The notes beneath the pieces are model-generated. The model saw only the letters and a program-made list of their open reading frames with translations. It did no database searches and had not been told where the DNA came from. From NCBI GenBank assembly GCA_019637915.1, contig JAHBUV010000001.1, positions 248,001-312,000 on the forward strand: a DNA stretch of 64,000 bases, written 5' to 3'. The DNA is from Pseudobdellovibrionaceae bacterium. Lineage in GTDB: Bacteria; Bdellovibrionota; Bdellovibrionia; Bdellovibrionales; Bdellovibrionaceae. Positions 1 to 64,000 of this stretch are shown here, piece by piece (position 1 is the first letter of the stretch; every line of letters starts with the position of its first letter). A program made the position numbers and the translations under genes.

Positions 1-1887
1 TTCCGTCACCAGGTCGGTGTGGGCGCGAATGTAAAGCGAAGGGACGGTGAAGCCCACCATCTCCCCGGCATCGAGGCGCTTTTTGACTCCGGCCCAATCC
101 TGGGAGGCCTGGCGGAACAGATCCTTCACCCACTCCCCGCCCACCCGCCAGGCGGGAAGACTGGACGTCGAGAGCACTCCTTCAAAACGCAGGGCCCGAT
201 CCGGCTGGGGCTTGAGCGCCGCCAGGCTTTCGATGACGATCACGCCCTTGGCGCCGGCTTCACGGGCCACGGTGAGTTTGTGCTGCAAGCGCGAGTAAAG
301 ACTGAGATGATGGCGGCGCTCGGGAGGCAGATCCTCGGGCAGATCGCGCAGCACGAGGGCCCATTTGTCTTTGACGTCGAGGTCGCGGTAGGAATTGTAC
401 TCGGGCTGCTTGTCCGTGGCGGCGGCCTTGATGCCGTAGCCGGCGAAGACCACCGGCGTTTCCATCAGTTCCCCGGTGGCCGACAACGAGTAAGGCTCGG
501 CGTCCCGGCCCACAACGAGCTCGCGGTCCAGGGCGCCGGCGAGCTTCAGGCGGTTCTTTTCACCCAGCTTCACGGCGGAAGTGTACTCGAAGCGTTGCAG
601 GAAGGATCCCCCCGGCGCGGCCCCCTGCAAACCCCACGAGCGCAGGAGATTTTCCAGGACCCGGGTCAGGCGCTTTTCCTCGGCGCTGCCGGCCTCGCGG
701 CCGCCCATCTCCTCGGAGGCCATCCACTCCACCAGGCGGCGCAGATCCGTTTCACGGATCTCGGGATGGAAGTCGCGGGGCGCGGGGTCCCGCGGCGGCA
801 GGCCCAGGAGTCTTCTGGCCTGGGCGTCATCCCAGGAGGCGATCTCGATCTGGCTCTCGCCCTTTTCATTGCGATGGGTCCAGGAGATCCGCGTGCCGTC
901 CGGCGTGAAGGTGGCGAGGCCGTCGAAACCGTCGTCGAACGTCACGCGCAAGGGGGTCTTTTCGCCCTCCTTGTCGACGATGAAGAGTTCGAAATTGGCG
1001 AAGCCCAGGACGTTCGCGGCGAAGATGATGTAATCCCCGCTCGGATGGTAAAAGGGCGCCCAGGACATGGAGTTCAGGTGCGTGATGCGCTTCTGATCCG
1101 TGCCGTCGATGTTCATCGTGTGGATTTCAGCCGTGGCGCCGTTCGGAGCGAAACGGCGCCAGGTGATGCGCCGGCCGTCGGGGCTGAAGAAAGGCCCGCC
1201 GTCGTAGCCTTTCTCGCGGGTCAGGCGCTTCACGTTCCGGCCGTCGGCGTCCATGATGTAGATGTCCATCATGAAGGACGGATCCTGGGCGAACATCTTG
1301 GCGTCCTCGGGACTGAGTTGTTCCGTGTAACCGGCGCGGTTCGAGGCGAACGCGATCAGGCGGCCGTCGGGCGAGTAGGAGCCCTCGGCGTCGTAGCCTT
1401 TTTCCTTGGTGAGGCGCTTGATCTTTTTGCCCCGCAGGTCGGATTCGAAAATGTCGAAGTGCTCGTCATAGCTCCAGCTGTACCGGCTCTTCACCGGTTT
1501 TTTGCGGGTTTCTTCCTCCTCTTGGGCCTTTTTCCTCCAGTGGGGGTCCAAGTGGGTCGAGGACCACATGACCTTGCGGCCCGTCGGGTGGATCCAGCCG
1601 CAGGTGGTCTTGCCGCCGCCGGTGGAAATCAGGTCCGTGCGGCCGCTGGCGAGATCGAGCAGGTACATCTGGTAGAAGGGGTTGCCGTCCTGGCGCTCGC
1701 TCTGAAAGATCATCTTTTTGCCATCGGCGGAGAAATAGCCCTCGCCGGTGCGGTTGCCGACGAAGGTCAGCTGCCGCGCCCCCTGGATGATGGTGTTGGG
1801 CTCCTGACGGAAGGACGGCGTCGGGGTCTTGTCATCGGGAGCGGCGAACAGGGCGAACGGCAAGAGAGGGAGGATCAAGCTTTTCAT
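1..1887 (-). CDS. Secreted beta-propeller (PD40/TolB-like) protein with PA domain, probable M28-type aminopeptidase; C-terminus cut by window edge
   Basis: The frame is open from the ATG at 1887 to the left edge, giving 629 codons without a stop. The N-terminus (MKSLILPLLPFALFAAP) is a short Sec signal peptide. Residues about 35-370 hold repeated PD40 blades of the form G-x-Y/F-S-P-D-G-R, for example YSPDGRLIAFASN, FFSPDGRRITW and FTPDGTRISW, as in TolB and the dipeptidyl-peptidase propeller. About residues 440-600 look like a protease-associated (PA) insert (VVFAGYGIKAA, YRDLDVKDKWALVLRD, AGAKGVIVIES). Propeller-PA architectures of this kind are usually followed by an M28 zinc aminopeptidase domain, which would lie outside the window, so the peptidase assignment is inferred. 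The gene is divergent from the lipoprotein at 1939, leaving 51 bp for both promoters. Confidence 0.8.
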   Translation of the reverse strand, partial: MKSLILPLLPFALFAAPDDKTPTPSFRQEPNTIIQGARQLTFVGNRTGEGYFSADGKKMIFQSERQDGNPFYQMYLLDLASGRTDLISTGGGKTTCGWIHPTGRKVMWSSTHLDPHWRKKAQEEEETRKKPVKSRYSWSYDEHFDIFESDLRGKKIKRLTKEKGYDAEGSYSPDGRLIAFASNRAGYTEQLSPEDAKMFAQDPSFMMDIYIMDADGRNVKRLTREKGYDGGPFFSPDGRRITWRRFAPNGATAEIHTMNIDGTDQKRITHLNSMSWAPFYHPSGDYIIFAANVLGFANFELFIVDKEGEKTPLRVTFDDGFDGLATFTPDGTRISWTHRNEKGESQIEIASWDDAQARRLLGLPPRDPAPRDFHPEIRETDLRRLVEWMASEEMGGREAGSAEEKRLTRVLENLLRSWGLQGAAPGGSFLQRFEYTSAVKLGEKNRLKLAGALDRELVVGRDAEPYSLSATGELMETPVVFAGYGIKAAATDKQPEYNSYRDLDVKDKWALVLRDLPEDLPPERRHHLSLYSRLQHKLTVAREAGAKGVIVIESLAALKPQPDRALRFEGVLSTSSLPAWRVGGEWVKDLFRQASQDWAGVKKRLDAGEMVGFTVPSLYIRAHTDLVTE

Positions 1888-1938
1888 CGTTGTCAGAGGC
1901 TCGGCCAGAAGCTAAATTATGTCAAGAGCAAGGCCCTC

Positions 1939-2583
1939 ATGACGATCACATGTTCCCGTTTCATTTTCATTTGCGCTCTCGGGCTGTCGTCGCTGGCGAT
2001 GCTGTCCTGCACGCATGGCGGTTACAAGGAAAAAGCCTTTCCCTACTCCGCGGACCTGCATCTTCCCATGACGTTTCTCGAGCACAACGGGCCGGACGCG
2101 GCCTTCCTGGGAATGAACGTCCACGCTCCCCCGGTGGAGGAGCTGCGCCGCCTCGTGGAGGAGCGCCGCCAGTTGAAACTCCTGGGTCGCGGCGAGGCCC
2201 ATGTGACCGTGGTGACGCCGCCGGAGTACGAGGTGCTGAAGTCGAAGCTCGGCATGGAGCGGATCAACGAGATCGCGCGCTCCATGGAGATTCAACAAAA
2301 ATCATTTTACCCCATGTGCCTGGGCCGCGCTTCGACCGGCGCCGCGGACGCCGAGCAGACCTTCTTCATGGTCCTCGAGGCGCCGGAGCTCCTGGAAATC
2401 CGCCGGGCCGTGCACGACGCCTTCGTCATGGCCGGCGGCGACGGAACGCTCTTTCCCGTCAACGATTACCAGCCCCACGTCACCGTGGGTTTCACCCGTC
2501 GCGATCTGTTCGCTCAAGACGGCGCCGTGAAGGGGAAGAACTCCTGCTTCGCGGGTCTTGAAGAAGTGGATCATGGCCGCTGA
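1939..2583 (+). CDS. 2H-phosphoesterase-like lipoprotein
   Basis: A 214-residue protein. The start is the ATG at 1939 because a hydrophobic signal (residues 6-23) follows it and ends in LSC at Cys24, a loose lipobox that predicts a lipid-anchored envelope protein. Two H-x-T-x motifs, HVTV at His88/Thr90 and HVTV at His180/Thr182, are spaced as in the two halves of the 2H phosphoesterase fold (RNA 2',3'-cyclic phosphodiesterases and AKAP7-like proteins). This makes a phosphodiester or cyclic-phosphate hydrolase likely; the substrate cannot be read from sequence. Its last codons overlap the start of the RNA methyltransferase at 2573, so the two are probably translated together. A much longer frame reading through from position 19 is only the antisense of the upstream peptidase gene. 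Confidence 0.72.
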   Translation: MTITCSRFIFICALGLSSLAMLSCTHGGYKEKAFPYSADLHLPMTFLEHNGPDAAFLGMNVHAPPVEELRRLVEERRQLKLLGRGEAHVTVVTPPEYEVLKSKLGMERINEIARSMEIQQKSFYPMCLGRASTGAADAEQTFFMVLEAPELLEIRRAVHDAFVMAGGDGTLFPVNDYQPHVTVGFTRRDLFAQDGAVKGKNSCFAGLEEVDHGR

Positions 2584-3778
2584 GGTCGTCCACTGTCCCC
2601 ATGCCGATGACTGCGGCGGCTGCGACTTCATCGGACGGCCGCTGTCCTGGCAGCGCGATCATAAAATATCGGAATTGGGTTCTTTGCTGCGGGCCGGAGG
2701 GGTTTCTTTCCCCGCCATCGATTTCATCAGCCCGGCCCTGAACGGCCTGCGCGATCGTCTGGATTTCGTTCTGGAAGAAGGCCGCCTGGGTTTGGCGGGA
2801 AAGTCGCGCCGGGAGGCGGGAGAAAATCCGCCGGGCCCGGCGTTCGGGGCGGGTCTCGCCGCTCCCAAAGAACGACCTGACTTTTCCGGCGGGACCGGTT
2901 CGCGGATCGTGGATCTGCTTGAGTGCGGGCAATTGAGCGCCTCGCTCGGGGCATGGCTGGAGGAGTTTCGCGCCCATCTGCCGCGCGTGCGGCGCGGTTC
3001 CGTGCGTTTGCGGGTGGCGCCGGACGGCCGGCGCGGCATGTGGTTGGATTTTTCCAATGCGGACATCAAAAATCTACTGGATGAATCCGCGTGGCTGAAG
3101 TCCTGGCCCGCGGATGTCGTCATCGAGATGGGTCAGCGCCGCAAATGGGTCGATCGCGGGCCCAGCCGCCCGGTTTTGCGCGATCCGGTGCTCTTCCCCT
3201 GGTTTGAAAGCCGCTTCCAGGAGGAGGTGGTGCCCCTCTACGGGATGGTCGGCAGCTTCACTCAACCGGGCCTGCGCAGCAACCGCCTGATCACGGAATG
3301 GATTCAGAGCGAAGTGCGGAGGAGGAACCCGCGGCACATCGTCGAGTTCGGCTCCGGTCAGGGGAATCTGAGTTTCCCCGCCCTGTCCGGGGGAGCGACC
3401 CTCACCGCCTGTGAAACCGACCGCCTGGCCCTGCAGGGTTTCGCGCGCAGCCTGGAGGCCCTGGCGGAGAAAGGCCATGACCTGCGCGCGAAAGTCCGCA
3501 TCGAAGCCGGTGACTTCCTTCGTCGCCCGCCGGAGGACTTCCTGTCGGCGGATCTTCTTTTGGTCAACCCGCCGCGCTCCGGTCTTAAAAAATTCCTCGA
3601 TCCCCTGCCGCAAGCGCGGGGGCTGGAAAGCATTCTGTCGATGTCCTGCCACCCCGAGAGCTTCGCCGAAGACGCTCCCCGGATGGTTCGCGAGGGTTTT
3701 GCGTTGAAGAAGCTCCGCATTCTGGATCAGTTTCCCCAGACGAAACACTATGAAGTCCTGGCGGTGTTTGAGCGCTGA
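2573..3778 (+). CDS. 23S rRNA (uracil-C5)-methyltransferase of the RlmD/TrmA family
   Basis: A 401-residue SAM-dependent RNA m5U methyltransferase. The N-terminus carries the [4Fe-4S] motif C8-x5-C14-G-G-C17, and a candidate fourth ligand is Cys118 in IVDLLEC, matching the RlmD/RumA pattern. The C-terminal Rossmann domain has a SAM loop (EFGSGQGNLSFPAL), the substrate-binding motif LLVNPPRSG (usually DPPRxG) and a probable catalytic nucleophile Cys359 in SMSCHPESFAED. The protein starts almost at the cluster motif, so the N-terminal TRAM domain of E. coli RlmD is absent. An upstream in-frame TTG at 2558 is possible, but the ATG at 2573, 11 bp inside the preceding gene, is preferred. RlmD versus TrmA specificity (23S rRNA or tRNA) is not settled, so no symbol is given. 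Confidence 0.87.
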   Translation: MAAEVVHCPHADDCGGCDFIGRPLSWQRDHKISELGSLLRAGGVSFPAIDFISPALNGLRDRLDFVLEEGRLGLAGKSRREAGENPPGPAFGAGLAAPKERPDFSGGTGSRIVDLLECGQLSASLGAWLEEFRAHLPRVRRGSVRLRVAPDGRRGMWLDFSNADIKNLLDESAWLKSWPADVVIEMGQRRKWVDRGPSRPVLRDPVLFPWFESRFQEEVVPLYGMVGSFTQPGLRSNRLITEWIQSEVRRRNPRHIVEFGSGQGNLSFPALSGGATLTACETDRLALQGFARSLEALAEKGHDLRAKVRIEAGDFLRRPPEDFLSADLLLVNPPRSGLKKFLDPLPQARGLESILSMSCHPESFAEDAPRMVREGFALKKLRILDQFPQTKHYEVLAVFER

Positions 3779-4110
3779 GGGGATGGGGGGAGAGGGCGGC
3801 CCGGTTTTTGCGGATATGGAGGCGGTGCTGGTGCGGGCCCGTCTGGGCCTGTGTGTGTGTGTGGGGGGTCGCGGCCTCGACCGGGTTTTGTTGCTGGAAT
3901 CGAGCGGTCTTTCGGGGAGGGACCGGTGGGGGCGATCAGGACACGGGCTCCTGCCCTCAAGGCCCGCATGTCCGCCTGACGGCGGCCAACGCCTCCGGCT
4001 TGCGGGAGGTCCTGCCCGCCCCCACCGGCCCCTCCCCGAAAGCCCTTTTTCAACTCCAGAGGACTTTCACCGAAAAGTGGAAGCTCGTCATCCGATCGCA
4101 GGCAACTCCC
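3779..4110. other. Gene-free GC-rich stretch left of the inverted repeat
   Basis: About 330 bp follow the methyltransferase with no convincing gene. The stretch is strongly G/C skewed, contains a (GT)n-like run near 3850-3866 and encloses the long hairpin at 3909-4042. Open frames here read through low-complexity sequence and into the inverted repeat and have no coding character. It may be the left flank of the HNH element or decayed sequence. Confidence 0.6.
3909..4042. repeat. Long imperfect hairpin (34-bp arms, 66-nt loop)
   Basis: The arm at 3909-3942 pairs with 4009-4042 at 31 of 34 positions, separated by a 66-nt loop at 3943-4008. The right arm is followed by CCCTTTTTC, so on the + strand this could act as a terminator for the methyltransferase gene, but the arms are far longer than a normal terminator needs. 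It could also be a structured non-coding RNA or part of the neighbouring mobile element. The pairing is seen directly; the role is unknown. Confidence 0.7.
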
Positions 4111-4286
4111 CAGGAGATTCCGGCAGACAACCGGGAGAACGCGTTTGAAAGAAGTTTCTGTGGGTGTGTCCCTCCTCTCTCTGTCCCATTGTCTCTGTCC
4201 CACCCCCCACTCCGTCTCTCCCACTGTCTGTCTGCTTCTGTCTGTGTCCCTCGATCCATCTGACGCAACTCGCTTCCGCTGCGGAA
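4111..4286 (+). repeat. 176-bp inverted repeat, left copy (flanks HNH gene)
   Basis: Compared base by base with the reverse complement of 5789-5964, 175 of 176 positions are identical; the single difference is G at 4123 versus T in the other copy. The inner end is itself a palindrome (TTCCGC-T-GCGGAA, 4274-4286). The middle, about 4168-4252, is an almost pure pyrimidine tract on this strand with many CTGT and CCC steps. Such long, nearly perfect repeats placed symmetrically around one gene suggest the ends of a mobile unit or recent gene conversion. Confidence 0.95.
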
Positions 4287-4574
4287 ACCAGAGGCCTCTT
4301 TATTGAATTTGAAGAGCTGCGATGAAAAGCATTTTTGTCTTCCAATCTTGAAGGCACAAGCTGCCTCATATGAAGGCGAAAGACGATTGCTTTTAAATTC
4401 AGGCCGATTTTTTATTTATTTTTGATGATGGCTTAGTAATTCTAAAAATTAAATTTAATGAATCAATTCAATAATTATTATTGACAAATAATTCATTGCA
4501 CAATCATTTTTTTCTTGTCTTGAAGTTACATATAAAATACAAAATCCTCAATGCAAAATACCCAGGAGAAGAGC
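4287..4574 (+). promoter_or_regulatory. AT-rich leader upstream of the HNH gene
   Basis: About 290 bp between the left inverted repeat and the HNH start codon. From about 4380 to 4550 it is extremely AT-rich, in sharp contrast to the GC-rich surroundings. TTGACA at 4481-4486 is a possible -35 box, but no good -10 box lies 17 bp downstream (TCATTT); TATAAA occurs at 4531. A promoter here is likely, but its exact position is not established. The composition points to a foreign origin. Confidence 0.45.
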
Positions 4575-5732
4575 ATGAAGAACATGTCCTTTCATCGAGA
4601 CAATTTCCAGCGGAAAGAAACCCTTTCTAAATCAGTTCAATCTCTTTCTGATCATGATGTTTTGTCGCGGATCTCTCATTTGGCGCGCGAAGAAAGGCGG
4701 ATAACGAAGGAGATTTTGGAGCATCTGAATGAAGTGGAATCAAGAAGGCTTTTTGCGGAAGAGGGATTTTCGAGTCTTTTTGAATGGATGGTTAAAAAAT
4801 TAGGATATTCCAACGCCGCCGCTTATCGCCGGATCCAGGCGGCGCGGCTGCTGCGAGAACTTCCGCAGATCGCGCCTCAGATCCAGTCTGGGAAATTGAA
4901 TTTGACGACTTTAGCCCAAGTGCAAACGCATTTGCGCGCTGAGGAAAAGCAAACGGGTCAAAAATTGACAACCGCCTCAAAGGCGCTCGTTGTTCAAAAA
5001 ATTGAATCCAAATCATCTGACGAAACGGCGCGTGTCCTTCACGAGGCTTTTCCTGCGGCCCTTCCTGCCACGGCCTCGGCTCGAATCATTTCAGAAGACC
5101 AGATCCGCCTGAATTTGATCTTCACGGGCCAGCAATGGAAGAAGCTCCAACGGATCAAAGAGCTTTCCAGTCACCAGGACCCTTCCCAGGACTGGGCAAC
5201 CCTTTTGGAAAAGATGATGGATTTTTACCTCAAACGTCAGGACCCTCTGCAGAAGAAAATGCGGTCCTCGCCCTCCGCCCCGGAAACGCCGCGAACGCAC
5301 CTTGATGCCGCAGCCACGGAAATTGTTGATCGCCAAACCACGAGTCCTCAAACCGTGAACGCACAGGTTGCCAACACACGGGTCCGGCCTGTTTCGCAGC
5401 CGCCGGCTTCAAACGCCGCAGAAGTCCCAACTTCATCGAAGCGGCCTCAAAGAGCAGCCATTCCTGCGGCTTTACGGCGTCAGGTTCTCCAGAGAGACCA
5501 AGGGCAATGCACTTATCAGGATCCAAAAACAGGCACACGATGCACGAGCCGATTCCTCATCGAAATCGATCACCGTCACCCATGGGCGAAAGGCGGCACC
5601 CACACCTTGGAAAACCTGCGCTGCCTTTGCCGCACCCACAACCAACTGAATGCGATCAAGTCCTTTGGCCCTCAATGGATGCAACAGTTTCATTTCCAAC
5701 ACCCATTGAAACATCGCACACTCAGGGCATAA
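4575..5732 (+). CDS. HNH endonuclease domain protein of a family expected to be multi-copy
   Basis: The chosen start is ATG 4575 (385 aa), because AGGAG lies 6 nt upstream; an ATG at 4551 would add eight residues but lacks such a site. The N-terminal 150 residues are helical (LAREERRITKEILEHLNE, GFSSLFEWMVKKLGYSN, AAAYRRIQAARLLRELPQI) and resemble the region preceding HNH domains in proteins I recall as repeated in Bdellovibrio-like genomes. A Ser/Pro/Ala-rich linker follows. The C-terminus has a full HNH/zinc module: CTYQDPKTGTRC, then the core IDHRHPWAKGG, then ENLRCLCRTHN. It should be a metal-dependent DNA nuclease. It stands alone between 176-bp inverted repeats and is richer in A/T than its neighbours, so it is probably a homing or mobile element gene. 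Target and activity are unknown. Confidence 0.85.
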   Translation: MKNMSFHRDNFQRKETLSKSVQSLSDHDVLSRISHLAREERRITKEILEHLNEVESRRLFAEEGFSSLFEWMVKKLGYSNAAAYRRIQAARLLRELPQIAPQIQSGKLNLTTLAQVQTHLRAEEKQTGQKLTTASKALVVQKIESKSSDETARVLHEAFPAALPATASARIISEDQIRLNLIFTGQQWKKLQRIKELSSHQDPSQDWATLLEKMMDFYLKRQDPLQKKMRSSPSAPETPRTHLDAAATEIVDRQTTSPQTVNAQVANTRVRPVSQPPASNAAEVPTSSKRPQRAAIPAALRRQVLQRDQGQCTYQDPKTGTRCTSRFLIEIDHRHPWAKGGTHTLENLRCLCRTHNQLNAIKSFGPQWMQQFHFQHPLKHRTLRA

Positions 5733-5788
5733 AAATCCCTCAAACAATCAGTTCCACCGGTTTCCCCTGAGGCCAGATGAAGATCCCC

Positions 5789-5964
5789 TTCCGCAGCGGA
5801 AGCGAGTTGCGTCAGATGGATCGAGGGACACAGACAGAAGCAGACAGACAGTGGGAGAGACGGAGTGGGGGGTGGGACAGAGACAATGGGACAGAGAGAG
5901 GAGGGACACACCCACAGAAACTTCTTTCAAACGCGTTCTCCCGGTTGTCTGACGGAATCTCCTG
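5789..5964 (-). repeat. 176-bp inverted repeat, right copy (flanks HNH gene)
   Basis: The reverse complement of the left copy at 4111-4286, with one mismatch. It begins at its inner end with the palindrome TTCCGC-A-GCGGAA and carries the polypurine strand of the central tract. It starts 56 bp after the HNH stop codon. If HNH transcription runs through it, the two copies would allow a very large RNA hairpin. The sequence at 5733-5788 between HNH and this repeat, and 5965-6052 after it, hold no gene; the latter contains a short GGGAG/CTCCC hairpin near 5979-5994. Confidence 0.95.
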
Positions 5965-6052
5965 ACTTCAGGGGTCGCGGGAGAAGACTCCCCCAAGCCA
6001 AGCTCGGGCGCAGGAAATCCTTCTGACGGGAAATGGAGGTAAAAACAACCGC

Positions 6053-6649
6053 TTACTTCAGGGAAATCATGCGGAGGCCGGAGAGGCGGCCCGCGAGGTC
6101 GCGGCCAAAGAGGATGGACAGCAAGGGCAATAAGATCAGCCCCGTGCCGACGATCAAACTCATGCGCAGGGCGACCTTCAGCGGGTACGCGCGACGCAGT
6201 CGTTCCGTGGGCTGACCCAGGCGCAGATCGCAGGCCCATTCCCCCAGGGTGAAACCGAAAAAGACGCGCAAGCTCACCGTGTACATCCAGGCGCAGGCCA
6301 CGAACACCGCGATGAAGCTGCGCGGACTCAGCCAGCGGCCCGAACCGCGCAGGATCTCACCCAGGGGCGAGCGCACGATCAGACTGAACGCCAGCAGGAA
6401 GAAACAACTCATCGAGAGCAGAATCAAAGCGTCGATCAGCACCGCCATGAAAGACCAAAAGATCAAACGATGACCCTGCCGGCGGGGGCCGCCGTGGAAG
6501 TTCGTCATCTGATCCCAGGTCAGCTCCCCGCGCCGGTGCAGGAACAAGCGATCCAGATTCACGATGCGCGAAGGGCGCGGCGTCTCCGGAGCGCGCCCCG
6601 GCTGGGGATCCGTCGTCGGCTGTGAGGGCGTGTTCTTTTCAACCACCAT
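6053..6649 (-). CDS. RDD-family membrane protein
   Basis: A 198-residue protein starting at ATG 6649, 13 bp after the upstream gene's stop codon, with AGGA just before it; a longer frame to 6712 would overlap that gene and is not favoured. A soluble Pro-rich N-terminus of about 50 residues precedes three or four hydrophobic helices (for example VLIDALILLSMSCFFLLAF, FIAVFVACAWMYTV and LIVGTGLILLPLLSILFG). The charged motif FGFTLGEWACDLRLG between helices is the typical RDD-family signature. RDD proteins are inner-membrane proteins with roles proposed in ion exchange, but the function here is unknown. It is probably in an operon with the large secreted protein upstream. Confidence 0.75.
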   Translation of the reverse strand: MVVEKNTPSQPTTDPQPGRAPETPRPSRIVNLDRLFLHRRGELTWDQMTNFHGGPRRQGHRLIFWSFMAVLIDALILLSMSCFFLLAFSLIVRSPLGEILRGSGRWLSPRSFIAVFVACAWMYTVSLRVFFGFTLGEWACDLRLGQPTERLRRAYPLKVALRMSLIVGTGLILLPLLSILFGRDLAGRLSGLRMISLK

Positions 6650-6662
6650 GCGTCGGGCGTCC

Positions 6663-8516
6663 TTAACGGACCCCGCCGCTATTGGCGGGCGCCTGACCGC
6701 TGCCCGTCTCATCGATCACCGGGGCCGGCGGCGGAGGAGGCGGCGGGGGCGGGACCGGCGGTTGACAGGTGTCGGCCGTCGGATTGACCACGCAAGGATC
6801 CTGCGGAACCGGATCCGGGTTGTTGCCCGGCGGCGGTTGCGGCGGCACGTACACCGGCGTGTTCACTTTTTTGTCGTCGCCGAAGCACCAGATGACGCAA
6901 GCGACGATTCCCGCCACCACGACGCCACCGATGATCCACGGGGTCCAATTGGTTTCTTCCGCGACCACCGCCGGCGGAGGCGGCGGCGGGGCCGGAATCA
7001 CCACGGGCGGGCAGCTCATCGCGGCCTTTTCGCCCGGTGTCGGCGGCACGTTGCCTTCGCACATGCAATCGCCGCCCGGTCCCGGCATGGAGCCCGGAAT
7101 GGTCGCCACGCAATTGACGGCGGCGACGCCTTCGACTTGTTTCGGCATGAAGCGCAGCAGGGCCATTTTGCGTTTTCTGATTTCCTCGCAGGCCGACTGC
7201 TGATCTTCGCGCTTCTTCTGGATCTTCGCACCGCGGTCCGAATCGCAGGCCGCGACGGCGCTGTCGATGAAGTTGTTCAGCCCCATCAGCTCTTTTTCGA
7301 TGAGTTTGTAGTCCTCTTCGTGCAGTTCGCCCTTGTCGTTGAAGCGAAGCTTGACGTTTTTCCCCTGGGCCTTCACCCAGGACTCGACGATGCGCTTGGC
7401 GTTGGCCACGTCGTTTTCACTCTTCAGCGGCGACATGTTGTTGCAGGTCTTCGTGGCGTACTTGATGTCCTGGCGGCCCACGCAATAGGGCGACCCGCCG
7501 CCCTGGAAACCGTACACCAGGGGATTGCAGGGGTAACCGCCGCTGCCGCAAACCTCGGTTTTCCCGGTTTTCTGGGCATTGGGGAATGTCTCGACGAATT
7601 GACGGCTGACCTGCTGGGCCCAATCCTGCTTTCCGGCCGCGTCACCGCCGCAGGAACCGCCTCTTTCGTCGTACTTCGAGATGTAACCCGCCACCACGCA
7701 AGTATCCAGAGGCGCGGGGATCGTCTCCTTGCCACCCTTCTTCGCCGCGCCTGATTTCGGGCGCGGCACCGGTTTCGGCGGCGCGCAGAAAGCGCTCTCG
7801 CCCACCACCCAGCGGGCGATGACCTCGAAAGCCGGCGACCAGCGGAAGGACGCCGTCGTCTCCTCGAGGTAGGCCTCGCGCTGGCCTTCCAGGACCTGAG
7901 CGGACAAATCCATCAGGTAGCGCAGCTGCAGGAAGTAAAGGGCGCGTTTTTCCGGCGACATGTTCGCGTACTCGCGCGCCGTCAGCACGATGGACGCCTT
8001 CAACGGGTTCACCGGCTGCGTTTTGCGCAGCATTTTCTTGAAGTACTCGTCTTTGCTGAACAGCTTTTTCGCGAAAGCGTCGGGATTGTGGTAGTCCGCC
8101 GCCGTCATGCGCACGCTGCCCACCTGGACGTAGCCTTCGCCCTCCTTGGTCTGACCGCTGGTCAGCGTGTAGCTCTGGCCGTTCTGGTGGGTGAAATGCA
8201 GGCGGGTCTGCTCGCGGCCGTCGGCGTCCTTGAACGTGGACACCGAGACTTGCGGCATCTTCTCCAGGCGGTGCATCGCCGCCCATTCGTCGAACTTGGC
8301 CCGCATGGCTTCCGGGTACCAGGCGCGGAAGCGGCGATGAAATTCCGCCACCGTCAGGGTGTTCTTCGGATTGTCGAAGCCCGAGGCGCGCAGGAAGTTT
8401 TTCATCTGTTCGCGGCGCTGGTCCTGAGCTTTTGCTCCTTCGGCGACGGGGCTCAGCACCAGGGTCGCGGAAGCCAGGGTGATCGAAAGCGCGCGCAGGC
8501 TTTTCATCCAATTCAT
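6663..8516 (-). CDS. Large secreted protein with C-terminal membrane helix and proline-rich tail, function unknown
   Basis: A 617-residue protein starting at ATG 8516; the Sec signal MNWMKSLRALSITLASATLV is followed by a cleavage-like AKA-Q near residue 30. The next 490 residues are not recognised. They include a Cys/Gly-rich segment (CGSGGYPCNPLVYGFQGG, then YCVGRQDIKYATKTC) that could hold several disulfides. Around residues 524-543 a single hydrophobic helix (WIIGGVVVAGIVACVIW) occurs, followed by 74 residues dominated by proline, including an uninterrupted run of nine, with two more cysteines. With an N-terminal signal and one C-terminal helix, the bulk should be periplasmic with a short proline tail across the membrane. 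It is likely co-transcribed with the RDD protein, so a membrane complex is possible. Confidence 0.7.
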   Translation of the reverse strand: MNWMKSLRALSITLASATLVLSPVAEGAKAQDQRREQMKNFLRASGFDNPKNTLTVAEFHRRFRAWYPEAMRAKFDEWAAMHRLEKMPQVSVSTFKDADGREQTRLHFTHQNGQSYTLTSGQTKEGEGYVQVGSVRMTAADYHNPDAFAKKLFSKDEYFKKMLRKTQPVNPLKASIVLTAREYANMSPEKRALYFLQLRYLMDLSAQVLEGQREAYLEETTASFRWSPAFEVIARWVVGESAFCAPPKPVPRPKSGAAKKGGKETIPAPLDTCVVAGYISKYDERGGSCGGDAAGKQDWAQQVSRQFVETFPNAQKTGKTEVCGSGGYPCNPLVYGFQGGGSPYCVGRQDIKYATKTCNNMSPLKSENDVANAKRIVESWVKAQGKNVKLRFNDKGELHEEDYKLIEKELMGLNNFIDSAVAACDSDRGAKIQKKREDQQSACEEIRKRKMALLRFMPKQVEGVAAVNCVATIPGSMPGPGGDCMCEGNVPPTPGEKAAMSCPPVVIPAPPPPPPAVVAEETNWTPWIIGGVVVAGIVACVIWCFGDDKKVNTPVYVPPQPPPGNNPDPVPQDPCVVNPTADTCQPPVPPPPPPPPPAPVIDETGSGQAPANSGGVR

Positions 8517-8654
8517 GAAGACCTCATTTTTTTGGAAAATGTCTCTCCTGGAGATTTTCTCCCGAACGACGGGGAAACTGAAGTCCCCTTCCCCACAAGC
8601 TGGACCTTCGTCGGAAAGCTTGAAGCCCCCGGGGAAGAAGGCTAAGCTCCCCCC

Positions 8655-9713
8655 ATGCCCACATTGGACACCGACAAATTCCTTCAAGTCCAGGTCTTGT
8701 ACTCTTTCCTTGAGGCCGAGCCCTACGTGCTTCTGGGCCTCCTCGCGTTCTCCTGCTGGTTGTTTTATTATTTCTTCCTGCAGGACGTCTCCGAGGAGCG
8801 GCACCGCAACCTCAAGCGCCATTTCCAGACCCTGACCCGGCACTTCCTGCTGCTGACGGTGTTCTTCGGCCTTTTCCTTTTCTGCCGCGAGGGCGCGGAC
8901 CAGCTGACGACCCTGCAGAGGCTGGCGCCCTATTTCGGTTTTTTCGCCTTCCTCTGGGGGGCCATCGTCTTCGTGAAGTCCTGCCGCCTGTGGGTGCTGC
9001 AGTACCTGTTCATGCAGTCGATGCGCGAGGGCGTGCCCCTGCTCATCGTGAACGTGTTCTCGCTGCTGCTCTCGGGGGCCATCGCCTTCTGGGCGGTGTC
9101 GCGGCTCTTCGGCCTGCAGCTCGGACCCCTGGTCGCCACCTCTGCCGCGTTCTCCATCATCCTCGGTCTCGCCATGCAGGACACGCTGGGCAACCTGTTC
9201 GCCGGCATCTCCCTGCAGATCGACAAGAACTTCGAGATCGGCGACTGGGTGGAGGTCGTCAACGGCATCCAGCGCTGCACGGGCCAGGTCAAGGAGATCA
9301 GCTGGCGCAGCGTTTTACTGGTCGGTTTTTCCGACGAGCTCATCACCGTCCCCAACCGCGTGATGGCGCAGGCGCAGATCTCGAACTTCTCGCCGCCGGA
9401 TCAGCCCATCGTGCGCAGCCAGCTCTTCCGCCTGCCCTACGGGGCCAATGTGGACCTCGCCAAGGACCTCCTCGAGCGGGCCGCCGCCGAGATCTCCGAG
9501 ATCCGCGGGCTGCCGGCCCCCCTCGCCTATGTCCATGAGTCGACGGATTCCTGGCTGGGCGTGAAATTGATTTATTTCCTCGACTCCTACGGGGCGCAAT
9601 TCACGGTCGGGGACAAGGTGCTCCGGAAAGGCGTTGACAGCCTCGCCCAAAATGGGATTCAACTCGCTCGGACCGAGTACATCATCCACCGGGATCCGGG
9701 ACAGGGAAAATGA
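8655..9713 (+). CDS. MscS-family mechanosensitive channel
   Basis: A 352-residue inner-membrane protein. Four to five hydrophobic helices occupy residues about 20-190, and the last one carries the MscS pore-lining pattern (LVATSAAFSIILGLAMQDTLGN). It is followed by the beta-domain signature FAGISLQIDKNFEIGDWVEV and VGFSDELITVPNRVM, then the alpha/beta cytoplasmic domain. Proteins of this type open under membrane tension and release solutes during hypo-osmotic shock. The stop overlaps the ttcA start by 4 bp (ATGA), so the two are translationally coupled; the functional reason is not obvious. Confidence 0.9.
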   Translation: MPTLDTDKFLQVQVLYSFLEAEPYVLLGLLAFSCWLFYYFFLQDVSEERHRNLKRHFQTLTRHFLLLTVFFGLFLFCREGADQLTTLQRLAPYFGFFAFLWGAIVFVKSCRLWVLQYLFMQSMREGVPLLIVNVFSLLLSGAIAFWAVSRLFGLQLGPLVATSAAFSIILGLAMQDTLGNLFAGISLQIDKNFEIGDWVEVVNGIQRCTGQVKEISWRSVLLVGFSDELITVPNRVMAQAQISNFSPPDQPIVRSQLFRLPYGANVDLAKDLLERAAAEISEIRGLPAPLAYVHESTDSWLGVKLIYFLDSYGAQFTVGDKVLRKGVDSLAQNGIQLARTEYIIHRDPGQGK

Positions 9714-10489
9714 GCGTCGATTTCGAACATCCGCTGGCGATCAAAATCCGCAAGGACATCGTGCGCGCCGTGGCCGACTACGACATGATCGAGGCGGGCG
9801 ACCGCCTGATGGTTTGTGTCTCCGGCGGCAAGGACTCGAGCGTTTTGCTCGCCCTGCTCACCGAGATCGGCCGTCGCGCCGAACGCAAATTCGAATTGGA
9901 AGCCGTGATCCTCGATCAGAAGCAGCCCGGCTTCGACGCCGGCGAATTCCAGGCCTGGGTCGAAAAGCTCGGCGTGAAACTGACCATCCTGGAGCGCGAC
10001 ACCTACTCCATCGTCACGGAAAAAATCAAGGAAGGCACCTTCTGCTCGCTGTGCTCGCGCCTGCGCCGGGCCATTCTCTACGATCACGCCGTCGACAACG
10101 GCTTCACCAAGGTCGTCCTCGGACATCATCGCGACGACCTGATCGAGACGGCGCTCCTGAACCTGTTCTACACCGGCAAGATGGCCTCGATGCCGCCGAA
10201 GCTGCGCTCGGATGACGGCCGCAACATCCTCGTGCGCCCCCTCGCCTACGTGCAGGAGGCCGACGTGGCGCAACTCGCGAAGGAATGGAACGTGCCGATC
10301 CTGCCCTGCAATCTTTGCGGCAGTCAGGAAGGCCTCAAGCGCAAACGCATGAAAAAACTCATGCGGGATCTCGAAAACGAGATCCCGCACATCGGTTCTT
10401 CCGTGATGACGGCGCTCGCGAACGTCAAGCCGTCTCAGTTGCTGGACCGGGAGCTCTGGGATTTTTCCTCTTTCGGCTTGAGGGAGTAG
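9710..10489 (+). CDS. ttcA: tRNA 2-thiocytidine biosynthesis protein TtcA
   Basis: A 259-residue ATP-dependent tRNA thiolase that makes 2-thiocytidine at tRNA position 32. It has the PP-loop SGGKDSS, the first Cys pair CSLCSRLRR that helps hold a [4Fe-4S] cluster, GHHRDDLIETALLNLFYTGKMASMPP typical of the TtcA group, and a further CNLCGSQEGLKRKRMK motif. Length and motif order match the short TtcA family. The start overlaps the MscS stop. The last 55 bp overlap the end of the oppositely oriented response-regulator gene, so the two 3' ends are antisense to each other. Confidence 0.93.
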   Translation: MSVDFEHPLAIKIRKDIVRAVADYDMIEAGDRLMVCVSGGKDSSVLLALLTEIGRRAERKFELEAVILDQKQPGFDAGEFQAWVEKLGVKLTILERDTYSIVTEKIKEGTFCSLCSRLRRAILYDHAVDNGFTKVVLGHHRDDLIETALLNLFYTGKMASMPPKLRSDDGRNILVRPLAYVQEADVAQLAKEWNVPILPCNLCGSQEGLKRKRMKKLMRDLENEIPHIGSSVMTALANVKPSQLLDRELWDFSSFGLRE

Positions 10490-11190
10490 CCGGCGCCGTA
10501 GACCGTGACGATCTCATGGTCGAAGCCGGCGATCTTGCGCCGCAGGCCCACGATGTGGGCGTCCACCGTGCGGTCGGAAACGTTCACGTCCTTCCAAACA
10601 CTGGTCAGGATCTGGCGACGGGGGTGAACCTCGTCGGGATTCATCAGGAAATAAGCCAGCAGGCGCGTTTCCAGAACGCTCAAGGGGCAACGGCGCCCCT
10701 CCACCATGGCTTCCATGCGCTCGAGGAAGAGGACCAGATTGCCCTTGGCGATCTCCTTCGGCAGGCGTTCCTCCAGACGACGGGTCTTCGCCGCCACTTT
10801 GGCCTTCAGCTCGGACATGGTGAACGGCTTTTCCAGGTAATCGTCGGCGCCGACGGAGTAGGCTTCCAGTTTCTGCTCGAGCTCGCGCCGTGAGCTCAAA
10901 ACCAGGATCGGGATGTGGCGGGTGCCGTCGTTCGAGCGCAATTGCTCGCAGGCCCAGAGACCGTCCTTGCGCGGCATGTTCATGTCCAGAATGACGATGT
11001 CGGGACGGTTGGCGCGCGCCAGACCGACGGCTTCCTCGCCGTCGGCCGCGTGCAGGATGCGATAATCCGGCGACAAGGCCATCTCCAGCACTTCGCGGGT
11101 TTCTTTGTCATCATCAACGATCAAAACGAGGAATTGATTCTGCTCTTTCATTTTCGTTCTCGAGGCGTCCGGTGCTGCAGGGTTTAACAT
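10435..11190 (-). CDS. OmpR/PhoB-type response regulator
   Basis: A 251-residue protein; ATG 11190 is chosen because GGAG lies 5 nt upstream. The receiver domain (residues 20-135) has the acidic triad D26-D28, phospho-acceptor Asp69 in VILDMNMPRKDG, and Lys121 in YLEKPF, so it should be phosphorylatable. The C-terminal winged-helix domain (about 150-245) ends with the typical VSDRTVDAHIVGLRRKI and VYGAGYSLKP strand-helix-wing pattern, indicating a DNA-binding transcription regulator. It lies 80 bp downstream of the sensor pair on the same strand and is their likely output, either directly or by phosphotransfer from the small partner. It overlaps ttcA convergently by 55 bp. Confidence 0.92.
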   Translation of the reverse strand: MLNPAAPDASRTKMKEQNQFLVLIVDDDKETREVLEMALSPDYRILHAADGEEAVGLARANRPDIVILDMNMPRKDGLWACEQLRSNDGTRHIPILVLSSRRELEQKLEAYSVGADDYLEKPFTMSELKAKVAAKTRRLEERLPKEIAKGNLVLFLERMEAMVEGRRCPLSVLETRLLAYFLMNPDEVHPRRQILTSVWKDVNVSDRTVDAHIVGLRRKIAGFDHEIVTVYGAGYSLKPKEEKSQSSRSSN

Positions 11191-11270
11191 AAACACTCCA
11201 TTATTTATAAACACCTTGCATTGAGCATGTTTCAGGATTGTTTCCCGTTCAAGGAAAAAACATTCCCGCG

Positions 11271-12935
11271 TCAGGGATAAATCATCGAATCGATGAGGTC
11301 CGTCAGCTCTTTCAATTTATACGGCTTTGGAAGGAACCGGCCTAGACCTTTCTGCACGGCAATATGATTTTGAATCTGCGTGCGGTGCTCGGTGAAAGCC
11401 GTTGCGAACAAAACGGGCAAATCAGGTTTGATTTCATGGATTTTCCGCAGCAGCTCGAAGCCGTCCATCGGGGCCATGTTGATGTCCGTCACCAACAGGC
11501 GGTAAAAATCGGGACGCCGGCGGAACTCCTCCAGGGCGCCCAGGGGATCCGAGGTGCAGAAACACGTCAGGCCCTGCGCCTGCAGGGCCTCCCGCACCAG
11601 TTCCACGACGGTCTCCTCGTCGTCGACGAAAAGAATCCCGTGGTTCGCCGAGAACGTCATCGGCAAAGGCGCGGCCTCCGCCGGGCGTTTTTCCCCGCCG
11701 GGCGACGTTTCGTTTTGCCCCAGACTTTGCTCGCGATCCTTGCGGCTCAAGGCCAAAATTTGCCGGACGAGATCACGGGCCCGCAACGTTCCCTGGAATA
11801 ATTTTTCACGCACGGGCGTGATCTCGTGGTCCGCCGGCAGAGTGTGTTCCAGGCGGTCAATGTGTCCGAACAGGATCGTCAGGATGTTGTTGAAGTCATG
11901 GGCGATACCGCCGGCGAAGCGTCCGATCGATTCCATTTTTTGGATCTGCCGCACTTGTTTTTCGTAAGCGCGGCGGTGGCGTTGATCGGCCTCCAGCCGC
12001 GCCACCTGCCTGAGCAGCAAATGCGACAGGAACAAAATGGAACCCACCCCCACCAGCATGAAGATCACGTGGATGAAACTCGACACCCGCCACGTGGCGT
12101 AGACGCTCGGTTGCGAGCGGCCCGCCACGGCGATGATCGGCGCCCCGGGCACCTGCCGGAAATAGGAGAGCTTCAGCAGGCCGTCGACCGGCGAAACACC
12201 GTAGAACCATCCCGATTCCCTCTTGCGCAGCTCCTGGAAAACCAACGACAAGTCCCTGAAGTTTTGTCCCAGCGCCTGCCGCACCTCGGGGTAACGCAAC
12301 AGCAGGGTGCCGTCGCGGGACAACACGAAAATCGCGTCGTGGCCCCAGATGCGCAGGTCAGAAAAAAAATGGTCGTAGAAACGCGTGTCGAGTGCTCCCC
12401 CCAGCAGGCCGATGTTTTTCCCCTGCGCGTCCGCGATGATGCGCACGAAGGGGACGAAGGCGCGGTCCTCGCCCAGGGAGCGGTCGATGTTCCCGATCCA
12501 CATGCCCTGATGCTCCAAACTCTTCATGCGCTCCAGGTCCGGGAGGTTGAATTTCGCGCCGACCGGCAGGAGGGGCTCGGTGGAGGCGATCAGGCGCGCC
12601 TGCGGATCCAGGACAAAAACAAAACCCAGTCCGCTGATGGGAACCATGTTGTCGTTCAGAAAAGCGCGCAAACGCGGCAGGGATCTCAACAAGCCCCGCA
12701 CGTCGCGCTCGGCGGACAGGCGCTCGTCGAGCTGGTGCACCGCCTGGAAAACGTTGGAAAGGTGCTCCGCGACCACCATGGTGACGTTGGCGGAGTTGCG
12801 GATGACCGGCCCTTTCGCCAGGCGGAAATCCCTCCAGACCGACAGCAGGGCCAACAGCGTGATCAAAGCGCAGGCGAGCAAGGTGGCGAACTTAACCTGG
12901 CGGCGGAAACTCTGCAGGGGGGCGAGTTTTCTCAT
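11271..12935 (-). CDS. Hybrid sensor protein lacking the kinase ATP-binding domain: dCache-like sensor, HisKA, receiver
   Basis: A 554-residue inner-membrane protein. TM1 is at about 17-35, then a periplasmic Cache-type sensor (about 40-280; ISGLGFVFVLDPQARLIAS, FVLSRDGTLLLRYP), TM2 at about 285-308 and a coiled coil. The dimerisation/phospho-acceptor domain IGRFAGGIAHDFNN has an intact His346. After LVRQILALSRKD (about 400) there is only a 30-residue linker before an intact receiver domain with FVDDEE, Asp484 in LLVTDINMAP and Lys537 in FLPKPYK. No N, G1, F or G2 box is present, so the protein cannot bind ATP as a normal histidine kinase. The start overlaps the stop of the larger kinase by 4 bp (ATGA). 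It is best read as the substrate half of a two-protein kinase. Confidence 0.88.
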   Translation of the reverse strand: MRKLAPLQSFRRQVKFATLLACALITLLALLSVWRDFRLAKGPVIRNSANVTMVVAEHLSNVFQAVHQLDERLSAERDVRGLLRSLPRLRAFLNDNMVPISGLGFVFVLDPQARLIASTEPLLPVGAKFNLPDLERMKSLEHQGMWIGNIDRSLGEDRAFVPFVRIIADAQGKNIGLLGGALDTRFYDHFFSDLRIWGHDAIFVLSRDGTLLLRYPEVRQALGQNFRDLSLVFQELRKRESGWFYGVSPVDGLLKLSYFRQVPGAPIIAVAGRSQPSVYATWRVSSFIHVIFMLVGVGSILFLSHLLLRQVARLEADQRHRRAYEKQVRQIQKMESIGRFAGGIAHDFNNILTILFGHIDRLEHTLPADHEITPVREKLFQGTLRARDLVRQILALSRKDREQSLGQNETSPGGEKRPAEAAPLPMTFSANHGILFVDDEETVVELVREALQAQGLTCFCTSDPLGALEEFRRRPDFYRLLVTDINMAPMDGFELLRKIHEIKPDLPVLFATAFTEHRTQIQNHIAVQKGLGRFLPKPYKLKELTDLIDSMIYP

Positions 12936-15031
12936 GGCGACACCACGCTGTCGTTGCCGTCGTTTTTATCCGTGAAAAACCCCATCTGCTGCAGACTGAA
13001 GAGAAGGTCGTTGAAGCCATAGGGTTTGCGCAGGATCACCGTGTTGGGCGGCAGCTCCACCGGTCCGACGGAATCGCTCTTCACGGTCAACAGTCCCACC
13101 AGCTGCGGATTGTAGCGCCGGGCTTCGCGGAGCAGGGCCACGCCGCTCGTCGGCGGCAGATCCTCCTCGACCACGAGCAAGCGGTACGACTTCGGATGCC
13201 GGCGCAGCTCCTCCAGGGCCTTCGCCCCGTCCGTCAGGCACAGGGCCTGAATGCCCGAGCTTTCGAAGAAATCGCGCACCAGGATCATCACCGCCGTCTC
13301 GCCGTCGACGAAGAGGATGCCGGGGCTGCGGTGGTTCTCCCCTTCCGCGGAACGGCTCACGGAGCGCGCCGGCCAGCGGATGCGGGCGTTGGTGCCCCGT
13401 CCGGGCTCGCTTTCCAGGTGCAGATGCCCGCGCTGCAGGTTGACGATCTCGCGCACGATGGGAAGCCCCATGCCGAGCCCCTGACCATGGCCCTTCGTGG
13501 TGAAGTACGGATCGAAAACGCGGTCCTTGTTCTGCCTCTCGATGCCGACGCCGGTGTCGGAAATTTCCAGCTCCACGTCGTGACCCTGGCGCCGCACGAA
13601 CAGACCCAGGACGCCGCCGTGGTCCTTCATGGCATCGACGGCGTTGGCGCACAGATTGAGGATCACCTGATAGACCTGCGTCGGGTCGGCGTCGATCTGC
13701 ACGTCTTCGGATTCGCGCTGCAAATGAATTTGAATGCTCGGCGGCAAGCCGGCGCGCAGGAACAGCGCGATCTCCTCGCAGAGCTCCCCCACGTGCACGG
13801 CCTGACGGGCCGGGCGGTGAAAACGCGTGAAGGCGAGGATCTGCTGCACCAGATCCCGCGCGCGCCCCAGAGCCGTGCGGATTTTCTTCAGGGAATCGAG
13901 GGCCGTCGGTTGGTCGTTGACCCTTTTTTCAATCCACTCCACCTGGCCCGACATCACGGTGAGGGCGCTGTTGAAATCCCGCGCCACGCCGGAGGCCAGG
14001 CGCCCGATGGCCTCGAGATTCGAAGTCGCCCGCGTGCGCTGCTCGAGCTGCTCGATGTCCTTTTCCTCTTGCTCGATCTTGTTGAGGTGCGCGAAGAGGT
14101 AATATCCCAGGAACCCCACGCCCACGATCATGAAAAAGGCCAGGGCCACGCGCTGGTAAAGGGCCACCCACCAGCCGGCGTACATCGCCCCCCGTCCGTA
14201 CACCAGGAGCACGAAATAGGGGTAATGCTCCGAGCGCCGGAAGCTGTAGAAGGAGTCGATGTTCTCGATGGGGGAATAGTCCTCGAGCACGCCGCTGACC
14301 TGCCGGTCCACCATCTCGTAGACCAGCTGCTGGCCGCGCAGGTTGCGGCCGATCAGTTCCTCGCGGACCGGATAGCGCAACAGGATCTGGCCGCTGCGCA
14401 AACGGATGCTGGTGCGCAGATTCTCATCGCCGGCGATCTGTTTGAAGAGACGGTGGTAATAGTCCTGATCCAGGCCGCTGCCCACCACCGCCAGCAACCG
14501 ACCGCGGGCGTCCCGGGCGACGCGACTGAAGGAGATCACCCGGCGCTTGCGCGTTTCCGGGTCCACCAGGGCGTTGAAGATCACCTGCGAGCCGGTGGTG
14601 TCCCGGGAAAGCTCCGTGAGGGTGCGCAAATCCAGGTCATCGGGCCGCACCAGGTCCGGATGGGTGCTCGCCAATAATTTTCCTTGAGAGGACAACAAAC
14701 AGGTGAACGAGGCCCCGCGCGCGCGCGTCTGATGGCGCTTGAGCAAAGCATCCAGGCGCGCCGGATCCCGCAGCAGGCCGGGGTCGGCCTCGATGCTCTT
14801 GACCGTCATCTCCATGGAGTGGTCCAAGGTGGAAACAGCCTGATCCACCTGCTCGATCAACAAGCGGGCGAGGTTTCCGGAGTCGCGCGCGTAAACATTG
14901 TAAACGCCCCGGTACTCGATCCACAAAGACAGGCCCAGGGTCAGGAAAATCAGGAAAATCACGGCCCCCAGATAGACCCGAATCAGGGTCTTCAATCGAT
15001 CCAGGGGTTGGCGCTCTCCTGAGAAAAACAT
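12932..15031 (-). CDS. Hybrid sensor kinase with intact ATP-binding domain but no phospho-acceptor His or receiver Asp
   Basis: A 699-residue protein. TM1 is at about 18-38, then a Cache-type periplasmic sensor (about 40-285), TM2 at about 293-315 and a coiled coil. In the HisKA motif IGRLASGVARDFNS the phospho-acceptor position is Arg351 (codon CGG), not His. The ATPase domain is complete: N box NLCANAVDAM (Asn459/Asn463), G1 SDTGVGI, F box FDPYFTTK and G2 GQGLGMGL. The C-terminal receiver is degenerate: FVDGE instead of DDE, and Glu622 (VVEEDLPP) where the neighbour has Asp484, though Lys669 (LRKPYG) remains. So the enzyme can bind ATP but has no acceptor of its own. No Shine-Dalgarno is visible before ATG 15031 (CTCCCCCC). 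It is translationally coupled to the downstream partner. Confidence 0.9.
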   Translation of the reverse strand: MFFSGERQPLDRLKTLIRVYLGAVIFLIFLTLGLSLWIEYRGVYNVYARDSGNLARLLIEQVDQAVSTLDHSMEMTVKSIEADPGLLRDPARLDALLKRHQTRARGASFTCLLSSQGKLLASTHPDLVRPDDLDLRTLTELSRDTTGSQVIFNALVDPETRKRRVISFSRVARDARGRLLAVVGSGLDQDYYHRLFKQIAGDENLRTSIRLRSGQILLRYPVREELIGRNLRGQQLVYEMVDRQVSGVLEDYSPIENIDSFYSFRRSEHYPYFVLLVYGRGAMYAGWWVALYQRVALAFFMIVGVGFLGYYLFAHLNKIEQEEKDIEQLEQRTRATSNLEAIGRLASGVARDFNSALTVMSGQVEWIEKRVNDQPTALDSLKKIRTALGRARDLVQQILAFTRFHRPARQAVHVGELCEEIALFLRAGLPPSIQIHLQRESEDVQIDADPTQVYQVILNLCANAVDAMKDHGGVLGLFVRRQGHDVELEISDTGVGIERQNKDRVFDPYFTTKGHGQGLGMGLPIVREIVNLQRGHLHLESEPGRGTNARIRWPARSVSRSAEGENHRSPGILFVDGETAVMILVRDFFESSGIQALCLTDGAKALEELRRHPKSYRLLVVEEDLPPTSGVALLREARRYNPQLVGLLTVKSDSVGPVELPPNTVILRKPYGFNDLLFSLQQMGFFTDKNDGNDSVVSP

Positions 15032-15199
15032 GGGGGGAGTTTAAAGCGAAAATTCCTCGAACGCAAAAAAACTCCCTTTTAAGAAGTTCTTTTCAGATCA
15101 CCCACGATGAGGCTGATTTTGAAAAACAAGGAAGATTGAAATCGGACAGGAAGTTTTTTGGTGGCGGCAGGAAAAAGCGTTTTCAATGGGGGAAAAAAT

Positions 15200-15275
15200 T
15201 GGTGGTCACTGCAGGACTCGAACCTGCGACCCCCTCCATGTCAAGGAGATGCGCTACCAACTGCGCCAAGTGACC
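15200..15275 (-). tRNA. tRNA-Val (anticodon GAC), CCA encoded
   Basis: On the minus strand the acceptor arm GGTCACT pairs with AGTGACC, followed by discriminator A and an encoded CCA (15200-15202). The D arm is GCGC-AGTTGGTA-GCGC, the anticodon stem TCTCC/GGAGG encloses the loop TTGACAT with anticodon GAC, and the T arm is GCAGG-TTCGAGT-CCTGC. The anticodon GAC reads GUC (Val). It lies 66 bp beyond the end of the glycosyltransferase gene's upstream neighbour region and 168 bp upstream-side of the sensor kinase start, all on the same strand. Confidence 0.95.
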
Positions 15276-15341
15276 ACATCGCAAAGGAGCCATAAAGTGC
15301 GCGAAAGCCCGGATTGGAGCAAGCATCGACGCATTGTGTCT

Positions 15342-16769
15342 TTATCTTTGCTCAGGGGGCAGCACGATGATCTGGCAGTCGCCCTCCTGGCAGGTCAGTC
15401 CCCGGAACTGACCGTCTTCGTAAAACGAACCGGTCTCGATGATGTCGGCGTGGGAACTCCAGCGCAGGTAAAGGTACTCCGACTGCTCAAGAATTTTGTT
15501 CACGGTGATCCGCCGCGCGCCGTGCAGCGACTCGCGGTTATCGCGGACGAAGCGCGCGATCGACGTGGACGGGCTCGCCTCGATGATGCCCTTCACCTGA
15601 TGGACCAGATTCACCAGCAACGCCAGGGCCAGCAGGGACAGCGCGGCGATTTTCCAGCGCCGCGAGATCGTCGCCAGACGGTCGACCAGGGTCATGATCA
15701 GGACGGGCATCCAGATGACCAGGGGCGCGATGTACCAATTGATCTTGTTTTTCGAAAGCGCCAGCAAAACGAAAACGCTCAGACTCAAAGCGACGGAGAA
15801 ATCGAACATCCGGTCGCGCGTCCCGACGTCATGGAAAAAAACCGTGCGCGCCGGCGGGGTTTTCCAGGCGCGGCGTTTCCACCAGGCCAGGATCAGCAGG
15901 AGGATCAGCGCGTGATACAGCGCCAGGAAGCGCACGTCCATGTACATGAAGACCAGGAAGGGCTCGATCTCCTCCACCGCGTTCATGCCGCCGAAAAAAC
16001 GCCCGAAGATGTCATAAAAGACCATCACCGCGGCGGCGTTGGGGCCGATGTCCGATTGCGGATTCGATTTCCCGTGCAACGACAAAGTCCCGAGCCAGAC
16101 GGCGACCGTGACGAAAAAAACCAGGCTGGAGATCCAGAAACGCCGCGATGTCAGGATCCGCCGCAAGGAACGACGCACCACCCACAGGGCGCCCGGGCCC
16201 ACGAGGAGAAAAGCGAAACCCTTCGCCATGAAGGCGATGGCCAGGCCCAGGAACACCATCACCCAAGCGAAGCTGTCCTCGCGCTTTTCCTCGAGCAGCC
16301 AGAAGAGCGCGAAGGAAAAAACCGCCAGGCCCAGAACGAACAGCGCGTCCATGTCGCCGGAGCGGGCCACGTGATAACCGATCAAGGCGCGGTTGAGGGT
16401 GCCCAGCAGCAAGAACAAACAGGCCAGGGTCGGTCCCCCGGCCCGCCAGCCCCAGGCGAAAATCACCATCAGGGTGAGAAGGCCCGCGATCGCCGAGGGC
16501 AGCCTCAGGCTAAATTCATTCTCGCCGAAAAGCCGGTTGGCGCCGGCGATCAGCCACACCTGCAAAGGGGGCTTGGCGTTCCACAGATCCAGCTGACCGC
16601 GGAAGTGATAATTGACGTAATCCCCGGACCTCGTCATCTCGACGGCGTTGCCGCCGTAACGGGCCTCATCCCAGCTCGAAACCGGCACCGTGCCCAGACG
16701 CCAGAACAACAGGAACAGAGCCAAAGCGAAGCACAGCAGGACCGCGGGAAGCCGGAGGGACGGGTTCAT
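15342..16769 (-). CDS. ArnT/PMT-like (GT39) membrane glycosyltransferase
   Basis: A 475-residue polytopic inner-membrane protein with about ten to twelve hydrophobic helices. Near the N-terminus it has WDEARYGG (residues about 33-40), the catalytic acidic motif of the ArnT/protein-mannosyltransferase superfamily in the first periplasmic loop, and LWNAKPPLQVW, the KPP motif typical of ArnT-like enzymes. A soluble C-terminal domain of about 80 residues ends in Glu/Pro/Gln. Such enzymes transfer a sugar from a polyprenyl-phosphate donor to lipid A or protein on the periplasmic side; donor and acceptor here are unknown. The start overlaps the upstream lipoprotein stop by 4 bp, so it is the last gene of the guaB-dnaE cluster. 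Confidence 0.85.
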   Translation of the reverse strand: MNPSLRLPAVLLCFALALFLLFWRLGTVPVSSWDEARYGGNAVEMTRSGDYVNYHFRGQLDLWNAKPPLQVWLIAGANRLFGENEFSLRLPSAIAGLLTLMVIFAWGWRAGGPTLACLFLLLGTLNRALIGYHVARSGDMDALFVLGLAVFSFALFWLLEEKREDSFAWVMVFLGLAIAFMAKGFAFLLVGPGALWVVRRSLRRILTSRRFWISSLVFFVTVAVWLGTLSLHGKSNPQSDIGPNAAAVMVFYDIFGRFFGGMNAVEEIEPFLVFMYMDVRFLALYHALILLLILAWWKRRAWKTPPARTVFFHDVGTRDRMFDFSVALSLSVFVLLALSKNKINWYIAPLVIWMPVLIMTLVDRLATISRRWKIAALSLLALALLVNLVHQVKGIIEASPSTSIARFVRDNRESLHGARRITVNKILEQSEYLYLRWSSHADIIETGSFYEDGQFRGLTCQEGDCQIIVLPPEQR

Positions 16770-17698
16770 TGATAGAACTCGACCCGATCGTTTTCCTTGA
16801 ATCCGGCGCCGGAGTGGACCACGGCGACCGCGCCGTCAGTGCCGAAATAACTGACCACTTCCAGCGTGCCCTTCATGCGGCCGGGAACGCGGCCGATGTG
16901 TCCGCCCGACTCGGGGTCGTAGACGTCGTCCCCGTCCTCCGTCACGCGCAGCAGATCGCCGATCTGCACGCCGGACTGGCGGCCGACGTTGAGATAAACG
17001 CGATCACCGCTGAAGGCGGCGATGCGCCCCTCCCAGGAGATCTTGTCGAGGGCGCCGATGATCTGCGGGGTGAAGTCCAGGAACGCGTCCTTGACGATCA
17101 CCATCAGCACCTGCGGATTGTCGCGGATGTATTGATCCGTCTCGACGCGCTCGCCGACGCGGGTGCCGTCCTGCTCGATGGTCACGGTCTTCGTCGTGTT
17201 GAAGACCTCCCGACCGCCGCGGGCGTTGGCCAGGCGCACGCGCACCACCGCCTCGAACGACGTCGTGAGCTTGCGGATGATGCCGATGTTGTCGGCGCTG
17301 CGCTTGACCTTCAGGTCGATGATCTTCCCCTCGAGAAGGGCGGACACGCCGAGGTTGCGCGCCGAGGCGGCGTAGTCCTTGAAAACGTACTCGCCGTTCG
17401 CGATGAATTTTTTCGGATCGCTTTTGAGCTCGTTGGAATCCACCGCCAGGACCTGGCCGGTTTTGTTCAAATCCATCATGAAGGCCTGGCGCGCTTTCTC
17501 GCGGAACTCCGGGGAGCGGGCCGGATTGGCGTCCAGGAAGGGCAGCACGAGGACGCGCTTGCGCGGCCCCTGCCCGGCCTTCGCCGCCGCGGCCATGTTC
17601 TCTTCGCGCACGATGCGACGCGGGTCTTCCGGGCGGCGATCGAAGAGGGAGCATCCGCTGAACATCATCATCGACAGGGGCAGCAACATCCACTTCAT
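16766..17698 (-). CDS. CsgG/FlgT-like outer-membrane lipoprotein
   Basis: A 310-residue protein starting at ATG 17698 with GAGGAG upstream. The signal MKWMLLPLSMMMFSGC ends in the lipobox FSGC. The middle (KRVLVLPFLDAN... FMMDLNKTGQVLAV... ARNLGVSALLEGKIIDLK) follows the CsgG/TolB-N/FlgT-middle pattern in which an alpha/beta domain ends with a 'found or bound' strand. The end (RVYLNVGRQSGVQIGDLLRVT, then GTLEVVSYFGTDGAVAVV) resembles the FlgT C-terminal beta-barrel. FlgT stabilises the flagellar outer-membrane rings in Vibrio, so a flagellar or secretion role is possible but unproven. It is translationally coupled to the glycosyltransferase and 17 bp downstream of another FlgT-like gene. Confidence 0.65.
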   Translation of the reverse strand: MKWMLLPLSMMMFSGCSLFDRRPEDPRRIVREENMAAAAKAGQGPRKRVLVLPFLDANPARSPEFREKARQAFMMDLNKTGQVLAVDSNELKSDPKKFIANGEYVFKDYAASARNLGVSALLEGKIIDLKVKRSADNIGIIRKLTTSFEAVVRVRLANARGGREVFNTTKTVTIEQDGTRVGERVETDQYIRDNPQVLMVIVKDAFLDFTPQIIGALDKISWEGRIAAFSGDRVYLNVGRQSGVQIGDLLRVTEDGDDVYDPESGGHIGRVPGRMKGTLEVVSYFGTDGAVAVVHSGAGFKENDRVEFYQ

Positions 17699-17715
17699 GA
17701 GCCATCTCCTCGCTT

Positions 17716-18882
17716 TCAGCGCGTGAAACTCAAACGAATTTCCGTTTCGGACACGGGGCTGCTGTCCAGCTTGCGTCCGTTGAAATCAAAACCCTTCATG
17801 CGGGCCGCCAGGTCCTTCGCCGGAATCGGGCTGTCCACCTCGAAAACGGCGGAAGTCCCCGACACCGTGCGCTCGCGGATCGAGCGGATGCCGACGCTGG
17901 AGGAGCGCAGTTTTTCCTTGAACTGCTCGAGCTCCTGCAGGGAGGGGCGCGGTTGCAGGGTCAGGCGGATCTGCGAGCTGCCGACCGAGCCCTTTTGCCA
18001 GGCCTCCGCCACCTGCGAGGCGAGATCGTTCGCCAGCGCCTCGGACACGTCGCGGAGTTTTTTCTCCACCACGGTCTCCATGACGCCGGGGTCGGTTTCG
18101 TAAATCCGGCTCACGTCCGCGATGGGACGGTTGTTGCTCACCTGCAGGACGGACAGGCGCACGTCGATGCGGAAGCTTTTGCCGCCGCCCTCCGAGGGCG
18201 AGATCTGCGCCGTGCCCTCCACCAGCAACGGCGCGCCGAACCAGTCGCCGAGCAGCTGCAGGTCATCGGGGCCGGGTTTTTCCGCGCGCAAGATGGCGGG
18301 CACGGCCGGCGTCAGATGCGAGGCCAGGGGGCGGATCATGTAAAAACCGTGGCGCGAAAAAGCCCCGCGCAACGCCCCCTCGAGTTGGCGGCTGAAGCCG
18401 CGCAAGGGAGTGCGTCCGCCGTTTTCGCCCAGCAGCCACCAGCGATCGGTGCGCAAGTTGACCTTGTCGACCACCGCCACGAGGGGCAGGAGCACCGGCG
18501 CCGCCTCGTTCTCGTTCAACAGGCCGTTTTGCTGGAGCACCTGCCGGAAGGCCGGCAGGTTGACCTTCATGCTCACCGTCATGGAAAAGCCGCCGGCCGT
18601 GGGCTGCGGCGTTCCGGGCTTCTGGAAGGGGATGAACGCGCCCGAGCTTTTCGCCACTTTGCCCATGATCAACGGGCGCTGGCGGTTGAATTTGTCCTCG
18701 CCGAGGACCTGCTTGGCGAGCTCTTCCGTCACTTGCTGGGAAACCGACTCCAGGATCTCCCGGCGCGCCTCGACGATGTTGGAGCTCTTGGAGGTCCCCG
18801 TCAGGTTTTTTTCGACCAGCTCCTGAGCGGAGGCGGCGCCGCCGATCAGGATCATGGCCAGAATCATCAGGTGTCTTTTCAT
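17716..18882 (-). CDS. Periplasmic FlgT-N-like protein
   Basis: A 388-residue exported protein with a Sec signal (MKRHLMILAMILIGGAASA, cleavage before QEL). The first mature segment (SSNIVEARREILESVSQQVTEELAKQVLG) has the amphipathic helix after a small-residue stretch seen in FlgT N-terminal/LPP20-type domains. The rest alternates beta-rich pieces (FSMTVSMKVNL, FRIDVRLSVLQVSN) with helices and is not recognised. Paired with the lipoprotein at 16766, it looks like one part of a divided FlgT-like envelope assembly. Its start overlaps the dnaE stop by 4 bp (ATGA), an odd coupling of an envelope gene to a replication gene. Confidence 0.6.
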   Translation of the reverse strand: MKRHLMILAMILIGGAASAQELVEKNLTGTSKSSNIVEARREILESVSQQVTEELAKQVLGEDKFNRQRPLIMGKVAKSSGAFIPFQKPGTPQPTAGGFSMTVSMKVNLPAFRQVLQQNGLLNENEAAPVLLPLVAVVDKVNLRTDRWWLLGENGGRTPLRGFSRQLEGALRGAFSRHGFYMIRPLASHLTPAVPAILRAEKPGPDDLQLLGDWFGAPLLVEGTAQISPSEGGGKSFRIDVRLSVLQVSNNRPIADVSRIYETDPGVMETVVEKKLRDVSEALANDLASQVAEAWQKGSVGSSQIRLTLQPRPSLQELEQFKEKLRSSSVGIRSIRERTVSGTSAVFEVDSPIPAKDLAARMKGFDFNGRKLDSSPVSETEIRLSFTR

Positions 18883-21800
18883 GGTGATGCCCTCAATTCG
18901 ATGAAGTCCGTCCGACCGAAAAGCGCGTGCGCGTTTTCCAGGAAGTCGTTGTTCAATTGCAAACCGATGTTTTTGCCCTCGGCGCCCTCGATCAGGACCC
19001 GACGGCCCATCTCTTCCAGGTGGATCTCGTAGGACACGCTGGTGGCGCCGGGGAATTCCCGCAGCAGGGAGTGCAGCTTGCCGAAATCCTCGGCGGGGAT
19101 TTTCTCCAGGTGCAGCACCACTTTCTTGGCTTTCTTCATCATGTCCTCGAAGGGAACGACGGAATCCACCATGATCTTGGCGGCCCCTTCCTCCACCTCG
19201 AGGCCGCCGGCCACGAGGACCGGCCGCTCATCGCGGCAGGCGGCCTCGTACTTGGCGTAGGCGTCGGGGAAAATCACCAGCTCGCAGGCGCCGCTCAGAT
19301 CCTCGATTTTCGCGAAGGCCATGCGCGTGCCTTTTTTGGTGAAAAGCTCGCGGAACTCCGAGATCAACCCCGCCACGACGACGCGCTTTTTCGGCCCGTC
19401 CCGCCGCCAGCCCTTGCCCGAAGGCGGTGGCGGCGGCGCGTTCTCGGCGCCGGACGCGACGGCCGGCATCTGCGACGGCAGGTCCGCCACGGAGCTCGTG
19501 GTCCACAGCTTCATGAGATTGTCGAAGCCCTTGAGGGGATGATCCGACAGGAAAAATCCCAGCACTTCCTTCTCGAAGGCGAGCATCGCCGTGCGCGACC
19601 AGGCCTTGACCTCCGGCAGGCTCACCTTGTTCGATTCGGCCGGCTCCAGATCGAAGAGCGAGGCCTGGCCAAGCTCGCGGTCCTTCTGCACGCCGAGAGC
19701 GCGGTCCAGGTAGGTCTGGTAACCGGCCATGAGCTGGGCGCGGTGGGCCCCGAAACCGTCGAAGGCGCCGCCTTTGATCAGGCACTCGATGACCTTTTTA
19801 TTCACGCGCTTGAGATCGATGTTCTCGAAGAACTCGTCGAGGTTCCCGAATTTCTTCCCGGGCATTTTCTCGCGGCCCTCGATGATAGCCAGCACGGCGC
19901 CCTCGCCCACGCCTTTGATGGCGCCCAGCCCGAAATAGATCTCGTCGCCATGGCAGGTGAAGAGGAACTCCGAGTGGTTGACGTGGGGCGAGCGCACCTG
20001 GATGCCGCGCTTCTGCGCGTCCTTCGAGTAGCGCACGATGTTGTCGGTGTTGCTGAGCTCCGTCGACAGTAGGGCCGCGAAGAACTCCACCGGGTAGTAA
20101 TTCTTCAGCCACGCCGTCTGCGCCGCGATCACGCAGTAGGCGGCGGCGTGGGATTTGTTGAAGCCGTAATCCGCGAACTTGTACATGAGGTCGAAGACCT
20201 CTTCGGCCTTTTTCGGGTCGAAGTTCTTCTCCTTCGCCCCTTTGAGGAACCGCACGCGGTGCTGGTCCATCTCCTCTTTGATCTTTTTCCCCATGGCGCG
20301 GCGGAGCATGTCGGCTTCGCCGAGGCTGTAACCGGCGATGACGGAGGAGATCCCCATCACCTGCTCCTGGTAGACGATGATGCCGTAGGTCTCCTCGAGC
20401 ATCTCTTTGAGCTCGGGGAAGGTGAAGACCACTTCCTGTTCGCCGTGTTTGCGCGCGGCGAACTCCGGGATCATGGCCATCGGACCCGGGCGGTAGAGGG
20501 CGTTGATGGCCGTGATGTCGGCGAAACTCGTCGGCTTCACCTGACGGATGGCCTGGGTCATGCCGTCACCTTCGAATTGGAAGATGCCGAGCGTGTCCCC
20601 CTTCGTCATGATCTCGTAGATCCCCGGATCCTTCAGGGAGATGTCCGTGGTGGCGATCTTCTTGCCGCGGTTTTTCTCGATCAGGCGCAGGGCGCGCTGG
20701 ATGTGCGTGAGGGTTTTCAGACCCAGGAAGTCGAATTTGATCAGGCCGATTTTCTCGGCGTGCTTCATGTCGTACTGGACGACGTTCTCCCCGTCCGCGC
20801 CTTTGTAGAGGGGCGCGTGGCTCGAGAGGTCGCCGTCGGCGATGATCACCCCGGCGGCGTGGATGCCGGCGTTCCTCACCATGCCTTCGATGCGGCGGGC
20901 GAGATCGATGCAGGTATTGACCTTCGGATCCATCTCCATGAGCTCGCGCAGGCGCGGCTCCTGATCCACCGCCTGATCGATGGTGATGCCGAGCTTTTCC
21001 GGCACGAGGTCCGTGATGGCGTTGGTTTCCGAGAACACCATGCCCAGGGTGCGGCCGACGTCCTTGATGGCGGCGCGGGTCTGCAGCTTGCCGTAAGTGA
21101 TGATCTGGGACACGGACTTCTGCCCGTACTTCCGCGTCACGTAGTCGATGACCTCGGGGCGGCGGTCCTGACAGAAGTCGATGTCGAAGTCCGGCATCGA
21201 GATCCGCTCCGGATTGAGGAAGCGTTCGAAGAGCAGTTTCGACGGGAAGGGATCCAGGTCCGTGACCCGCAGCACGTAAGCGACGAGGGACCCGGCCCCC
21301 GAGCCCCGGCCCGGCCCGACGGGGATGTCGTGATCCTTCGCCCAGTTGATGAAGTCCTGCACGATCAGGAAGTAACCGTTGAACCCCATGCGGTCGATGA
21401 CCGAGAGCTCGTAATCGAGGCGCTTGCTGTAATCCGGTTTCTGTTCTTCCGGCACGGCCTCGCCGCGGGCCTCGGCCTCTTTGAAACGCAGCTCCAGGCC
21501 CTCGAAGGAGCGACGGCGGATCTCCTCGCTCAGGGACACGCCCCCTTCCGTCGGGAAGGTGGGCAGATGGTAAATCGGCTTGCCCTTGTCGTCCTTGAGC
21601 TTGAATTTGATGTCGATGCGTTCGGCGATTTTCAGCGTGTTGTCGACGGCCTCGGGCACGTCCTTGAAGAGCTTCCGCATCTCTTCGGCGCTCTTGAAGT
21701 AGAAATCGCTGGAGCCCAGGCGCGGGCGCATTTCATCCGACAGGGTGCGGTTCTGACCGATGCAAACCAGGACCTCCTGGATGATCTGGTCGTCGGGCTT

Positions 21801-22427
21801 CATGTAATGGACGTCGTTGCCCGCCACCAACGGCACGCCCGTCGTTTTCGAGGCTTCGATCAGGAAAGGGTTCACCTGATCCCAGGCCGGCAGGCCCGTG
21901 CGGTTCATTTCCAGGTACAGGCGGTCGCCGAAGATGTCTTTCAACACCTGGATGCGCGCCAGGGCGGCGTCCGCCCCTTCGCGCAGGAAAAGATCGGCGA
22001 TCTGGCCGCGCAATCCGCCGGTCAGGCAGATGATGTCGGAGCTGTGCTCGCGCAGCACCTGATCGTCGATGCGCGGCTTCCAGTAGAACCCCTCCTGATA
22101 ACCGATGGAGGAAAGGCGGCAAAGGTTCTGGTAACCCTTCTGGTTCATCGCCAGGAGCACGAGGCGGCTGGGCCCGATCCACGCGTCCTTGTCGTTTTTC
22201 TTTTCAAAGCGGTCGTGATGGACGTAGGCCTCGAAACCCAGGATGGGTTTCACATTGGCGTCTTTGCAGGCGAAGTAGAACTCGATCGCCCCGAACATGT
22301 TGCCGTAATCCGTGAGGGCCACGGCGGGCATGCCGAGCTCGGCGGCTCTTTTCGCCAGGGCCTTGATCCGGCAGGCTCCCTCCAGCAGGGAGTATTCGGA
22401 ATGCGTGTGCAGGTGAACAAAACTCAT
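18879..22427 (-). CDS. dnaE: DNA polymerase III subunit alpha
   Basis: A replicative polymerase of 1182 residues, normal for DnaE1. The N-terminal PHP domain starts FVHLHTHSEYSLLEG. The polymerase core has GPGRGSGAGSLVAY and the catalytic acid motif PDFDIDFCQDRRPEV. The finger and little-finger region carries GIHAAGVIIADG and GFNKSHAAAYCVIAAQTAWLK, and an OB-fold (VVVAGLISEFRELFTKKGTRMAFAKIED) lies near the C-terminus. A Pro/Gly-rich linker (ENAPPPPPSGKGW) precedes the OB-fold. The PHP site looks partly degraded (TDYGN where metal-binding versions have TDHGN), so proofreading probably comes from a separate DnaQ. guaA ends 1 bp upstream, and GGAG inside its last codons serves as ribosome-binding site. 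Confidence 0.97.
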   Translation of the reverse strand: MSFVHLHTHSEYSLLEGACRIKALAKRAAELGMPAVALTDYGNMFGAIEFYFACKDANVKPILGFEAYVHHDRFEKKNDKDAWIGPSRLVLLAMNQKGYQNLCRLSSIGYQEGFYWKPRIDDQVLREHSSDIICLTGGLRGQIADLFLREGADAALARIQVLKDIFGDRLYLEMNRTGLPAWDQVNPFLIEASKTTGVPLVAGNDVHYMKPDDQIIQEVLVCIGQNRTLSDEMRPRLGSSDFYFKSAEEMRKLFKDVPEAVDNTLKIAERIDIKFKLKDDKGKPIYHLPTFPTEGGVSLSEEIRRRSFEGLELRFKEAEARGEAVPEEQKPDYSKRLDYELSVIDRMGFNGYFLIVQDFINWAKDHDIPVGPGRGSGAGSLVAYVLRVTDLDPFPSKLLFERFLNPERISMPDFDIDFCQDRRPEVIDYVTRKYGQKSVSQIITYGKLQTRAAIKDVGRTLGMVFSETNAITDLVPEKLGITIDQAVDQEPRLRELMEMDPKVNTCIDLARRIEGMVRNAGIHAAGVIIADGDLSSHAPLYKGADGENVVQYDMKHAEKIGLIKFDFLGLKTLTHIQRALRLIEKNRGKKIATTDISLKDPGIYEIMTKGDTLGIFQFEGDGMTQAIRQVKPTSFADITAINALYRPGPMAMIPEFAARKHGEQEVVFTFPELKEMLEETYGIIVYQEQVMGISSVIAGYSLGEADMLRRAMGKKIKEEMDQHRVRFLKGAKEKNFDPKKAEEVFDLMYKFADYGFNKSHAAAYCVIAAQTAWLKNYYPVEFFAALLSTELSNTDNIVRYSKDAQKRGIQVRSPHVNHSEFLFTCHGDEIYFGLGAIKGVGEGAVLAIIEGREKMPGKKFGNLDEFFENIDLKRVNKKVIECLIKGGAFDGFGAHRAQLMAGYQTYLDRALGVQKDRELGQASLFDLEPAESNKVSLPEVKAWSRTAMLAFEKEVLGFFLSDHPLKGFDNLMKLWTTSSVADLPSQMPAVASGAENAPPPPPSGKGWRRDGPKKRVVVAGLISEFRELFTKKGTRMAFAKIEDLSGACELVIFPDAYAKYEAACRDERPVLVAGGLEVEEGAAKIMVDSVVPFEDMMKKAKKVVLHLEKIPAEDFGKLHSLLREFPGATSVSYEIHLEEMGRRVLIEGAEGKNIGLQLNNDFLENAHALFGRTDFIELRASP

Positions 22428-22428
22428 C

Positions 22429-23952
22429 TCACTCCCACTCGATCGTTCCCGGCGGTTTGCTGGTCACATCATACACCACGCGGTTGATGCCGCGCACGCG
22501 ATTGGTGATGCGGTTGGAGACTTCCCGCAGGAACTCGAACTCGAAAGGATACCAGTCGGCCGTCATGCCGTCGCTCGAGGTCACCGCGCGCAGGGCCAGG
22601 ACGCTTTCATAGGTGCGGCCGTCGCCCTGCACCCCCACGGACTGCACCGGCAGCAGCACGCAGAAGGCCTGCCAGATCTTGTCATAGAGGTTTTTCTCCT
22701 TCAAAGCCGAGATGAAAACGTCATCGGCCTCGCGCATGATGCGCAGGCGCTCCTCGGTGATCTCGCCGAGCACGCGGATCGCCAGGCCCGGCCCCGGGAA
22801 AGGATGGCGCCACAGCAGGGCGTGGGGCAATCCGAGCTCGGCCCCGATGCGGCGCACTTCGTCCTTGAACAGCTCGCGCACGGGCTCGACCAGCTTCAAT
22901 TTCATTTTTTCCGGCAGGCCGCCGACGTTGTGGTGGGACTTGATGGTGACGCTGCCGCCGACGCTCGACACGGATTCGATGACGTCGGGGTACAAGGTGC
23001 CTTGCGCCAGCCATTTGATCGGCCAGCGGGGGTCGATCGATTGGTCGAAGACCTCGATGAAAAGGCGGCCGATGGTTTTGCGTTTGTCCTCGGGGTCCGT
23101 CTTGCCCTTCAGGGCCGTCAGGAACTCCCGGCTGGCGTCGACGCCCTTCACGTTGAGGCCGATCCGGTGGTAATTCTCGAGCACGCTGTCGAATTCGCCC
23201 TGGCGCAAAAGGCCGTTGTTGACGAACACGCAGTGCACGCGTTCCGGCCCCAGGGTTTTCGTCAGCAGGGTCGCGACCACGGTGGAATCCACGCCCCCCG
23301 ACAGACCGCACAGCACGTGATCCGTGGGACCCACCTGCTCGCGCACGCGCTCCATCAGGAGACTGGTGATGTGGGGCGCGTCCCAGTCGGCCCGGGCCCC
23401 GCACTGCTCGGCGAAGGCGAGGAGCACCTCGTTGCCCTGCTCCGTGTGGGCCACTTCCGGATGGAACTGGATGCCCATGGCGCGCGGGCCCAGGATGGCG
23501 GCGGGATGGTGGTCGGTCTCGGCGACGACGCGGAAGTCCGGCGGCGGCGCCTGCACGACGTCGCCGTGGCTCATCCACACTTTTTGTTGAACCGGGATCC
23601 CGCCGATTTTTTCCTTCCACTGGACGGTGGCCAGCCCGTACTCGCGGGTCCGGCCGCGGTCGACGCGGCCGCCGAGCTCCTGGGTCAGCAGCTGCATGCC
23701 GTAGCAGATGCCCAGCACCGGGGCCACGTCCATCAATTCCCGCACCGAGCGCTTCGGCGAGGCGGCCTCATAGACCGAGTTCGGCCCGCCGGACAGGATG
23801 ATCCCCAGCGGTTTTTTCTTTTTGATCTCCTCCAGGTTGTAGGAGTGGGCGTGCACTTCGGAGTAAAAACCGAGCTCGCGCAGACGGCGCGCGATCAGCA
23901 TCGTCACTTGGGAACCGAAATCCAGGACCAGGAAACCCCGCGGTTGATTCAT
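22429..23952 (-). CDS. guaA: GMP synthase (glutamine-hydrolysing)
   Basis: A 507-residue enzyme converting XMP, glutamine and ATP to GMP. The class I glutaminase domain (residues 1-190) has the nucleophile elbow GICYGMQLL and the His/Glu dyad QFHPEVAHT. The ATP-pyrophosphatase domain has the P-loop GLSGGVDSTVV, and the C-terminal dimerisation domain ends with GIEWE-type KPPGTIEWE. ATG 23952 is chosen because GGAG in the tail of guaB lies 8 nt upstream; the frame extends further upstream only as overlap with guaB. Only 2 bp separate it from guaB, so guaB-guaA form a purine operon, and dnaE follows after 1 bp. Confidence 0.97.
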   Translation of the reverse strand: MNQPRGFLVLDFGSQVTMLIARRLRELGFYSEVHAHSYNLEEIKKKKPLGIILSGGPNSVYEAASPKRSVRELMDVAPVLGICYGMQLLTQELGGRVDRGRTREYGLATVQWKEKIGGIPVQQKVWMSHGDVVQAPPPDFRVVAETDHHPAAILGPRAMGIQFHPEVAHTEQGNEVLLAFAEQCGARADWDAPHITSLLMERVREQVGPTDHVLCGLSGGVDSTVVATLLTKTLGPERVHCVFVNNGLLRQGEFDSVLENYHRIGLNVKGVDASREFLTALKGKTDPEDKRKTIGRLFIEVFDQSIDPRWPIKWLAQGTLYPDVIESVSSVGGSVTIKSHHNVGGLPEKMKLKLVEPVRELFKDEVRRIGAELGLPHALLWRHPFPGPGLAIRVLGEITEERLRIMREADDVFISALKEKNLYDKIWQAFCVLLPVQSVGVQGDGRTYESVLALRAVTSSDGMTADWYPFEFEFLREVSNRITNRVRGINRVVYDVTSKPPGTIEWE

Positions 23953-23954
23953 GC

Positions 23955-25424
23955 TCAGGACTCCAGCCGGTAGTTGGGGGCTTCTTTGGTGATGGTCACG
24001 TCGTGCACGTGGGATTCGCGCAGGCCCTGGGGCGAGATGCGCACCCACTTGGCGCGCTTCTGCAGCTCATCGACGTTGGACGCGCCCAGGTACCCCATGC
24101 CCGCCTTCACGCCGCCCACCAGCTGGTGGATGATGGCGGAGGCCGAACCTTTGTAGGGAACCTTGCCCTCGATGCCTTCGGGCACGAGTTTGTCCATGTC
24201 GGAGATGTCGGCCTGGCCGTAGCGGTCCTTGGAGCCCTTGTCCATGGCGCCGATCGAGCCCATGCCGCGGTAAAGCTTGTAGGTGCGGCCATGATACAAG
24301 ATCGTCTCGCCGGGGCTTTCCTCGGCCCCCGCCAGCAGATTGCCGATCATGACGGTGTTCGCGCCCAAAGCCAGGGCCTTGGTGATGTCCCCGGAGAACT
24401 TGATGCCGCCGTCGGCGATGATGGTCTTGCCGCGGGAGCGGGCGACCTTGGCGCACTCCACGACGGCGGAGATCTGCGGCATGCCGACCCCGGCCACGAT
24501 GCGGGTCGTGCAGATCGAGCCGGGGCCGACGCCGACTTTCACCACGTCCACGCCGGCGTCGAGCAAAGCCTTCGTGCCGTCGGCGGTCACGACGTTGCCG
24601 GCGACGATGACGGTGTCCTTGCTCTGCCCGGTGATCCACTTCACCATCTCGATGACGTTTTTCGAATGGCCGTGGGCCGTGTCGATGCACAGCACATCGA
24701 CCTGGGCGTCCACCAGGGCCCGGGCGCGGTCGCGGGCGTCGGGGCCCACGCCCACCGCGGCGCCGACGACCAGGCGGCCGTGGCCGTCCTTCGTGGCTTT
24801 CGGATAGGCCTGGGCTTTCTCGATGTCCTTGATGGTGATCAGGCCTTTGAGTTTCTTGTTCTTGTCCACCACCGGCAGCTTTTCGATGCGGTGGCGCTGC
24901 AGGATTTTTTTCGCCTGCTCCAGGGTCGTGCCGACTTCCGCGGTGACGAGGTTCTCCTTCGTCATGATCTCGCGGATGGCCTGGGAGGTGTTGGTCTCAA
25001 AGCGCAGATCACGGTTGGTGAGGATGCCCACCAGGGTGCCGTCGACGGTGATCGGCACGCCGGAGATCGAGTACTTCGCCATGATCTCGAGGGCCTTGCT
25101 CACCGGCTCGTCGGGCCCGAGCGTGATGGGGTCCATGATCATGCCGGACTCGTATTTCTTGACCTTTTCGACCTCCAGAGCCTGGCGCTCGATGCTCATG
25201 TTTTTGTGGATGACGCCGAGGCCGCCCATCTGCGCCATGATGCGGGCGATCTTGTTTTCCGTCACCGTGTCCATGGCCGCCGACAGGATGGGAGTGTTGA
25301 GGTCGATGTGGCGCGCGAAGTGGCTGCGCGGGATCACGTCCGACGGCACGATCTCCGAGTACTGCGGCAGCAGCAGGATGTCGTCGAAAGTGAGCGCCAT
25401 GGGAAAATCGTTCTCAAAACTCAT
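23955..25424 (-). CDS. guaB: IMP dehydrogenase
   Basis: A 489-residue enzyme that oxidises IMP to XMP with NAD+, the first committed step to GMP. The TIM barrel begins [16 protein letters not shown] and is interrupted by two CBS domains (about residues 95-205; [19 protein letters not shown] and [20 protein letters not shown]). The catalytic loop is [18 protein letters not shown] with its conserved Cys. The flap ([10 protein letters not shown]) and [19 protein letters not shown] are also present. The start overlaps the stop of the carbonic-anhydrase-like gene by 1 bp (TGATG), so it is likely the second gene of the long cluster. Confidence 0.97.
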
Positions 25425-25972
25425 CAGAATCCCCCTTGATGATGTTCTTCGTCCGGCGAGGTCGGTTCGTACCAGGTTTGATAAAGCAGGTAATTGTCCG
25501 CGGAAAGGCGCAGACTTTCAATTTCTTCCGGCTTGAGCGGGCGCACCACTTTCGCCGGCCGGCCGAAGGCGAGGTGCCGCGGCGGGATCTTCATGCCTTC
25601 CGTCACGAGCGAGCCGGCGCCGATCAGGCACTGCTCGCCGACTTGCGCGCCGTCCATGACGGTGCAGCCCATGCCGATCAGGGTTTCGCGGCCGATGTGG
25701 CAGCCATGCAGGGTCACCAGGTGCCCGATGGTGACGCGGTCCTCGAGGGTGCAGCCGAATTTCCCGTACGTGCCGTGCAGAACGCTGCCGTCCTGGATGT
25801 TGGTTTCCGCGCCGATGCGGATGGGCATGACGTCACCGCGGACGGTGACGTTGAACCAGATCGAAGCGCGCTCCCCGATCTTCACATCGCCGATCACGAA
25901 GGCGTTCGGGGCGAGAAAAACATCGCGGCCGATTTCAGGGGTGAAACCCCGGGCGGGAATCAGGTTTTTCAT
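25424..25972 (-). CDS. Gamma-carbonic-anhydrase-like hexapeptide-repeat protein
   Basis: A 182-residue left-handed beta-helix protein. Repeats of the hexapeptide form run from residue 15 to 140 ([66 protein letters not shown]). Three histidines in the right places ([16 protein letters not shown]) match the zinc or iron ligands of gamma-class carbonic anhydrases and the related YrdA/PaaY proteins. Activity in this branch is often low or untested, so a generic name is used. It is the first gene of the same-strand cluster with guaB, guaA and dnaE. Confidence 0.9.
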
Positions 25973-26046
25973 TGAGAGAATTTAGCGCTCCCCGGAGGAA
26001 GTTCAACTCTGAATGGCGCGCGGCAACGCGAGGCTTCAAAAAGACC

Positions 26047-26613
26047 TTATTGCAGAATCCGGGAGGCACGCTGCCGCAGCACTTGCGGGTTTTTCTTAAG
26101 ACCTTGCTTTAAGCCTTCCATCTCCGCCGTCATCAAGCGGCTGCGCTGGATGAAATCCCGCGTGGCGAACACCGGCAATCCCAGTTGCAGGCACAAGGAC
26201 ATGGCCTCATCGGCCCTCACCTTGATGGAGTTCAGGCTCGGATGACCCTGCAGGTAAAGACGCAGAAACTGGTGCGCCCCTTTGATCTGCACGAAGACCG
26301 CCTGGCGCGCCTGGATGCCCAGGCTCTCCATCAGCAGCTGCGTGAAGCGATGGGGCGTGGCGGGCACGGCCGTGGGATTCGATTGCGTGAGGGTCACACC
26401 GGCCTCGATGGGCGTCAAAGCCACCGGCAGGGTGAACTCATGGCGCTCGTCCTTCAGCAGCAGGAGCGGGCGCTCGCTGTCGACGTTCAGGCTCAGTCCG
26501 AAGGGAAAGAGCTGGATCAGGTCATCCTGGTGGAAGGTCTCTTCCTCGGCCTGGCTGGAGGCGAAGCGCATCCCGCCGTCGAGGACCTTTTGCAGTTCCT
26601 GGCCGACGGTCAC
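26047..26613 (-). CDS. DUF151 / bifunctional nuclease family protein
   Basis: A 188-residue protein. The core resembles DUF151: LLLLKDERHEFTLPVALTPIEAGVTL, then HRFTQLLMESLGIQARQAVFVQIKGAHQFLRLYLQG, then the signature SIKVRADEAMSLCLQLGLPVFATRDFI (family pattern: xxxRPSDAIALALRxxxPIxV). Family members have been described as dual DNase/RNase enzymes, but the motif here is divergent (RADEAM for RPSDAI), so activity is uncertain. Its start overlaps the miaB stop by 4 bp (ATGA), so the pair is cotranslated. Confidence 0.78.
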   Translation of the reverse strand: MTVGQELQKVLDGGMRFASSQAEEETFHQDDLIQLFPFGLSLNVDSERPLLLLKDERHEFTLPVALTPIEAGVTLTQSNPTAVPATPHRFTQLLMESLGIQARQAVFVQIKGAHQFLRLYLQGHPSLNSIKVRADEAMSLCLQLGLPVFATRDFIQRSRLMTAEMEGLKQGLKKNPQVLRQRASRILQ

Positions 26614-27992
26614 GACATCACCCGCTCGCCGCGAAGGACGTTGGGGAAGGCCTTCATCACCCGCACCGGCACGAGTTTCCCGATGTCGGCGCTGGAGCCC
26701 AGGAAGTGCACGTTTTTGTTCTGCGTGCTGCGCCCCGAGACTTTGCCCGTGGCGTCCTCGGCGCGGTCGACGAGGACCTCGAGGACCTGACCTTCGTATT
26801 TTTTGACGATCTCGAAGGCCTGCGTCTCGTGGGCCTCGATCAGGCGCACGAGACGCGACTGCTTGGCGTCCTCGTCCACCTGGTCCTCGAAGCGCGCCGC
26901 CTTGGTGAAGGGGCGAGGCGAGTACTTGAAAGCGAACATGGTTTCAAAGGCCACTTCCTCGACCAGGCTCACCGTGTCGTTGAACTGCTCCTCGGTTTCG
27001 CCCGGGAAGCCGACGATGATGTCGGTCGACAGCACCACATCGGGCAGGCCTTTTTTGATCATCTCGATCTTGCGCAGGTAATCCTCGCGGCTGTAACCGC
27101 GGTTCATGCGCGCCAGGACGTCCGTGTTGCCGCTCTGAAACGGCAGGTGGATGTATTCGCAGATCTTGTTCTGGTGCTTCGCCATGGTCTCCACGAGTTT
27201 TTCGTTGAAGTCCTTGGGGTGCGAGGTCGTGTAGCGGATGCGCTGGATGTCGGTCTGCGTGGCCACGGCGGCCAGCAGGTCGGCGAAATCCATGTCGTCA
27301 TCCCTGTAGGAGTTGACGTTCTGACCCAGCAATGTGACTTCCCTCACGCCGCGTTTGACGAGGTGACGGACGTCGGTGAGGACGTGCTGCAGGGGGCGGC
27401 TCTTCTCGCGGCCGCGGGTGAAGGGCACGATGCAGAAGCTGCAGAAATTGTCGCAGCCCTTCATGATGTTCACGAAGGTCGAAACCCCCGGGTTCCGCAC
27501 CAGGGTTTCGACATGGTAGGGTTCGCGGTGCTTGAAGCGCGCCTCCACCGCCTTGCCGGGGCCGTCCTCCTCGTACAGACGGGCCACGATCAGGGGCAGC
27601 TCGTCGATGTTGTCCGTGCCGAAAACGAAATCGATCAGGGGCTGGTTCTTGATGAGGTTTTCTTTTTCCTGCTGACCGACGCAGCCGGCGACGCCGATGC
27701 GCAGGAAGGGGTTTTCCTTCTTGAGCTTCCGGTAAAGGCCGACCTCGGAATACACCTTCTGCACGGGCTTTTCGCGCACCGAGCAGGCGTTGATGATGAT
27801 GACCGAGGCGTCCTCGGGACGGTCGACCGGCGTGAAGTTCGCCATTTCCATCAGGCTCATCATGCGTTCGGAGTCGTTGACGTTCATCTGGCAACCGTAG
27901 GTCGAAATGAACACGCCGCGGTCCGGACGCACGCCCGTCGGGGTCGGATCGGAATTCAAGGCCAGGGAAGGGGGAATTTCACATTGTGTCAT
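26610..27992 (-). CDS. miaB: tRNA-2-methylthio-N6-dimethylallyladenosine synthase MiaB
   Basis: A 460-residue radical-SAM methylthiotransferase acting on A37 of tRNAs. The UPF0004 domain has STYGCQMNVNDSERM and further cluster Cys residues (IINACSVREKP and VAGCVGQQ). The radical-SAM domain has GCDNFCSFCIVPFTRGRE (CxxxCxxC). A C-terminal TRAM domain follows (QVLEVLVDRAED... GRSTQNKNVHFLG... GKLVPVRVMKAF). The start at ATG 27992 (MTQCEIPP) is preferred to a longer frame that runs into the divergent gene. It is cotranslated with the DUF151 gene downstream. Confidence 0.95.
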   Translation of the reverse strand: MTQCEIPPSLALNSDPTPTGVRPDRGVFISTYGCQMNVNDSERMMSLMEMANFTPVDRPEDASVIIINACSVREKPVQKVYSEVGLYRKLKKENPFLRIGVAGCVGQQEKENLIKNQPLIDFVFGTDNIDELPLIVARLYEEDGPGKAVEARFKHREPYHVETLVRNPGVSTFVNIMKGCDNFCSFCIVPFTRGREKSRPLQHVLTDVRHLVKRGVREVTLLGQNVNSYRDDDMDFADLLAAVATQTDIQRIRYTTSHPKDFNEKLVETMAKHQNKICEYIHLPFQSGNTDVLARMNRGYSREDYLRKIEMIKKGLPDVVLSTDIIVGFPGETEEQFNDTVSLVEEVAFETMFAFKYSPRPFTKAARFEDQVDEDAKQSRLVRLIEAHETQAFEIVKKYEGQVLEVLVDRAEDATGKVSGRSTQNKNVHFLGSSADIGKLVPVRVMKAFPNVLRGERVMS

Positions 27993-28053
27993 GAGTGGTT
28001 TGGAGTTATACGGGGGCCTTGGGGTGAAGTCAAATTTCCGAGGAGAAACCGGC

Positions 28054-28722
28054 ATGGAGCCACGCCTGAAAAGTTCGAAAAAATGGACCGCTCTGCCGAA
28101 TGAATACCTGGATCAGATCCGCGCGGTCTTTCAGGAGAATTTTTCACAGCAAATCGGTCAGGGTGAGCTGAAGGTCGAAGGACGCATCTATGCCAGCGAA
28201 GTGCTGCTGCGCGTTGGTCTGCATGAGCCCGGCCGTTTGGCGCAAGCCAACTTCGAGGTCTCCATGGAGTATTCGGCGAAGGATCAAGACGCCGTGGAAA
28301 GAATTCACAACTGTGTGGACGCGGCGGCCTCCATGATGCAGGAATTTTTCGACAACGACGGTGAGGTCGACTTTCCCCGCACCTGGAAGCCCTTCCCCTT
28401 TCAGAACAAAACCCTTTACCTGCAATTCTCGACGGAGAATTCCGAGCTTGAAGCCGAGGCCGACCGCCTGCTGGGCGCCGACGACAGCGGCATGCTCCAC
28501 GGCGATGACCTGGAAGAGGCCGAGGACGCCCTGTCCCGCGCCGAGGTCGACGAGGAGCTCTCGGGCGGCCAGGATCTCGTGAAAGAGGTCCTCGATGAGG
28601 ACGCCGATGTTCTCGAGGAAGAGGGCGAGGCCGCGTCCGGCGACGAGGGCCTTGATGACGACGGCCAGCCGCGCATGTTCGGCGGCGGCACCAAGAAAAA
28701 ATCCAAAACCACCCTGCACTAG
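28054..28722 (+). CDS. Conserved-looking hypothetical protein with acidic C-terminus
   Basis: A 222-residue protein starting at ATG 28054 with AGGAG 10 nt upstream. Residues 1-130 form a compact alpha/beta region (WTALPNEYLDQIRAVFQENF, YASEVLLRVGLHEPGRLAQANFEVSMEYSA, KTLYLQFST). The last 90 residues are very acidic (runs of D/E: DDLEEAEDALSRAEVDEEL, EDADVLEEEGEAAS) and end with a basic KKKSK tail. No signal peptide, so cytoplasmic. No family recognised. It is divergent from miaB (61 bp) and its stop overlaps the end of the methyltransferase gene by 4 bp. Confidence 0.7.
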   Translation: MEPRLKSSKKWTALPNEYLDQIRAVFQENFSQQIGQGELKVEGRIYASEVLLRVGLHEPGRLAQANFEVSMEYSAKDQDAVERIHNCVDAAASMMQEFFDNDGEVDFPRTWKPFPFQNKTLYLQFSTENSELEAEADRLLGADDSGMLHGDDLEEAEDALSRAEVDEELSGGQDLVKEVLDEDADVLEEEGEAASGDEGLDDDGQPRMFGGGTKKKSKTTLH

Positions 28723-29498
28723 ATTTCGTAGAGCCGCAGATCGACGCGATGAGGGATGCGGAATTCCCCGGGGGCGCGTCGCTTCAGCATGTCCTCCACC
28801 TCGCGGTCGAAGCGTCGCAGATCCGGCTCCGACAGGACGGGCCCGATGCCGCGGGAGGTGCGCAGGCGTCCCCGCCAGGACTCGCGATTGAACGCCACCT
28901 CCTCGTCGAAGCTCAAGGCGGCGAGCAAACGGAATTCCCCCTCCACGCTCACCGGCGGCGCTTGCCCCGACCAGTTGAAAGACCCCCAATGGGGATTGTG
29001 CTTCAGGATCAGGCGTTCGGAGGCTTGGGCGATCTCGCTTTCCCGCGGCAGCCACGCGAAGTGACTGATGACCAGCCGGCCGCCGGGCCGGAGGACGCGG
29101 GCCGCCTCCCGGGAGGCGGCCCCGGCTTCGAAATCCCCCCAGCATTGATGGGCGGTGAGCACGTCGAACCAGGCGTCCGGCAAGGGAAGGTCGGCCACAT
29201 CGCCGACGACGAAGTGCGCGTCGACGAATTCCTCGCGCGCCTGCTTGCCCGCCTCGCGCACGAGCTCCGGCACGAGATCGACGCCGACCACCCGGGCGCC
29301 GCGCGCGGCGAAGCCGCGGGCGATCAGTCCCGAGCCCGTGCCTAAATCGAGAATATTTTGTTCTTTGAGGCCGACGCCCCGTTCCTGGAGGCGCGCGAAG
29401 TAGGAGTCCGGCGGCGCCGGACGATAGAGGGCGTAATCGCGGGCGATGCGTCCCCAGTCCAGCAGTCGTTTCGGTGTGTCGGGGTGCGCGCTGAGCAC
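28719..29498 (-). CDS. Class I SAM-dependent methyltransferase
   Basis: A 259-residue protein with GTG start at 29498 and GGAGGAGG upstream. The Rossmann fold is clear: motif I NILDLGTGSGLIARGFAARGARVVGVDL, motif II VVGDVADLPLPDAWFDVLTAHQCWGDF, and REAARVLRPGGRLVISHFAWLP. The C-terminal part carries the substrate-binding cap. This is the UbiE/BioC-like small-molecule type; the substrate cannot be told. It is convergent with the acidic protein gene at 28054 (4-bp overlap). Confidence 0.85.
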   Translation of the reverse strand: MLSAHPDTPKRLLDWGRIARDYALYRPAPPDSYFARLQERGVGLKEQNILDLGTGSGLIARGFAARGARVVGVDLVPELVREAGKQAREEFVDAHFVVGDVADLPLPDAWFDVLTAHQCWGDFEAGAASREAARVLRPGGRLVISHFAWLPRESEIAQASERLILKHNPHWGSFNWSGQAPPVSVEGEFRLLAALSFDEEVAFNRESWRGRLRTSRGIGPVLSEPDLRRFDREVEDMLKRRAPGEFRIPHRVDLRLYEI

Positions 29499-29554
29499 CG
29501 GGAGCCTCCTCCCTTCATCATCTCTGATTTTTCAGCGCGCGCAACGAGGCGTGA

Positions 29555-29611
29555 ACAACAAAAGACCTTTGTCCCGGCCGTCAGCCCGGAGGCGAGGGAT
29601 CGGGGCAAAGG
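29555..29611 (-). terminator. Probable intrinsic terminator after the Lys-rich/acidic protein gene
   Basis: On the minus strand CCTTTGCCCCG (29611-29601) pairs with CGGGACAAAGG (29576-29566) with one mismatch, followed by TCTTTTGTTGTTC. It starts 2 bp after the stop codon at 29614. The loop is 24 nt, longer than usual, so the call is moderate. Confidence 0.6.
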
Positions 29612-29613
29612 GT

Positions 29614-30402
29614 TTAGAAATCGTCTTCGACGCTTTCCGACTCTCCGCCGCCCATGCCGCGGATCTCGTCGACGAAGGACTGCGTGTCCTCTTCGTACTC
29701 GTTGTCCAGTCCCGATTCGTCGATCTCGAGCTCCTGGATCGCGCCCAGGAAATCTTTCTCCGTGCGCAGGTCGCGGCGGATCATCTCGAGGAATTTGTCC
29801 GGGTAACGGGACGTGAGCTCGTCGACGTAGCGCTCCAGCTTGCCGTCGGCGAGGATCTTTTTGCGCACCTGGATTTTCTTCCAGAAGAGCAGGTAATGAT
29901 AGCGGCAGTAGGCGTCGACGGCGGCGATCTGGTCGCAGTCACGGGCGCGGCAGTAGCGGTTGCCCTCGGCGTCGGTCAGAACGATTTCGTCGGAAGCCTC
30001 CACGGCCACAAGCTCGGCATCATCATCGTCGTCGCCGTCGTCATCGTCCGCGCTCAGGTCATCGCTGTCGGTTTCATCTTCCTCTTCGCCGATCTCTTCA
30101 TCGGCGAGCAGGGCTTCTTCATCCATCTCGCCGTCGAGTTGATCGTCAAAATCATCGGCTTGGTCCTCCATCGCGGCCGGTTTGCCGGACTTGGATTTTT
30201 TCTCCGATTTTTTCGGAGCGACCTCGGGATTTTTGGCTTTCTGCGTTAATTTCTGCGGAGCAGCGGTCTTCGGGGGCGGCGCAGCAACTTTGGAGGGTGC
30301 TTTCGCGACCTTCTTTTTATCAGTCTTTTTAGACGCTTGCTGCGAAGCGCTAGATTTCTTGGTTTTTTTGCTGTCCGTCATTTTTTTCACTGTTTTTCCC
30401 AT
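29614..30402 (-). CDS. Lys/Ala-rich, acidic protein with Cys/His motif, function unknown
   Basis: A 262-residue cytoplasmic protein in three parts. Residues 1-75 are rich in Lys, Ala, Ser and Pro like histone H1 tails. Residues 78-135 are almost all Asp/Glu. Residues 145-262 form a folded-looking domain with C-x4-C-x10-C-x3-H (YCRARDCDQIAAVDAYCRYH), a possible zinc site, followed by helices (LFWKKIQVRKKI, GKLERYVDELTSRYPDKFLEMI). The basic-then-acidic tail is reminiscent of nucleic-acid or RNA-polymerase-associated proteins, which is only an inference. Start at ATG 30402; a second ATG at 30381 is possible. It is downstream of the DUF4097-like gene on the same strand with 43 bp between. Confidence 0.7.
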   Translation of the reverse strand: MGKTVKKMTDSKKTKKSSASQQASKKTDKKKVAKAPSKVAAPPPKTAAPQKLTQKAKNPEVAPKKSEKKSKSGKPAAMEDQADDFDDQLDGEMDEEALLADEEIGEEEDETDSDDLSADDDDGDDDDDAELVAVEASDEIVLTDAEGNRYCRARDCDQIAAVDAYCRYHYLLFWKKIQVRKKILADGKLERYVDELTSRYPDKFLEMIRRDLRTEKDFLGAIQELEIDESGLDNEYEEDTQSFVDEIRGMGGGESESVEDDF

Positions 30403-30445
30403 ACCCCTCGGAGTTGATCGATTTCATTCAGGCTGTCAACTCCTT

Positions 30446-31402
30446 TCATTTGACGAGGATGCTTCCCTCTTGCGAGCGCACGAAAACCGTCACCTTGCCG
30501 CCCTCGCCGCGCAGGCGGCCGCGGGCGGTTTTTTCCAGATGCGTGCGCAGCACCCCGACCTCTTTGGGCACGATGATCTCGCCTTCATTGGTCAGCAAAT
30601 TCAGCGAAGCCCCCGAGGCCGGCGGCAGTTGCAGGTTCACCCGGGCCGATTGGGTCTTCAGGTGAATGTCGCTTTCCCCGGCGATCTGCAGGTTCAGCGG
30701 CCCTTCGGCGGAAAAGCCCTCGATCCGGCCCGACAGCTTGCTGCCGCTGAGGGCGGCCTTGACGTTGTCGATCTGCAGGGTGCCGCTGAAGCTTTGCACT
30801 TTGCCGGAGCCGCTGTTCATATTGATGGCGACGTTGCCGCGGGATTGGTCCAGCCACAGCTGTCCCGAAAAAAGCTGCAGCTCGCCGTCGCCCTGCATGT
30901 TCCGCACGGTGAGATTGCCCTGATACACGTCGACGTCCACGCGACCGCTCTGGTCGCTGATGCTGACGTCGCCTTTGAGCAGGGAGATCTTCAAGGGCCC
31001 GCCGCGGCCGACGCTGGTGACGCGGCCGTTTTTCAAATGCACGCGGGCATCTTGCGCGCCTTTGTTCAGGGTGATGTGGCCCTCGCGCAGGTGAATCTCG
31101 ATCGGCACCGAGGGGCCGCTGATCTCGATCAAGGGGCGGGAGCCGTGGTCTTTCAGCTGCGCCGACAAAACACGGCGCGAGTCGCCCTCCGGCCCGTCGA
31201 GGGCGACCACGCCCTCGCGCTTGCTCATCGTCCAGCCCGCTTCGCTCAAACCTTTGATGTGCAGGGTCGCGCCGCCCGGCGCGGCGTTGTAGATCACTTG
31301 GGCGTTCAGGCCCCGCAGGAGAATCTGGTCTTGAGGCTGCACGGTCACTTCAGCGGGGGCGGCCCAGGTGAACGCCGAGAGAAAAAGCCCGAGAAACGCC
31401 AT
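30446..31402 (-). CDS. Secreted beta-solenoid-like protein (DUF4097/adhesin-like)
   Basis: A 318-residue exported protein with a short signal (MAFLGLFLSAFTWAAPA) and AGGAGG upstream of ATG 31402. The mature part is a series of short beta strands repeating about every 20 residues (ARVHLKNGRVTSVGR, PLKISLLKGDVSISDQSGRVDVDVYQGNLTVRNMQGDGELQLFSGQLWLDQSRGNVAINMNSG). This is the pattern of DUF4097-type right-handed beta-helices found in cell-envelope proteins. Cys is absent. Function is unknown, perhaps surface or periplasmic. It is divergent from the thiolase operon. Confidence 0.7.
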   Translation of the reverse strand: MAFLGLFLSAFTWAAPAEVTVQPQDQILLRGLNAQVIYNAAPGGATLHIKGLSEAGWTMSKREGVVALDGPEGDSRRVLSAQLKDHGSRPLIEISGPSVPIEIHLREGHITLNKGAQDARVHLKNGRVTSVGRGGPLKISLLKGDVSISDQSGRVDVDVYQGNLTVRNMQGDGELQLFSGQLWLDQSRGNVAINMNSGSGKVQSFSGTLQIDNVKAALSGSKLSGRIEGFSAEGPLNLQIAGESDIHLKTQSARVNLQLPPASGASLNLLTNEGEIIVPKEVGVLRTHLEKTARGRLRGEGGKVTVFVRSQEGSILVK

Positions 31403-31488
31403 GTGTCCTCCTTTGACATGAAGTTCAAAATAGAAAACATTGGGGCGTTTCGCAAAATGAAAGCAAAACTTTGATGGAGAGCGTTGAG

Positions 31489-32664
31489 ATGGAAAACGTC
31501 GTGATTGTTTCGAGTGTTCGGACCCCGGTGGGAGCTTTTCAAGGAGCCTACGCCAGCCTGACCGCGCCCCGTTTGGGTGCCATCGCTCTCAAGGAGGCCC
31601 TGAACCGCGCCGGTGTCGGCGCCGACGAAGTCGACGAGTGCGTGATGGGCGAAGTGCTCACCGCCGGCGTCGGCCAGGCCCCGGCCCGTCAAGCCGCTCT
31701 CGGCGCGGGACTGAAAAACAGCACCCCGTGCATGACGATCAACAAAGTTTGCGGCTCCGGCCTGAAGGCCGTCATGCTCGCCGCCGACAGCATCCGCCTC
31801 GGCGAAACCAAGATCGCCGTCGCCGGCGGCCAGGAGAACATGACCCTCGCGCCCCACCTACTGGAAAACTCGCGCACGGGTTACCGCATGGGCAACGCCC
31901 CGATCACCGACTCCATGGTGAAGGACGGCCTGTGGGATCCCTACAACAACTTCCACATGGGCAGCGCCGCCGAGATCTGCGTGAAGGAAAACCACTTCAC
32001 CCGCCAGCAGCAGGACGAGTTCGCCATCAACTCCTACAAAAAAGCCCAGGAGGCCTGGAACAAAGGTCTTTTCAAAAACGAAATCGTGCCGGTGGTCATC
32101 GAAGGCAAGAAGGGCGCCGTCACCGTCGAGCGCGACGAAGACCCCTTCAACACCAATTTCGACAAGATCCCGTCCCTGCGCCCGGCCTTCGAGAAGGACG
32201 GCACCATCACCGCCGCCAACGCCTCGAAAATCAACGACGGCGCCGCCGCCCACGTGCTGATGGCCGAGTCCGTCGCCAAAGCCCGCGGCGTGAAACCGCT
32301 CGCCCGCATCGTCGCCCACGGCACCTTCGCCCATGACCCGAAGTACTTCACCACCGCTCCGGCCGGCGCCATCCGCGGCGCCTTGAAAAAAGCCAATTTG
32401 AAAATCTCCGACATCGATCTGTGGGAGATCAACGAGGCCTTCGCCGCCGTGACGATGGTCGCGATGAAGGACCTGGAAATCCCCGCCGAGCGCGTCAACG
32501 TGCACGGCGGCGCCATCGCCATCGGCCACCCGATCGGCGCCAGCGGCGCCCGCCTGCTCGCCACTCTCGTGCACGCTTTGCACACTCAAAACAAACGCTA
32601 CGGTCTGGCCACCCTGTGCATCGGCGGCGGCGAGGCCGTGGCCCTGATCGTCGAACGCGTCTGA
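31489..32664 (+). CDS. Acetyl-CoA C-acetyltransferase (thiolase)
   Basis: A 391-residue biosynthetic-type thiolase. ATG 31489 is chosen because GGAG lies 9 nt upstream, while an ATG at 31474 lacks a ribosome-binding site. Catalytic residues are visible: acyl-accepting Cys88 in INKVCGSGLKAV, His in AIGHPIGASGARL, and the proton-donor Cys in LCIGGGEAVAL; NEAFAAV also matches. It interconverts two acetyl-CoA and acetoacetyl-CoA. The next two genes encode both subunits of a 3-ketoacid CoA-transferase, so the operon probably channels acetoacetate to acetyl-CoA. A weak promoter (TTGACA at 31413, AACATT 17 bp later) may lie upstream. Confidence 0.95.
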   Translation: MENVVIVSSVRTPVGAFQGAYASLTAPRLGAIALKEALNRAGVGADEVDECVMGEVLTAGVGQAPARQAALGAGLKNSTPCMTINKVCGSGLKAVMLAADSIRLGETKIAVAGGQENMTLAPHLLENSRTGYRMGNAPITDSMVKDGLWDPYNNFHMGSAAEICVKENHFTRQQQDEFAINSYKKAQEAWNKGLFKNEIVPVVIEGKKGAVTVERDEDPFNTNFDKIPSLRPAFEKDGTITAANASKINDGAAAHVLMAESVAKARGVKPLARIVAHGTFAHDPKYFTTAPAGAIRGALKKANLKISDIDLWEINEAFAAVTMVAMKDLEIPAERVNVHGGAIAIGHPIGASGARLLATLVHALHTQNKRYGLATLCIGGGEAVALIVERV

Positions 32665-32682
32665 GCGCGGAAAGGATTGGTC

Positions 32683-33381
32683 ATGAGCAGAAAAGTCTAC
32701 AGCGATGCCATGAGCGCCCTGAACGGCGTCAGCGACGGCATGACCCTGGTCATCGGCGGTTTCGGCCTGTGCGGCATCCCGGAAAACTGCATCGGCGCCT
32801 TGCGCGAGATGGGCGTGAAGGGCCTGACCTGCGTTTCGAACAACGCCGGCGTCGATGACTTCGGCCTCGGCCTGCTGCTGCAGAACCGTCAGATCAAGAA
32901 AATGCTGTCCTCCTACGTGGGCGAGAACGCCCTCTTCGAGAAGCAGTATCTGTCCGGCGAACTCGAGTTGGAATTCGTCCCCCAGGGCACCCTGGCCGAG
33001 CGCATGCGCGCCGGCGGCGCCGGCATCCCGGGCTTTTTCACCGCCACGGGCGTCGGCACCAAGGTCGCCGAGGGCAAGGAGACGCGGACCTTCGACGGCC
33101 GCGAGTACATCCTCGAGCGCGGCATCGTCGGCGACTACGCCCTCGTCAAAGCCTGGAAGGGCGACAAGTTCGGCAACCTGATCTACCGCAAAACGGCGCG
33201 CAACTTCAATCCCCTGGCCGCCACGGCGGGGAAGATCACCGTCGCCGAAGTCGAGGAGCTGGTCGAGATCGGCGAGCTCGACCCCGACGAGGTCCACACG
33301 CCCGGCGTTTTCGTGCAGCGGATTTTCCAAGGGAAGAATTACCAGAAACGCATCGAGCAACTGACCGTGCGGAAAGGTTGA
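32683..33381 (+). CDS. scoA: Succinyl-CoA:3-ketoacid CoA-transferase subunit A
   Basis: A 232-residue class I CoA-transferase alpha subunit. ATG 32683 has GGAAAGGA upstream; a TTG at 32677 is also open. The CoA-binding loop region [18 protein letters not shown] (GGFGLxGxP) is diagnostic, as are [22 protein letters not shown] and [27 protein letters not shown]. It acts with the B subunit to activate acetoacetate with CoA from succinyl-CoA. It is 18 bp after the thiolase and 4 bp before the B subunit. Confidence 0.95.
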
Positions 33382-33385
33382 GACC

Positions 33386-34045
33386 ATGCCTTTGACCCGT
33401 GAACAGATCGCCCAGCGCATCGCCCAGGAAGTCGAGGACGGCTTCGTCGTGAACCTCGGCATCGGCATCCCCACCCTGGTAGCGAACTACATCCCCAGCA
33501 ACAAATTCGTCATGTTCCAGAGTGAAAACGGCCTGCTCGGCATGGGCCCTTACCCTCTGGAAAAGGACGTCGACCCGGACCTGATCAACGCCGGCAAACA
33601 GACGGTGACGGCGGCGAAGGGCGCGAGTTTCTTCAGCTCCGCCGACAGCTTCGCCATGATCCGCGGCGGGCACGTGGACCTCACCGTCCTCGGCGCCATG
33701 GAGGTCGACGAGGAGGGCAACATCGCCAACTGGATGGTGCCCGGCAAGATGGTGAAGGGCATGGGCGGCGCCATGGATCTCGTGGCGGGGGCCCGCCGCG
33801 TGATCGTGGCCATGCAGCACGCCGACAAGACCGGCGCGTCGAAGCTCCGCAAGAAGTGCACCCTGCCGCTGACCGGCCGCAAGTGCATCACCAAGATTGT
33901 CTCGGATTACGGCGTGATCGAGGTGACTCCTCAAGGTTTTGTTCTGAAGGAGTACGCCCCCGACCTGAGTCCAGAGAAAGTCCTGGACGCGACGGAGGGG
34001 AAAATGACGATCGCCCCGGACGTGAAACCGATGCGTCTGGCTTGA
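33386..34045 (+). CDS. scoB: Succinyl-CoA:3-ketoacid CoA-transferase subunit B
   Basis: A 219-residue beta subunit. The catalytic Glu that forms the gamma-glutamyl-CoA thioester lies in FQSENGLLGMG. NLGIGIPTLVANYIP near the N-terminus and GGHVDLTVLGAMEVDEEGNIANWMVPGKMVKGMGGAMDL in the middle are highly typical of ScoB/AtoA. Position directly after the A subunit (4 bp) supports a heteromeric enzyme. Together with the thiolase it forms a ketone-body utilisation module. Confidence 0.96.
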   Translation: MPLTREQIAQRIAQEVEDGFVVNLGIGIPTLVANYIPSNKFVMFQSENGLLGMGPYPLEKDVDPDLINAGKQTVTAAKGASFFSSADSFAMIRGGHVDLTVLGAMEVDEEGNIANWMVPGKMVKGMGGAMDLVAGARRVIVAMQHADKTGASKLRKKCTLPLTGRKCITKIVSDYGVIEVTPQGFVLKEYAPDLSPEKVLDATEGKMTIAPDVKPMRLA

Positions 34046-34078
34046 TTCGAGGCCCCCGGACTGCGACAATGAAAGCAC

Positions 34079-35062
34079 ATGTCGCAGTCGAAAAAAGTTC
34101 CCAAAGACGCATATCTTTTCCGCGAGGGCGATCAGCCGGACGCGATGTACATCATCAAGTCGGGCGCCTTCGCCATCACGAAGACCAAGGGCAACTCCGA
34201 GGTCGTGCTGGCTGAGATCAAAACCGGCGCCATGGTGGGCGAGATGGCGATCTTCGACAAAAAGCCCCGCAGCGCCAACGTCAAGGCCATCAAGGACTCC
34301 GAAGTCGTCTCCCTGCCCTACGACGCCCTGGACAAGCAGCTCAACGACCTGCCGGTGTGGATCAAGGCCATCATGCGCACCATGAACGAGAACCTGCGCG
34401 AGGCGAACAAGAAGATCAAAATCCTCGAGAACACGGACACGGAAGGTGACCGTTTCCCCCCGCACGTCATCAACAAGCTCCTGTCCATCCTGAACCTCGT
34501 GGGCCACCGCTACGGTCAGAAGAACGACCAGGGCGAGGGCATCCTGGTGCCGGCCAACCGCCTGCGCAACTACACCATCCAGATTTTCCAGGAAGCCACC
34601 AACAAGATGGACAGCATGCAGAACGCCCTGAAGGAAATGGGCTACTTCACCATCGAGGACCTGGGCGAGGGCAAAAAGCGCCTGGTGAACCTCAATCCCG
34701 AACTGCTCTTCGATTTCGTCGATTGGTACAACGAGTGGCTGTTCAAGCCCGACAAGGACAAGATCTCCATCAGCGCCGAGGAGATCAAGATCCTCGACGG
34801 CGTCCTTTTCTTCGCCAAAAAAGCCACGCCCGACGGCAAAGGCGTCTGCAAGATCAATCTCGCGGACGTGCAGAACGACTCCATGCGGGACCTGGGATTT
34901 CTGATCAAGACCGACGACGTGAATCCCCTCATCGAGAAAAACCTGATCTCAGAAAAGATCATGGAAGAGGGCGGCGTTTTCGTGAACGTCATCGTCGAGA
35001 ACATCGAAAAGCCCACTCAGTACTGGAAGCTGATCTGGGACTTCAAAAAGCACCTGAAATGA
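34079..35062 (+). CDS. Cyclic-nucleotide-binding-domain protein with unrecognised C-terminal domain
   Basis: A 327-residue protein. Residues 5-110 form a cNMP-binding beta-roll (FREGDQPDAMYIIKSGAFAITK) with the phosphate-binding cassette GEMAIFDKKPRSANVKA, close to the canonical GExxLxxxxPRxAxV, so a real nucleotide site is likely. A helix (WIKAIMRTMNENLREANKKIKILE) follows, as in CRP. The C-terminal 190 residues are not a CRP-type winged helix with an obvious recognition helix; they may contain two divergent wHTH-like modules (NRLRNYTIQIFQEATNKMDSMQNALKEMGYFTIEDL). It follows scoB by 33 bp and may be read from the same transcript. Confidence 0.8.
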   Translation: MSQSKKVPKDAYLFREGDQPDAMYIIKSGAFAITKTKGNSEVVLAEIKTGAMVGEMAIFDKKPRSANVKAIKDSEVVSLPYDALDKQLNDLPVWIKAIMRTMNENLREANKKIKILENTDTEGDRFPPHVINKLLSILNLVGHRYGQKNDQGEGILVPANRLRNYTIQIFQEATNKMDSMQNALKEMGYFTIEDLGEGKKRLVNLNPELLFDFVDWYNEWLFKPDKDKISISAEEIKILDGVLFFAKKATPDGKGVCKINLADVQNDSMRDLGFLIKTDDVNPLIEKNLISEKIMEEGGVFVNVIVENIEKPTQYWKLIWDFKKHLK

Positions 35063-35157
35063 AGCGGCCGTGAACCCGCGGTCGCCACGGCGGACGCGGG
35101 CCCGCTCGCCTTCCGCGAGCGCCGCGCGCCTCGGAACATCGATAATCCGGAAAACCT

Positions 35158-36642
35158 TCAGATCTCCGGCTCGCGACGGCAGCGCAGCGGCAGGCGCGCA
35201 TCCTCGATGCGCGTGAAGTTCTCCGCCCCCACGGTGTGCACGAACAGGCAGTTGGTTTTGGAGCCCATCTCGATGGGCTGACCGAGGGTGAGAATGATGC
35301 GGTCGCCGGTTTTGGCGAGACCGTTTTCCACGAGCAGACGATCCACCTGGCCGAGGATATCGTCCATGGTGCGGTAAGTCTGGATGGACAGGGTCTGGAT
35401 GCCCCACACCAGCTCCAAGCGGTTCAGCACGTCGAGGTTGTCCGTGACGGCGATGATCTTCGCCCGTGGGCGGAAGCCCGAGATGATGTTCGCCGTCTTG
35501 CCGCTCGTCGTGAGGCAGATGATGGCGGTGGCGTTCAGTTTCAAGGCCGACAGACAGGCCGAGGCCGCGATGGCGGCGGGCACGCTCAGGAATTCGTTCT
35601 CCAGGGAGATCTTGTAATAGGTTTCCTCCGTGCGTTCGACCTCGCTGATGATCTCGTGCATGGTGCGGATGGCGCGGAAGGGATGTTTGCCGCTGGCGGA
35701 CTCCGCCGACAGCATGAGGGCGTCGCTGCCGTCGAGCACGGCGTTGGCCACGTCGGTGATCTCGGCCCGCGTCGGCCGCGGGTTTTCGATCATGGAGTCG
35801 AGCATCTGGGTCGCGGTGATGACGGGTTTTCCCAACTGATTGCAAAGACGGATGATGCGCTTCTGGATGCCGGGCAAAAGCGTCTGCCCCACCTCCACGG
35901 CGAGATCGCCCCGCGCCACCATGACGGCGTCGCTCAGGCGCACGATCTCCTCCAGGTTGTCGAGGGCTTCGAGCATCTCGATCTTGGCGATGATCTTCGC
36001 CGGTGACTTGCGGGCGTCGATGATCTCACGCAGGCGGCGGATGTCGCGGCCGTGACGGACGAAACTCAAAGCGACGTAATCGACGTTGTTGGCGAGGCCG
36101 AACTCCAGGTCCGCGAGGTCCTTCGGCGTCATGGCGTCCACGGGCAGGCTCACGCCGGGCAGGTTCATGCCCTTGCGGTCCTTGAGAAGGCCGCCGTCGA
36201 CGACCACGGCCGTGACCTCGTGGCCCTGCACCTTCAGCACGCGCAGCTCCAGCAGGCCGTCGTCCAGAAGAATGCGCGTTCCCGGCTGACAGGCCAGGGG
36301 CAGCTCTTTGAAGTCGCTGGGAATCAGGCCCTCGCGGCCCAGCACCTGATCCGTGGTGATCAGGACCTCTTGCCCGGCGACGAGGGGAATGGATCCTTTT
36401 TCGAATTTTCCGACGCGCACTTTGGGACCCTGCAGGTCCTGCAGGATCGTCACGGGCGCCTGCAGATCGCGGGACAGCTTGCGGACGGCCAGGAGGACAT
36501 CCTGGTGATCCGCATGGCTGCCATGGCTGAAATTCAGGCGGGCGACGTTCATGCCCGCCTTGATGGCGCTCTCGAGGGCCGCGGTGTTTTTGGTGGCGGG
36601 CCCGATGGTGGCAACGATCTTGGCGCGGCGATCCGCGAGCAT
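35158..36642 (-). CDS. pyk: Pyruvate kinase
   Basis: A 494-residue glycolytic enzyme (PEP + ADP to pyruvate + ATP). Near the N-terminus KIVATIGPAT and GMNVARLNFSHGSHADH are typical. The active-site lysine region is AKIIAKIEMLEAL, the metal-binding part is VMVARGDLAVEVG, and the PEP loop is KPVITATQMLDSMIENPRPTRAEITDVANAVLDGSDALMLSAES. The regulatory C-domain begins after ASGKHPF. It is 3 bp downstream of the coiled-coil gene and is probably co-transcribed with it. Confidence 0.96.
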   Translation of the reverse strand: MLADRRAKIVATIGPATKNTAALESAIKAGMNVARLNFSHGSHADHQDVLLAVRKLSRDLQAPVTILQDLQGPKVRVGKFEKGSIPLVAGQEVLITTDQVLGREGLIPSDFKELPLACQPGTRILLDDGLLELRVLKVQGHEVTAVVVDGGLLKDRKGMNLPGVSLPVDAMTPKDLADLEFGLANNVDYVALSFVRHGRDIRRLREIIDARKSPAKIIAKIEMLEALDNLEEIVRLSDAVMVARGDLAVEVGQTLLPGIQKRIIRLCNQLGKPVITATQMLDSMIENPRPTRAEITDVANAVLDGSDALMLSAESASGKHPFRAIRTMHEIISEVERTEETYYKISLENEFLSVPAAIAASACLSALKLNATAIICLTTSGKTANIISGFRPRAKIIAVTDNLDVLNRLELVWGIQTLSIQTYRTMDDILGQVDRLLVENGLAKTGDRIILTLGQPIEMGSKTNCLFVHTVGAENFTRIEDARLPLRCRREPEI

Positions 36643-36645
36643 GGC

Positions 36646-38319
36646 TTAGGCCTTTCGACTGTAGGAATTGAACCGGGCAGCGGCCGTGCGCAGATCTTCT
36701 TCATGGCGGCGGTTCATCTTATCGACTTCTTCCCGGTGCCGTTCTTCCATGATGGCCATCTTCGCCTCGAACTTCTGCTCAATGGAATCCTTTTCGATCT
36801 TAGTGCCCTTTTTCTGCGCGTTCAAGCGCTGCGCGTAGGACTGCTCCAGACGGCGCATTTCCTTCTGATGGTCTTCCTTCATCTGCGCGATCTGCGATTC
36901 GTAGCCCTCGGTCGTCTGATCGAGCTTTTGCTGATAGCGGTTCTGCATGTCGCGGAAACGGTTGGTCATGATGTTGTTGGCCTTGGCCTGCTCGCTGAGA
37001 TGGCTGTCGCGCTGCTCGCTGATCTTCTCGGCGTACCCGGTTTTCAGGATGTCCAGCGATTCGTCGTAACGATCTGCCAGGACGCGGTTCTGATCGGTGT
37101 TGATCTGCTGCAGCTTGCGCACGCGCTTGTCGGCGGAATTTCGCGCCTGATCCAGCTGATCCCTCTGCTGCTCGACCATCATCTGCCGGTCTTCCCGGTT
37201 GCGGGTGTTGATCAGATTCATCTGGCTGCGGTGGTCGCGGGTCGACTCGCGAAGGAGTTCGTCGTTGCGGCCGATCACCTGATTGACGCGCTCGTTGCTG
37301 AGTTCCTTCATCTCCTCGCCCAGGCTGTCTTTTTGACGGACGAGGTTGTTGACGCGGGCCTCATACGACTGGGCGAGGTTGCGCTTCTCCAGGTTTTTCT
37401 GGCGCTCGCCGTTGATGATCTCGTTGTTCAGCTTGGTCTGCAGGGATTGGATCTTGCTGTCGCGCGACCTCACCTGGGCGTTCTGGCGTTCCAGCACGGT
37501 CTCCCGGAAGGTTTCGTTGTTGTCGTTGATCTGATCCTGCTTGTCGGCCCAGCGCTGCTCGAACTTGTCGCGCTGGTTGCGCACTTCCTGGCCGAGAAGT
37601 TGTTTTTGCGACTCCATGGCCTCGGAGTGATTTTCCTTCATGCCCTGAACCGTATCATAATACTTTTGTGACCAGGCGGCTTCGCCGTTTTCACGCAGAC
37701 GTTTCTCCTGGCGAAGCTGACCCTCATAAGCGCGCTTCATCTGTTTCGCGTCGAAATCTTTCCGAGCCAAAGCCTCATCGCGGTTCTGGCGCATCATTTC
37801 CGTTTCCTGATCGTGCTTCCCTTCCAGGCGGCGGCGGTTGCCCTCGATCCCCTCGCGCATGCCGGCGCGGGCCTCATCGAGGATCTCGTTCAGGCGGGCG
37901 TCGCGCTTGGCGAGCTCGACGTTTTGTTTCTCGCTGAGGTTGTTCTGCTGCCCCGTGGTGACTTGCTTTTGTTTTTTCAGCTCGGCCTCGTAAGTGGCCT
38001 CGAGCTCGCGGCGCTGGTTGGCGTTGTCTTCCATTTTTTTGCGCATCTGGCCCATGTAGATGCTTTTCATCTCGTCCATGTCCTGACGGTGCTTCATGTC
38101 GCGCTCGGAAATGGTTTCGCGGCCGTGGGACTGCACTTCGTTCAGGCGGCTCTCGTAATCCTCCGCCATTCTTTTCAGCTCTTCGCGATGGCGCGTTTCC
38201 ATGCGCTTCATCTCTTCGTTCCGGCGCTTCAGCAGGTCCGTTTCGCGGTTCTCGTACTCTTCACGGGTTTGACGAACGCGTTCATCGTACGCGCGACGCT
38301 CAGCGGGCGTGATAGCCAT
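36646..38319 (-). CDS. Long coiled-coil protein, function unknown
   Basis: A 557-residue protein; ATG 38319 has AGGAGGT 7 nt upstream, and the frame upstream of it has no coding character. From residue 10 to the end it is nearly uninterrupted heptad sequence, very rich in Arg, Glu, Gln, Lys and Asn and almost free of Pro and Cys. A phrase of the type RHREELKRMAEDYESR recurs at both ends (for example MEERHREEVDKMNRRHEEDLRTA), so a roughly repeating block is present. It is cytoplasmic by lack of a signal and is probably a filament or scaffold. It is followed after 3 bp by pyk. Confidence 0.8.
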   Translation of the reverse strand: MAITPAERRAYDERVRQTREEYENRETDLLKRRNEEMKRMETRHREELKRMAEDYESRLNEVQSHGRETISERDMKHRQDMDEMKSIYMGQMRKKMEDNANQRRELEATYEAELKKQKQVTTGQQNNLSEKQNVELAKRDARLNEILDEARAGMREGIEGNRRRLEGKHDQETEMMRQNRDEALARKDFDAKQMKRAYEGQLRQEKRLRENGEAAWSQKYYDTVQGMKENHSEAMESQKQLLGQEVRNQRDKFEQRWADKQDQINDNNETFRETVLERQNAQVRSRDSKIQSLQTKLNNEIINGERQKNLEKRNLAQSYEARVNNLVRQKDSLGEEMKELSNERVNQVIGRNDELLRESTRDHRSQMNLINTRNREDRQMMVEQQRDQLDQARNSADKRVRKLQQINTDQNRVLADRYDESLDILKTGYAEKISEQRDSHLSEQAKANNIMTNRFRDMQNRYQQKLDQTTEGYESQIAQMKEDHQKEMRRLEQSYAQRLNAQKKGTKIEKDSIEQKFEAKMAIMEERHREEVDKMNRRHEEDLRTAAARFNSYSRKA

Positions 38320-38449
38320 CCTTGGACCTCCTGAGTGCAGACCGTTCTTGGTCAAAAACAGCTTATCACACAGAGGGAAAAACCACAGGTCCGGACGAAA
38401 AAATCCACGGGAAAAAACGCGGGAATCTGGACGGAGGGCGGGGCCCCTC

Positions 38450-39190
38450 CTAGCGCTCGAAAGCGCGCTCGTACAGGAGCCGGCGGAAACGGTCCCGCTC
38501 GGCTTTTTGCCGGCGCTCGCGCTCGGCTTTTTTCTCTTTTTCCTCGGCAATCGAGGCGAGATGACGGTCGGCCACCCGCTGGTACAGGTCGGACGAGGAC
38601 TGCTCGCGGCCCTTCCAGCGCTCTTTCAGCTCTTTCGCTTCCTGGACGAATTTTTCCCGGGGCAGGTCACCCAGGCGGCTCCATCTTTTCAGGTGGTCCT
38701 CGAGGGGGATCAAGGTCGGGACGCCATGGGCGATCTGCCCCGACGTCGACATCGGGCCGATCCATACCTCCAGGCCTTCCGGGACGTTCAGCTCCCGCCC
38801 GTCGCGGACTTCCACCCGCAGGGAACCACGCACGGCGCGGGCCACGAAGCGCGGTCCGTCCTCCAAAATCCAGAACTCGCCGCCTTGGCTCAACAATTTT
38901 CCTTGGGGAAACGACAGCTCCGATGTTTTTTCGCCGCTGGCGCGGACGGAGCCTTTCAGGAAGCGCCACTGCGTGGAGTCCCGCGACAACAGGCTCTCCC
39001 CTTCCGCCCATAGCTCCAAACCGGCGGATTTCAGCCGCAAGGGGCGGCGGCCGGCCTGCACGTCGCAGCGTCCTTCGGCCTGCGTCCAGCAGTTCTCCGG
39101 ATCACCGACGGGCGTCGCGTCCGAAACGGCCTTCACCCGCAAATTGACTTGAAAAGCCAGAATGAAAATCAGCAGGCGTGCGAACTTCAT
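38450..39190 (-). CDS. Exported FecR-like domain protein
   Basis: A 246-residue exported protein with signal MKFARLLIFILAFQVNLRVKA. Residues 30-165 are a beta-rich jelly-roll like FecR domains (GLELWAEGESLLSRDSTQWRFLKGSVRASG, VRGSLRVEVRDGRELNVPEGLEVWIG). The last 80 residues are a basic helix (KLERERRQKAERDRFRRLLYERAFER-like). Function is unknown; FecR-type domains often sit in envelope proteins that bind sugar polymers or transduce signals. It is cotranslated with the TPR protein upstream (ATGA overlap at 39187-39190). Confidence 0.65.
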   Translation of the reverse strand: MKFARLLIFILAFQVNLRVKAVSDATPVGDPENCWTQAEGRCDVQAGRRPLRLKSAGLELWAEGESLLSRDSTQWRFLKGSVRASGEKTSELSFPQGKLLSQGGEFWILEDGPRFVARAVRGSLRVEVRDGRELNVPEGLEVWIGPMSTSGQIAHGVPTLIPLEDHLKRWSRLGDLPREKFVQEAKELKERWKGREQSSSDLYQRVADRHLASIAEEKEKKAERERRQKAERDRFRRLLYERAFER

Positions 39191-39873
39191 GGTTCGTCCA
39201 GCGCCTTGGCCATGCGCTTGGCCTGCTCGAGAAGGGCGGGGTTTTTAAAGCTTCTTTGCACGGTGGCGTAGATTTCCCCGGCGACTTCCTGTTGACCGTT
39301 TTTCTCGGCGATCTGGGCCGTGCGCAGCATCAGGAAGCCAGTCAACTCGTGGTCGGGGAATTGCTCGATCATCAGGTCGGAGATCGCCAGGCAGGCCTTG
39401 GGATCGTTCAGCAGGAAGGCCGCTTCCCCCTGCAGGAAGTAGCTGTCGACCACCCGCTCGGACAACGGGTACTCCTCGGTCAGGCGGGCGAACTCTTTGG
39501 CGGCCTCTTTGAATTTCTTGTCGGCGAAAAACTTTTTCCCGCGCTCGAAAAGAACGCCGGACAGATCGATCTCGCGGTCGGCGGCGCTGCGCAGGACGCT
39601 GGCGAGGTTGCGGGTCGCGTAGTCCTCTTTCGCCATCTGCCGGGCGGCGTCCTTCGGCAGGATCTGCGCCACTTCCTGGCTGAAATCACGCAAACGCGTT
39701 TCGGCCAGGGTGCGACGGAATTTCTCCTCGCGCAGTTCGCGCGCGTACTGTTCGCTGATCGCTTTATCCTCGGAGTTCTCACTGAAATAGACGATGAACT
39801 GCGAGTAGAAAAACAGCAGGCCGGCCGTGATGCTCAGGCAGGTCACCAGAAAAAAACCGTTGCGCGACTTCAT
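39187..39873 (-). CDS. Membrane-anchored TPR protein
   Basis: A 228-residue protein with one N-terminal transmembrane segment (GFFLVTCLSITAGLLFFYSQF) and a periplasmic part. A coiled-coil helix (residues 35-70) is followed by about three TPR-like helix pairs (FERGKKFFADKKFKEAAKEFARLTEEYPLS, SYFLQGEAAFLLNDPKACLAISDLMIEQFPDH, LRTAQIAEKNGQQEVAGEIYATV). TPRs bind protein partners; its partner may be the FecR-like protein with which it overlaps by 4 bp. Confidence 0.72.
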   Translation of the reverse strand: MKSRNGFFLVTCLSITAGLLFFYSQFIVYFSENSEDKAISEQYARELREEKFRRTLAETRLRDFSQEVAQILPKDAARQMAKEDYATRNLASVLRSAADREIDLSGVLFERGKKFFADKKFKEAAKEFARLTEEYPLSERVVDSYFLQGEAAFLLNDPKACLAISDLMIEQFPDHELTGFLMLRTAQIAEKNGQQEVAGEIYATVQRSFKNPALLEQAKRMAKALDEP

Positions 39874-40073
39874 ACTTCGCTCTTCGGCACGTTCCGGTCT
39901 CGAATTGAGGACTTCGGACGAAAGTCCGGCCCGGCGATCTCAATCCGGGACAAGGGGGAAGAGATCCCAAAAAGTCTTATGTTTCACGCGAGGAAAATAA
40001 AAAAACGCCCGTTTCCCGAACCAGCCGCGCGCGGTCGGTGGCCCCGCAGAGGCCGCCCGCGCCCGGCGTTCGG

Positions 40074-41777
40074 TCACATCGCTTCCGGAGACGGAATGTT
40101 CAGCAGGCCCAAGCCCGCGGTCAGCACGCGCGAGGTCGCGTCGACCAGGGCGATGCGCGAGGCCTCGACGGCCCCGGGCTCTCCGAGGATGCGGTTTTTG
40201 TGGTAGAAATGGCTGAAGTGCCCGCACAGCTCCAAGAGGTACTGGGCCAACACATTCGGTTTGAATTGCCGGTAGGCCACGTCGACCACGTGGCCGAACT
40301 GCAAAAGACTGAAAACCAGCCGCTGTTCCTCGTCGGTGTCGAGGACCCGCGGCAAGACACCGGGCACTTCCCGGCCGTACTTGCGCAGGATGCTCTTGCA
40401 GCGCACGTTCGTGTACTGCACGTAGGGTCCGCTGTCGCCCTCGGTGTTGACGGCGCGGTCCCAGTCGAAATCGACGTTTTTCACGCGGTCGTTGATCAGG
40501 TCGTTGAAGATCACGGCCCCGGCCGCGATCTGACGGGCGATGAGGTCCTTGTTCGCCAGACCGGGGTTTTTCTCGTCGATCATTTTCGTGACCATCTCGA
40601 TGGCCTGGTAGATCAGGTCCTCGAACAGCACCACTTTGCCTTTGCGGGTCGACATTTTGCCGTCTTTGAAGCGGTACTGGCCGAAGACGATGTGATGGCA
40701 ATTCTTCGCCCAGTCGTAGCCCAGCAGCTCCAAAACGCGAAAGACCTGGCGGAAATGCAGGGATTGATCGACGCCGACCACGTACAGGATCTGATCGGCC
40801 TTCTGCACGTCGTGGCGGTAGATGGCCGCCGCCAGGTCGCGGGTCGCGTAGATCGAGGCGCCATCGCTCTTTTTGATCAGGCAAGGCGGCATCTTCTCTT
40901 TTTCATCGAAGAAAACGACCTGGGCGCCTTCGCTCTCGCGCAAAAGGCCCTTGGCCTGCAGGCGCTGGATCACGTCCTCCTGGCGGTCGTTGTAGAACGA
41001 CTCGCCCAGCACCACATCGTGCTTGGTCCCGAGGATGGCGTAGAGTTTGTTGTACTCGACGAACGACACGTCCACCATCTCCTTCCAGATGCGACGGATG
41101 TCCGGATCGCCTTTCTCCAGCTTGAGGAAAGTCTCGGCGCCGAATTTCTCCAGCTCCGGATTTTTCTCCGCCTCGTCGTGGAAACGCACATACAGCTGCA
41201 GCAAAGATTCGATGGGGTCCTTCGTGAAATCGTATTCCCGGTGCCACTGCTGATAGGCCCAGGCGAGTTTCCCGAACTGCGTGCCCCAGTCGCCGATGTG
41301 GTTCACGCCGATCACCCGGGCGCCTTGCGCTTCGGCGAGATTGCGGATGGCCTGACCGATGATGGTGGCGCGGAAGTGGCCGACGTGCATGGGCTTCGCC
41401 ACGTTCGGCGAGGAGAAATCGACCACCACGGTTTGTCCCGAGAGTTTTTGATTGTGGCCCAGGGGCACCGTGGGGTCCTTCAAGGACTGCCACAGCCAAT
41501 TCTGCAAAGCCTCCGCCGTCAGGGTGAAATTCAGGAAGCCGCCGGCCGCCTGGATCGACTTCACGCCGGGGATCTTGCCTTGCAGCTCGTTCGCCAGTTC
41601 ATTCGCCAACTCCGCGGGGGGACGGCGCTTGTCCTTCGCCAAAGCGAAAACGGGATAAGCCAGGTGGCCGTGCTCATAAACCTTAGGGACCTCCAAAAAC
41701 CCGTAAATTTCGGATTCAGGACGGCCGGTGAGACTTGTCAAGCGCTGGGCGATTTCGGTTTTTGCTCGTTGAATCAT
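40074..41777 (-). CDS. argS: Arginyl-tRNA synthetase
   Basis: A 567-residue class I synthetase. ATG 41777 is used; an upstream TTG at 41795 is open but less likely. The ArgS-specific N-terminal domain is followed by the HIGH-type motif SSPNVAKPMHVGHFRATIIG, the DWGTQFGKL segment, and MSTRKGKVV in place of KMSKS, as is usual for ArgS. The C-terminal DALR anticodon-binding domain ends with YHKNRILG and RVLTAGLGLLNIPSPEAM. It is divergent from the HU gene with 116 bp between. The 200 bp after its stop hold no gene; the transcript passes a T-rich run near 39989-39995. Confidence 0.97.
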   Translation of the reverse strand: MIQRAKTEIAQRLTSLTGRPESEIYGFLEVPKVYEHGHLAYPVFALAKDKRRPPAELANELANELQGKIPGVKSIQAAGGFLNFTLTAEALQNWLWQSLKDPTVPLGHNQKLSGQTVVVDFSSPNVAKPMHVGHFRATIIGQAIRNLAEAQGARVIGVNHIGDWGTQFGKLAWAYQQWHREYDFTKDPIESLLQLYVRFHDEAEKNPELEKFGAETFLKLEKGDPDIRRIWKEMVDVSFVEYNKLYAILGTKHDVVLGESFYNDRQEDVIQRLQAKGLLRESEGAQVVFFDEKEKMPPCLIKKSDGASIYATRDLAAAIYRHDVQKADQILYVVGVDQSLHFRQVFRVLELLGYDWAKNCHHIVFGQYRFKDGKMSTRKGKVVLFEDLIYQAIEMVTKMIDEKNPGLANKDLIARQIAAGAVIFNDLINDRVKNVDFDWDRAVNTEGDSGPYVQYTNVRCKSILRKYGREVPGVLPRVLDTDEEQRLVFSLLQFGHVVDVAYRQFKPNVLAQYLLELCGHFSHFYHKNRILGEPGAVEASRIALVDATSRVLTAGLGLLNIPSPEAM

Positions 41778-41832
41778 GCCCCCCAGATTTAACAAAGAAC
41801 CGCGTCAAATCCAAACCCAATCGACAGCTGTC

Positions 41833-41860
41833 TTGACCCCTTTCGCGGGGGGATTTAAAA
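41833..41860 (+). promoter_or_regulatory. Possible sigma-70-like promoter of the HU-family gene
   Basis: TTGACC at 41833-41838 and TTAAAA at 41855-41860, 16 bp apart, 33 bp before the HU start codon. The boxes are only partly canonical and no mapping data exist. Confidence 0.35.
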
Positions 41861-41893
41861 CTCCCTTCTCGCTTGCACAGGGAGTGCCCAAGG

Positions 41894-42166
41894 ATGAACA
41901 AAGCGCAACTCGTGGACCGTCTCGCCCGTCAAACCAAAATGACCAAATCGCAGTCGGAAGCGGTTCTCGACGCCACATTGGATATCATTCAGAAAACCGT
42001 GTCCCGCGGCGATGACGTGAAAATCGTCGGCTTCGGCACCTTCTCGAGCGCCATCCGCAAAGCTCGCCTGGGACGCAATCCCAAGACCGGCGAAGCCGTG
42101 GACATTCCCGGCGCCAAAGTTCCCCGCTTCAAAGCGGGGAAGGAGTTTCGGGACCGTCTGCGGTGA
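41894..42166 (+). CDS. HU/IHF-family DNA-binding protein
   Basis: A 90-residue nucleoid protein, exactly HU length. The helical dimerisation part (NKAQLVDRLARQTKMTKSQSEAVLDATLDIIQKTV) is followed by the family signature GDDVKIVGFGTFSSAIRKARLGRNPKTGEAVDIP, with RNPKTG at the DNA-intercalating arm. ATG 41894 has AAGG just upstream. HU bends and compacts DNA and aids replication and recombination. The last 38 bp overlap the end of the GYF-domain gene on the other strand. Confidence 0.96.
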   Translation: MNKAQLVDRLARQTKMTKSQSEAVLDATLDIIQKTVSRGDDVKIVGFGTFSSAIRKARLGRNPKTGEAVDIPGAKVPRFKAGKEFRDRLR

Positions 42167-42545
42167 GGTTTTCCGGGCGCGAGCTGATGCGCGCCCAAGC
42201 CGTCAGCCCCTTCTTCCACAGATGATCCTCCGGCCGCAGGCGCTTTTCGCGCAGCGCCTGGCGGATTTCGCGCAAGCTCCAAGGCCCCGTGGTGCGGGGT
42301 CCTTCCGGGGTGATCTGCAGCACGATCCATTCGCCCGCGTCCTCGTCCACCATGCCGGCCTCCTGCCAGGCGGGCCAGTGCATGGAGCGGAATTCCGGCC
42401 ACAGATGGGCCGCCATCCAATCGGGACTGCCGTCTTTCCAGACCAGGTCTTCCGGACTCACTTCCCCCGCCAGAATCCGGGCGCGGATTTCTTCTTCCTG
42501 AAAAGGCCCCACGGGCTTCACTCCCGCGCGCAGAAACCAGCTCAT
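42129..42545 (-). CDS. Protein with two GYF_2-type domains
   Basis: A 138-residue protein made of two similar units of about 55 residues. Unit 1 is WFLRAGVKPVGPFQEEEIRARILAGEVSPEDLVWKDGSPDWMAA; unit 2 is GEWIVLQITPEGPRTTGPWSLREIRQALREKRLRPEDHLWKKGLTAWARI. Each has the GYF_2 order aromatic..GPxxxxEI..l...G.l.p.d.lWk.G...W. GYF domains bind proline-rich peptides, so this may be an adaptor. Its start overlaps the stop of the ChaN-like gene by 4 bp, suggesting the two proteins work together. Confidence 0.82.
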   Translation of the reverse strand: MSWFLRAGVKPVGPFQEEEIRARILAGEVSPEDLVWKDGSPDWMAAHLWPEFRSMHWPAWQEAGMVDEDAGEWIVLQITPEGPRTTGPWSLREIRQALREKRLRPEDHLWKKGLTAWARISSRPENLTADGPETPSPL

Positions 42546-44113
42546 AGTTTCTCCCTCTTGCTGCGAAAAGGCACCGGCATCGTCTCAATGATGTCCTGGA
42601 GTTCACGGTAAATCACGGGGAATTGCCCGCCGGCCAATGGTTTTTTCAGCAAGTCCCGCAGCAAACGCGGCGACATGCGCCCTTTGCGGTAGCCCGCATA
42701 GAGGCGCTCCCCCGACAAGCCGCCGAGAAGATGGGCCGCCGCGATCCAGGACGATTTGTGGCGCGGCCGCCAGCGCCCCGGCCGCCGCCCCATCTCGCTC
42801 ATTTTTTGCGACAAAGCCAGGCGCAAAGCCTCGCGGCCGCGATCGTCCGCCTGGCGCGACGACAAACTCAAGCGGATGTCGCTCAAGGTGTCGGACTTGC
42901 GCTTGGGATTGATGAATTTCGAGCCCAGGTACGCGACGGTCTCGATCCAGATCATGCGCTCGAAATCCCGCGGCATGCGGAAGTCCAGCACCGAACCGCC
43001 GCACTGGCGGTCATGGATGTATTGCGCCGCCAGGGAGGCGGCGTGATTCACCGACGGGCGGGCCAGATAGCCCCAACCCGCGCGGGACAAATAAAAACTC
43101 CGGCCATCTTCGATCAGGGTCTCGATCCAGGCGCGCTCGCGGCGATCCGCGGTTCTCTGGATGCGCCCCCACACGTCCGGATCGCCGGCGGTGTAAACGG
43201 TGAGCTCCGTCTCGTTGACCTCGACGCCCCATTCGCGGGCGATCCAACGCGCCAGGGAAGCCACCGCGTCCGTGCCGTCCACGGCCTCCGCGCCGAGCCC
43301 CCCGTCCACCCAGTGATCCAGCCAGAGCAGATAGTTCTGCCACTTCACCCAAGGGGTCACGCTCTGCACGGCGTAGCGGTGCCGGTCATAACGGATCACA
43401 TCCACTTGCTGGTCCAACCCCCGGCGCAGCAAAGAGAAAAAAGGTTCTTCCGTGTTTTGAAAAACGCGCAGCACGGGCTGTTTCAGTTGTTTTTCAAGCA
43501 GCCGCGGCAATCGCCCTTTCGCCAGATGCCAGTCTCCGAACACCGCGACGACACAGTGATCCGGAAAACGGCGACGGGCCTCGAGAAGGCGGCGGGCCGC
43601 CGTCCGGTCCCGCGCCGGCAGGCGGTGGGCGGCGCTGTTCAGGGCCCACACCGGAACACCGTTCTGACGGGCCCACTGGAACAAGGGACGGTAGTGCTCC
43701 CAGGGGAAACCCCAGTGCTTGTCCCACTTCACTTTTTCGAGGAATTTTTTTTCCGACAGACGGCCGGCGAGGTAAGCCTCCACCGCTTTCTGATCCGCGA
43801 CGCGCAGGCACTCCACGCCCAGCACGAGCGGCCGCGACGAGCTGTCGCGAAGCCCCTGCAGAAAACGGCCATGGGCTTTTTGCGACTGCCGGAGGGCGTG
43901 AAAATCGCCGAGGAGAATGACCTCATGCTCCGCCGCGGCCCGCAACAGCTTGTCCCGCGAGGAAACTCGCCAGCGGCCCCCGACTTCTTTTTCATAATCC
44001 TGCCGGTAACGGCGGATTTCCGCGCCTTCGCGCCCGAGCCGGGCCCGCACTTCCGCCTGCAGCTGCTGAAACATCTCGCGACGGATGCGGTTCCATGATG
44101 AACGTTCGCTCAA
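42542..44113 (-). CDS. ChaN-like (haem-binding uptake, DUF399) protein
   Basis: A 523-residue protein from a TTG start at 44113 with GGGAGAG upstream; an internal ATG at 44074 would give 510 residues. The core (HEVILLGDFHALRQSQKAHGRFLQGL, LVLGVECLRVADQKAVEAYL, WALNSAAHRLPARDRTAARRL, HCVVAVFGDWHLAKGRLPRLLE) follows the ChaN/EreA-like fold, with GDFHAL and GDWHLA as metal or haem site motifs. The protein is about twice the length of ChaN of Campylobacter and adds a C-terminal half of unknown type. No signal peptide or lipobox is visible, unlike typical ChaN lipoproteins, so haem uptake is doubtful here. Confidence 0.72.
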   Translation of the reverse strand: MSERSSWNRIRREMFQQLQAEVRARLGREGAEIRRYRQDYEKEVGGRWRVSSRDKLLRAAAEHEVILLGDFHALRQSQKAHGRFLQGLRDSSSRPLVLGVECLRVADQKAVEAYLAGRLSEKKFLEKVKWDKHWGFPWEHYRPLFQWARQNGVPVWALNSAAHRLPARDRTAARRLLEARRRFPDHCVVAVFGDWHLAKGRLPRLLEKQLKQPVLRVFQNTEEPFFSLLRRGLDQQVDVIRYDRHRYAVQSVTPWVKWQNYLLWLDHWVDGGLGAEAVDGTDAVASLARWIAREWGVEVNETELTVYTAGDPDVWGRIQRTADRRERAWIETLIEDGRSFYLSRAGWGYLARPSVNHAASLAAQYIHDRQCGGSVLDFRMPRDFERMIWIETVAYLGSKFINPKRKSDTLSDIRLSLSSRQADDRGREALRLALSQKMSEMGRRPGRWRPRHKSSWIAAAHLLGGLSGERLYAGYRKGRMSPRLLRDLLKKPLAGGQFPVIYRELQDIIETMPVPFRSKREKL

Positions 44114-44186
44114 AGCTCTCTCCCGGCCTTCGATTGTGGCACAAAATCGTTTGATTTCAATCGAGTTTCCGTGCTGTCATCGAGCC

Positions 44187-45386
44187 ATGGAAAATTCCCG
44201 CAAACGCTTTTTGATGTTGGCCCTGATCTTCACCCTCATCGCCGTCGGCCTGCACTTTTACCTGGCGCAACAGCACTACGGCCTGAAGTTCGGCGGCGCC
44301 ACCGGCCCGAGCGTTTGCAACATCAACAGCCAGTTCAATTGCGACGCGGTCGCCGCGAGCTCTTACTCCACGGTGTTCGGCGTGCCGGTCGCGGTGTTCG
44401 GCGCCGTCGCCAACCTCGTCCTCGCCTTCCTGCTCCTGGTGAGCTGGCTGGGATGGACCGAAGACCGCGAGGCCGCCGCCCGCCACAGCCTGTGGCTGGC
44501 GATTCTGATTTTCCTCGCCTCCGTCGTGATGGGGTTCATCTCCTTCACCATGATGCACACCTACTGCCTCTTCTGCCTCGCCGCCTACGTGCTCTCGATC
44601 CTGACCTTGCTTTGCGCCTGGATGGGCGCGGGCGGCCTCGGCCCCTTCATGGATGACGTGAAAGCCCTTTTCCAGGAGCGGAAGTGGATCCTCGGACTCT
44701 TCATCGCCGTCCCCGTTCTGGCCTTCGTGAGTCACGTCTCCACCACCAAGAACCTCGGCGGCGCCAATCTTGAGCCCATCGTGCGCGATTCGCTGTCCCG
44801 CTGGTCCAATGCCGCCACCACGGCGGAGTTCGACCACAGCCGCGGTCTTGAGATGTCGAACCCGGACGGGGCGAAAATGACCATCGTCGAGTTCGCGGAT
44901 TTCCGCTGCTCCCACTGCCGTCACGCCTATCCCACCCTGCACGCCTTCGCCAACGCGCATCCGGACGTGAAATTCGTCTTCAAGTATTTTCCCCTGGACG
45001 GCACCTGCAATCCGGCGCCGGCCCTGGGCGGCCGCGGCGACGGCATTTCCTGCCTGATGGCCTCCATCGTCCAGTGCGAGCAGAAAACCCGCCAGCAAGG
45101 CTGGGAAGCCCACCATTATTTCTTCGACAATCAGGAGTCCCTGGTGCGCATCCCCGCCCCGGACGAGGTGATGAAACGCTATTGCGACGACCAAAAAGCG
45201 GACTGCGAAGCCCTCAAGGCCTGCGTGGAAAGCGGCGAGATCCGCGATCTGGTGCGCGCCTCCGCCATGGAGGGAGTGACCGCCGGCGTGCAAGGCACGC
45301 CCAGCGTTTTCGTGAACGGCAAGAACCTTCCCAACGGGCAGTTGATCCCGGTTCTGGAAGGCGCCTATCGGCAATTGACGAAGTGA
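44187..45386 (+). CDS. VKOR-DsbA fusion (disulfide-bond formation)
   Basis: A 399-residue inner-membrane protein. Residues 10-180 hold about five helices with the bacterial VKOR pattern: loop Cys pair C44 and C52 (VCNINSQFNCDAVAASSYSTVFGVPVAVFG) and the quinone-side C127-x2-C130 (TYCLFCLAAY). From about residue 220 a thioredoxin-fold DsbA-like domain follows with C241-S-H-C244 (FADFRCSHCRHAYP), a Cys-containing insert, and the cis-Pro loop GVQGTPSVFVNG. The fusion lets the DsbA domain oxidise exported proteins and pass electrons to quinone through VKOR, replacing DsbA plus DsbB. ATG 44187 starts directly before the first helix. It is divergent from the ChaN-like gene. Confidence 0.93.
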   Translation: MENSRKRFLMLALIFTLIAVGLHFYLAQQHYGLKFGGATGPSVCNINSQFNCDAVAASSYSTVFGVPVAVFGAVANLVLAFLLLVSWLGWTEDREAAARHSLWLAILIFLASVVMGFISFTMMHTYCLFCLAAYVLSILTLLCAWMGAGGLGPFMDDVKALFQERKWILGLFIAVPVLAFVSHVSTTKNLGGANLEPIVRDSLSRWSNAATTAEFDHSRGLEMSNPDGAKMTIVEFADFRCSHCRHAYPTLHAFANAHPDVKFVFKYFPLDGTCNPAPALGGRGDGISCLMASIVQCEQKTRQQGWEAHHYFFDNQESLVRIPAPDEVMKRYCDDQKADCEALKACVESGEIRDLVRASAMEGVTAGVQGTPSVFVNGKNLPNGQLIPVLEGAYRQLTK

Positions 45387-45390
45387 GGGA

Positions 45391-45972
45391 TCACAGACCG
45401 AGGCTGCTGAACAGCCACTCGGTCACTTTGTTCAGGCCGTCGTCGACGACGACGCCGGTGGTCTGCGCCAGCCCGCGGAAAATCTCCAGAACGAAGGCCA
45501 GGCAGACGATGGCGATGGCGGCGAGCCACAAGGCCCGCACCACGTAAATCGTCGAGCGCACGTCCTCGATGCGCAGATCGGTCTCGACCTTTTCAATCTT
45601 CAACAGGATTTGCTGGAGCTCCTTGAAGTGCTCCTTGAACTTCTCCCGCAGCTCCTGCTGCTTGGCCCGGGTCAGCGAATTGATGCCCGGGAAATTGCGC
45701 TTGGCCTTGATCGCATAAATCAAATCAATTGAATGGTTGATGTAGCGTTCGACCTTGCCGTGGAAATTCGGGTATTCGGAGGGGCGCTGGTCGAATTCGC
45801 GCAGCTCCTGGATGGCGCGGTCGTAGCGCTCGTCGAGGACCCAGCTCAGGATGTTGTAGCGCAGGCTGTCCGCCTTGCCCATGTCGGCGCGCTCTTTGTC
45901 CAGGCGGAACAGAGCGGGATCACCGTTGCCGGCCGGAACCGGGGCGTTGGACATCTTCGGAGCAGCAGCCAT
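45391..45972 (-). CDS. Small protein with a C-terminal membrane helix, function unknown
   Basis: A 193-residue protein; the start is ATG 45972, since the frame upstream reads into the divergent promoter region. Residues 20-135 are charged and helical (DKERADMGKADSLRYNILSWVLDERYDRAIQELREF, TRAKQQELREKFKEHFKELQQILLKIEKVETDL). A single hydrophobic helix follows (VVRALWLAAIAIVCLAFVLEIF). It is a tail-anchored-like membrane protein of unknown role. It ends 4 bp from the VKOR-DsbA stop (convergent). Confidence 0.65.
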   Translation of the reverse strand: MAAAPKMSNAPVPAGNGDPALFRLDKERADMGKADSLRYNILSWVLDERYDRAIQELREFDQRPSEYPNFHGKVERYINHSIDLIYAIKAKRNFPGINSLTRAKQQELREKFKEHFKELQQILLKIEKVETDLRIEDVRSTIYVVRALWLAAIAIVCLAFVLEIFRGLAQTTGVVVDDGLNKVTEWLFSSLGL

Positions 45973-46134
45973 GGTTTTTCTTTCGGCCAAAGTCCGGCCC
46001 GACTGAAGGCGTGCGGCGGACAACTGGACCTCCGTCCGGAATCCCGGCGGCACCCGGCCCTTGGTTTTGACGACGGCGTCCCGACCTGAGACGATCGTCC
46101 ATAGACGTCCAACTCGACTTCATGGAGGAAGCCG

Positions 46135-47274
46135 ATGGAATCCGGAGTTCTGGGGCAACCCTCATTGAGCAATTTGGAATTCGAAGCCGGTGAAACCGCG
46201 GGCATCCCCGCCTTCGCCGAACTCTCCCTGCGCTCGATCCCCCTGCCGGACGAACTGCCGGCCCCCGCGTCCCGCCGCGATCTCCCGAAAGACATTCTGA
46301 AGTCCTCGACGGTGGAAAACCTGATCTCCCAGAACGAAGATCTCATGGCCCGGCTGAAAGTGGCCCTGCGCCGCCTGTCCGTCCTGGAGGATGAGAACCA
46401 CCGCGTCCTGCGCGAGTCCGAGAACCTCCGCCACCAGGCCTCGGTCGCCGAGGATCAGCGCCTGGTCCTCAAGGAAAAAGACCGCGCCTGGAAGGGGAAA
46501 ACCGACGAGCTCCAACAACAAAAAGACTTGTTGGCGGAGAAAAATCGCGCCCTGGAAAGCCGCCTGAACGCCCAGGAGGCGGAGCTCGAGCGCCTGCGCC
46601 GTTTCCAGGACAAGGTCGAAGGCCGGATCAAACCCCATCTCGTGCAGCTGAAAGAGTACGCCAAGGACCTCGAGGGGCGCCTGGCCCGCCAGGAAAACGA
46701 AGTCGCCCGCCGGGACGCCTCCATCCAGGACCTCCGCCACCAGATCATCGAAGTGACGAAGAACTCGCGCCAGCAGGTCGAGATCGCCGAGAGCCGCACC
46801 CACGAGCTGATCGAGTCCTATGAAAAATCCATCGAGGATCTGCGCGAGCAGCTGAGCGTTTCGCAGAGCGTGCGCCAGGACCTGGAGCTGCGCTCCGCCC
46901 GCCTGCGCCGCACCGAACAGCGCTGCGACGAGCTCGAGAACGAATGCATCGAACTCCGCCGCAGCAAAGAGGAGCTCTCGCAGCGCTTCGGGTCCGAGTG
47001 CCAGCGCCTGATGGACCAGGGCGAGGAGTCCTCCCGGGAAAGCGCCAAACTGAAGATCGAGAACGAGGACCTGCGCGCCAAGGTCCTCGACGACCACGGC
47101 AGGATCCAGCATCTGGAAAAGCAATCCCTGGATCTGCAGGCGCAACTGGAAAGCCTGCGCTACCTGTGGACCTCGCGGAACGACGAGAACGAGCGGCTGA
47201 AGCTCAGCCTGTCCGCTCTCGAAAAAATCAACCTTGATCTGAGTTCGAAACTGCAGGAATTGCGAAACGGCTGA
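46135..47274 (+). CDS. Coiled-coil protein, function unknown
   Basis: A 379-residue cytoplasmic protein with GGAGG 7 nt before ATG 46135. After a Pro/Ala-rich N-terminus of about 50 residues, residues 55-378 are an unbroken coiled coil rich in Glu, Leu, Arg and Gln, with clear heptads (VALRRLSVLEDENHRVLRESENL, QEAELERLRRFQDKVEGRI). No transmembrane segment or known domain. Proteins of this form act as cell-polarity or cytoskeletal scaffolds in related bacteria, which is only analogy. The last 47 bp overlap the STAS gene on the opposite strand. Confidence 0.78.
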   Translation: MESGVLGQPSLSNLEFEAGETAGIPAFAELSLRSIPLPDELPAPASRRDLPKDILKSSTVENLISQNEDLMARLKVALRRLSVLEDENHRVLRESENLRHQASVAEDQRLVLKEKDRAWKGKTDELQQQKDLLAEKNRALESRLNAQEAELERLRRFQDKVEGRIKPHLVQLKEYAKDLEGRLARQENEVARRDASIQDLRHQIIEVTKNSRQQVEIAESRTHELIESYEKSIEDLREQLSVSQSVRQDLELRSARLRRTEQRCDELENECIELRRSKEELSQRFGSECQRLMDQGEESSRESAKLKIENEDLRAKVLDDHGRIQHLEKQSLDLQAQLESLRYLWTSRNDENERLKLSLSALEKINLDLSSKLQELRNG

Positions 47275-47587
47275 CGGCCGCGTCCACGGACTCGTGGATC
47301 TCGAGACCCGCCGGCATCGTGTACTGCAGCACGCGCAGGAAATCCTGCTTCACGCCGCTGATCTTCACGCCATGGGGGTTGAGGTCATTGACCTCGCCGA
47401 GGGCGCGGAAAAAACCCTGGATGCCGGAAGATCCCACGAACTTCAGCCCGTCGAGACAGAAAACCACGCGCTGGGACTGCAGGCTTTTCAGGCAGGCATG
47501 GCGGAAAGACTCATTCTGCTCGAGATTCAATTGTCCGGAAACCTGAACCACCGTGACGTCGCCGAGCTGGTGAACTTTCGTGATCAT
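47228..47587 (-). CDS. STAS-domain protein (anti-sigma factor antagonist-like)
   Basis: A 119-residue single-domain protein; ATG 47587 has GGAG 5 nt upstream. The fold is SpoIIAA-like: VTVVQVSGQLNLEQNESF, then VVFCLDGLKFVGSSGIQGF. Asp46 and the Ser53-Ser54-Gly55 loop match the position of the phosphorylated serine in SpoIIAA/RsbV. No anti-sigma kinase (HATPase of the SpoIIAB type) or sigma factor gene lies nearby, so its partner is elsewhere. The end overlaps the coiled-coil gene convergently by 47 bp. Confidence 0.85.
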   Translation of the reverse strand: MITKVHQLGDVTVVQVSGQLNLEQNESFRHACLKSLQSQRVVFCLDGLKFVGSSGIQGFFRALGEVNDLNPHGVKISGVKQDFLRVLQYTMPAGLEIHESVDAAVSRFAIPAVSNSDQG

Positions 47588-47700
47588 GCACACTCCTGAA
47601 GTCTTTGCTTCATCGGTTTCGACGCGGGCTTTCTGAAGAGACCCAAAGACCGGTTTTCCCTTCGACAGCGGGCCGAACTCGCCCCTACAATGGACCTGCT

Positions 47701-50085
47701 GTGACGGCCCGCTGGATGCTGCTTCTTTTTCTGCTGATCCCCTGTCTCCCCGCCCTCGGCGCGGAGCCCATCGCCCGCATCCAGGGCCTGGTGATCAACG
47801 CCGACTCCATGGACCGCGACACGGAAACCGAGACCGTCGAGCTCTCCGGCCAAGTCCAGATCGTGTCGCAGGACCGTCACATCGAAGCGGACCGCGCCCG
47901 CATCTCCTTGCGCGCCCGGCAGGTGGAGCTGAACGGTCGCGTGCGTCTGACCACCTCGTCCTCCACGGTGGGCGGCGACCGCATCGTCCTGGATTACGAG
48001 AGCGGCACCGGCGTCATCTACAACGGCTTCGTGCAATCCGGTTCCGTCATGTTCGAAGGCGCGGTGATCCAGAAAACCGGTCCGGAGGAATATTATGTCC
48101 TGGATTCGGACTACACGACCTGCACCAATTGCCCGGCGTCCTGGAGTTTCCGCGGCTCCAGCATCCGCGCCGAACTGGGCAGCTACGCTTACATGAAGAA
48201 CACCCTGCTGCGCATCGGCCACGTGCCTGTGCTGTGGCTGCCCTACCTGGTGGTTCCCCTGAAAAGCGACCGCCAAAGCGGCCTGCTCACCCCGGGCTTC
48301 GGGCAGAGCGACGAGGGGGGTCTGGCCATCTCGCAGCCTTACTTCTGGGCGATCTCGCGCAGCACCGACGCCACCTTCACGCTTCGCAACTATGAACTGC
48401 GCGGGGCCAAAGGGCTCGGCAACTACCGCTACCTGCTGGACGACGACAGCGGCGGCGAGTTGGACGTGGGTTACATTTACGACCGCGTTTTCCGCCACAG
48501 CGAGCGCTTGAACCGGTTCAGCCGCCTCGACGACGACGGCGACGGTTTCAGCCGCTGGTTCATCCGCTACAGCCACTATCAGGAAATGCCCAGCGGCTGG
48601 ATCTACCGCGCCCAGATCAACAACGCCAGCGACCTGCAATACCCGCGGGATTTCTCCCAAGAGACTTTGAACCACGGCGATCCCGCCATGGAAACCCGCA
48701 TGTCGATGACCAAAAACACCGACACGCGCCATTTCAGCGTGGATTCGTCCTACTACACGAACCTGCTGCAGGCCGATCCCCTCGGCGGCAACGAGGACGC
48801 CGTCCACCGCATTCCGGAAATCCGTTACGCCCAGGTGCCGCAGGCCATCGGCTCGACGGGTTTTTACTATTCCCTCGACCTGGATTACACGAACTTCACC
48901 CGCTCCGGCCCCGCTTACGACGACCTCACCGTGGACCCCGTCACGGGCGCGCGCTCCATCAACAACACCTGCGGCCCCGGCCTCTACGGCGACGAGAGGC
49001 GCTGTCAGCGCGTCGAGGACGGTTTTTTCAACAACGGCGACCTGATCCGCGCCGGCCAGCGCCTCGACATGCAGCCGGCCCTCTTCCGCCCCTTCAGCCC
49101 GGTCAGCGGCGTCGACATCCTGCCAAAAATCTCCTACCGGGAGACGCATTACAATTTTCCCATCGAAAACATCAGCAACACCACCCGCCGCTACCTGCGC
49201 GCCGAGATCGGCAGCCGCGTCAGTTTCAGCCGCATCTACGGCGACCTGAACGACCCCAAAGCCACGCGCTACAAGCACGAGATCCGCCCCGAGGTGAACT
49301 ACACCGTTCTTCCCTGGATCGATCATCACCGCCATCCCTTTTTCGGTTTTTCCCAAAACGACGACGTGCAGACCTTCGAGAACCTGTCCCTGTCGGACAG
49401 CGACCTGAACGGCAACTCCGGGCTGCAGTTCGATTACCGCGACCGCATTTACGACCGCAACCGCATCACCTACTCCATCGTCAACACCCTCACGGAAAAA
49501 CGCTGGGTCAACGAGCGCCCCGAGTACCGCCAGCTGGCGCTGGTGAAACTGTCGCAGTCCTACGACGCCTGGAAAGACAGTTTCAACGATCCCAACAAAG
49601 AGCCCTGGTCCGACATCTCCATGCTCTTCGATCTGCGTTATGATTATTTCCAGAGCTACTCGACGGTGAACCACTTCCCTTACCAGAAGGTCACCAACAG
49701 CTCGGCGCGTTTCCGTTTCAACGACGATCTGGGCCGTTTCATTCAATTCGGTCTCGACAAAAAGTTCACCATCGTGCCGGGCCAACCCGTCGACAGTTCG
49801 ACCCGCCTCGAGGATTACACCCTGGGCGGCGGCTTCGTCGCCCGCTACATCAATCTGATGGGGAAACTCACCTACGACAGCGTCACCAGCGAGGACGGAC
49901 GGCGCCTGAAGTCCTGGGCCTATATCGCGCAATTCAAACCGCCCGGGGACTGCTGGCTGATCACTTTCACCCACGCGCAGGTCGTCGCCGGTGACACGAG
50001 CATCGAGATGGGATTTGAATTCAATTTCGACGGCGTGCCGAAACCGCCGCTGCCCGCCAGCGCCCTCGACAAATACAGCTTCTAA
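47701..50085 (+). CDS. lptD: LPS-assembly outer-membrane protein LptD
   Basis: A 794-residue outer-membrane protein that inserts LPS into the outer leaflet together with LptE. The start is given as GTG 47701, directly before the signal (WMLLLFLLIPCLPALG); ATG 47716 is an alternative. The N-terminal OstA/LptA-like beta-jellyroll (IQGLVINADSMDRDTETETVELSG, EADRARISLRARQVELNG) is followed by Cys residues CTNC and the barrel with LptD landmarks (YAYMKNTLLRIGHVPVLWLPYLVVPLKSDRQSGLLTPGF). The barrel strands are rich in Tyr and Arg. A TCGACA-18-TACAAT element (47662-47691) may be its promoter; that would leave a very short leader for GTG 47701 and favour ATG 47716. Confidence 0.94.
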   Translation: MTARWMLLLFLLIPCLPALGAEPIARIQGLVINADSMDRDTETETVELSGQVQIVSQDRHIEADRARISLRARQVELNGRVRLTTSSSTVGGDRIVLDYESGTGVIYNGFVQSGSVMFEGAVIQKTGPEEYYVLDSDYTTCTNCPASWSFRGSSIRAELGSYAYMKNTLLRIGHVPVLWLPYLVVPLKSDRQSGLLTPGFGQSDEGGLAISQPYFWAISRSTDATFTLRNYELRGAKGLGNYRYLLDDDSGGELDVGYIYDRVFRHSERLNRFSRLDDDGDGFSRWFIRYSHYQEMPSGWIYRAQINNASDLQYPRDFSQETLNHGDPAMETRMSMTKNTDTRHFSVDSSYYTNLLQADPLGGNEDAVHRIPEIRYAQVPQAIGSTGFYYSLDLDYTNFTRSGPAYDDLTVDPVTGARSINNTCGPGLYGDERRCQRVEDGFFNNGDLIRAGQRLDMQPALFRPFSPVSGVDILPKISYRETHYNFPIENISNTTRRYLRAEIGSRVSFSRIYGDLNDPKATRYKHEIRPEVNYTVLPWIDHHRHPFFGFSQNDDVQTFENLSLSDSDLNGNSGLQFDYRDRIYDRNRITYSIVNTLTEKRWVNERPEYRQLALVKLSQSYDAWKDSFNDPNKEPWSDISMLFDLRYDYFQSYSTVNHFPYQKVTNSSARFRFNDDLGRFIQFGLDKKFTIVPGQPVDSSTRLEDYTLGGGFVARYINLMGKLTYDSVTSEDGRRLKSWAYIAQFKPPGDCWLITFTHAQVVAGDTSIEMGFEFNFDGVPKPPLPASALDKYSF

Positions 50086-50444
50086 AAACGGCTGATCACG
50101 CCGATCACATCCACGCCCCGCAGCCCGCTCGCATCCCAGCGCGGAGCGACTCCCCACAGGTTATCCGTGTTCGGCACCGGCGCCTCGGGAGGGTTCAATT
50201 GCATGAGACCCGCGCCGATGCCGGCGTAGAGGCCCAAAGAGGCGCCGCGCGCGATGTTCACCGTGTGCTCGCTGGGACGATCCTCAAAAGCCAGGGTGAT
50301 CGTTCCCACCCCCGCTCCGATCACCGTGCCCCAAGCGCAGGCCTTCAGAAAACCCGCCAAGGACGTTCCCGGCTCGGCCCGGGCGGGACGGAAGGCGCTC
50401 AGCAGGATCGGAATCAACAAAATGGAAAGCCATCGTGATCGCAT
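50082..50444 (-). CDS. Small exported protein, function unknown
   Basis: A 120-residue protein starting at ATG 50444. A Sec signal (RSRWLSILLIPILLSAFRPARA) is followed by a glycine-rich hydrophobic stretch (ACAWGTVIGAGVGTITLAF and ASLGLYAGIGAGLM), a glycine-zipper pattern seen in small outer-membrane or periplasmic proteins. It ends with the aromatic-terminated ISRF, which would fit outer-membrane insertion, but this is weak evidence. The end overlaps the lptD stop by 4 bp, convergently. It is 4 bp downstream of yraN. Confidence 0.6.
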   Translation of the reverse strand: MRSRWLSILLIPILLSAFRPARAEPGTSLAGFLKACAWGTVIGAGVGTITLAFEDRPSEHTVNIARGASLGLYAGIGAGLMQLNPPEAPVPNTDNLWGVAPRWDASGLRGVDVIGVISRF

Positions 50445-50448
50445 GTCC

Positions 50449-50790
50449 TCATTGTAGGTCCGCGGCCGACAGATTGAAAAGCTCGATTTTCCCCTTTTCA
50501 TCCACGGTGGCCAGGATCAGGCGCACATCCGCGCGCACGCGATCCTGCACCCAGGCGTGTCCCCGGCGCAGCCGCACTTTCTGGCGCGCCGACAGACGAT
50601 GCTGCAAAAAGCTCCGGGCGGTGACGCTTTTCACCTCGATGATCAGGTACTCCGCCAGCGACCTCATCACCAGATCCAACTCCGCGACCGGGGTCCGCAG
50701 ACGCCGCCGCACCAGTTGGTAGCCGCGCCGACGCATCTCTTCGAGCACTTTGAGTTCCGCGGCTTCCCCCCGCGCATGGGACCAATGCAT
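50449..50790 (-). CDS. yraN: YraN family (UPF0102) nuclease-fold protein
   Basis: A 113-residue restriction-endonuclease-fold protein of unknown function. ATG 50790 has GGAGG 5 nt upstream. The family pattern is RGEAAELKVLEEMRRRGYQLVRRRLRTPVAELDLVMRSLAEYLIIEVKSV; the E-x-D ... E-x-K residues (AELDL and IIEVK) form the PD-(D/E)xK-like site. It lies beside rnhB, as in many bacteria. Confidence 0.87.
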   Translation of the reverse strand: MHWSHARGEAAELKVLEEMRRRGYQLVRRRLRTPVAELDLVMRSLAEYLIIEVKSVTARSFLQHRLSARQKVRLRRGHAWVQDRVRADVRLILATVDEKGKIELFNLSAADLQ

Positions 50791-50873
50791 GAGCACCTCC
50801 GCGTTCCGTGGAGGCAAAAAAACGGCCCGTCCCGCGGGAGGGACGTCTCAACGTGACGCCGCCCTGGATCCGG

Positions 50874-51503
50874 TCATCGGATCGGCAGCAACTCCTTCAC
50901 GCCGGAAAAGGTTTTTCGATGAATGGCGCAAGGACCCTGCTTCTGCAGGGCCGCCCGGTGCGCCGCCGTGAGATAACCCTTGTGCACTTCGAAGCCGTAA
51001 CCCGGGTAAAGCACCGCTTGATTTTTCATCAGCTGATCGCGGGTGACTTTCGCCACGATGGAGGCCGCCGAAATCGGCGCGCAACGCAGATCCCCCTTCA
51101 CCAGAGTGCTCTGGCGGAGCGGATCCAGGCCCGGGATCTTCTGATTGCCGTCGATCACGATGGCCGCCCGCGGGGCTTGCTCGTGCAGGGTCGTCAATCC
51201 CTCCACCGCCCGGCGCATGGCCAGCAGGGAGGCTTTCAGGATGTTCAAGCGGTCGATTTCATCTTCCGTGGCGAATCCCAGGGACACGATGTGCTGCTCG
51301 CGGATCTTGATCGCCAATTCCTCACGCCGTTTTTCCGTGAGCTTTTTGGAGTCGGTGACTTCTTTTTCCAAAGCACCGTGGGTGAAAAGAACCGCGGAGG
51401 CGTAAACCGGCCCGGCCAAACAGCCCCGCCCGACTTCGTCCACGCCGATCACCCATTCCCCGTAATTCCGCCAATCCACCGGTTGCCATTCGCTGTTTTT
51501 CAT
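50874..51503 (-). CDS. rnhB: Ribonuclease HII
   Basis: A 209-residue enzyme that cuts RNA-DNA hybrids and single ribonucleotides in DNA. Active-site motifs are [16 protein letters not shown] (Asp-Glu pair near residue 22), [14 protein letters not shown] and [12 protein letters not shown]. The start is ATG 51503. It follows rplS across a strong terminator, so it probably depends on read-through or its own promoter. Its place in the order rplS-rnhB-yraN is the usual one. Confidence 0.95.
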
Positions 51504-51542
51504 CGCCTGAAATCTTATGTTGCAAGTGAGGGTGAGCCAAAG

Positions 51543-51571
51543 AAAAAACCCCGGTGGTGCCGGGGTTTTTT
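51543..51571. terminator. Strong bidirectional intrinsic terminator after rplS
   Basis: A6-CCCCGG-TGGTG-CCGGGG-T6: a perfect 6-bp GC stem extended by the A/T runs. It is 30 bp after the rplS stop on the minus strand and also carries a T run on the plus strand. Confidence 0.88.
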
Positions 51572-51600
51572 CGGAAAACACATCAATGATCGCGGCCGGA

Positions 51601-52032
51601 CTACTCGGCTTGAGCGGCGGCTTCGGTGGTCGTTTTCTGCACGGCCAGTTCCGATTCGATCTTGGCGGCTTTGCCGTCCAAGGCGCGCAGGTAGTAGAGC
51701 TTGGAGCGGCGGATTTTACCGGTGGCCAGGAGCTCGACTTTTTCGACGGCCGGGGAAGAGAAGGGGAAGATCCGTTCCACGCCGACGCCGGCGGAGATTT
51801 TGCGGACCGTGAAGCTGCGGGACGCGCCCGAGCCTTGCAGACGGGTGACGATGCCTTTGTAGACCTGAATGCGCTCTTTTTCGCCCTCTTTCACCTTCAC
51901 GTGCACGTTGACGGTGTCACCGGTGGAGAAAGCTTGGATGTTTTTGTTCGCGGGCTTCAGAGTCACGCGACGGACCAGATTGGTCTCTTTCGCTTCGGAG
52001 GTGCTGCTTTTTTTCTTCGTCGACTTCGCCAT
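51601..52032 (-). CDS. rplS: 50S ribosomal protein L19
   Basis: A 143-residue ribosomal protein. The L19 core is [35 protein letters not shown], then [47 protein letters not shown] basic Ser/Lys-rich extension of about 22 residues precedes the core, and an Ala/Thr/Glu-rich tail follows, so it is somewhat longer than the usual 115. ATG 52032 has AAGGAA upstream. It is the last gene of the rimM-trmD-rplS group, ended by the terminator at 51543. Confidence 0.97.
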
Positions 52033-52104
52033 CTTTGGTTCCTTCGTTAGTACGGGCCGAAGCGAAGGAGTTAGCACGCTCCGCGAGCCGGGGTCAATAC
52101 AAGA

Positions 52105-52902
52105 TCAACGCGTCCCGAGAAAGCGTTGAAAATCCTCTTCTTGCAGCCCCTGAAGGCCGCAGGCTTGCCGCTCTTCCGGGCTCATTTCCCGCCAAAAAGC
52201 CCTCAGATTCGCCCTCTCGGCGGGCGCGAGACCCGCCAGGAGTTCGGGACGTTTTTTCAGGGTCACCAGCTGCGACAGACGGAGTTTCCATTCCTGAATG
52301 CGGCCGTGGTGGCCGGAGAGCAGGGCCTCCGGCACGCTCTGCCCCCGCCACTGCCGGGGGCGGGTGAAATTCGGATGCTCCAAAAGACCCTGGGCGAAAC
52401 TGTCGCGATGGGCGGACTCCTCGTGCCCCAGCACCCCGGGCAGCATCCGCGCCACGCTGTCGATCACGACCAGGGCGGCGGGCTCGCCCCCCGAAAGAAC
52501 GTAATCGCCGATGGACAGCTCCTCATCGATCAGCTGGTTCAGGGCCCTCTGGTCGATGCCGCCGTAACGGCCGCACACCAAGGTCAAGGACGGCAGGGTG
52601 GCGAGTTCGCGCACCTTGCGGTCATCGAGCCGCGGCCCCTGCGGGGACAGATAAATCACCCGCGTCGGCCCCTGGGCGCGGATGCCCTCGAGGACCCGGG
52701 CCAGCACGTCGGCCATCATGATCATGCCGTCGCCGCCGCCGAAAGGACGATCATCGACGCTGCGATGGGCGTCTTCCGCCGCCTCGCGGGGTTGGTGGGT
52801 CTCCACCTGAAGCAGGTTTTTCTTCAGGCCCTGCCCCACCAGACCCGCCGACAGGGCGGACTTCAGCATCTCGGGAAAAAGCGTCAGGACGTGGAACTTC
52901 AT
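52105..52902 (-). CDS. trmD: tRNA (guanine37-N1)-methyltransferase
   Basis: A 265-residue SPOUT-class enzyme that methylates G37 of tRNAs reading CNN codons. Motifs of the knotted SAM site are present: RPFGGGDGMIMMADVL, VIYLSPQGPRLDDRKVRELA, LVCGRYGGIDQRALNQLIDEELSIGDYVLSGGEPAALVVIDSVARMLPGVLG. The start overlaps the rimM stop by 4 bp (ATGA). Confidence 0.97.
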   Translation of the reverse strand: MKFHVLTLFPEMLKSALSAGLVGQGLKKNLLQVETHQPREAAEDAHRSVDDRPFGGGDGMIMMADVLARVLEGIRAQGPTRVIYLSPQGPRLDDRKVRELATLPSLTLVCGRYGGIDQRALNQLIDEELSIGDYVLSGGEPAALVVIDSVARMLPGVLGHEESAHRDSFAQGLLEHPNFTRPRQWRGQSVPEALLSGHHGRIQEWKLRLSQLVTLKKRPELLAGLAPAERANLRAFWREMSPEERQACGLQGLQEEDFQRFLGTR

Positions 52903-53450
52903 GCTTCGTCGAGTTTCCCCAGATCGAGCAAACCCTCCGGCAGATCCATGACGACGGTTTTCGACTTGAAATCAATTTTTTTCAGGAAAGCATCGACGAA
53001 AGGAATCTCCGCCTCGCCACCGCCGGCTTTCTCGAGCACCAGCAAGTCCTGCACGCCGTTGCTCGAGAAATCCACGATGCGACCGAGGGTGGTCTGCGTC
53101 GCATCCTTCACCGTGAAACCGCGGATTTCCTCGAGGTAAATGCCCTCGCCCTCTTCGGACACCAGCAACTCATCGGCGATGTAGAATCCCCACTTCTCCA
53201 CCGCCTCGGCGGCGTTGCGGTCGGTGAGTTCCTCGGCCTTGACGATCAGGCCGTTTTTGAACGGCTTCGCTTTCTGGCACTTCAGAATTTTTTGGACCGC
53301 GTCCGCGGCCGGATCTTCCCCGCGCGGCGGAAGCGCGCCGAGACCGAACTCCTTCAAGCGCGGCAGCCACGACACATCCCCGGAAAAAATCAGCACGTGG
53401 AGTTCGCCGCGCAGACCGTGGGCTTCTTTGACTTTACCGACCAGCTTCAT
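52899..53450 (-). CDS. rimM: 16S rRNA processing protein RimM
   Basis: A 183-residue 30S assembly factor. N-terminal beta-barrel LVGKVKEAHGLRGELHVLIFSGD is typical (GRIxxxHGLKGExxV), and the PRC-barrel domain LEEIRGFTVKDATQTTLGRIVDFSSNGVQDLLVLE follows, ending in IPFVDAFLKKIDFKSKTVVMDLPEGLLDL, as in most RimM. It is cotranslated with trmD. Expression may depend on read-through of the terminator at 53470-53500. Confidence 0.96.
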   Translation of the reverse strand: MKLVGKVKEAHGLRGELHVLIFSGDVSWLPRLKEFGLGALPPRGEDPAADAVQKILKCQKAKPFKNGLIVKAEELTDRNAAEAVEKWGFYIADELLVSEEGEGIYLEEIRGFTVKDATQTTLGRIVDFSSNGVQDLLVLEKAGGGEAEIPFVDAFLKKIDFKSKTVVMDLPEGLLDLGKLDEA

Positions 53451-53469
53451 GGTTTTCTCTCTTCAGAAT

Positions 53470-53500
53470 AAAAAAAGGGGGGTTCGTGTGAACCCCCCTT
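53470..53500 (-). terminator. Perfect intrinsic terminator between khpA and rimM (possible attenuator)
   Basis: On the minus strand AAGGGGGGTTC-ACAC-GAACCCCCCTT is a perfect 11-bp stem with a 4-nt loop, directly followed by a T run. Only about 20 bp lie between the T run and the rimM start codon. Confidence 0.9.
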
Positions 53501-53525
53501 GGTGTTTTTTTGACAACTCAAAAAA

Positions 53526-53765
53526 CTACTCAACGATATCGAGGTGATAGCGCTTGTTCAGTTTCGTCCCGGCGGCGCGGATGATCGTTCTCATCGCGGC
53601 GGCGGTCTTCCCCTGTTTGCCAATCACTTTGCCCAGATCGTCTTTGTCGACTTTCAGAGCGAGGAGGATCGTCTGTTGGCCAGGGATCTCATCCACCTCG
53701 ACGTTGTCCGGCTTATCCACCAAGGATTTCGCCATAAATTCCACCAAATCTTTCAGGCTGTCCAT
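53526..53765 (-). CDS. khpA: KH-domain RNA-binding protein KhpA
   Basis: A 79-residue single KH domain. The GxxG loop is DDLGKVIGKQGKTAAAMRTIIRAA. The length and N-terminus (SLKDLVEFMAKSLVDKPDNVEVDE) match KhpA, formerly YlqC, which with KhpB binds many RNAs in other bacteria. It sits in the common position between rpsP and rimM, 73 bp from rpsP. Confidence 0.93.
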   Translation of the reverse strand: MDSLKDLVEFMAKSLVDKPDNVEVDEIPGQQTILLALKVDKDDLGKVIGKQGKTAAAMRTIIRAAGTKLNKRYHLDIVE

Positions 53766-53838
53766 TCACACTCCCTTGACTCGGGTCCCGAATCGCTCAC
53801 CATTCTGGCAAAGAAGTGAGAGAAATTCGAGTCTTTTT

Positions 53839-54093
53839 TTAATTGGTGGAACTTTGGGCCAACTTCGCGACGTGCTTCACGCGGTCCGTGGGCTGGGCGC
53901 CCTTCTTGGTCCACTCTTCGTACTTCGCCATATCGAGGACGACTTTTTTGTCCTGACCACTGGCGAGGGGGTTGTAGTGACCGATCACTTCCAAGAATTT
54001 GCCGGTCGCATAACGACGGGAATCCGCGACGGTAATGCGGTAACGGGGTTCGTGTTTTGCACCGGTCCGAGCCAGTCGAATCACAACGGCCAT
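53839..54093 (-). CDS. rpsP: 30S ribosomal protein S16
   Basis: An 84-residue ribosomal protein: MAVVIRLARTGAKHEPRYRITVADSR matches the S16 start, followed by FLEVIGHYNPLA and the helix DMAKYEEWTKKGAQPTDRVKHVAKLA. Length and order are normal. It lies 68 bp downstream of ffh and starts the rpsP-khpA unit. Confidence 0.97.
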   Translation of the reverse strand: MAVVIRLARTGAKHEPRYRITVADSRRYATGKFLEVIGHYNPLASGQDKKVVLDMAKYEEWTKKGAQPTDRVKHVAKLAQSSTN

Positions 54094-54161
54094 TGCTGCT
54101 CCTTTTCCTTCAGGCAGAAGAAGGCAAAAGAATTACAGGCTCCGCTGCGAAAATTCAAGGG

Positions 54162-55493
54162 CTAAAATGGGAAGCGCATTCCCCCGCGCCCCATGCCCAT
54201 TTTCATGAGTCCGTTCATCATTTTCTGGGCTTCCTCGAATTGCTTCACCAGGCGGTTGATGTCCTGAACCTGGGTCCCGGAACCCTGGGCGATGCGCAAG
54301 CGACGCGAGGCATTCAAAATCTTGTGGTTTTTGCGTTCGGCCGCCGTCATCGAACGGATGATGGCTTCGATTTTTTTCATTTCCTGATCCGGCGGGGACA
54401 TGTTTTTGAGCTGTTTGGAGAGCTCCCCCATGCCGGGCAAAAATTTCAGGATGCTCTCGATGCCGCCCATCTTTTTCAGGCTTTGGATCTGGGTCAGGAA
54501 GTCCTCGAGACTGAACTCCTTCTTCATCATCTTCTTGGCGGACTCGCGCGCCGTCTTCTCGTCGATGATCTCCTGGGCCTTCTCAACGAGGCTCAGCACG
54601 TCGCCCATGTCGAGGATCCGCTGCGCCAGCCGGTCCGGATGGAACACCTCGAGGCCGGCGACTTTTTCGCCGACGCCCAGGAATTTGATCGGCACCCCCG
54701 TCACCTCGCGGATCGACAGGGCCGCCCCGCCGCGGGCGTCACCGTCCACCTTGGTCAGCACCAGGCCCGTCAGGCCCAGGCGGCTGTTGAAGCCCTCGGC
54801 GACGTTCACGGATTGCTGACCGAGCATGGCGTCGGCCACCAACAAAATTTCTTGAGGGGTCCAGATCCGCTTCAGGTTCTCGAGCTCGCCCATCAGGGCG
54901 TCGTCGATCTGCAGCCGGCCGGCGGTGTCGACGAAAACGACCTCCACCATGTTGTCGCGGGCCCAGGACTTGGCCTGCTCGAGGATCTCCTCGGGCTTTT
55001 GCCCGGCCTGCGTCGGGAACACCGGCAGGTTGTTCTGCTTGCCGAGGGTCTGCAGCTGATCGATGGCGGCGGGACGGTAGATGTCCGCCGGGATCAGGCC
55101 CGGTTTTTTGCCGAGCTTCTGGCGCACGTGCAGCGCGAGTTTCGCGGCGGTCGTGGTTTTCCCGGCGCCCTGCAGGCCGACCAGGAAGACGACGCTGGGA
55201 TTTTCACGCACGTTCAACTCGGCCGTGCCGCCCCCGAGCGTCGTCACCAGCTCGTCGTGCACGATCTTGGTGAACATCTGGCCGGGGTTCACATGGGTCA
55301 GAACCTCCTGGCCCAGGGCTTTGGCCTTCACGCGGTCGGTGAACGACTTCACCACTTTGAAGTTCACATCGGCTTCGAGGAGACTCAGACGGATGTCCTT
55401 CACGGCCTCTTCGATGTTGCTTTCGGAGATGCGGTTCTGGCCTTTGAGCTTTTTGACGCTGGCGAGGATTTTGTCCGAGAGTTGATTGAACAT
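54162..55493 (-). CDS. ffh: Signal recognition particle protein Ffh
   Basis: A 443-residue SRP GTPase that targets membrane proteins together with the 4.5S RNA. The N domain is helical; the G domain has the P-loop GLQGAGKTTTAAKLA, DTAGRLQIDDALM and TKVDGDARGGAALS. The M domain is Met-rich (MMKKEFSLEDFLTQIQSLKKMGG, MKKIEAIIRSMTAAERKNHKIL, the RNA-binding SRRLRIAQGSGTQVQDIN). Ends GMGRGGMRFPF. No clear Shine-Dalgarno before ATG 55493. It heads the conserved translation/ribosome cluster. Confidence 0.97.
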   Translation of the reverse strand: MFNQLSDKILASVKKLKGQNRISESNIEEAVKDIRLSLLEADVNFKVVKSFTDRVKAKALGQEVLTHVNPGQMFTKIVHDELVTTLGGGTAELNVRENPSVVFLVGLQGAGKTTTAAKLALHVRQKLGKKPGLIPADIYRPAAIDQLQTLGKQNNLPVFPTQAGQKPEEILEQAKSWARDNMVEVVFVDTAGRLQIDDALMGELENLKRIWTPQEILLVADAMLGQQSVNVAEGFNSRLGLTGLVLTKVDGDARGGAALSIREVTGVPIKFLGVGEKVAGLEVFHPDRLAQRILDMGDVLSLVEKAQEIIDEKTARESAKKMMKKEFSLEDFLTQIQSLKKMGGIESILKFLPGMGELSKQLKNMSPPDQEMKKIEAIIRSMTAAERKNHKILNASRRLRIAQGSGTQVQDINRLVKQFEEAQKMMNGLMKMGMGRGGMRFPF

Positions 55494-55544
55494 GGAATGG
55501 GGATACCCGGGAAGCAGGCTTGCGTCTTGGGATTATGGAGCGCG

Positions 55545-56975
55545 TCAGAGAATGGGGCTGAAAAGGCGGCAAACCCGCACGCCGGTGCGGTACCACCAGG
55601 GTTTCCGCGCCAACTCGGCGGAGGAGGCGGGGCTGCCGTGGCGGAAATCCTCTTGCAGCATCGCCTCCACCTGGCGTGAAAAATCCGCGTCCACCACGGC
55701 CACCGTCATCTCGAAATTCAGACGGAAAGAACGGCAGTCGAAATTCGCCGTGCCGACGAAACAATGGCTGTCATCCACCAGCAGGACCTTCTGGTGCATG
55801 AAACCGTTTTCGTACCAGAAGAAGCGGATGCCCACGGCTTCGAGCTCGGCGAAATAAGACTCGCTCACCATGGTGTTCCAGAAACCGTCATTGCGGCGCG
55901 GGATCAGGATGCGGATCTCCACCCCGCGCAAGGCGGCCAGCTGCAGGGCCGAAACGAACTGCTCGTCCGGGGCGAAGTAAGGGCTGGCGATCCACAGTCT
56001 TTTCTTCGCGCTCTGCACGGCGAGCAGATGGAACAAGGTCGCCGTCTCCAGGGGATCCGCGGGACCCGACGGGATGGCGAGGGCCACCATGTTTTCATCG
56101 CGGCAGGGCTCGGCCTCCCACCGCAGGTCCAATCTTTCACCGCAGGCCCAGTACCAATCCTCCTGAAAGGACAGCTGCACGCCCTGCACGACCGGGCCCT
56201 GCAGCTTCACGTGAGTGTCCCGCCAGGGGGTGAGCTGCGGGTCCAGGCCCATGTACTCATCGGCGACGTTGAGGCCGCCCGTGAAAGCCAGGCGCCCGTC
56301 CACCACCACCGTTTTGCGGTGGTTGCGGAAGTTCAGCTGGAAACGGTTGTGCGCGCCGCGGGTCGAGTTGAACGCCTCGACGCGAACGCCCGCGTCCGTC
56401 ATCTCGCGCAGGAAATCCCGCGGCAGCTTGGTGCCGATCTCGTCATACAGGAAATAACAGCGCAGGCCCTCGCGGGATTTTTTCACCAGGATGTCCTTGA
56501 AGGCCGTGCCGATCCCGTCGGCGCAGAAAATGTAGTACTGCACCAGCAGGTACTCACGGGCGGCCCGCATGTCCGCGAAGAGGCCGTCGAAGCAGGCCCG
56601 CCCATCGATCAAGAGATCGACGCGGTTGTGGTTGGTGAAAGGCAGGTTGATCAGCTTCTCGATGGACTTGGAGAAGGGCGTCTTCAACGGGTCGACCTGA
56701 ATGCCCTGGCGCCGAAAGAAATCGCGGACGCGCTCGGCGATCGAACCCGTCGCCTGGGCGACGCTCAAGCGCGGCGTGCGGTAACCGACAAAGCGCTTGC
56801 GGCCGAAAATCCAGTAGGCCGGCACCGCGATCCACGGGAAGGACACCAGGAACACCACCCAGGCGGCGGTGCCCTGCGGGGTGCGAACCTCATAGAGCGC
56901 CTGCAGGGCGGTGAGCACGCCCACCACGTAACCGAAAACCCCCAGGACGTGCCAGACGCTGAGATCCCCTACCAT
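55545..56975 (-). CDS. Cardiolipin synthase (phospholipase D family)
   Basis: A 476-residue inner-membrane enzyme making cardiolipin from two phosphatidylglycerols. Start is ATG 56975, overlapping the ABC permease stop by 7 bp. Two N-terminal helices (VLGVFGYVVGVLTALQAL, TAAWVVFLVSFPWIAVPAYWIF) precede two PLD domains with the HKD motifs NHRKTVVVDG and MHQKVLLVDD (H-x-K-x4-D). FRNHRKTVVVDGRLAFTGGLNVADEYMG is typical of ClsA. Cardiolipin affects membrane curvature and cell poles. It lies in a run of same-strand genes with an ABC exporter. Confidence 0.92.
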   Translation of the reverse strand: MVGDLSVWHVLGVFGYVVGVLTALQALYEVRTPQGTAAWVVFLVSFPWIAVPAYWIFGRKRFVGYRTPRLSVAQATGSIAERVRDFFRRQGIQVDPLKTPFSKSIEKLINLPFTNHNRVDLLIDGRACFDGLFADMRAAREYLLVQYYIFCADGIGTAFKDILVKKSREGLRCYFLYDEIGTKLPRDFLREMTDAGVRVEAFNSTRGAHNRFQLNFRNHRKTVVVDGRLAFTGGLNVADEYMGLDPQLTPWRDTHVKLQGPVVQGVQLSFQEDWYWACGERLDLRWEAEPCRDENMVALAIPSGPADPLETATLFHLLAVQSAKKRLWIASPYFAPDEQFVSALQLAALRGVEIRILIPRRNDGFWNTMVSESYFAELEAVGIRFFWYENGFMHQKVLLVDDSHCFVGTANFDCRSFRLNFEMTVAVVDADFSRQVEAMLQEDFRHGSPASSAELARKPWWYRTGVRVCRLFSPIL

Positions 56976-57745
56976 CTTTGGAAAGAACCGCGGCTGAGCG
57001 AGATGCGGGCCATGACGTAAAACACCAGGAGCCCGAGGAAAGACACCAGCAACGACTGCGTGATCTCCACGTCGCTCACGCCCAGCATGCCGTAGCGGAA
57101 ACCGTTGATCAGGTACAGCAAGGGATTCAACCGCGACACCTGCTGCCAGAAGGGCGACAGGCTCTCCACCGAGATGAAAACCCCGCCCAAGTAAGTCAGG
57201 GGCAGAAGCACGAAGCTGGAAAAGGCCGACAGATGCTCGAAGCCTTTCGACCAGAAGGCCACCGAGATCCCCAGGAAAGCGAACAGCAATCCCCCCACCA
57301 GGGTGAAGTACAGCAGATACAAGGGATGCGCCACCGGCAGCCACACGCCCAGCTGCTGATCGTGGAACACCTCGCCGACGGCGAGGGTGACCAGGGCCAC
57401 CAGCACCCCGCGCAGCAAAGCCCCCAGGCCCAGGGCCCAGATGATCTGGTTGTCCGTCAGGGGCACGACGGCCAGATCCTCGATGTCCCCGGAAAATTTC
57501 GAGGACACGATGGAGCTGGAGGAATTCTGAAAGGAGTTGTTGATCAAGGCCATCATCATCAAGCCCGGCACCAGGAAAGACAGGTAAGGCACGCCGTTCT
57601 TCAGTTCCACCGCCGCGCCCAGGGACACCCCGAACACCAGCAGGTACAGAAAGGAACTCACGAAGGGCGTGACCACCGTCTGCACGATGACCTTCATGAA
57701 ACGGCGGCACTCACGCTCGAGCAGGGTCAGGAACGCGACCATCAT
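56969..57745 (-). CDS. ABC-2-type transporter permease
   Basis: A 258-residue integral membrane subunit with six hydrophobic segments (VVTPFVSSFLYLLVFGVSLG, LSFLVPGLMMMALINNSF, LLRGVLVALVTLAV, LYLLYFTLVGGLLFAFLGISVAF, LSAFSSFVLLPLTYLGGVFI, LVSFLGLLVFYVMARISL). The pattern PGLMMM and LTYLGGVF is typical of the DrrB/YadH-type ABC-2 permease. Start overlaps the ATPase stop (ATGATGG). The substrate is unknown. Confidence 0.9.
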   Translation of the reverse strand: MMVAFLTLLERECRRFMKVIVQTVVTPFVSSFLYLLVFGVSLGAAVELKNGVPYLSFLVPGLMMMALINNSFQNSSSSIVSSKFSGDIEDLAVVPLTDNQIIWALGLGALLRGVLVALVTLAVGEVFHDQQLGVWLPVAHPLYLLYFTLVGGLLFAFLGISVAFWSKGFEHLSAFSSFVLLPLTYLGGVFISVESLSPFWQQVSRLNPLLYLINGFRYGMLGVSDVEITQSLLVSFLGLLVFYVMARISLSRGSFQRW

Positions 57746-58638
57746 GCTTTGGCTCCTTCCGCCGGGGCGGCTTTGTCTCCGGTCAGCAGGCGCCGGAAGG
57801 CGTCTTCCAAGCGGCCCTGCTCGACCTGGATGTCGCGCAGATCCATGGGATCGACGCCGGCGTCGCGCAGGATATCCCCCAGGGGTTTTTCGATCGGGGC
57901 GAAGATCTCCTTGCGGCCGGAGGAACGGGTGTCGAGGATCACTTTCTTGCGGGCGAACTGATGCACGATCCGGGAAGTCTCGCCGATGGCCTCCAGGCGG
58001 CCGCGGTTGACGATGCCGACGCGGTCGCAGAGGAGCTCCGCCTCTTCCAGGTAATGCGTGGTCAAAAGGACGGCGATGCCTTCGCGTTTCAGATCGCGCA
58101 CGAAGTCCCAGAGGTTCTCGCGCAGGGTGATGTCCACCCCGGCCGTCGGCTCATCGAGCAGCAGCAGGCGCGGCGAGTGCACCAGGGCTTTGGCGATCAT
58201 CAGGCGGCGCTTCATGCCGCCCGAGAGCTGCTTCACGCGCTTGTCGCGGTGCTCGTACAGGCCGAGCTTGTTCAGCAGATAGCGGATGCGTTCGCCGTTT
58301 CTCCTCAAGCCGTGGTAGCCCGACTGGAACTGCAGCAACTCCTCCACGGTGAAGAATCCCGAATTGATGATCTCCTGGTGAACGACGCCGAACTGGCGTT
58401 TCACGAGCAAAGGGTTCTTGGCCACGTCGATGCCGAAAACCCGCACCTGACCGGACGTCGCCTGCTCCAGCGTCGTCACGATGGAAATGGTGGTGGTTTT
58501 TCCGGCGCCGTTGGGCCCCAGCAGGCCGAAGACCTCGCCGGCGCGCACCTCGAAGCTGAGACCACGCACGGCCTCGAAGGAGCCGTAGTTTTTTTTCAGG
58601 TCAATCACTTCCAGGGGAAACGTCGTCGGCTGGGTCAT
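57742..58638 (-). CDS. ABC transporter ATP-binding protein
   Basis: A 298-residue ATPase partner of the ABC-2 permease. ATG 58638 has AGGAGG 5 nt upstream. Walker A GPNGAGKTTT, Q-loop VHQEIINSGFF, signature QLSGGMKRRLMIAKAL, Walker B LLLLDEPTAGVD and H-loop TTHYLEEAE. The C-terminal 70 residues are the usual DrrA-type extension. It probably exports a lipid, drug or polymer; cardiolipin synthase downstream may be linked only by position. Confidence 0.94.
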   Translation of the reverse strand: MTQPTTFPLEVIDLKKNYGSFEAVRGLSFEVRAGEVFGLLGPNGAGKTTTISIVTTLEQATSGQVRVFGIDVAKNPLLVKRQFGVVHQEIINSGFFTVEELLQFQSGYHGLRRNGERIRYLLNKLGLYEHRDKRVKQLSGGMKRRLMIAKALVHSPRLLLLDEPTAGVDITLRENLWDFVRDLKREGIAVLLTTHYLEEAELLCDRVGIVNRGRLEAIGETSRIVHQFARKKVILDTRSSGRKEIFAPIEKPLGDILRDAGVDPMDLRDIQVEQGRLEDAFRRLLTGDKAAPAEGAKA

Positions 58639-58651
58639 TTCGCCTCCTGGG

Positions 58652-60259
58652 CTAGCGCGCCCGGGTGATGGACGTCTGGAACTCCACCGCGGGGTTTTCA
58701 CGTTGGGCCCAATTCAAATCCCATTCCTGGGCCAGCAGGATCACCGGCTGATCATTGGAGTCGCGGTACATGGTGAACTGACCCTTGAGATTTTCCACGG
58801 CCTTGCCGTCCGCCGTGCGCGGCCAGCGCGCCACGGAAAAAGGCAGGCGGTTCAATTTGACGTCGAGATTGTACTCGTCCTGCAGCCGGTGCAACAGCAC
58901 TTCGAACTGCAACTCCCCGACCGCGCCCAGGATCGGGTCCTGGGGACCGACCAGGGGATCGATGAGAACCTGGATGGCGCCCTCTTCGGAGATATGGCGG
59001 ATGGCCTCCTGCATCTTGGTGCGTTTCAGGGCGTCGCGCACGGACAGCCGCGCGAACAGCTCCGGCGCGAACTTCGGGATGTCCTCGAACAGCACGCGGC
59101 CGTGGGAGGACACGCAATCCCCGATGGCGAAGTTGCCAGTGTCGTTGACCCCGACGATGTCGCCGGCAAAGGCCTCGTCGACGGTCTCCCGCTCGGCGGC
59201 GACGAATTGATTCGAGTAAGCCAGCCGCAGCTCGCGGCCCAGACGGGCGTGCTGCACTTTCATGCCGCGCTCGAAGCGGCCCGAGCAGATCCGCAGGAAA
59301 GCGACGCGGTCGCGGTGCCGGCGGTCCATGTTCGCCTGGATCTTGAAGACGAAGCCCGTGAAGTTCGCGTCCAAAGGATCGACCTCGCCGCCGTCGCGGG
59401 TTTTGCGGGGCTGCGGGCCCGGCGCGTACTTCGAGAAGAAGTTCAGGAAAATATCGACGCCGAAATTCTGTTTCGCCGAACCGAAGGTCACCGGCGAGAT
59501 CTCCCCGGACAGGAAGGCCTGCACGTCAAAGGGCGGCAAGGCGCCCTCGATCAGCTCGAGCTCGCTCTTCACCTGCTCGGCGGACTCGGCGTCCAGGATG
59601 CCGTCGAGCTTCGCCATGTCGGTCGCCGGGTCGAAGGGGATCACCTGGAAGTCGAGCACGTCCTCGCGGCGCTGGTCGTAGATGATGATCTCTTTGGTGA
59701 TGCGGTTGAAGATGCCCTTGAAACGCTGGCCGATGCCGAGGGGCCAGGTCACCGGATAGCACTGCATGCCCAAGGTCTTTTCGATCTCGTCGATCAGCGT
59801 GAGGGGGTCTTTGCCCTCGCGGTCGAGCTTGTTCACGAAAGTGAAGATCGGCACCTGTCGGTAACGGCAGACTTCGTACAGGCGCTTGGTGCGCTCCTCC
59901 ACCCCTTTGGCGACGTCGATCAGCATGCAGGCCGAGTCCACGGCCATCAGCACGCGGTAAGTGTCCTCGGAGAAGTCCTTGTGGCCAGGCGTGTCCAGCA
60001 GGTTCACGCGCAGCTCGTTGTAATCGAAGGTCATCACCGAGGAGGTGATGGAAATCCCTTTTTGCCTTTCCAGTTCCATCCAGTCGGAGGTGACGGCCTT
60101 CGTGCCCGACTTGCCCTTCACCTCGCCCGTCGTGTGAATGACGCCGCCGTGGAAAAGCAATTTCTCGGTGAGCGTGGTTTTCCCCGCGTCCGGATGGGAG
60201 ATGATGGCGAAGGTGCGCCGGCGTTGGATTTCTTTTTGAACGGCAGGGGTGGAAAGCAT
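58652..60259 (-). CDS. prfC: Peptide chain release factor 3
   Basis: A 535-residue GTPase that recycles RF1/RF2. Start ATG 60259. G1 ISHPDAGKTTLTEKLL, G3 LLDTPGHKDFSEDTYR and G4 VNKLDREGKD are present, and EKQKGISITSSVM-type RQKGISITSSVM is the switch I region that separates RF3 from EF-G. Length matches E. coli RF3 (529). It is 13 bp upstream of the ABC ATPase gene on the same strand. Confidence 0.96.
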   Translation of the reverse strand: MLSTPAVQKEIQRRRTFAIISHPDAGKTTLTEKLLFHGGVIHTTGEVKGKSGTKAVTSDWMELERQKGISITSSVMTFDYNELRVNLLDTPGHKDFSEDTYRVLMAVDSACMLIDVAKGVEERTKRLYEVCRYRQVPIFTFVNKLDREGKDPLTLIDEIEKTLGMQCYPVTWPLGIGQRFKGIFNRITKEIIIYDQRREDVLDFQVIPFDPATDMAKLDGILDAESAEQVKSELELIEGALPPFDVQAFLSGEISPVTFGSAKQNFGVDIFLNFFSKYAPGPQPRKTRDGGEVDPLDANFTGFVFKIQANMDRRHRDRVAFLRICSGRFERGMKVQHARLGRELRLAYSNQFVAAERETVDEAFAGDIVGVNDTGNFAIGDCVSSHGRVLFEDIPKFAPELFARLSVRDALKRTKMQEAIRHISEEGAIQVLIDPLVGPQDPILGAVGELQFEVLLHRLQDEYNLDVKLNRLPFSVARWPRTADGKAVENLKGQFTMYRDSNDQPVILLAQEWDLNWAQRENPAVEFQTSITRAR

Positions 60260-60320
60260 CCAGGGGTTATAGCAGGCACGAGGGAAACTGGCACCTTTTT
60301 GTAGACGGCGCGTTAAAGCT

Positions 60321-60347
60321 GAAACGGCCCCTCTTCGGAGCCGTTTC
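60321..60347. terminator. Stem-loop between the PuuD-like gene and prfC
   Basis: GAAACGGC (60321-60328) pairs perfectly with GCCGTTTC (60340-60347); the loop is 11 nt. It lies 26 bp after the PuuD-like stop codon, but the T run expected of an intrinsic terminator is missing on the minus strand, so termination is uncertain. Confidence 0.4.
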
Positions 60348-60372
60348 AATCTGCCTTTTCAAAGGGAGAATC

Positions 60373-61059
60373 TTAAAGAATCACTTCCATCAGCACGTAC
60401 ACCACGGCGGCCAGGATGAAACCGCAGGTGATGACGCCTTTCACGGTCTGCATGGGGCCCAGTTTGCCCTTGATGGCGTTGAACTCCAGCCCTCCCGCCA
60501 GGATGGCGAGGACGATCCACCAGGTGGACTGGCGGCTGACGTCGATCTGCATGGGCAAATGGCTGGCGGCGCCCATATAGAACAGCATGGGGATGGAGAA
60601 CAGCGTGTTGGTCCGCGAGGCGAGCAACGCCTTGGCGCCGTTGGCGGCGGCGGTCGGCAGGGGCTGTCCCCCGGTCGCCACCTGCTGGTTCGACTGGATG
60701 ACGATTTTCTGCGCCGGCCAGATGATGAACCAAACGTTCGCCCACATCAGGATCCCGAATACGGAACCCGTCAGGATCTTCACGCCCCAGTCGCCGCTCA
60801 GCGGGAAATTCGAGAAGTGCAGCATCAGCAGACCGGTCACGAAGGTCCACATGGCGCCCCAACGGAACCACCACATGGCGACGGGCAGGAACTTCGACAG
60901 CACGTTAGGACGAACGCCCGCCGGCTCGACCTGAGCGATGGCCGTGCCTTGGGTGAAATTGAAATAATAGAGGTGGCCGATCCACATGATCCCGAAGAAA
61001 AAGTGCAGCCACTTGAAGACGTAATTCAGACCTTGGGTTGAGAAGACAGCAAATTCCAT
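60373..61059 (-). CDS. PuuD-like urate-hydroxylase-family membrane protein
   Basis: A 228-residue protein with about six hydrophobic helices. The start (LNYVFKWLHFFFGIMWIGHLYYFNF) has the conserved His-rich first helix of the DUF989/PuuD family, and WWFRWGAMWTFVTGLLMLH and WANVWFIIWPAQKIVI are also typical. Described PuuD urate hydroxylases carry a C-terminal cytochrome c domain; here it is absent, as in many annotated relatives, so urate oxidation is only a suggestion. The ribosome-binding site lies inside a perfect hairpin at 61067-61095. Confidence 0.78.
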   Translation of the reverse strand: MEFAVFSTQGLNYVFKWLHFFFGIMWIGHLYYFNFTQGTAIAQVEPAGVRPNVLSKFLPVAMWWFRWGAMWTFVTGLLMLHFSNFPLSGDWGVKILTGSVFGILMWANVWFIIWPAQKIVIQSNQQVATGGQPLPTAAANGAKALLASRTNTLFSIPMLFYMGAASHLPMQIDVSRQSTWWIVLAILAGGLEFNAIKGKLGPMQTVKGVITCGFILAAVVYVLMEVIL

Positions 61060-61066
61060 TGAGGCA

Positions 61067-61095
61067 CCTCCACGCTCTGAGTGTGAGCGTGGAGG
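61067..61095 (-). promoter_or_regulatory. Perfect 11-bp hairpin burying the SD of the PuuD-like gene
   Basis: CCTCCACGCTC (61067-61077) and GAGCGTGGAGG (61085-61095) are exact inverse complements around a 7-nt loop. On the minus strand the mRNA reads GAGCGTGGAGG-TGCCTCA-ATG, so GGAGG is inside the 3' arm, 7 nt before the start codon. It is also 31 bp downstream of the lon stop and might help terminate lon, but there is no T run. Confidence 0.75.
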
Positions 61096-61125
61096 CCCGT
61101 CATTGTCAATTGCTTGTCATTAACC

Positions 61126-63507
61126 TCAGGCATCCACCGGCGGCGGAATCAGAGGCGTCTCGTTCGGGACGACGTCCGCGGGGACCACCGCCGCGTCGAC
61201 GCCGAGGGCGAATTTCAGGACCTCGTTGACGTGATCCACGAAGACGAACCTCAGCTGCGAGCGGATGTCCATGGGCACTTCGCGGAGATCCTTCTCGTTG
61301 CGACGGGGCAAAAGCACCGTCGTGATGCCGGCGCGATGCGCGGCCAGGACCTTTTCCTTGATCCCGCCGACGGGCATGATCGCGCCCCGCAAAGTGACCT
61401 CGCCGGTCATGGCGAGCTTCGGATCCACCCGGCGATGGGCCAGCAACGACGCCAGGGCCGTCACCATGGTCACGCCGGCGCTCGGGCCGTCTTTCGGAAT
61501 CGCTCCCGCCGGCACGTGCACGTGGATGTCGGACTTCGCCAGATCCAGGTCCGGGTCCATACCCGGCAAGCGCGACTTCAGGAGGCTCAGCGCGATGCGC
61601 GCCGACTCTTTCATGACGTCGCCCAATTGCCCGGTCATCAGCAACTGACCCGTTCCCGGCATCAAGGCCGCTTCGACGAACAGGATGTCCCCGCCCACCG
61701 GCGTCCACGCCAGGCCCGTCACCACGCCGGATTCGGTGTTCTGGTCGGCCACCTCCGACTGGAAACGCTCGGGCCCGAGGGCCTCTTCCAGATCCGCCAC
61801 CTCGATGCGCACGGGCTCGCCTTCCGCGTGCAGGACTTTCTCCGTCGAGGCGCGGATGAGCTCGGCGATCTTGCGTTGCAGGTCCCGCACGCCGGCCTCG
61901 CGGGTGTGTCCCGTGATCAGGCGGTGCAGGGTGCCGTCCGGCACCACCAGCTGCTCTTTGCTCATGCCGTGCTCTTCGAGCTGCTTCGGGATCAGGTGCT
62001 GCTTGGCGATGTGGAATTTCTCCGAGGTCGTGTAACCGCTGACCTCGATGACCTCCATGCGGTCCAGCAACGGGCCCGGAATGCCTTCCAGACTGTTCGC
62101 CGTGCCGATGAAAAACACCTTCGACAGGTCGAAACCGGTGTCGAGGTAGTGATCGACGAAGGCGCGGTTCTGCTCGGGATCCAGGACCTCGAGCATGGCC
62201 GCGGCCGGATCCCCGGTGAAACCGCGGGACATCTTGTCGATCTCATCCAGCACGAAGACCGGGTTGTTCTCCCCGGCCTTTTTCAAGGCGCTGAGGATCC
62301 GGCCCGGCAAGGCGCCCACGTAGGTGCGGCGGTGACCGCGGATCTCCGCGTCGTCGCGCACGCCGCCCAAAGAGACGCGGGCGTATTTGCGTCCCAGGGC
62401 GCGGGCGATGCTCGCCGCCAGCGAGGTCTTGCCGACCCCCGGAGGACCGACGAGCAGCAGGATCGAACCGCTCTGATTCTTCTTCAGTTTCAAAACGGCG
62501 AGATGCTGCAGGATCCGCTTCTTCACCTTGTCGAGGCCGTAGTGATCGGCGTCGAGGATCTCGCGGGCGCGGTCCAGATCCACTTCGGTCTGCTCGGAGG
62601 ATTTGCTCCAAGGCAGGCTCAGCATCAGATCCAGGTGATTGCGCACCACCTGATACTCCGGGGAGGCCGGGTTGATGTCCTGCAGGCGCTTCAACTGGCT
62701 TTCGGCCAGCTGCTTCGCCTCTTCGGGCATCCCCGCCTCGTCCACCTTGCGGCGGTATTGGTCGTTCATGTTGGTCTCTTCGCCTTCGCCCAGTTCCTCC
62801 TTGATGGCCTTCAACTGCTCGCGCAGGATCTGCTCGCGGTGGCTCTGGCCGAATTTGTTGTTCAGCTTGGCGCGGATGTCGGCCTGGACCTGCAGGTTGT
62901 CCTTCAGGGACTGCAGCAGGGTCAGCAGGTGCATCACGCGGTTGCGCACGGAAAGGCTTTCCAGGATTTTTTGCTTTTCCTTCAGGTCGAAATCCGCGTT
63001 GGCCGCCACGGTGTGCACCAGAAAAGGCAGATCCTCGATCCCCTTCACCAGTTCCTCGAGCTCGCGGGTTTCCGCCGGGATGAACTTCAGGACGTCGAGG
63101 GACAGCTCCTTCAGGCTGGCCAGGAGCGCTTTCTGCGTCGGCTCGTCGGCGTCTTCCAAATCCGCCAGGTTTTCCGTCATGGCTTCGAAATAACCGTGCT
63201 CGGCTTTGATGTCCGTCAGACGCACCCGCTCCACGCCCCGCACCATCAAGGTGTAGCCGTTGTCGGGATTGCCGCGCACGGATTCCACTTTGCTCACCAC
63301 ACCGATGCGATGCAGATCATCGGGCACGTCGGCGCGCGCGCCGGGATCGCGTTGCGCGGTCACGACGATCCAGTTGTTTTGCTCAAATGACTTTTGCAGG
63401 GCCTTGACGCTCTTTTCCCGTCCGACGCGCAAAGCCTGCGTGACGCCGGGATACAGCACGGTGTTGCGGAGAGGAAGGACCGGCAGATAACCATGAGGTC
63501 GAATCAT
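61126..63507 (-). CDS. lon: ATP-dependent protease Lon
   Basis: A 793-residue AAA+ serine protease that degrades misfolded and regulatory proteins. The N-terminal substrate domain (GYLPVLPLRNTVLYPGV) is followed by the AAA+ module with Walker A LLVGPPGVGKTSLAASIA and Walker B PVFVLDEIDKM, and the C-terminal protease with Ser in PKDGPSAGVTM and Lys in GGIKEKVLAAHRAG. Strong ribosome-binding site AAGGAGG 6 nt upstream of ATG 63507. The 221 bp upstream hold no gene. Confidence 0.97.
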   Translation of the reverse strand: MIRPHGYLPVLPLRNTVLYPGVTQALRVGREKSVKALQKSFEQNNWIVVTAQRDPGARADVPDDLHRIGVVSKVESVRGNPDNGYTLMVRGVERVRLTDIKAEHGYFEAMTENLADLEDADEPTQKALLASLKELSLDVLKFIPAETRELEELVKGIEDLPFLVHTVAANADFDLKEKQKILESLSVRNRVMHLLTLLQSLKDNLQVQADIRAKLNNKFGQSHREQILREQLKAIKEELGEGEETNMNDQYRRKVDEAGMPEEAKQLAESQLKRLQDINPASPEYQVVRNHLDLMLSLPWSKSSEQTEVDLDRAREILDADHYGLDKVKKRILQHLAVLKLKKNQSGSILLLVGPPGVGKTSLAASIARALGRKYARVSLGGVRDDAEIRGHRRTYVGALPGRILSALKKAGENNPVFVLDEIDKMSRGFTGDPAAAMLEVLDPEQNRAFVDHYLDTGFDLSKVFFIGTANSLEGIPGPLLDRMEVIEVSGYTTSEKFHIAKQHLIPKQLEEHGMSKEQLVVPDGTLHRLITGHTREAGVRDLQRKIAELIRASTEKVLHAEGEPVRIEVADLEEALGPERFQSEVADQNTESGVVTGLAWTPVGGDILFVEAALMPGTGQLLMTGQLGDVMKESARIALSLLKSRLPGMDPDLDLAKSDIHVHVPAGAIPKDGPSAGVTMVTALASLLAHRRVDPKLAMTGEVTLRGAIMPVGGIKEKVLAAHRAGITTVLLPRRNEKDLREVPMDIRSQLRFVFVDHVNEVLKFALGVDAAVVPADVVPNETPLIPPPVDA

Positions 63508-63728
63508 AGAACCTCCTTCCTTTAGAACATGAGGCCTGTCTCGGCCCCGTCAAGGGAGGCTTCGATCGCGATCCCGTGTTTTTCCGGAGCATTCTTCGCG
63601 ATCACGCGCGGGGAGCCACCCGGAAGCAACCAGCTTTCAGGCACTTGCCGAACAGCATGAAAGTGTCCGTTCATGATCCGAACGGCATGGCGAAGACATG
63701 AAGATTTCCGGGGTCCAGCGGATCGCGA

Positions 63729-64000
63729 CTATTCGTAGCGGAGCGCTTCGATGGGCGCGAGCTCCGAAGCCTGGCGCGCCGGCCACAGACCGAAGATCAC
63801 TCCGACCAGGAAGGCGAAAAGGAACGACGTCGCGACGGCGCCCGCCGTGAAGACGGTTTTCCAACCGAGCAGGCTGCTGGCCGCCAGGGACAACCCCCAA
63901 CCCAGCAACGTGCCGAAGGCCCCGCCCAACAAACAGATCAAAACGGATTCGATCATGAACTGCATGAGGATGTCGAAGCGGCGCGCCCCCACGGCTTTGC
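63729..64000 (-). CDS. FtsX/MacB-type ABC permease, C-terminal fragment (N-terminus beyond window)
   Basis: The frame is open to the right edge; only the last 90 residues are visible. AVGARRFDILMQFMIESVLICLLGGAFGTLLGW is the typical MacB/LolC C-terminal segment, and ASELAPIEALRYE is the standard ending (RxAsxldPixALRyE). Two hydrophobic helices (SVLICLLGGAFGTLLGWGL, VATSFLFAFLVGVIFGLWPA) are seen. Such permeases work with an ABC ATPase in lipoprotein or peptide export; the rest of the gene is outside the window. Confidence 0.88.
   Translation of the reverse strand, partial: KAVGARRFDILMQFMIESVLICLLGGAFGTLLGWGLSLAASSLLGWKTVFTAGAVATSFLFAFLVGVIFGLWPARQASELAPIEALRYE

Follow-up and report, generated by a model that had tools for sequence, protein, structure and literature searches.

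Overlapping paralogous sensor genes with reciprocal losses, a candidate split histidine kinase in a Pseudobdellovibrionaceae bacterium

Two overlapping sensor genes and their surroundings

Two adjacent sensor genes lie within a 64,000-nt window (the whole stretch of DNA analyzed here) of a Pseudobdellovibrionaceae genome, and their products, P1 and P2, each lack parts of a hybrid histidine kinase (Table 1). P1 consists of a membrane anchor, a dCache-type sensor, a DHp with His346 (HDFNN), a linker, and a receiver with Asp484; its Pfam matches are dCache_1_like, HisKA, and Response_reg. We found no Pfam match to HATPase in P1 even at E ≤ 1, and no ATPase fold in its single-chain predicted model. 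The DHp is joined to the receiver by ~30 residues (~400–430) that are modeled at low confidence and without secondary structure. P1 also retains the HE/DxxN/T phosphatase motif, as His346-Asp-Phe-Asn-Asn. Codon, Pfam, and model thus agree with the first-pass annotation of this DNA, which had described P1 as having both acceptors, a linker of about 30 residues, and no ATP-binding domain. Both structure models are of monomers, and their sensors are unreliable (mean pLDDT 54 and 58).

P2 shows the reverse pattern. Its N-terminal membrane anchor and dCache-type sensor are followed by a DHp (HisKA), an HATPase_c domain (residues 449–556), and a pseudo-receiver (572–676). The HATPase_c domain scores 82.7 bits against a Pfam cut-off of 26.4 and retains intact N, G1, F, and G2 boxes, and the ATPase fold is present in the single-chain model. 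Because the ATPase boxes are intact, catalytic activity of P2 appears at least possible from its sequence. The HisKA and Response_reg matches fall below their curated Pfam cut-offs (26.4 vs. 26.9 bits and 24.1 vs. 30.2 bits, respectively). The acceptor positions hold Arg351 in the DHp and, by sequence check, Glu622 in the receiver, and we see the CGG codon, Glu622, and all of the boxes just as that annotation had them. It had not mentioned further lesions in P2: the H+4 Asn of the DHp is replaced by Ser (HDFNN to RDFNS, with the H+1 Asp retained), one of two acidic pocket residues of the receiver is gone (DD to DG), and helix α4 is missing from the receiver in the predicted structure. As a HisKA-HATPase protein without an acceptor His, P2 falls within the sequence definition of a pseudo-histidine kinase (DivL-like). 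Neither protein is a canonical hybrid kinase, in which His, HATPase, and receiver Asp occur together (P1 lacks the HATPase, P2 the His and the Asp), and Pfam finds CheA-type domains (an HPt-type P1 domain or a CheW-like P5 domain) in neither.

Table 1. Features of the sensor locus, in window coordinates
Feature	Position	Strand	Basis or remark
P3, OmpR/PhoB-type response regulator	10435..11214	-	Receiver 97.4 bits, Trans_reg_C 60.8 bits
P1 gene, 554 aa	11271..12935	-	ORF, Pfam, DNA check, predicted model
His346 codon CAT, sole DHp phospho-acceptor His of the pair	11898..11900	-	Codon read in DNA
ATGA overlap of P2 stop and P1 start, 4 bp	12932..12935	-	Sequence
P2 gene, 699 aa	12932..15031	-	ORF, Pfam, DNA check, predicted model
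Arg351 codon CGG, phospho-acceptor position of P2	13979..13981	-	Codon read in DNA
tRNA-Val (gac), just upstream of P2	15200..15275	-	In stretch not shared with congener

The ATGA overlap that had been claimed for the two genes is present, and P2 and P1 are likely translationally coupled through it. About 57 bp downstream of the P1 stop, on the same strand, lies a further gene absent from the earlier description; it encodes P3, whose receiver is intact and which, judged by its proximity, is the probable output of the pair. Promoter scoring of the stretch gave no sigma-70-like hit. Base composition of the P1/P2 region matches its neighborhood, neither frame is interrupted across the 1,253 codons, and codon usage looks native (GC3 of 0.80 for P1 and 0.84 for P2; CAI of 0.58 and 0.66, respectively, vs. 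0.62–0.77 in neighboring genes).

Each protein is of a rare kind. The genome contains 46 HisKA and 5 HPt matches, and local profiles seeded on its own HisKA proteins identify P2 as the one full-length protein of the 46 that lacks the His, and P1 as the only HisKA protein with no recognizable HATPase; one other kinase (L158) carries a degenerate HATPase. Published surveys put the His-less fraction of HisKA domains at 0.9% and the Asp-less fraction of receivers at 2.0% (PMC12632262), and PMC3591291 counts 1,556/42,417 HisKA proteins (3.66%) without HATPase, of which 711 have the HE/DxxN/T motif. Assuming independence and these base rates, and uncorrected for the number of windows scanned, the chance of such a combination is ~7e-4 per adjacent kinase pair. 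It is unlikely that two such rare proteins, with overlapping genes and reciprocal defects, are unrelated.

Paralogy, ancestry, and distribution

P1 and P2 are ~28% identical and paralogous along their shared length. Their sensors are 28% identical, and the best match of the P2 sensor is that of P1 (102 bits, next 52–56 bits). The P2 receiver likewise matches the P1 receiver best (44% identity over 79 residues, 66 bits, next 46). In IQ-TREE phylogenies including 13 relatives, the two proteins are sisters both for sensor plus DHp (SH-aLRT/UFBoot 97.3/98) and for the sensor alone (97.3/94), with long branches for both, longer for P2, and some long-branch attraction possible.

The nearest relatives outside the phylum have an intact architecture. 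Among nine such proteins, four from the phylum of a Desulfobulbaceae genome (G372) and five from Alphaproteobacteria, all nine have both the His and the HATPase, and seven carry a receiver in the same protein (the four from the G372 phylum and those of Methylorubrum, Microvirga lotononidis, and Azospirillum). Because all nine keep His and HATPase, the most likely ancestor, to judge from these sequences, is an ordinary hybrid kinase with dCache, HisKA, HATPase, and receiver. Within the phylum of the window itself, one genome (G149) encodes two related dCache kinases in tandem; both have the His, and the contig ends within the second.

Conservation by domain mirrors the split. By profile scores, with P1 and P2 left out of training, the P2 HATPase lies at the 58th percentile of 117 domains and the P1 HisKA at the 40th percentile of 105. 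By mean identity, with 46 intact hybrids as the reference, the P1 HisKA and receiver lie at the 35th and 20th percentiles and the P2 HATPase and HisKA at the 28th and 22nd, and the P2 receiver falls below all 46 reference receivers. At the level of sequence, then, the domains that each protein retains are ordinary, and those covered by its partner are lost or relaxed, most clearly the P2 receiver. The P2 DHp appears only mildly relaxed, as would be expected if it still serves dimerization. That P1 and P2 are tandem duplicates forming complementary halves of one ancestral kinase is therefore well supported at the sequence level: the tandem paralogy, the intact relatives, and the conservation that mirrors the split all bear out what the first-pass annotation had proposed.

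Orthologues of the pair were not found in any of the genome sets searched. We detected none of P1/P2 in 60 close relatives or in 141 genomes of the order, none of either gene in 369 genomes of the phylum, and no orthologous pair in 395 genomes of the G372 phylum. Nor did a pattern-seeded scan across 84,980 species return an orthologue, although such a scan can overlook divergent relatives. At the five loci examined, the matches from plasmid tblastn proved to be kinases with His and HATPase intact.

The neighborhood was compared with that of one congener (G001), where a P3 orthologue (61% identical) has TtcA-like and channel-like genes as neighbors, as in the window, and no kinase is present at the regulator locus. 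The place of the kinases is taken by a pirin-like gene and by genes for two small secreted-looking proteins that are paralogous to each other; a search for decayed kinase remnants beside the regulator found none, and the congener also lacks the glycosyltransferase-like gene that lies upstream of the tRNA in the window. Either this lineage acquired the pair or the congener lost it. A canonical kinase with a P1/P2-like sensor was also sought beside orthologues of the regulator in other genera and families, without success.

Proposed division of kinase function between P1 and P2

We consider it somewhat probable that a tandem-duplicated hybrid kinase has divided its functions and that P2 phosphorylates His346 of P1 in trans. 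This reading builds on what we observe of anatomy, paralogy, intact-ancestor architecture, and mirrored conservation. Association, trans-phosphorylation, relay, and output would be plausible further components. P2 would provide the ATP-binding catalytic domain, its own DHp not being phosphorylatable, and P1 would contribute both acceptors, His346 of the DHp and Asp484 of the receiver. The two would associate via their paralogous DHp helices and their transmembrane and Cache parts, as a heterodimer or as a dimer of dimers like that proposed for RcsC/RcsD. Once His346 had been phosphorylated in trans by P2, the phosphoryl group would pass to Asp484, to the downstream OmpR-type regulator, or to both. 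When free, P1 may act as a phosphatase (HDxxN is kept), and output would therefore depend on both sensors. Trans action needs a suitable handedness of the DHp loop (the rule of Ashenberg et al., as cited in PMC5956149) and is conditional here on that geometry, as a P2 of the cis type would not reach the His of P1 inside a heterodimer. We hold more tentatively, as a possibility falling a little short of probable, that duplication and complementary degeneration produced a natural obligate hetero-oligomeric HisKA kinase in which both diverged Cache sensors are required, possibly as a two-input gate.

P2 might also be a regulatory pseudo-histidine kinase comparable to DivL, RetS, or RcsD, with P1 phosphorylated by another kinase or serving as a phosphatase or phosphate sink. 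We regard this as unlikely, though it has precedents in the His-less DivL and in kinase-kinase modulation by RetS/GacS (PMC12189002). Other donors exist among the HisKA and HPt proteins of the genome, the regulator of the congener persists without a P1/P2 pair, and the moderately conserved DHp and folded pseudo-receiver of P2 would fit a modulator role equally well. However, a purely allosteric role needs neither intact nucleotide boxes nor an HATPase conserved as in ordinary kinases, and P2 has both; paralogy and gene overlap also favor P1 as its target. The earlier assertion that neither protein could act alone was overstated, as P1 with its HDxxN motif could be a phosphatase or relay and P2 a pseudokinase modulator.

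It is still less probable that both duplicates are inactive and drifting toward pseudogenes, their complementarity being accidental. The restriction of the pair to one known species, the long branches, and the badly degraded P2 receiver are compatible with such decay, but its likelihood is lowered because the motifs kept in each protein are intact despite divergence to ~28% identity and because codon usage is native across the open frames; the P1 ATPase was also removed cleanly, between domains. An assembly or sequencing artifact that took away the P1 HATPase or the P2 His is hardly credible, since CGG is two base changes from either His codon, making a single sequencing error unlikely, P2 has additional independent substitutions in the same domains, an in-frame linker replaces the missing ATPase of P1, and the contig spans 3.26 Mb of a genome that is 99.8% complete.

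Relation to known split and inactive kinases

By its sequence, the P1/P2 arrangement appears to belong to the recognized, uncommon, and little-studied class of split histidine kinases, because it is CheA3/CheA4-like and because P1 falls within the sequence definition of split bifunctional HisKA kinases. In Rhodobacter sphaeroides, neither CheA3 nor CheA4 autophosphorylates alone and together they do; as in P1/P2, one protein has the acceptor His without a catalytic domain and the other the reverse (PMC3591291). CheA3/CheA4 are chemotaxis kinases of the CheA family whose acceptor domain, also called P1, is separate, whereas our P1 and P2 have a HisKA-type DHp, dCache sensors, and attached receivers. 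The published definition of predicted split bifunctional HisKA kinases, a HisKA without HATPase and with HE/DxxN/T, describes P1; the relevant passage of PMC3591291 names no partners for those proteins, whereas the likely partner of P1 is an overlapping paralogue with the reciprocal defect. P1/P2 are unusual in having two full-length paralogues as the halves, each with a sensor and a predicted membrane anchor, with reciprocal losses and overlapping genes. A limited search of non-subscription literature found no published description of such a pair.

Other systems share single features with this one. In Mycobacterium tuberculosis, the ATPase and His parts of a kinase are split between HK1 and HK2. 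HK1/HK2 represent one kinase in two pieces, as against full-length paralogues with complementary losses in P1/P2. The HK1/HK2-TcrA set (Rv0600c-Rv0601c-Rv0602c; PMC8965865) is like the present locus in combining two kinases and one regulator in three genes. Complementation in EnvZ and CheA is laboratory-engineered, and P1/P2 are a natural candidate. In dimers of EnvZ mutants, a chain that lacks the acceptor and a chain with a defective ATPase can make up for each other. The same holds for CheA mutants (reference 18 of PMC5956149), and split EnvZ domains are active (cited in PMC3591291).

If the split-kinase reading is right, the locus would be a natural counterpart of these laboratory experiments and a clean, genetically simple case of a homodimeric sensor kinase becoming an obligate hetero-oligomer after duplication. 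One phospho-acceptor would be fed by two extracytoplasmic sensors, and the pair would offer a test bed for the switch-like responses predicted for split bifunctional kinases (PMC3591291).

P2 resembles DivL of Caulobacter as a HisKA/HATPase protein without the His, and the DivL structure 4q20 is among its sequence matches. The partner of DivL, CckA, is a complete kinase in its own right. DivL is catalytically inactive in this partnership and modulates CckA (PMC12189002). RcsC and RcsD are sensors of similar architecture in which one kinase domain is inactive; they act in one phosphorelay, and a heterotetramer has been proposed (PMC13317618). P1/P2 are like them in being a similar-architecture sensor pair in which one member has inactive kinase features, and unlike them in that RcsC is a complete kinase and RcsD adds a phosphotransfer His. 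A stand-alone HPt is encoded elsewhere in the genome, in a 123-aa frame at G000:C1:2504180, and would be available to P1/P2 if their relay has four steps.

A possible variable site beside the kinase pair

The stretch of the window that runs from the response regulator P3 to a glycosyltransferase-like gene is not common to the congener at this place, and the tRNA-Val that borders P1 and P2 on their upstream side (see table) may therefore mark an integration or variable site.

Coordinates of the tRNA and of genes compared with the kinase pair
Feature	Genome	Position
tRNA-Val	Window	15200-15275
Two small, secreted-looking tandem paralogous proteins	G001 (congener)	L108, about 12330-12950
Overlapping tandem pair of related dCache kinases	G149 (another member of the phylum)	L112, 7404-10371
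L158 kinase	G000 (genome of the window)	L158, 758-2641 (G000:C1, about 1451257-1453140)

Neighbours of P3 orthologues

Upstream of the P3 orthologue in the congener, the two small paralogues stand where the window has P1 and P2. In another family of the same order, P3 orthologues adjoin a membrane protein of 418-466 aa (L115, L116, L118, L120 and L123). At these five loci its C-terminal part weakly resembles a HATPase, while neither a HisKA domain nor the His can be recognised. This protein is possibly another His-less kinase-like partner for the P3 regulator lineage.

Related and degenerate kinases elsewhere

Tandem duplication is recurrent in the dCache kinase type of P1 and P2. Both kinases of the G149 pair have the His, the second gene being incomplete at the contig end. 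Separately, the L158 kinase retains an intact HisKA His together with a HATPase domain too degenerate for the local profile to match.
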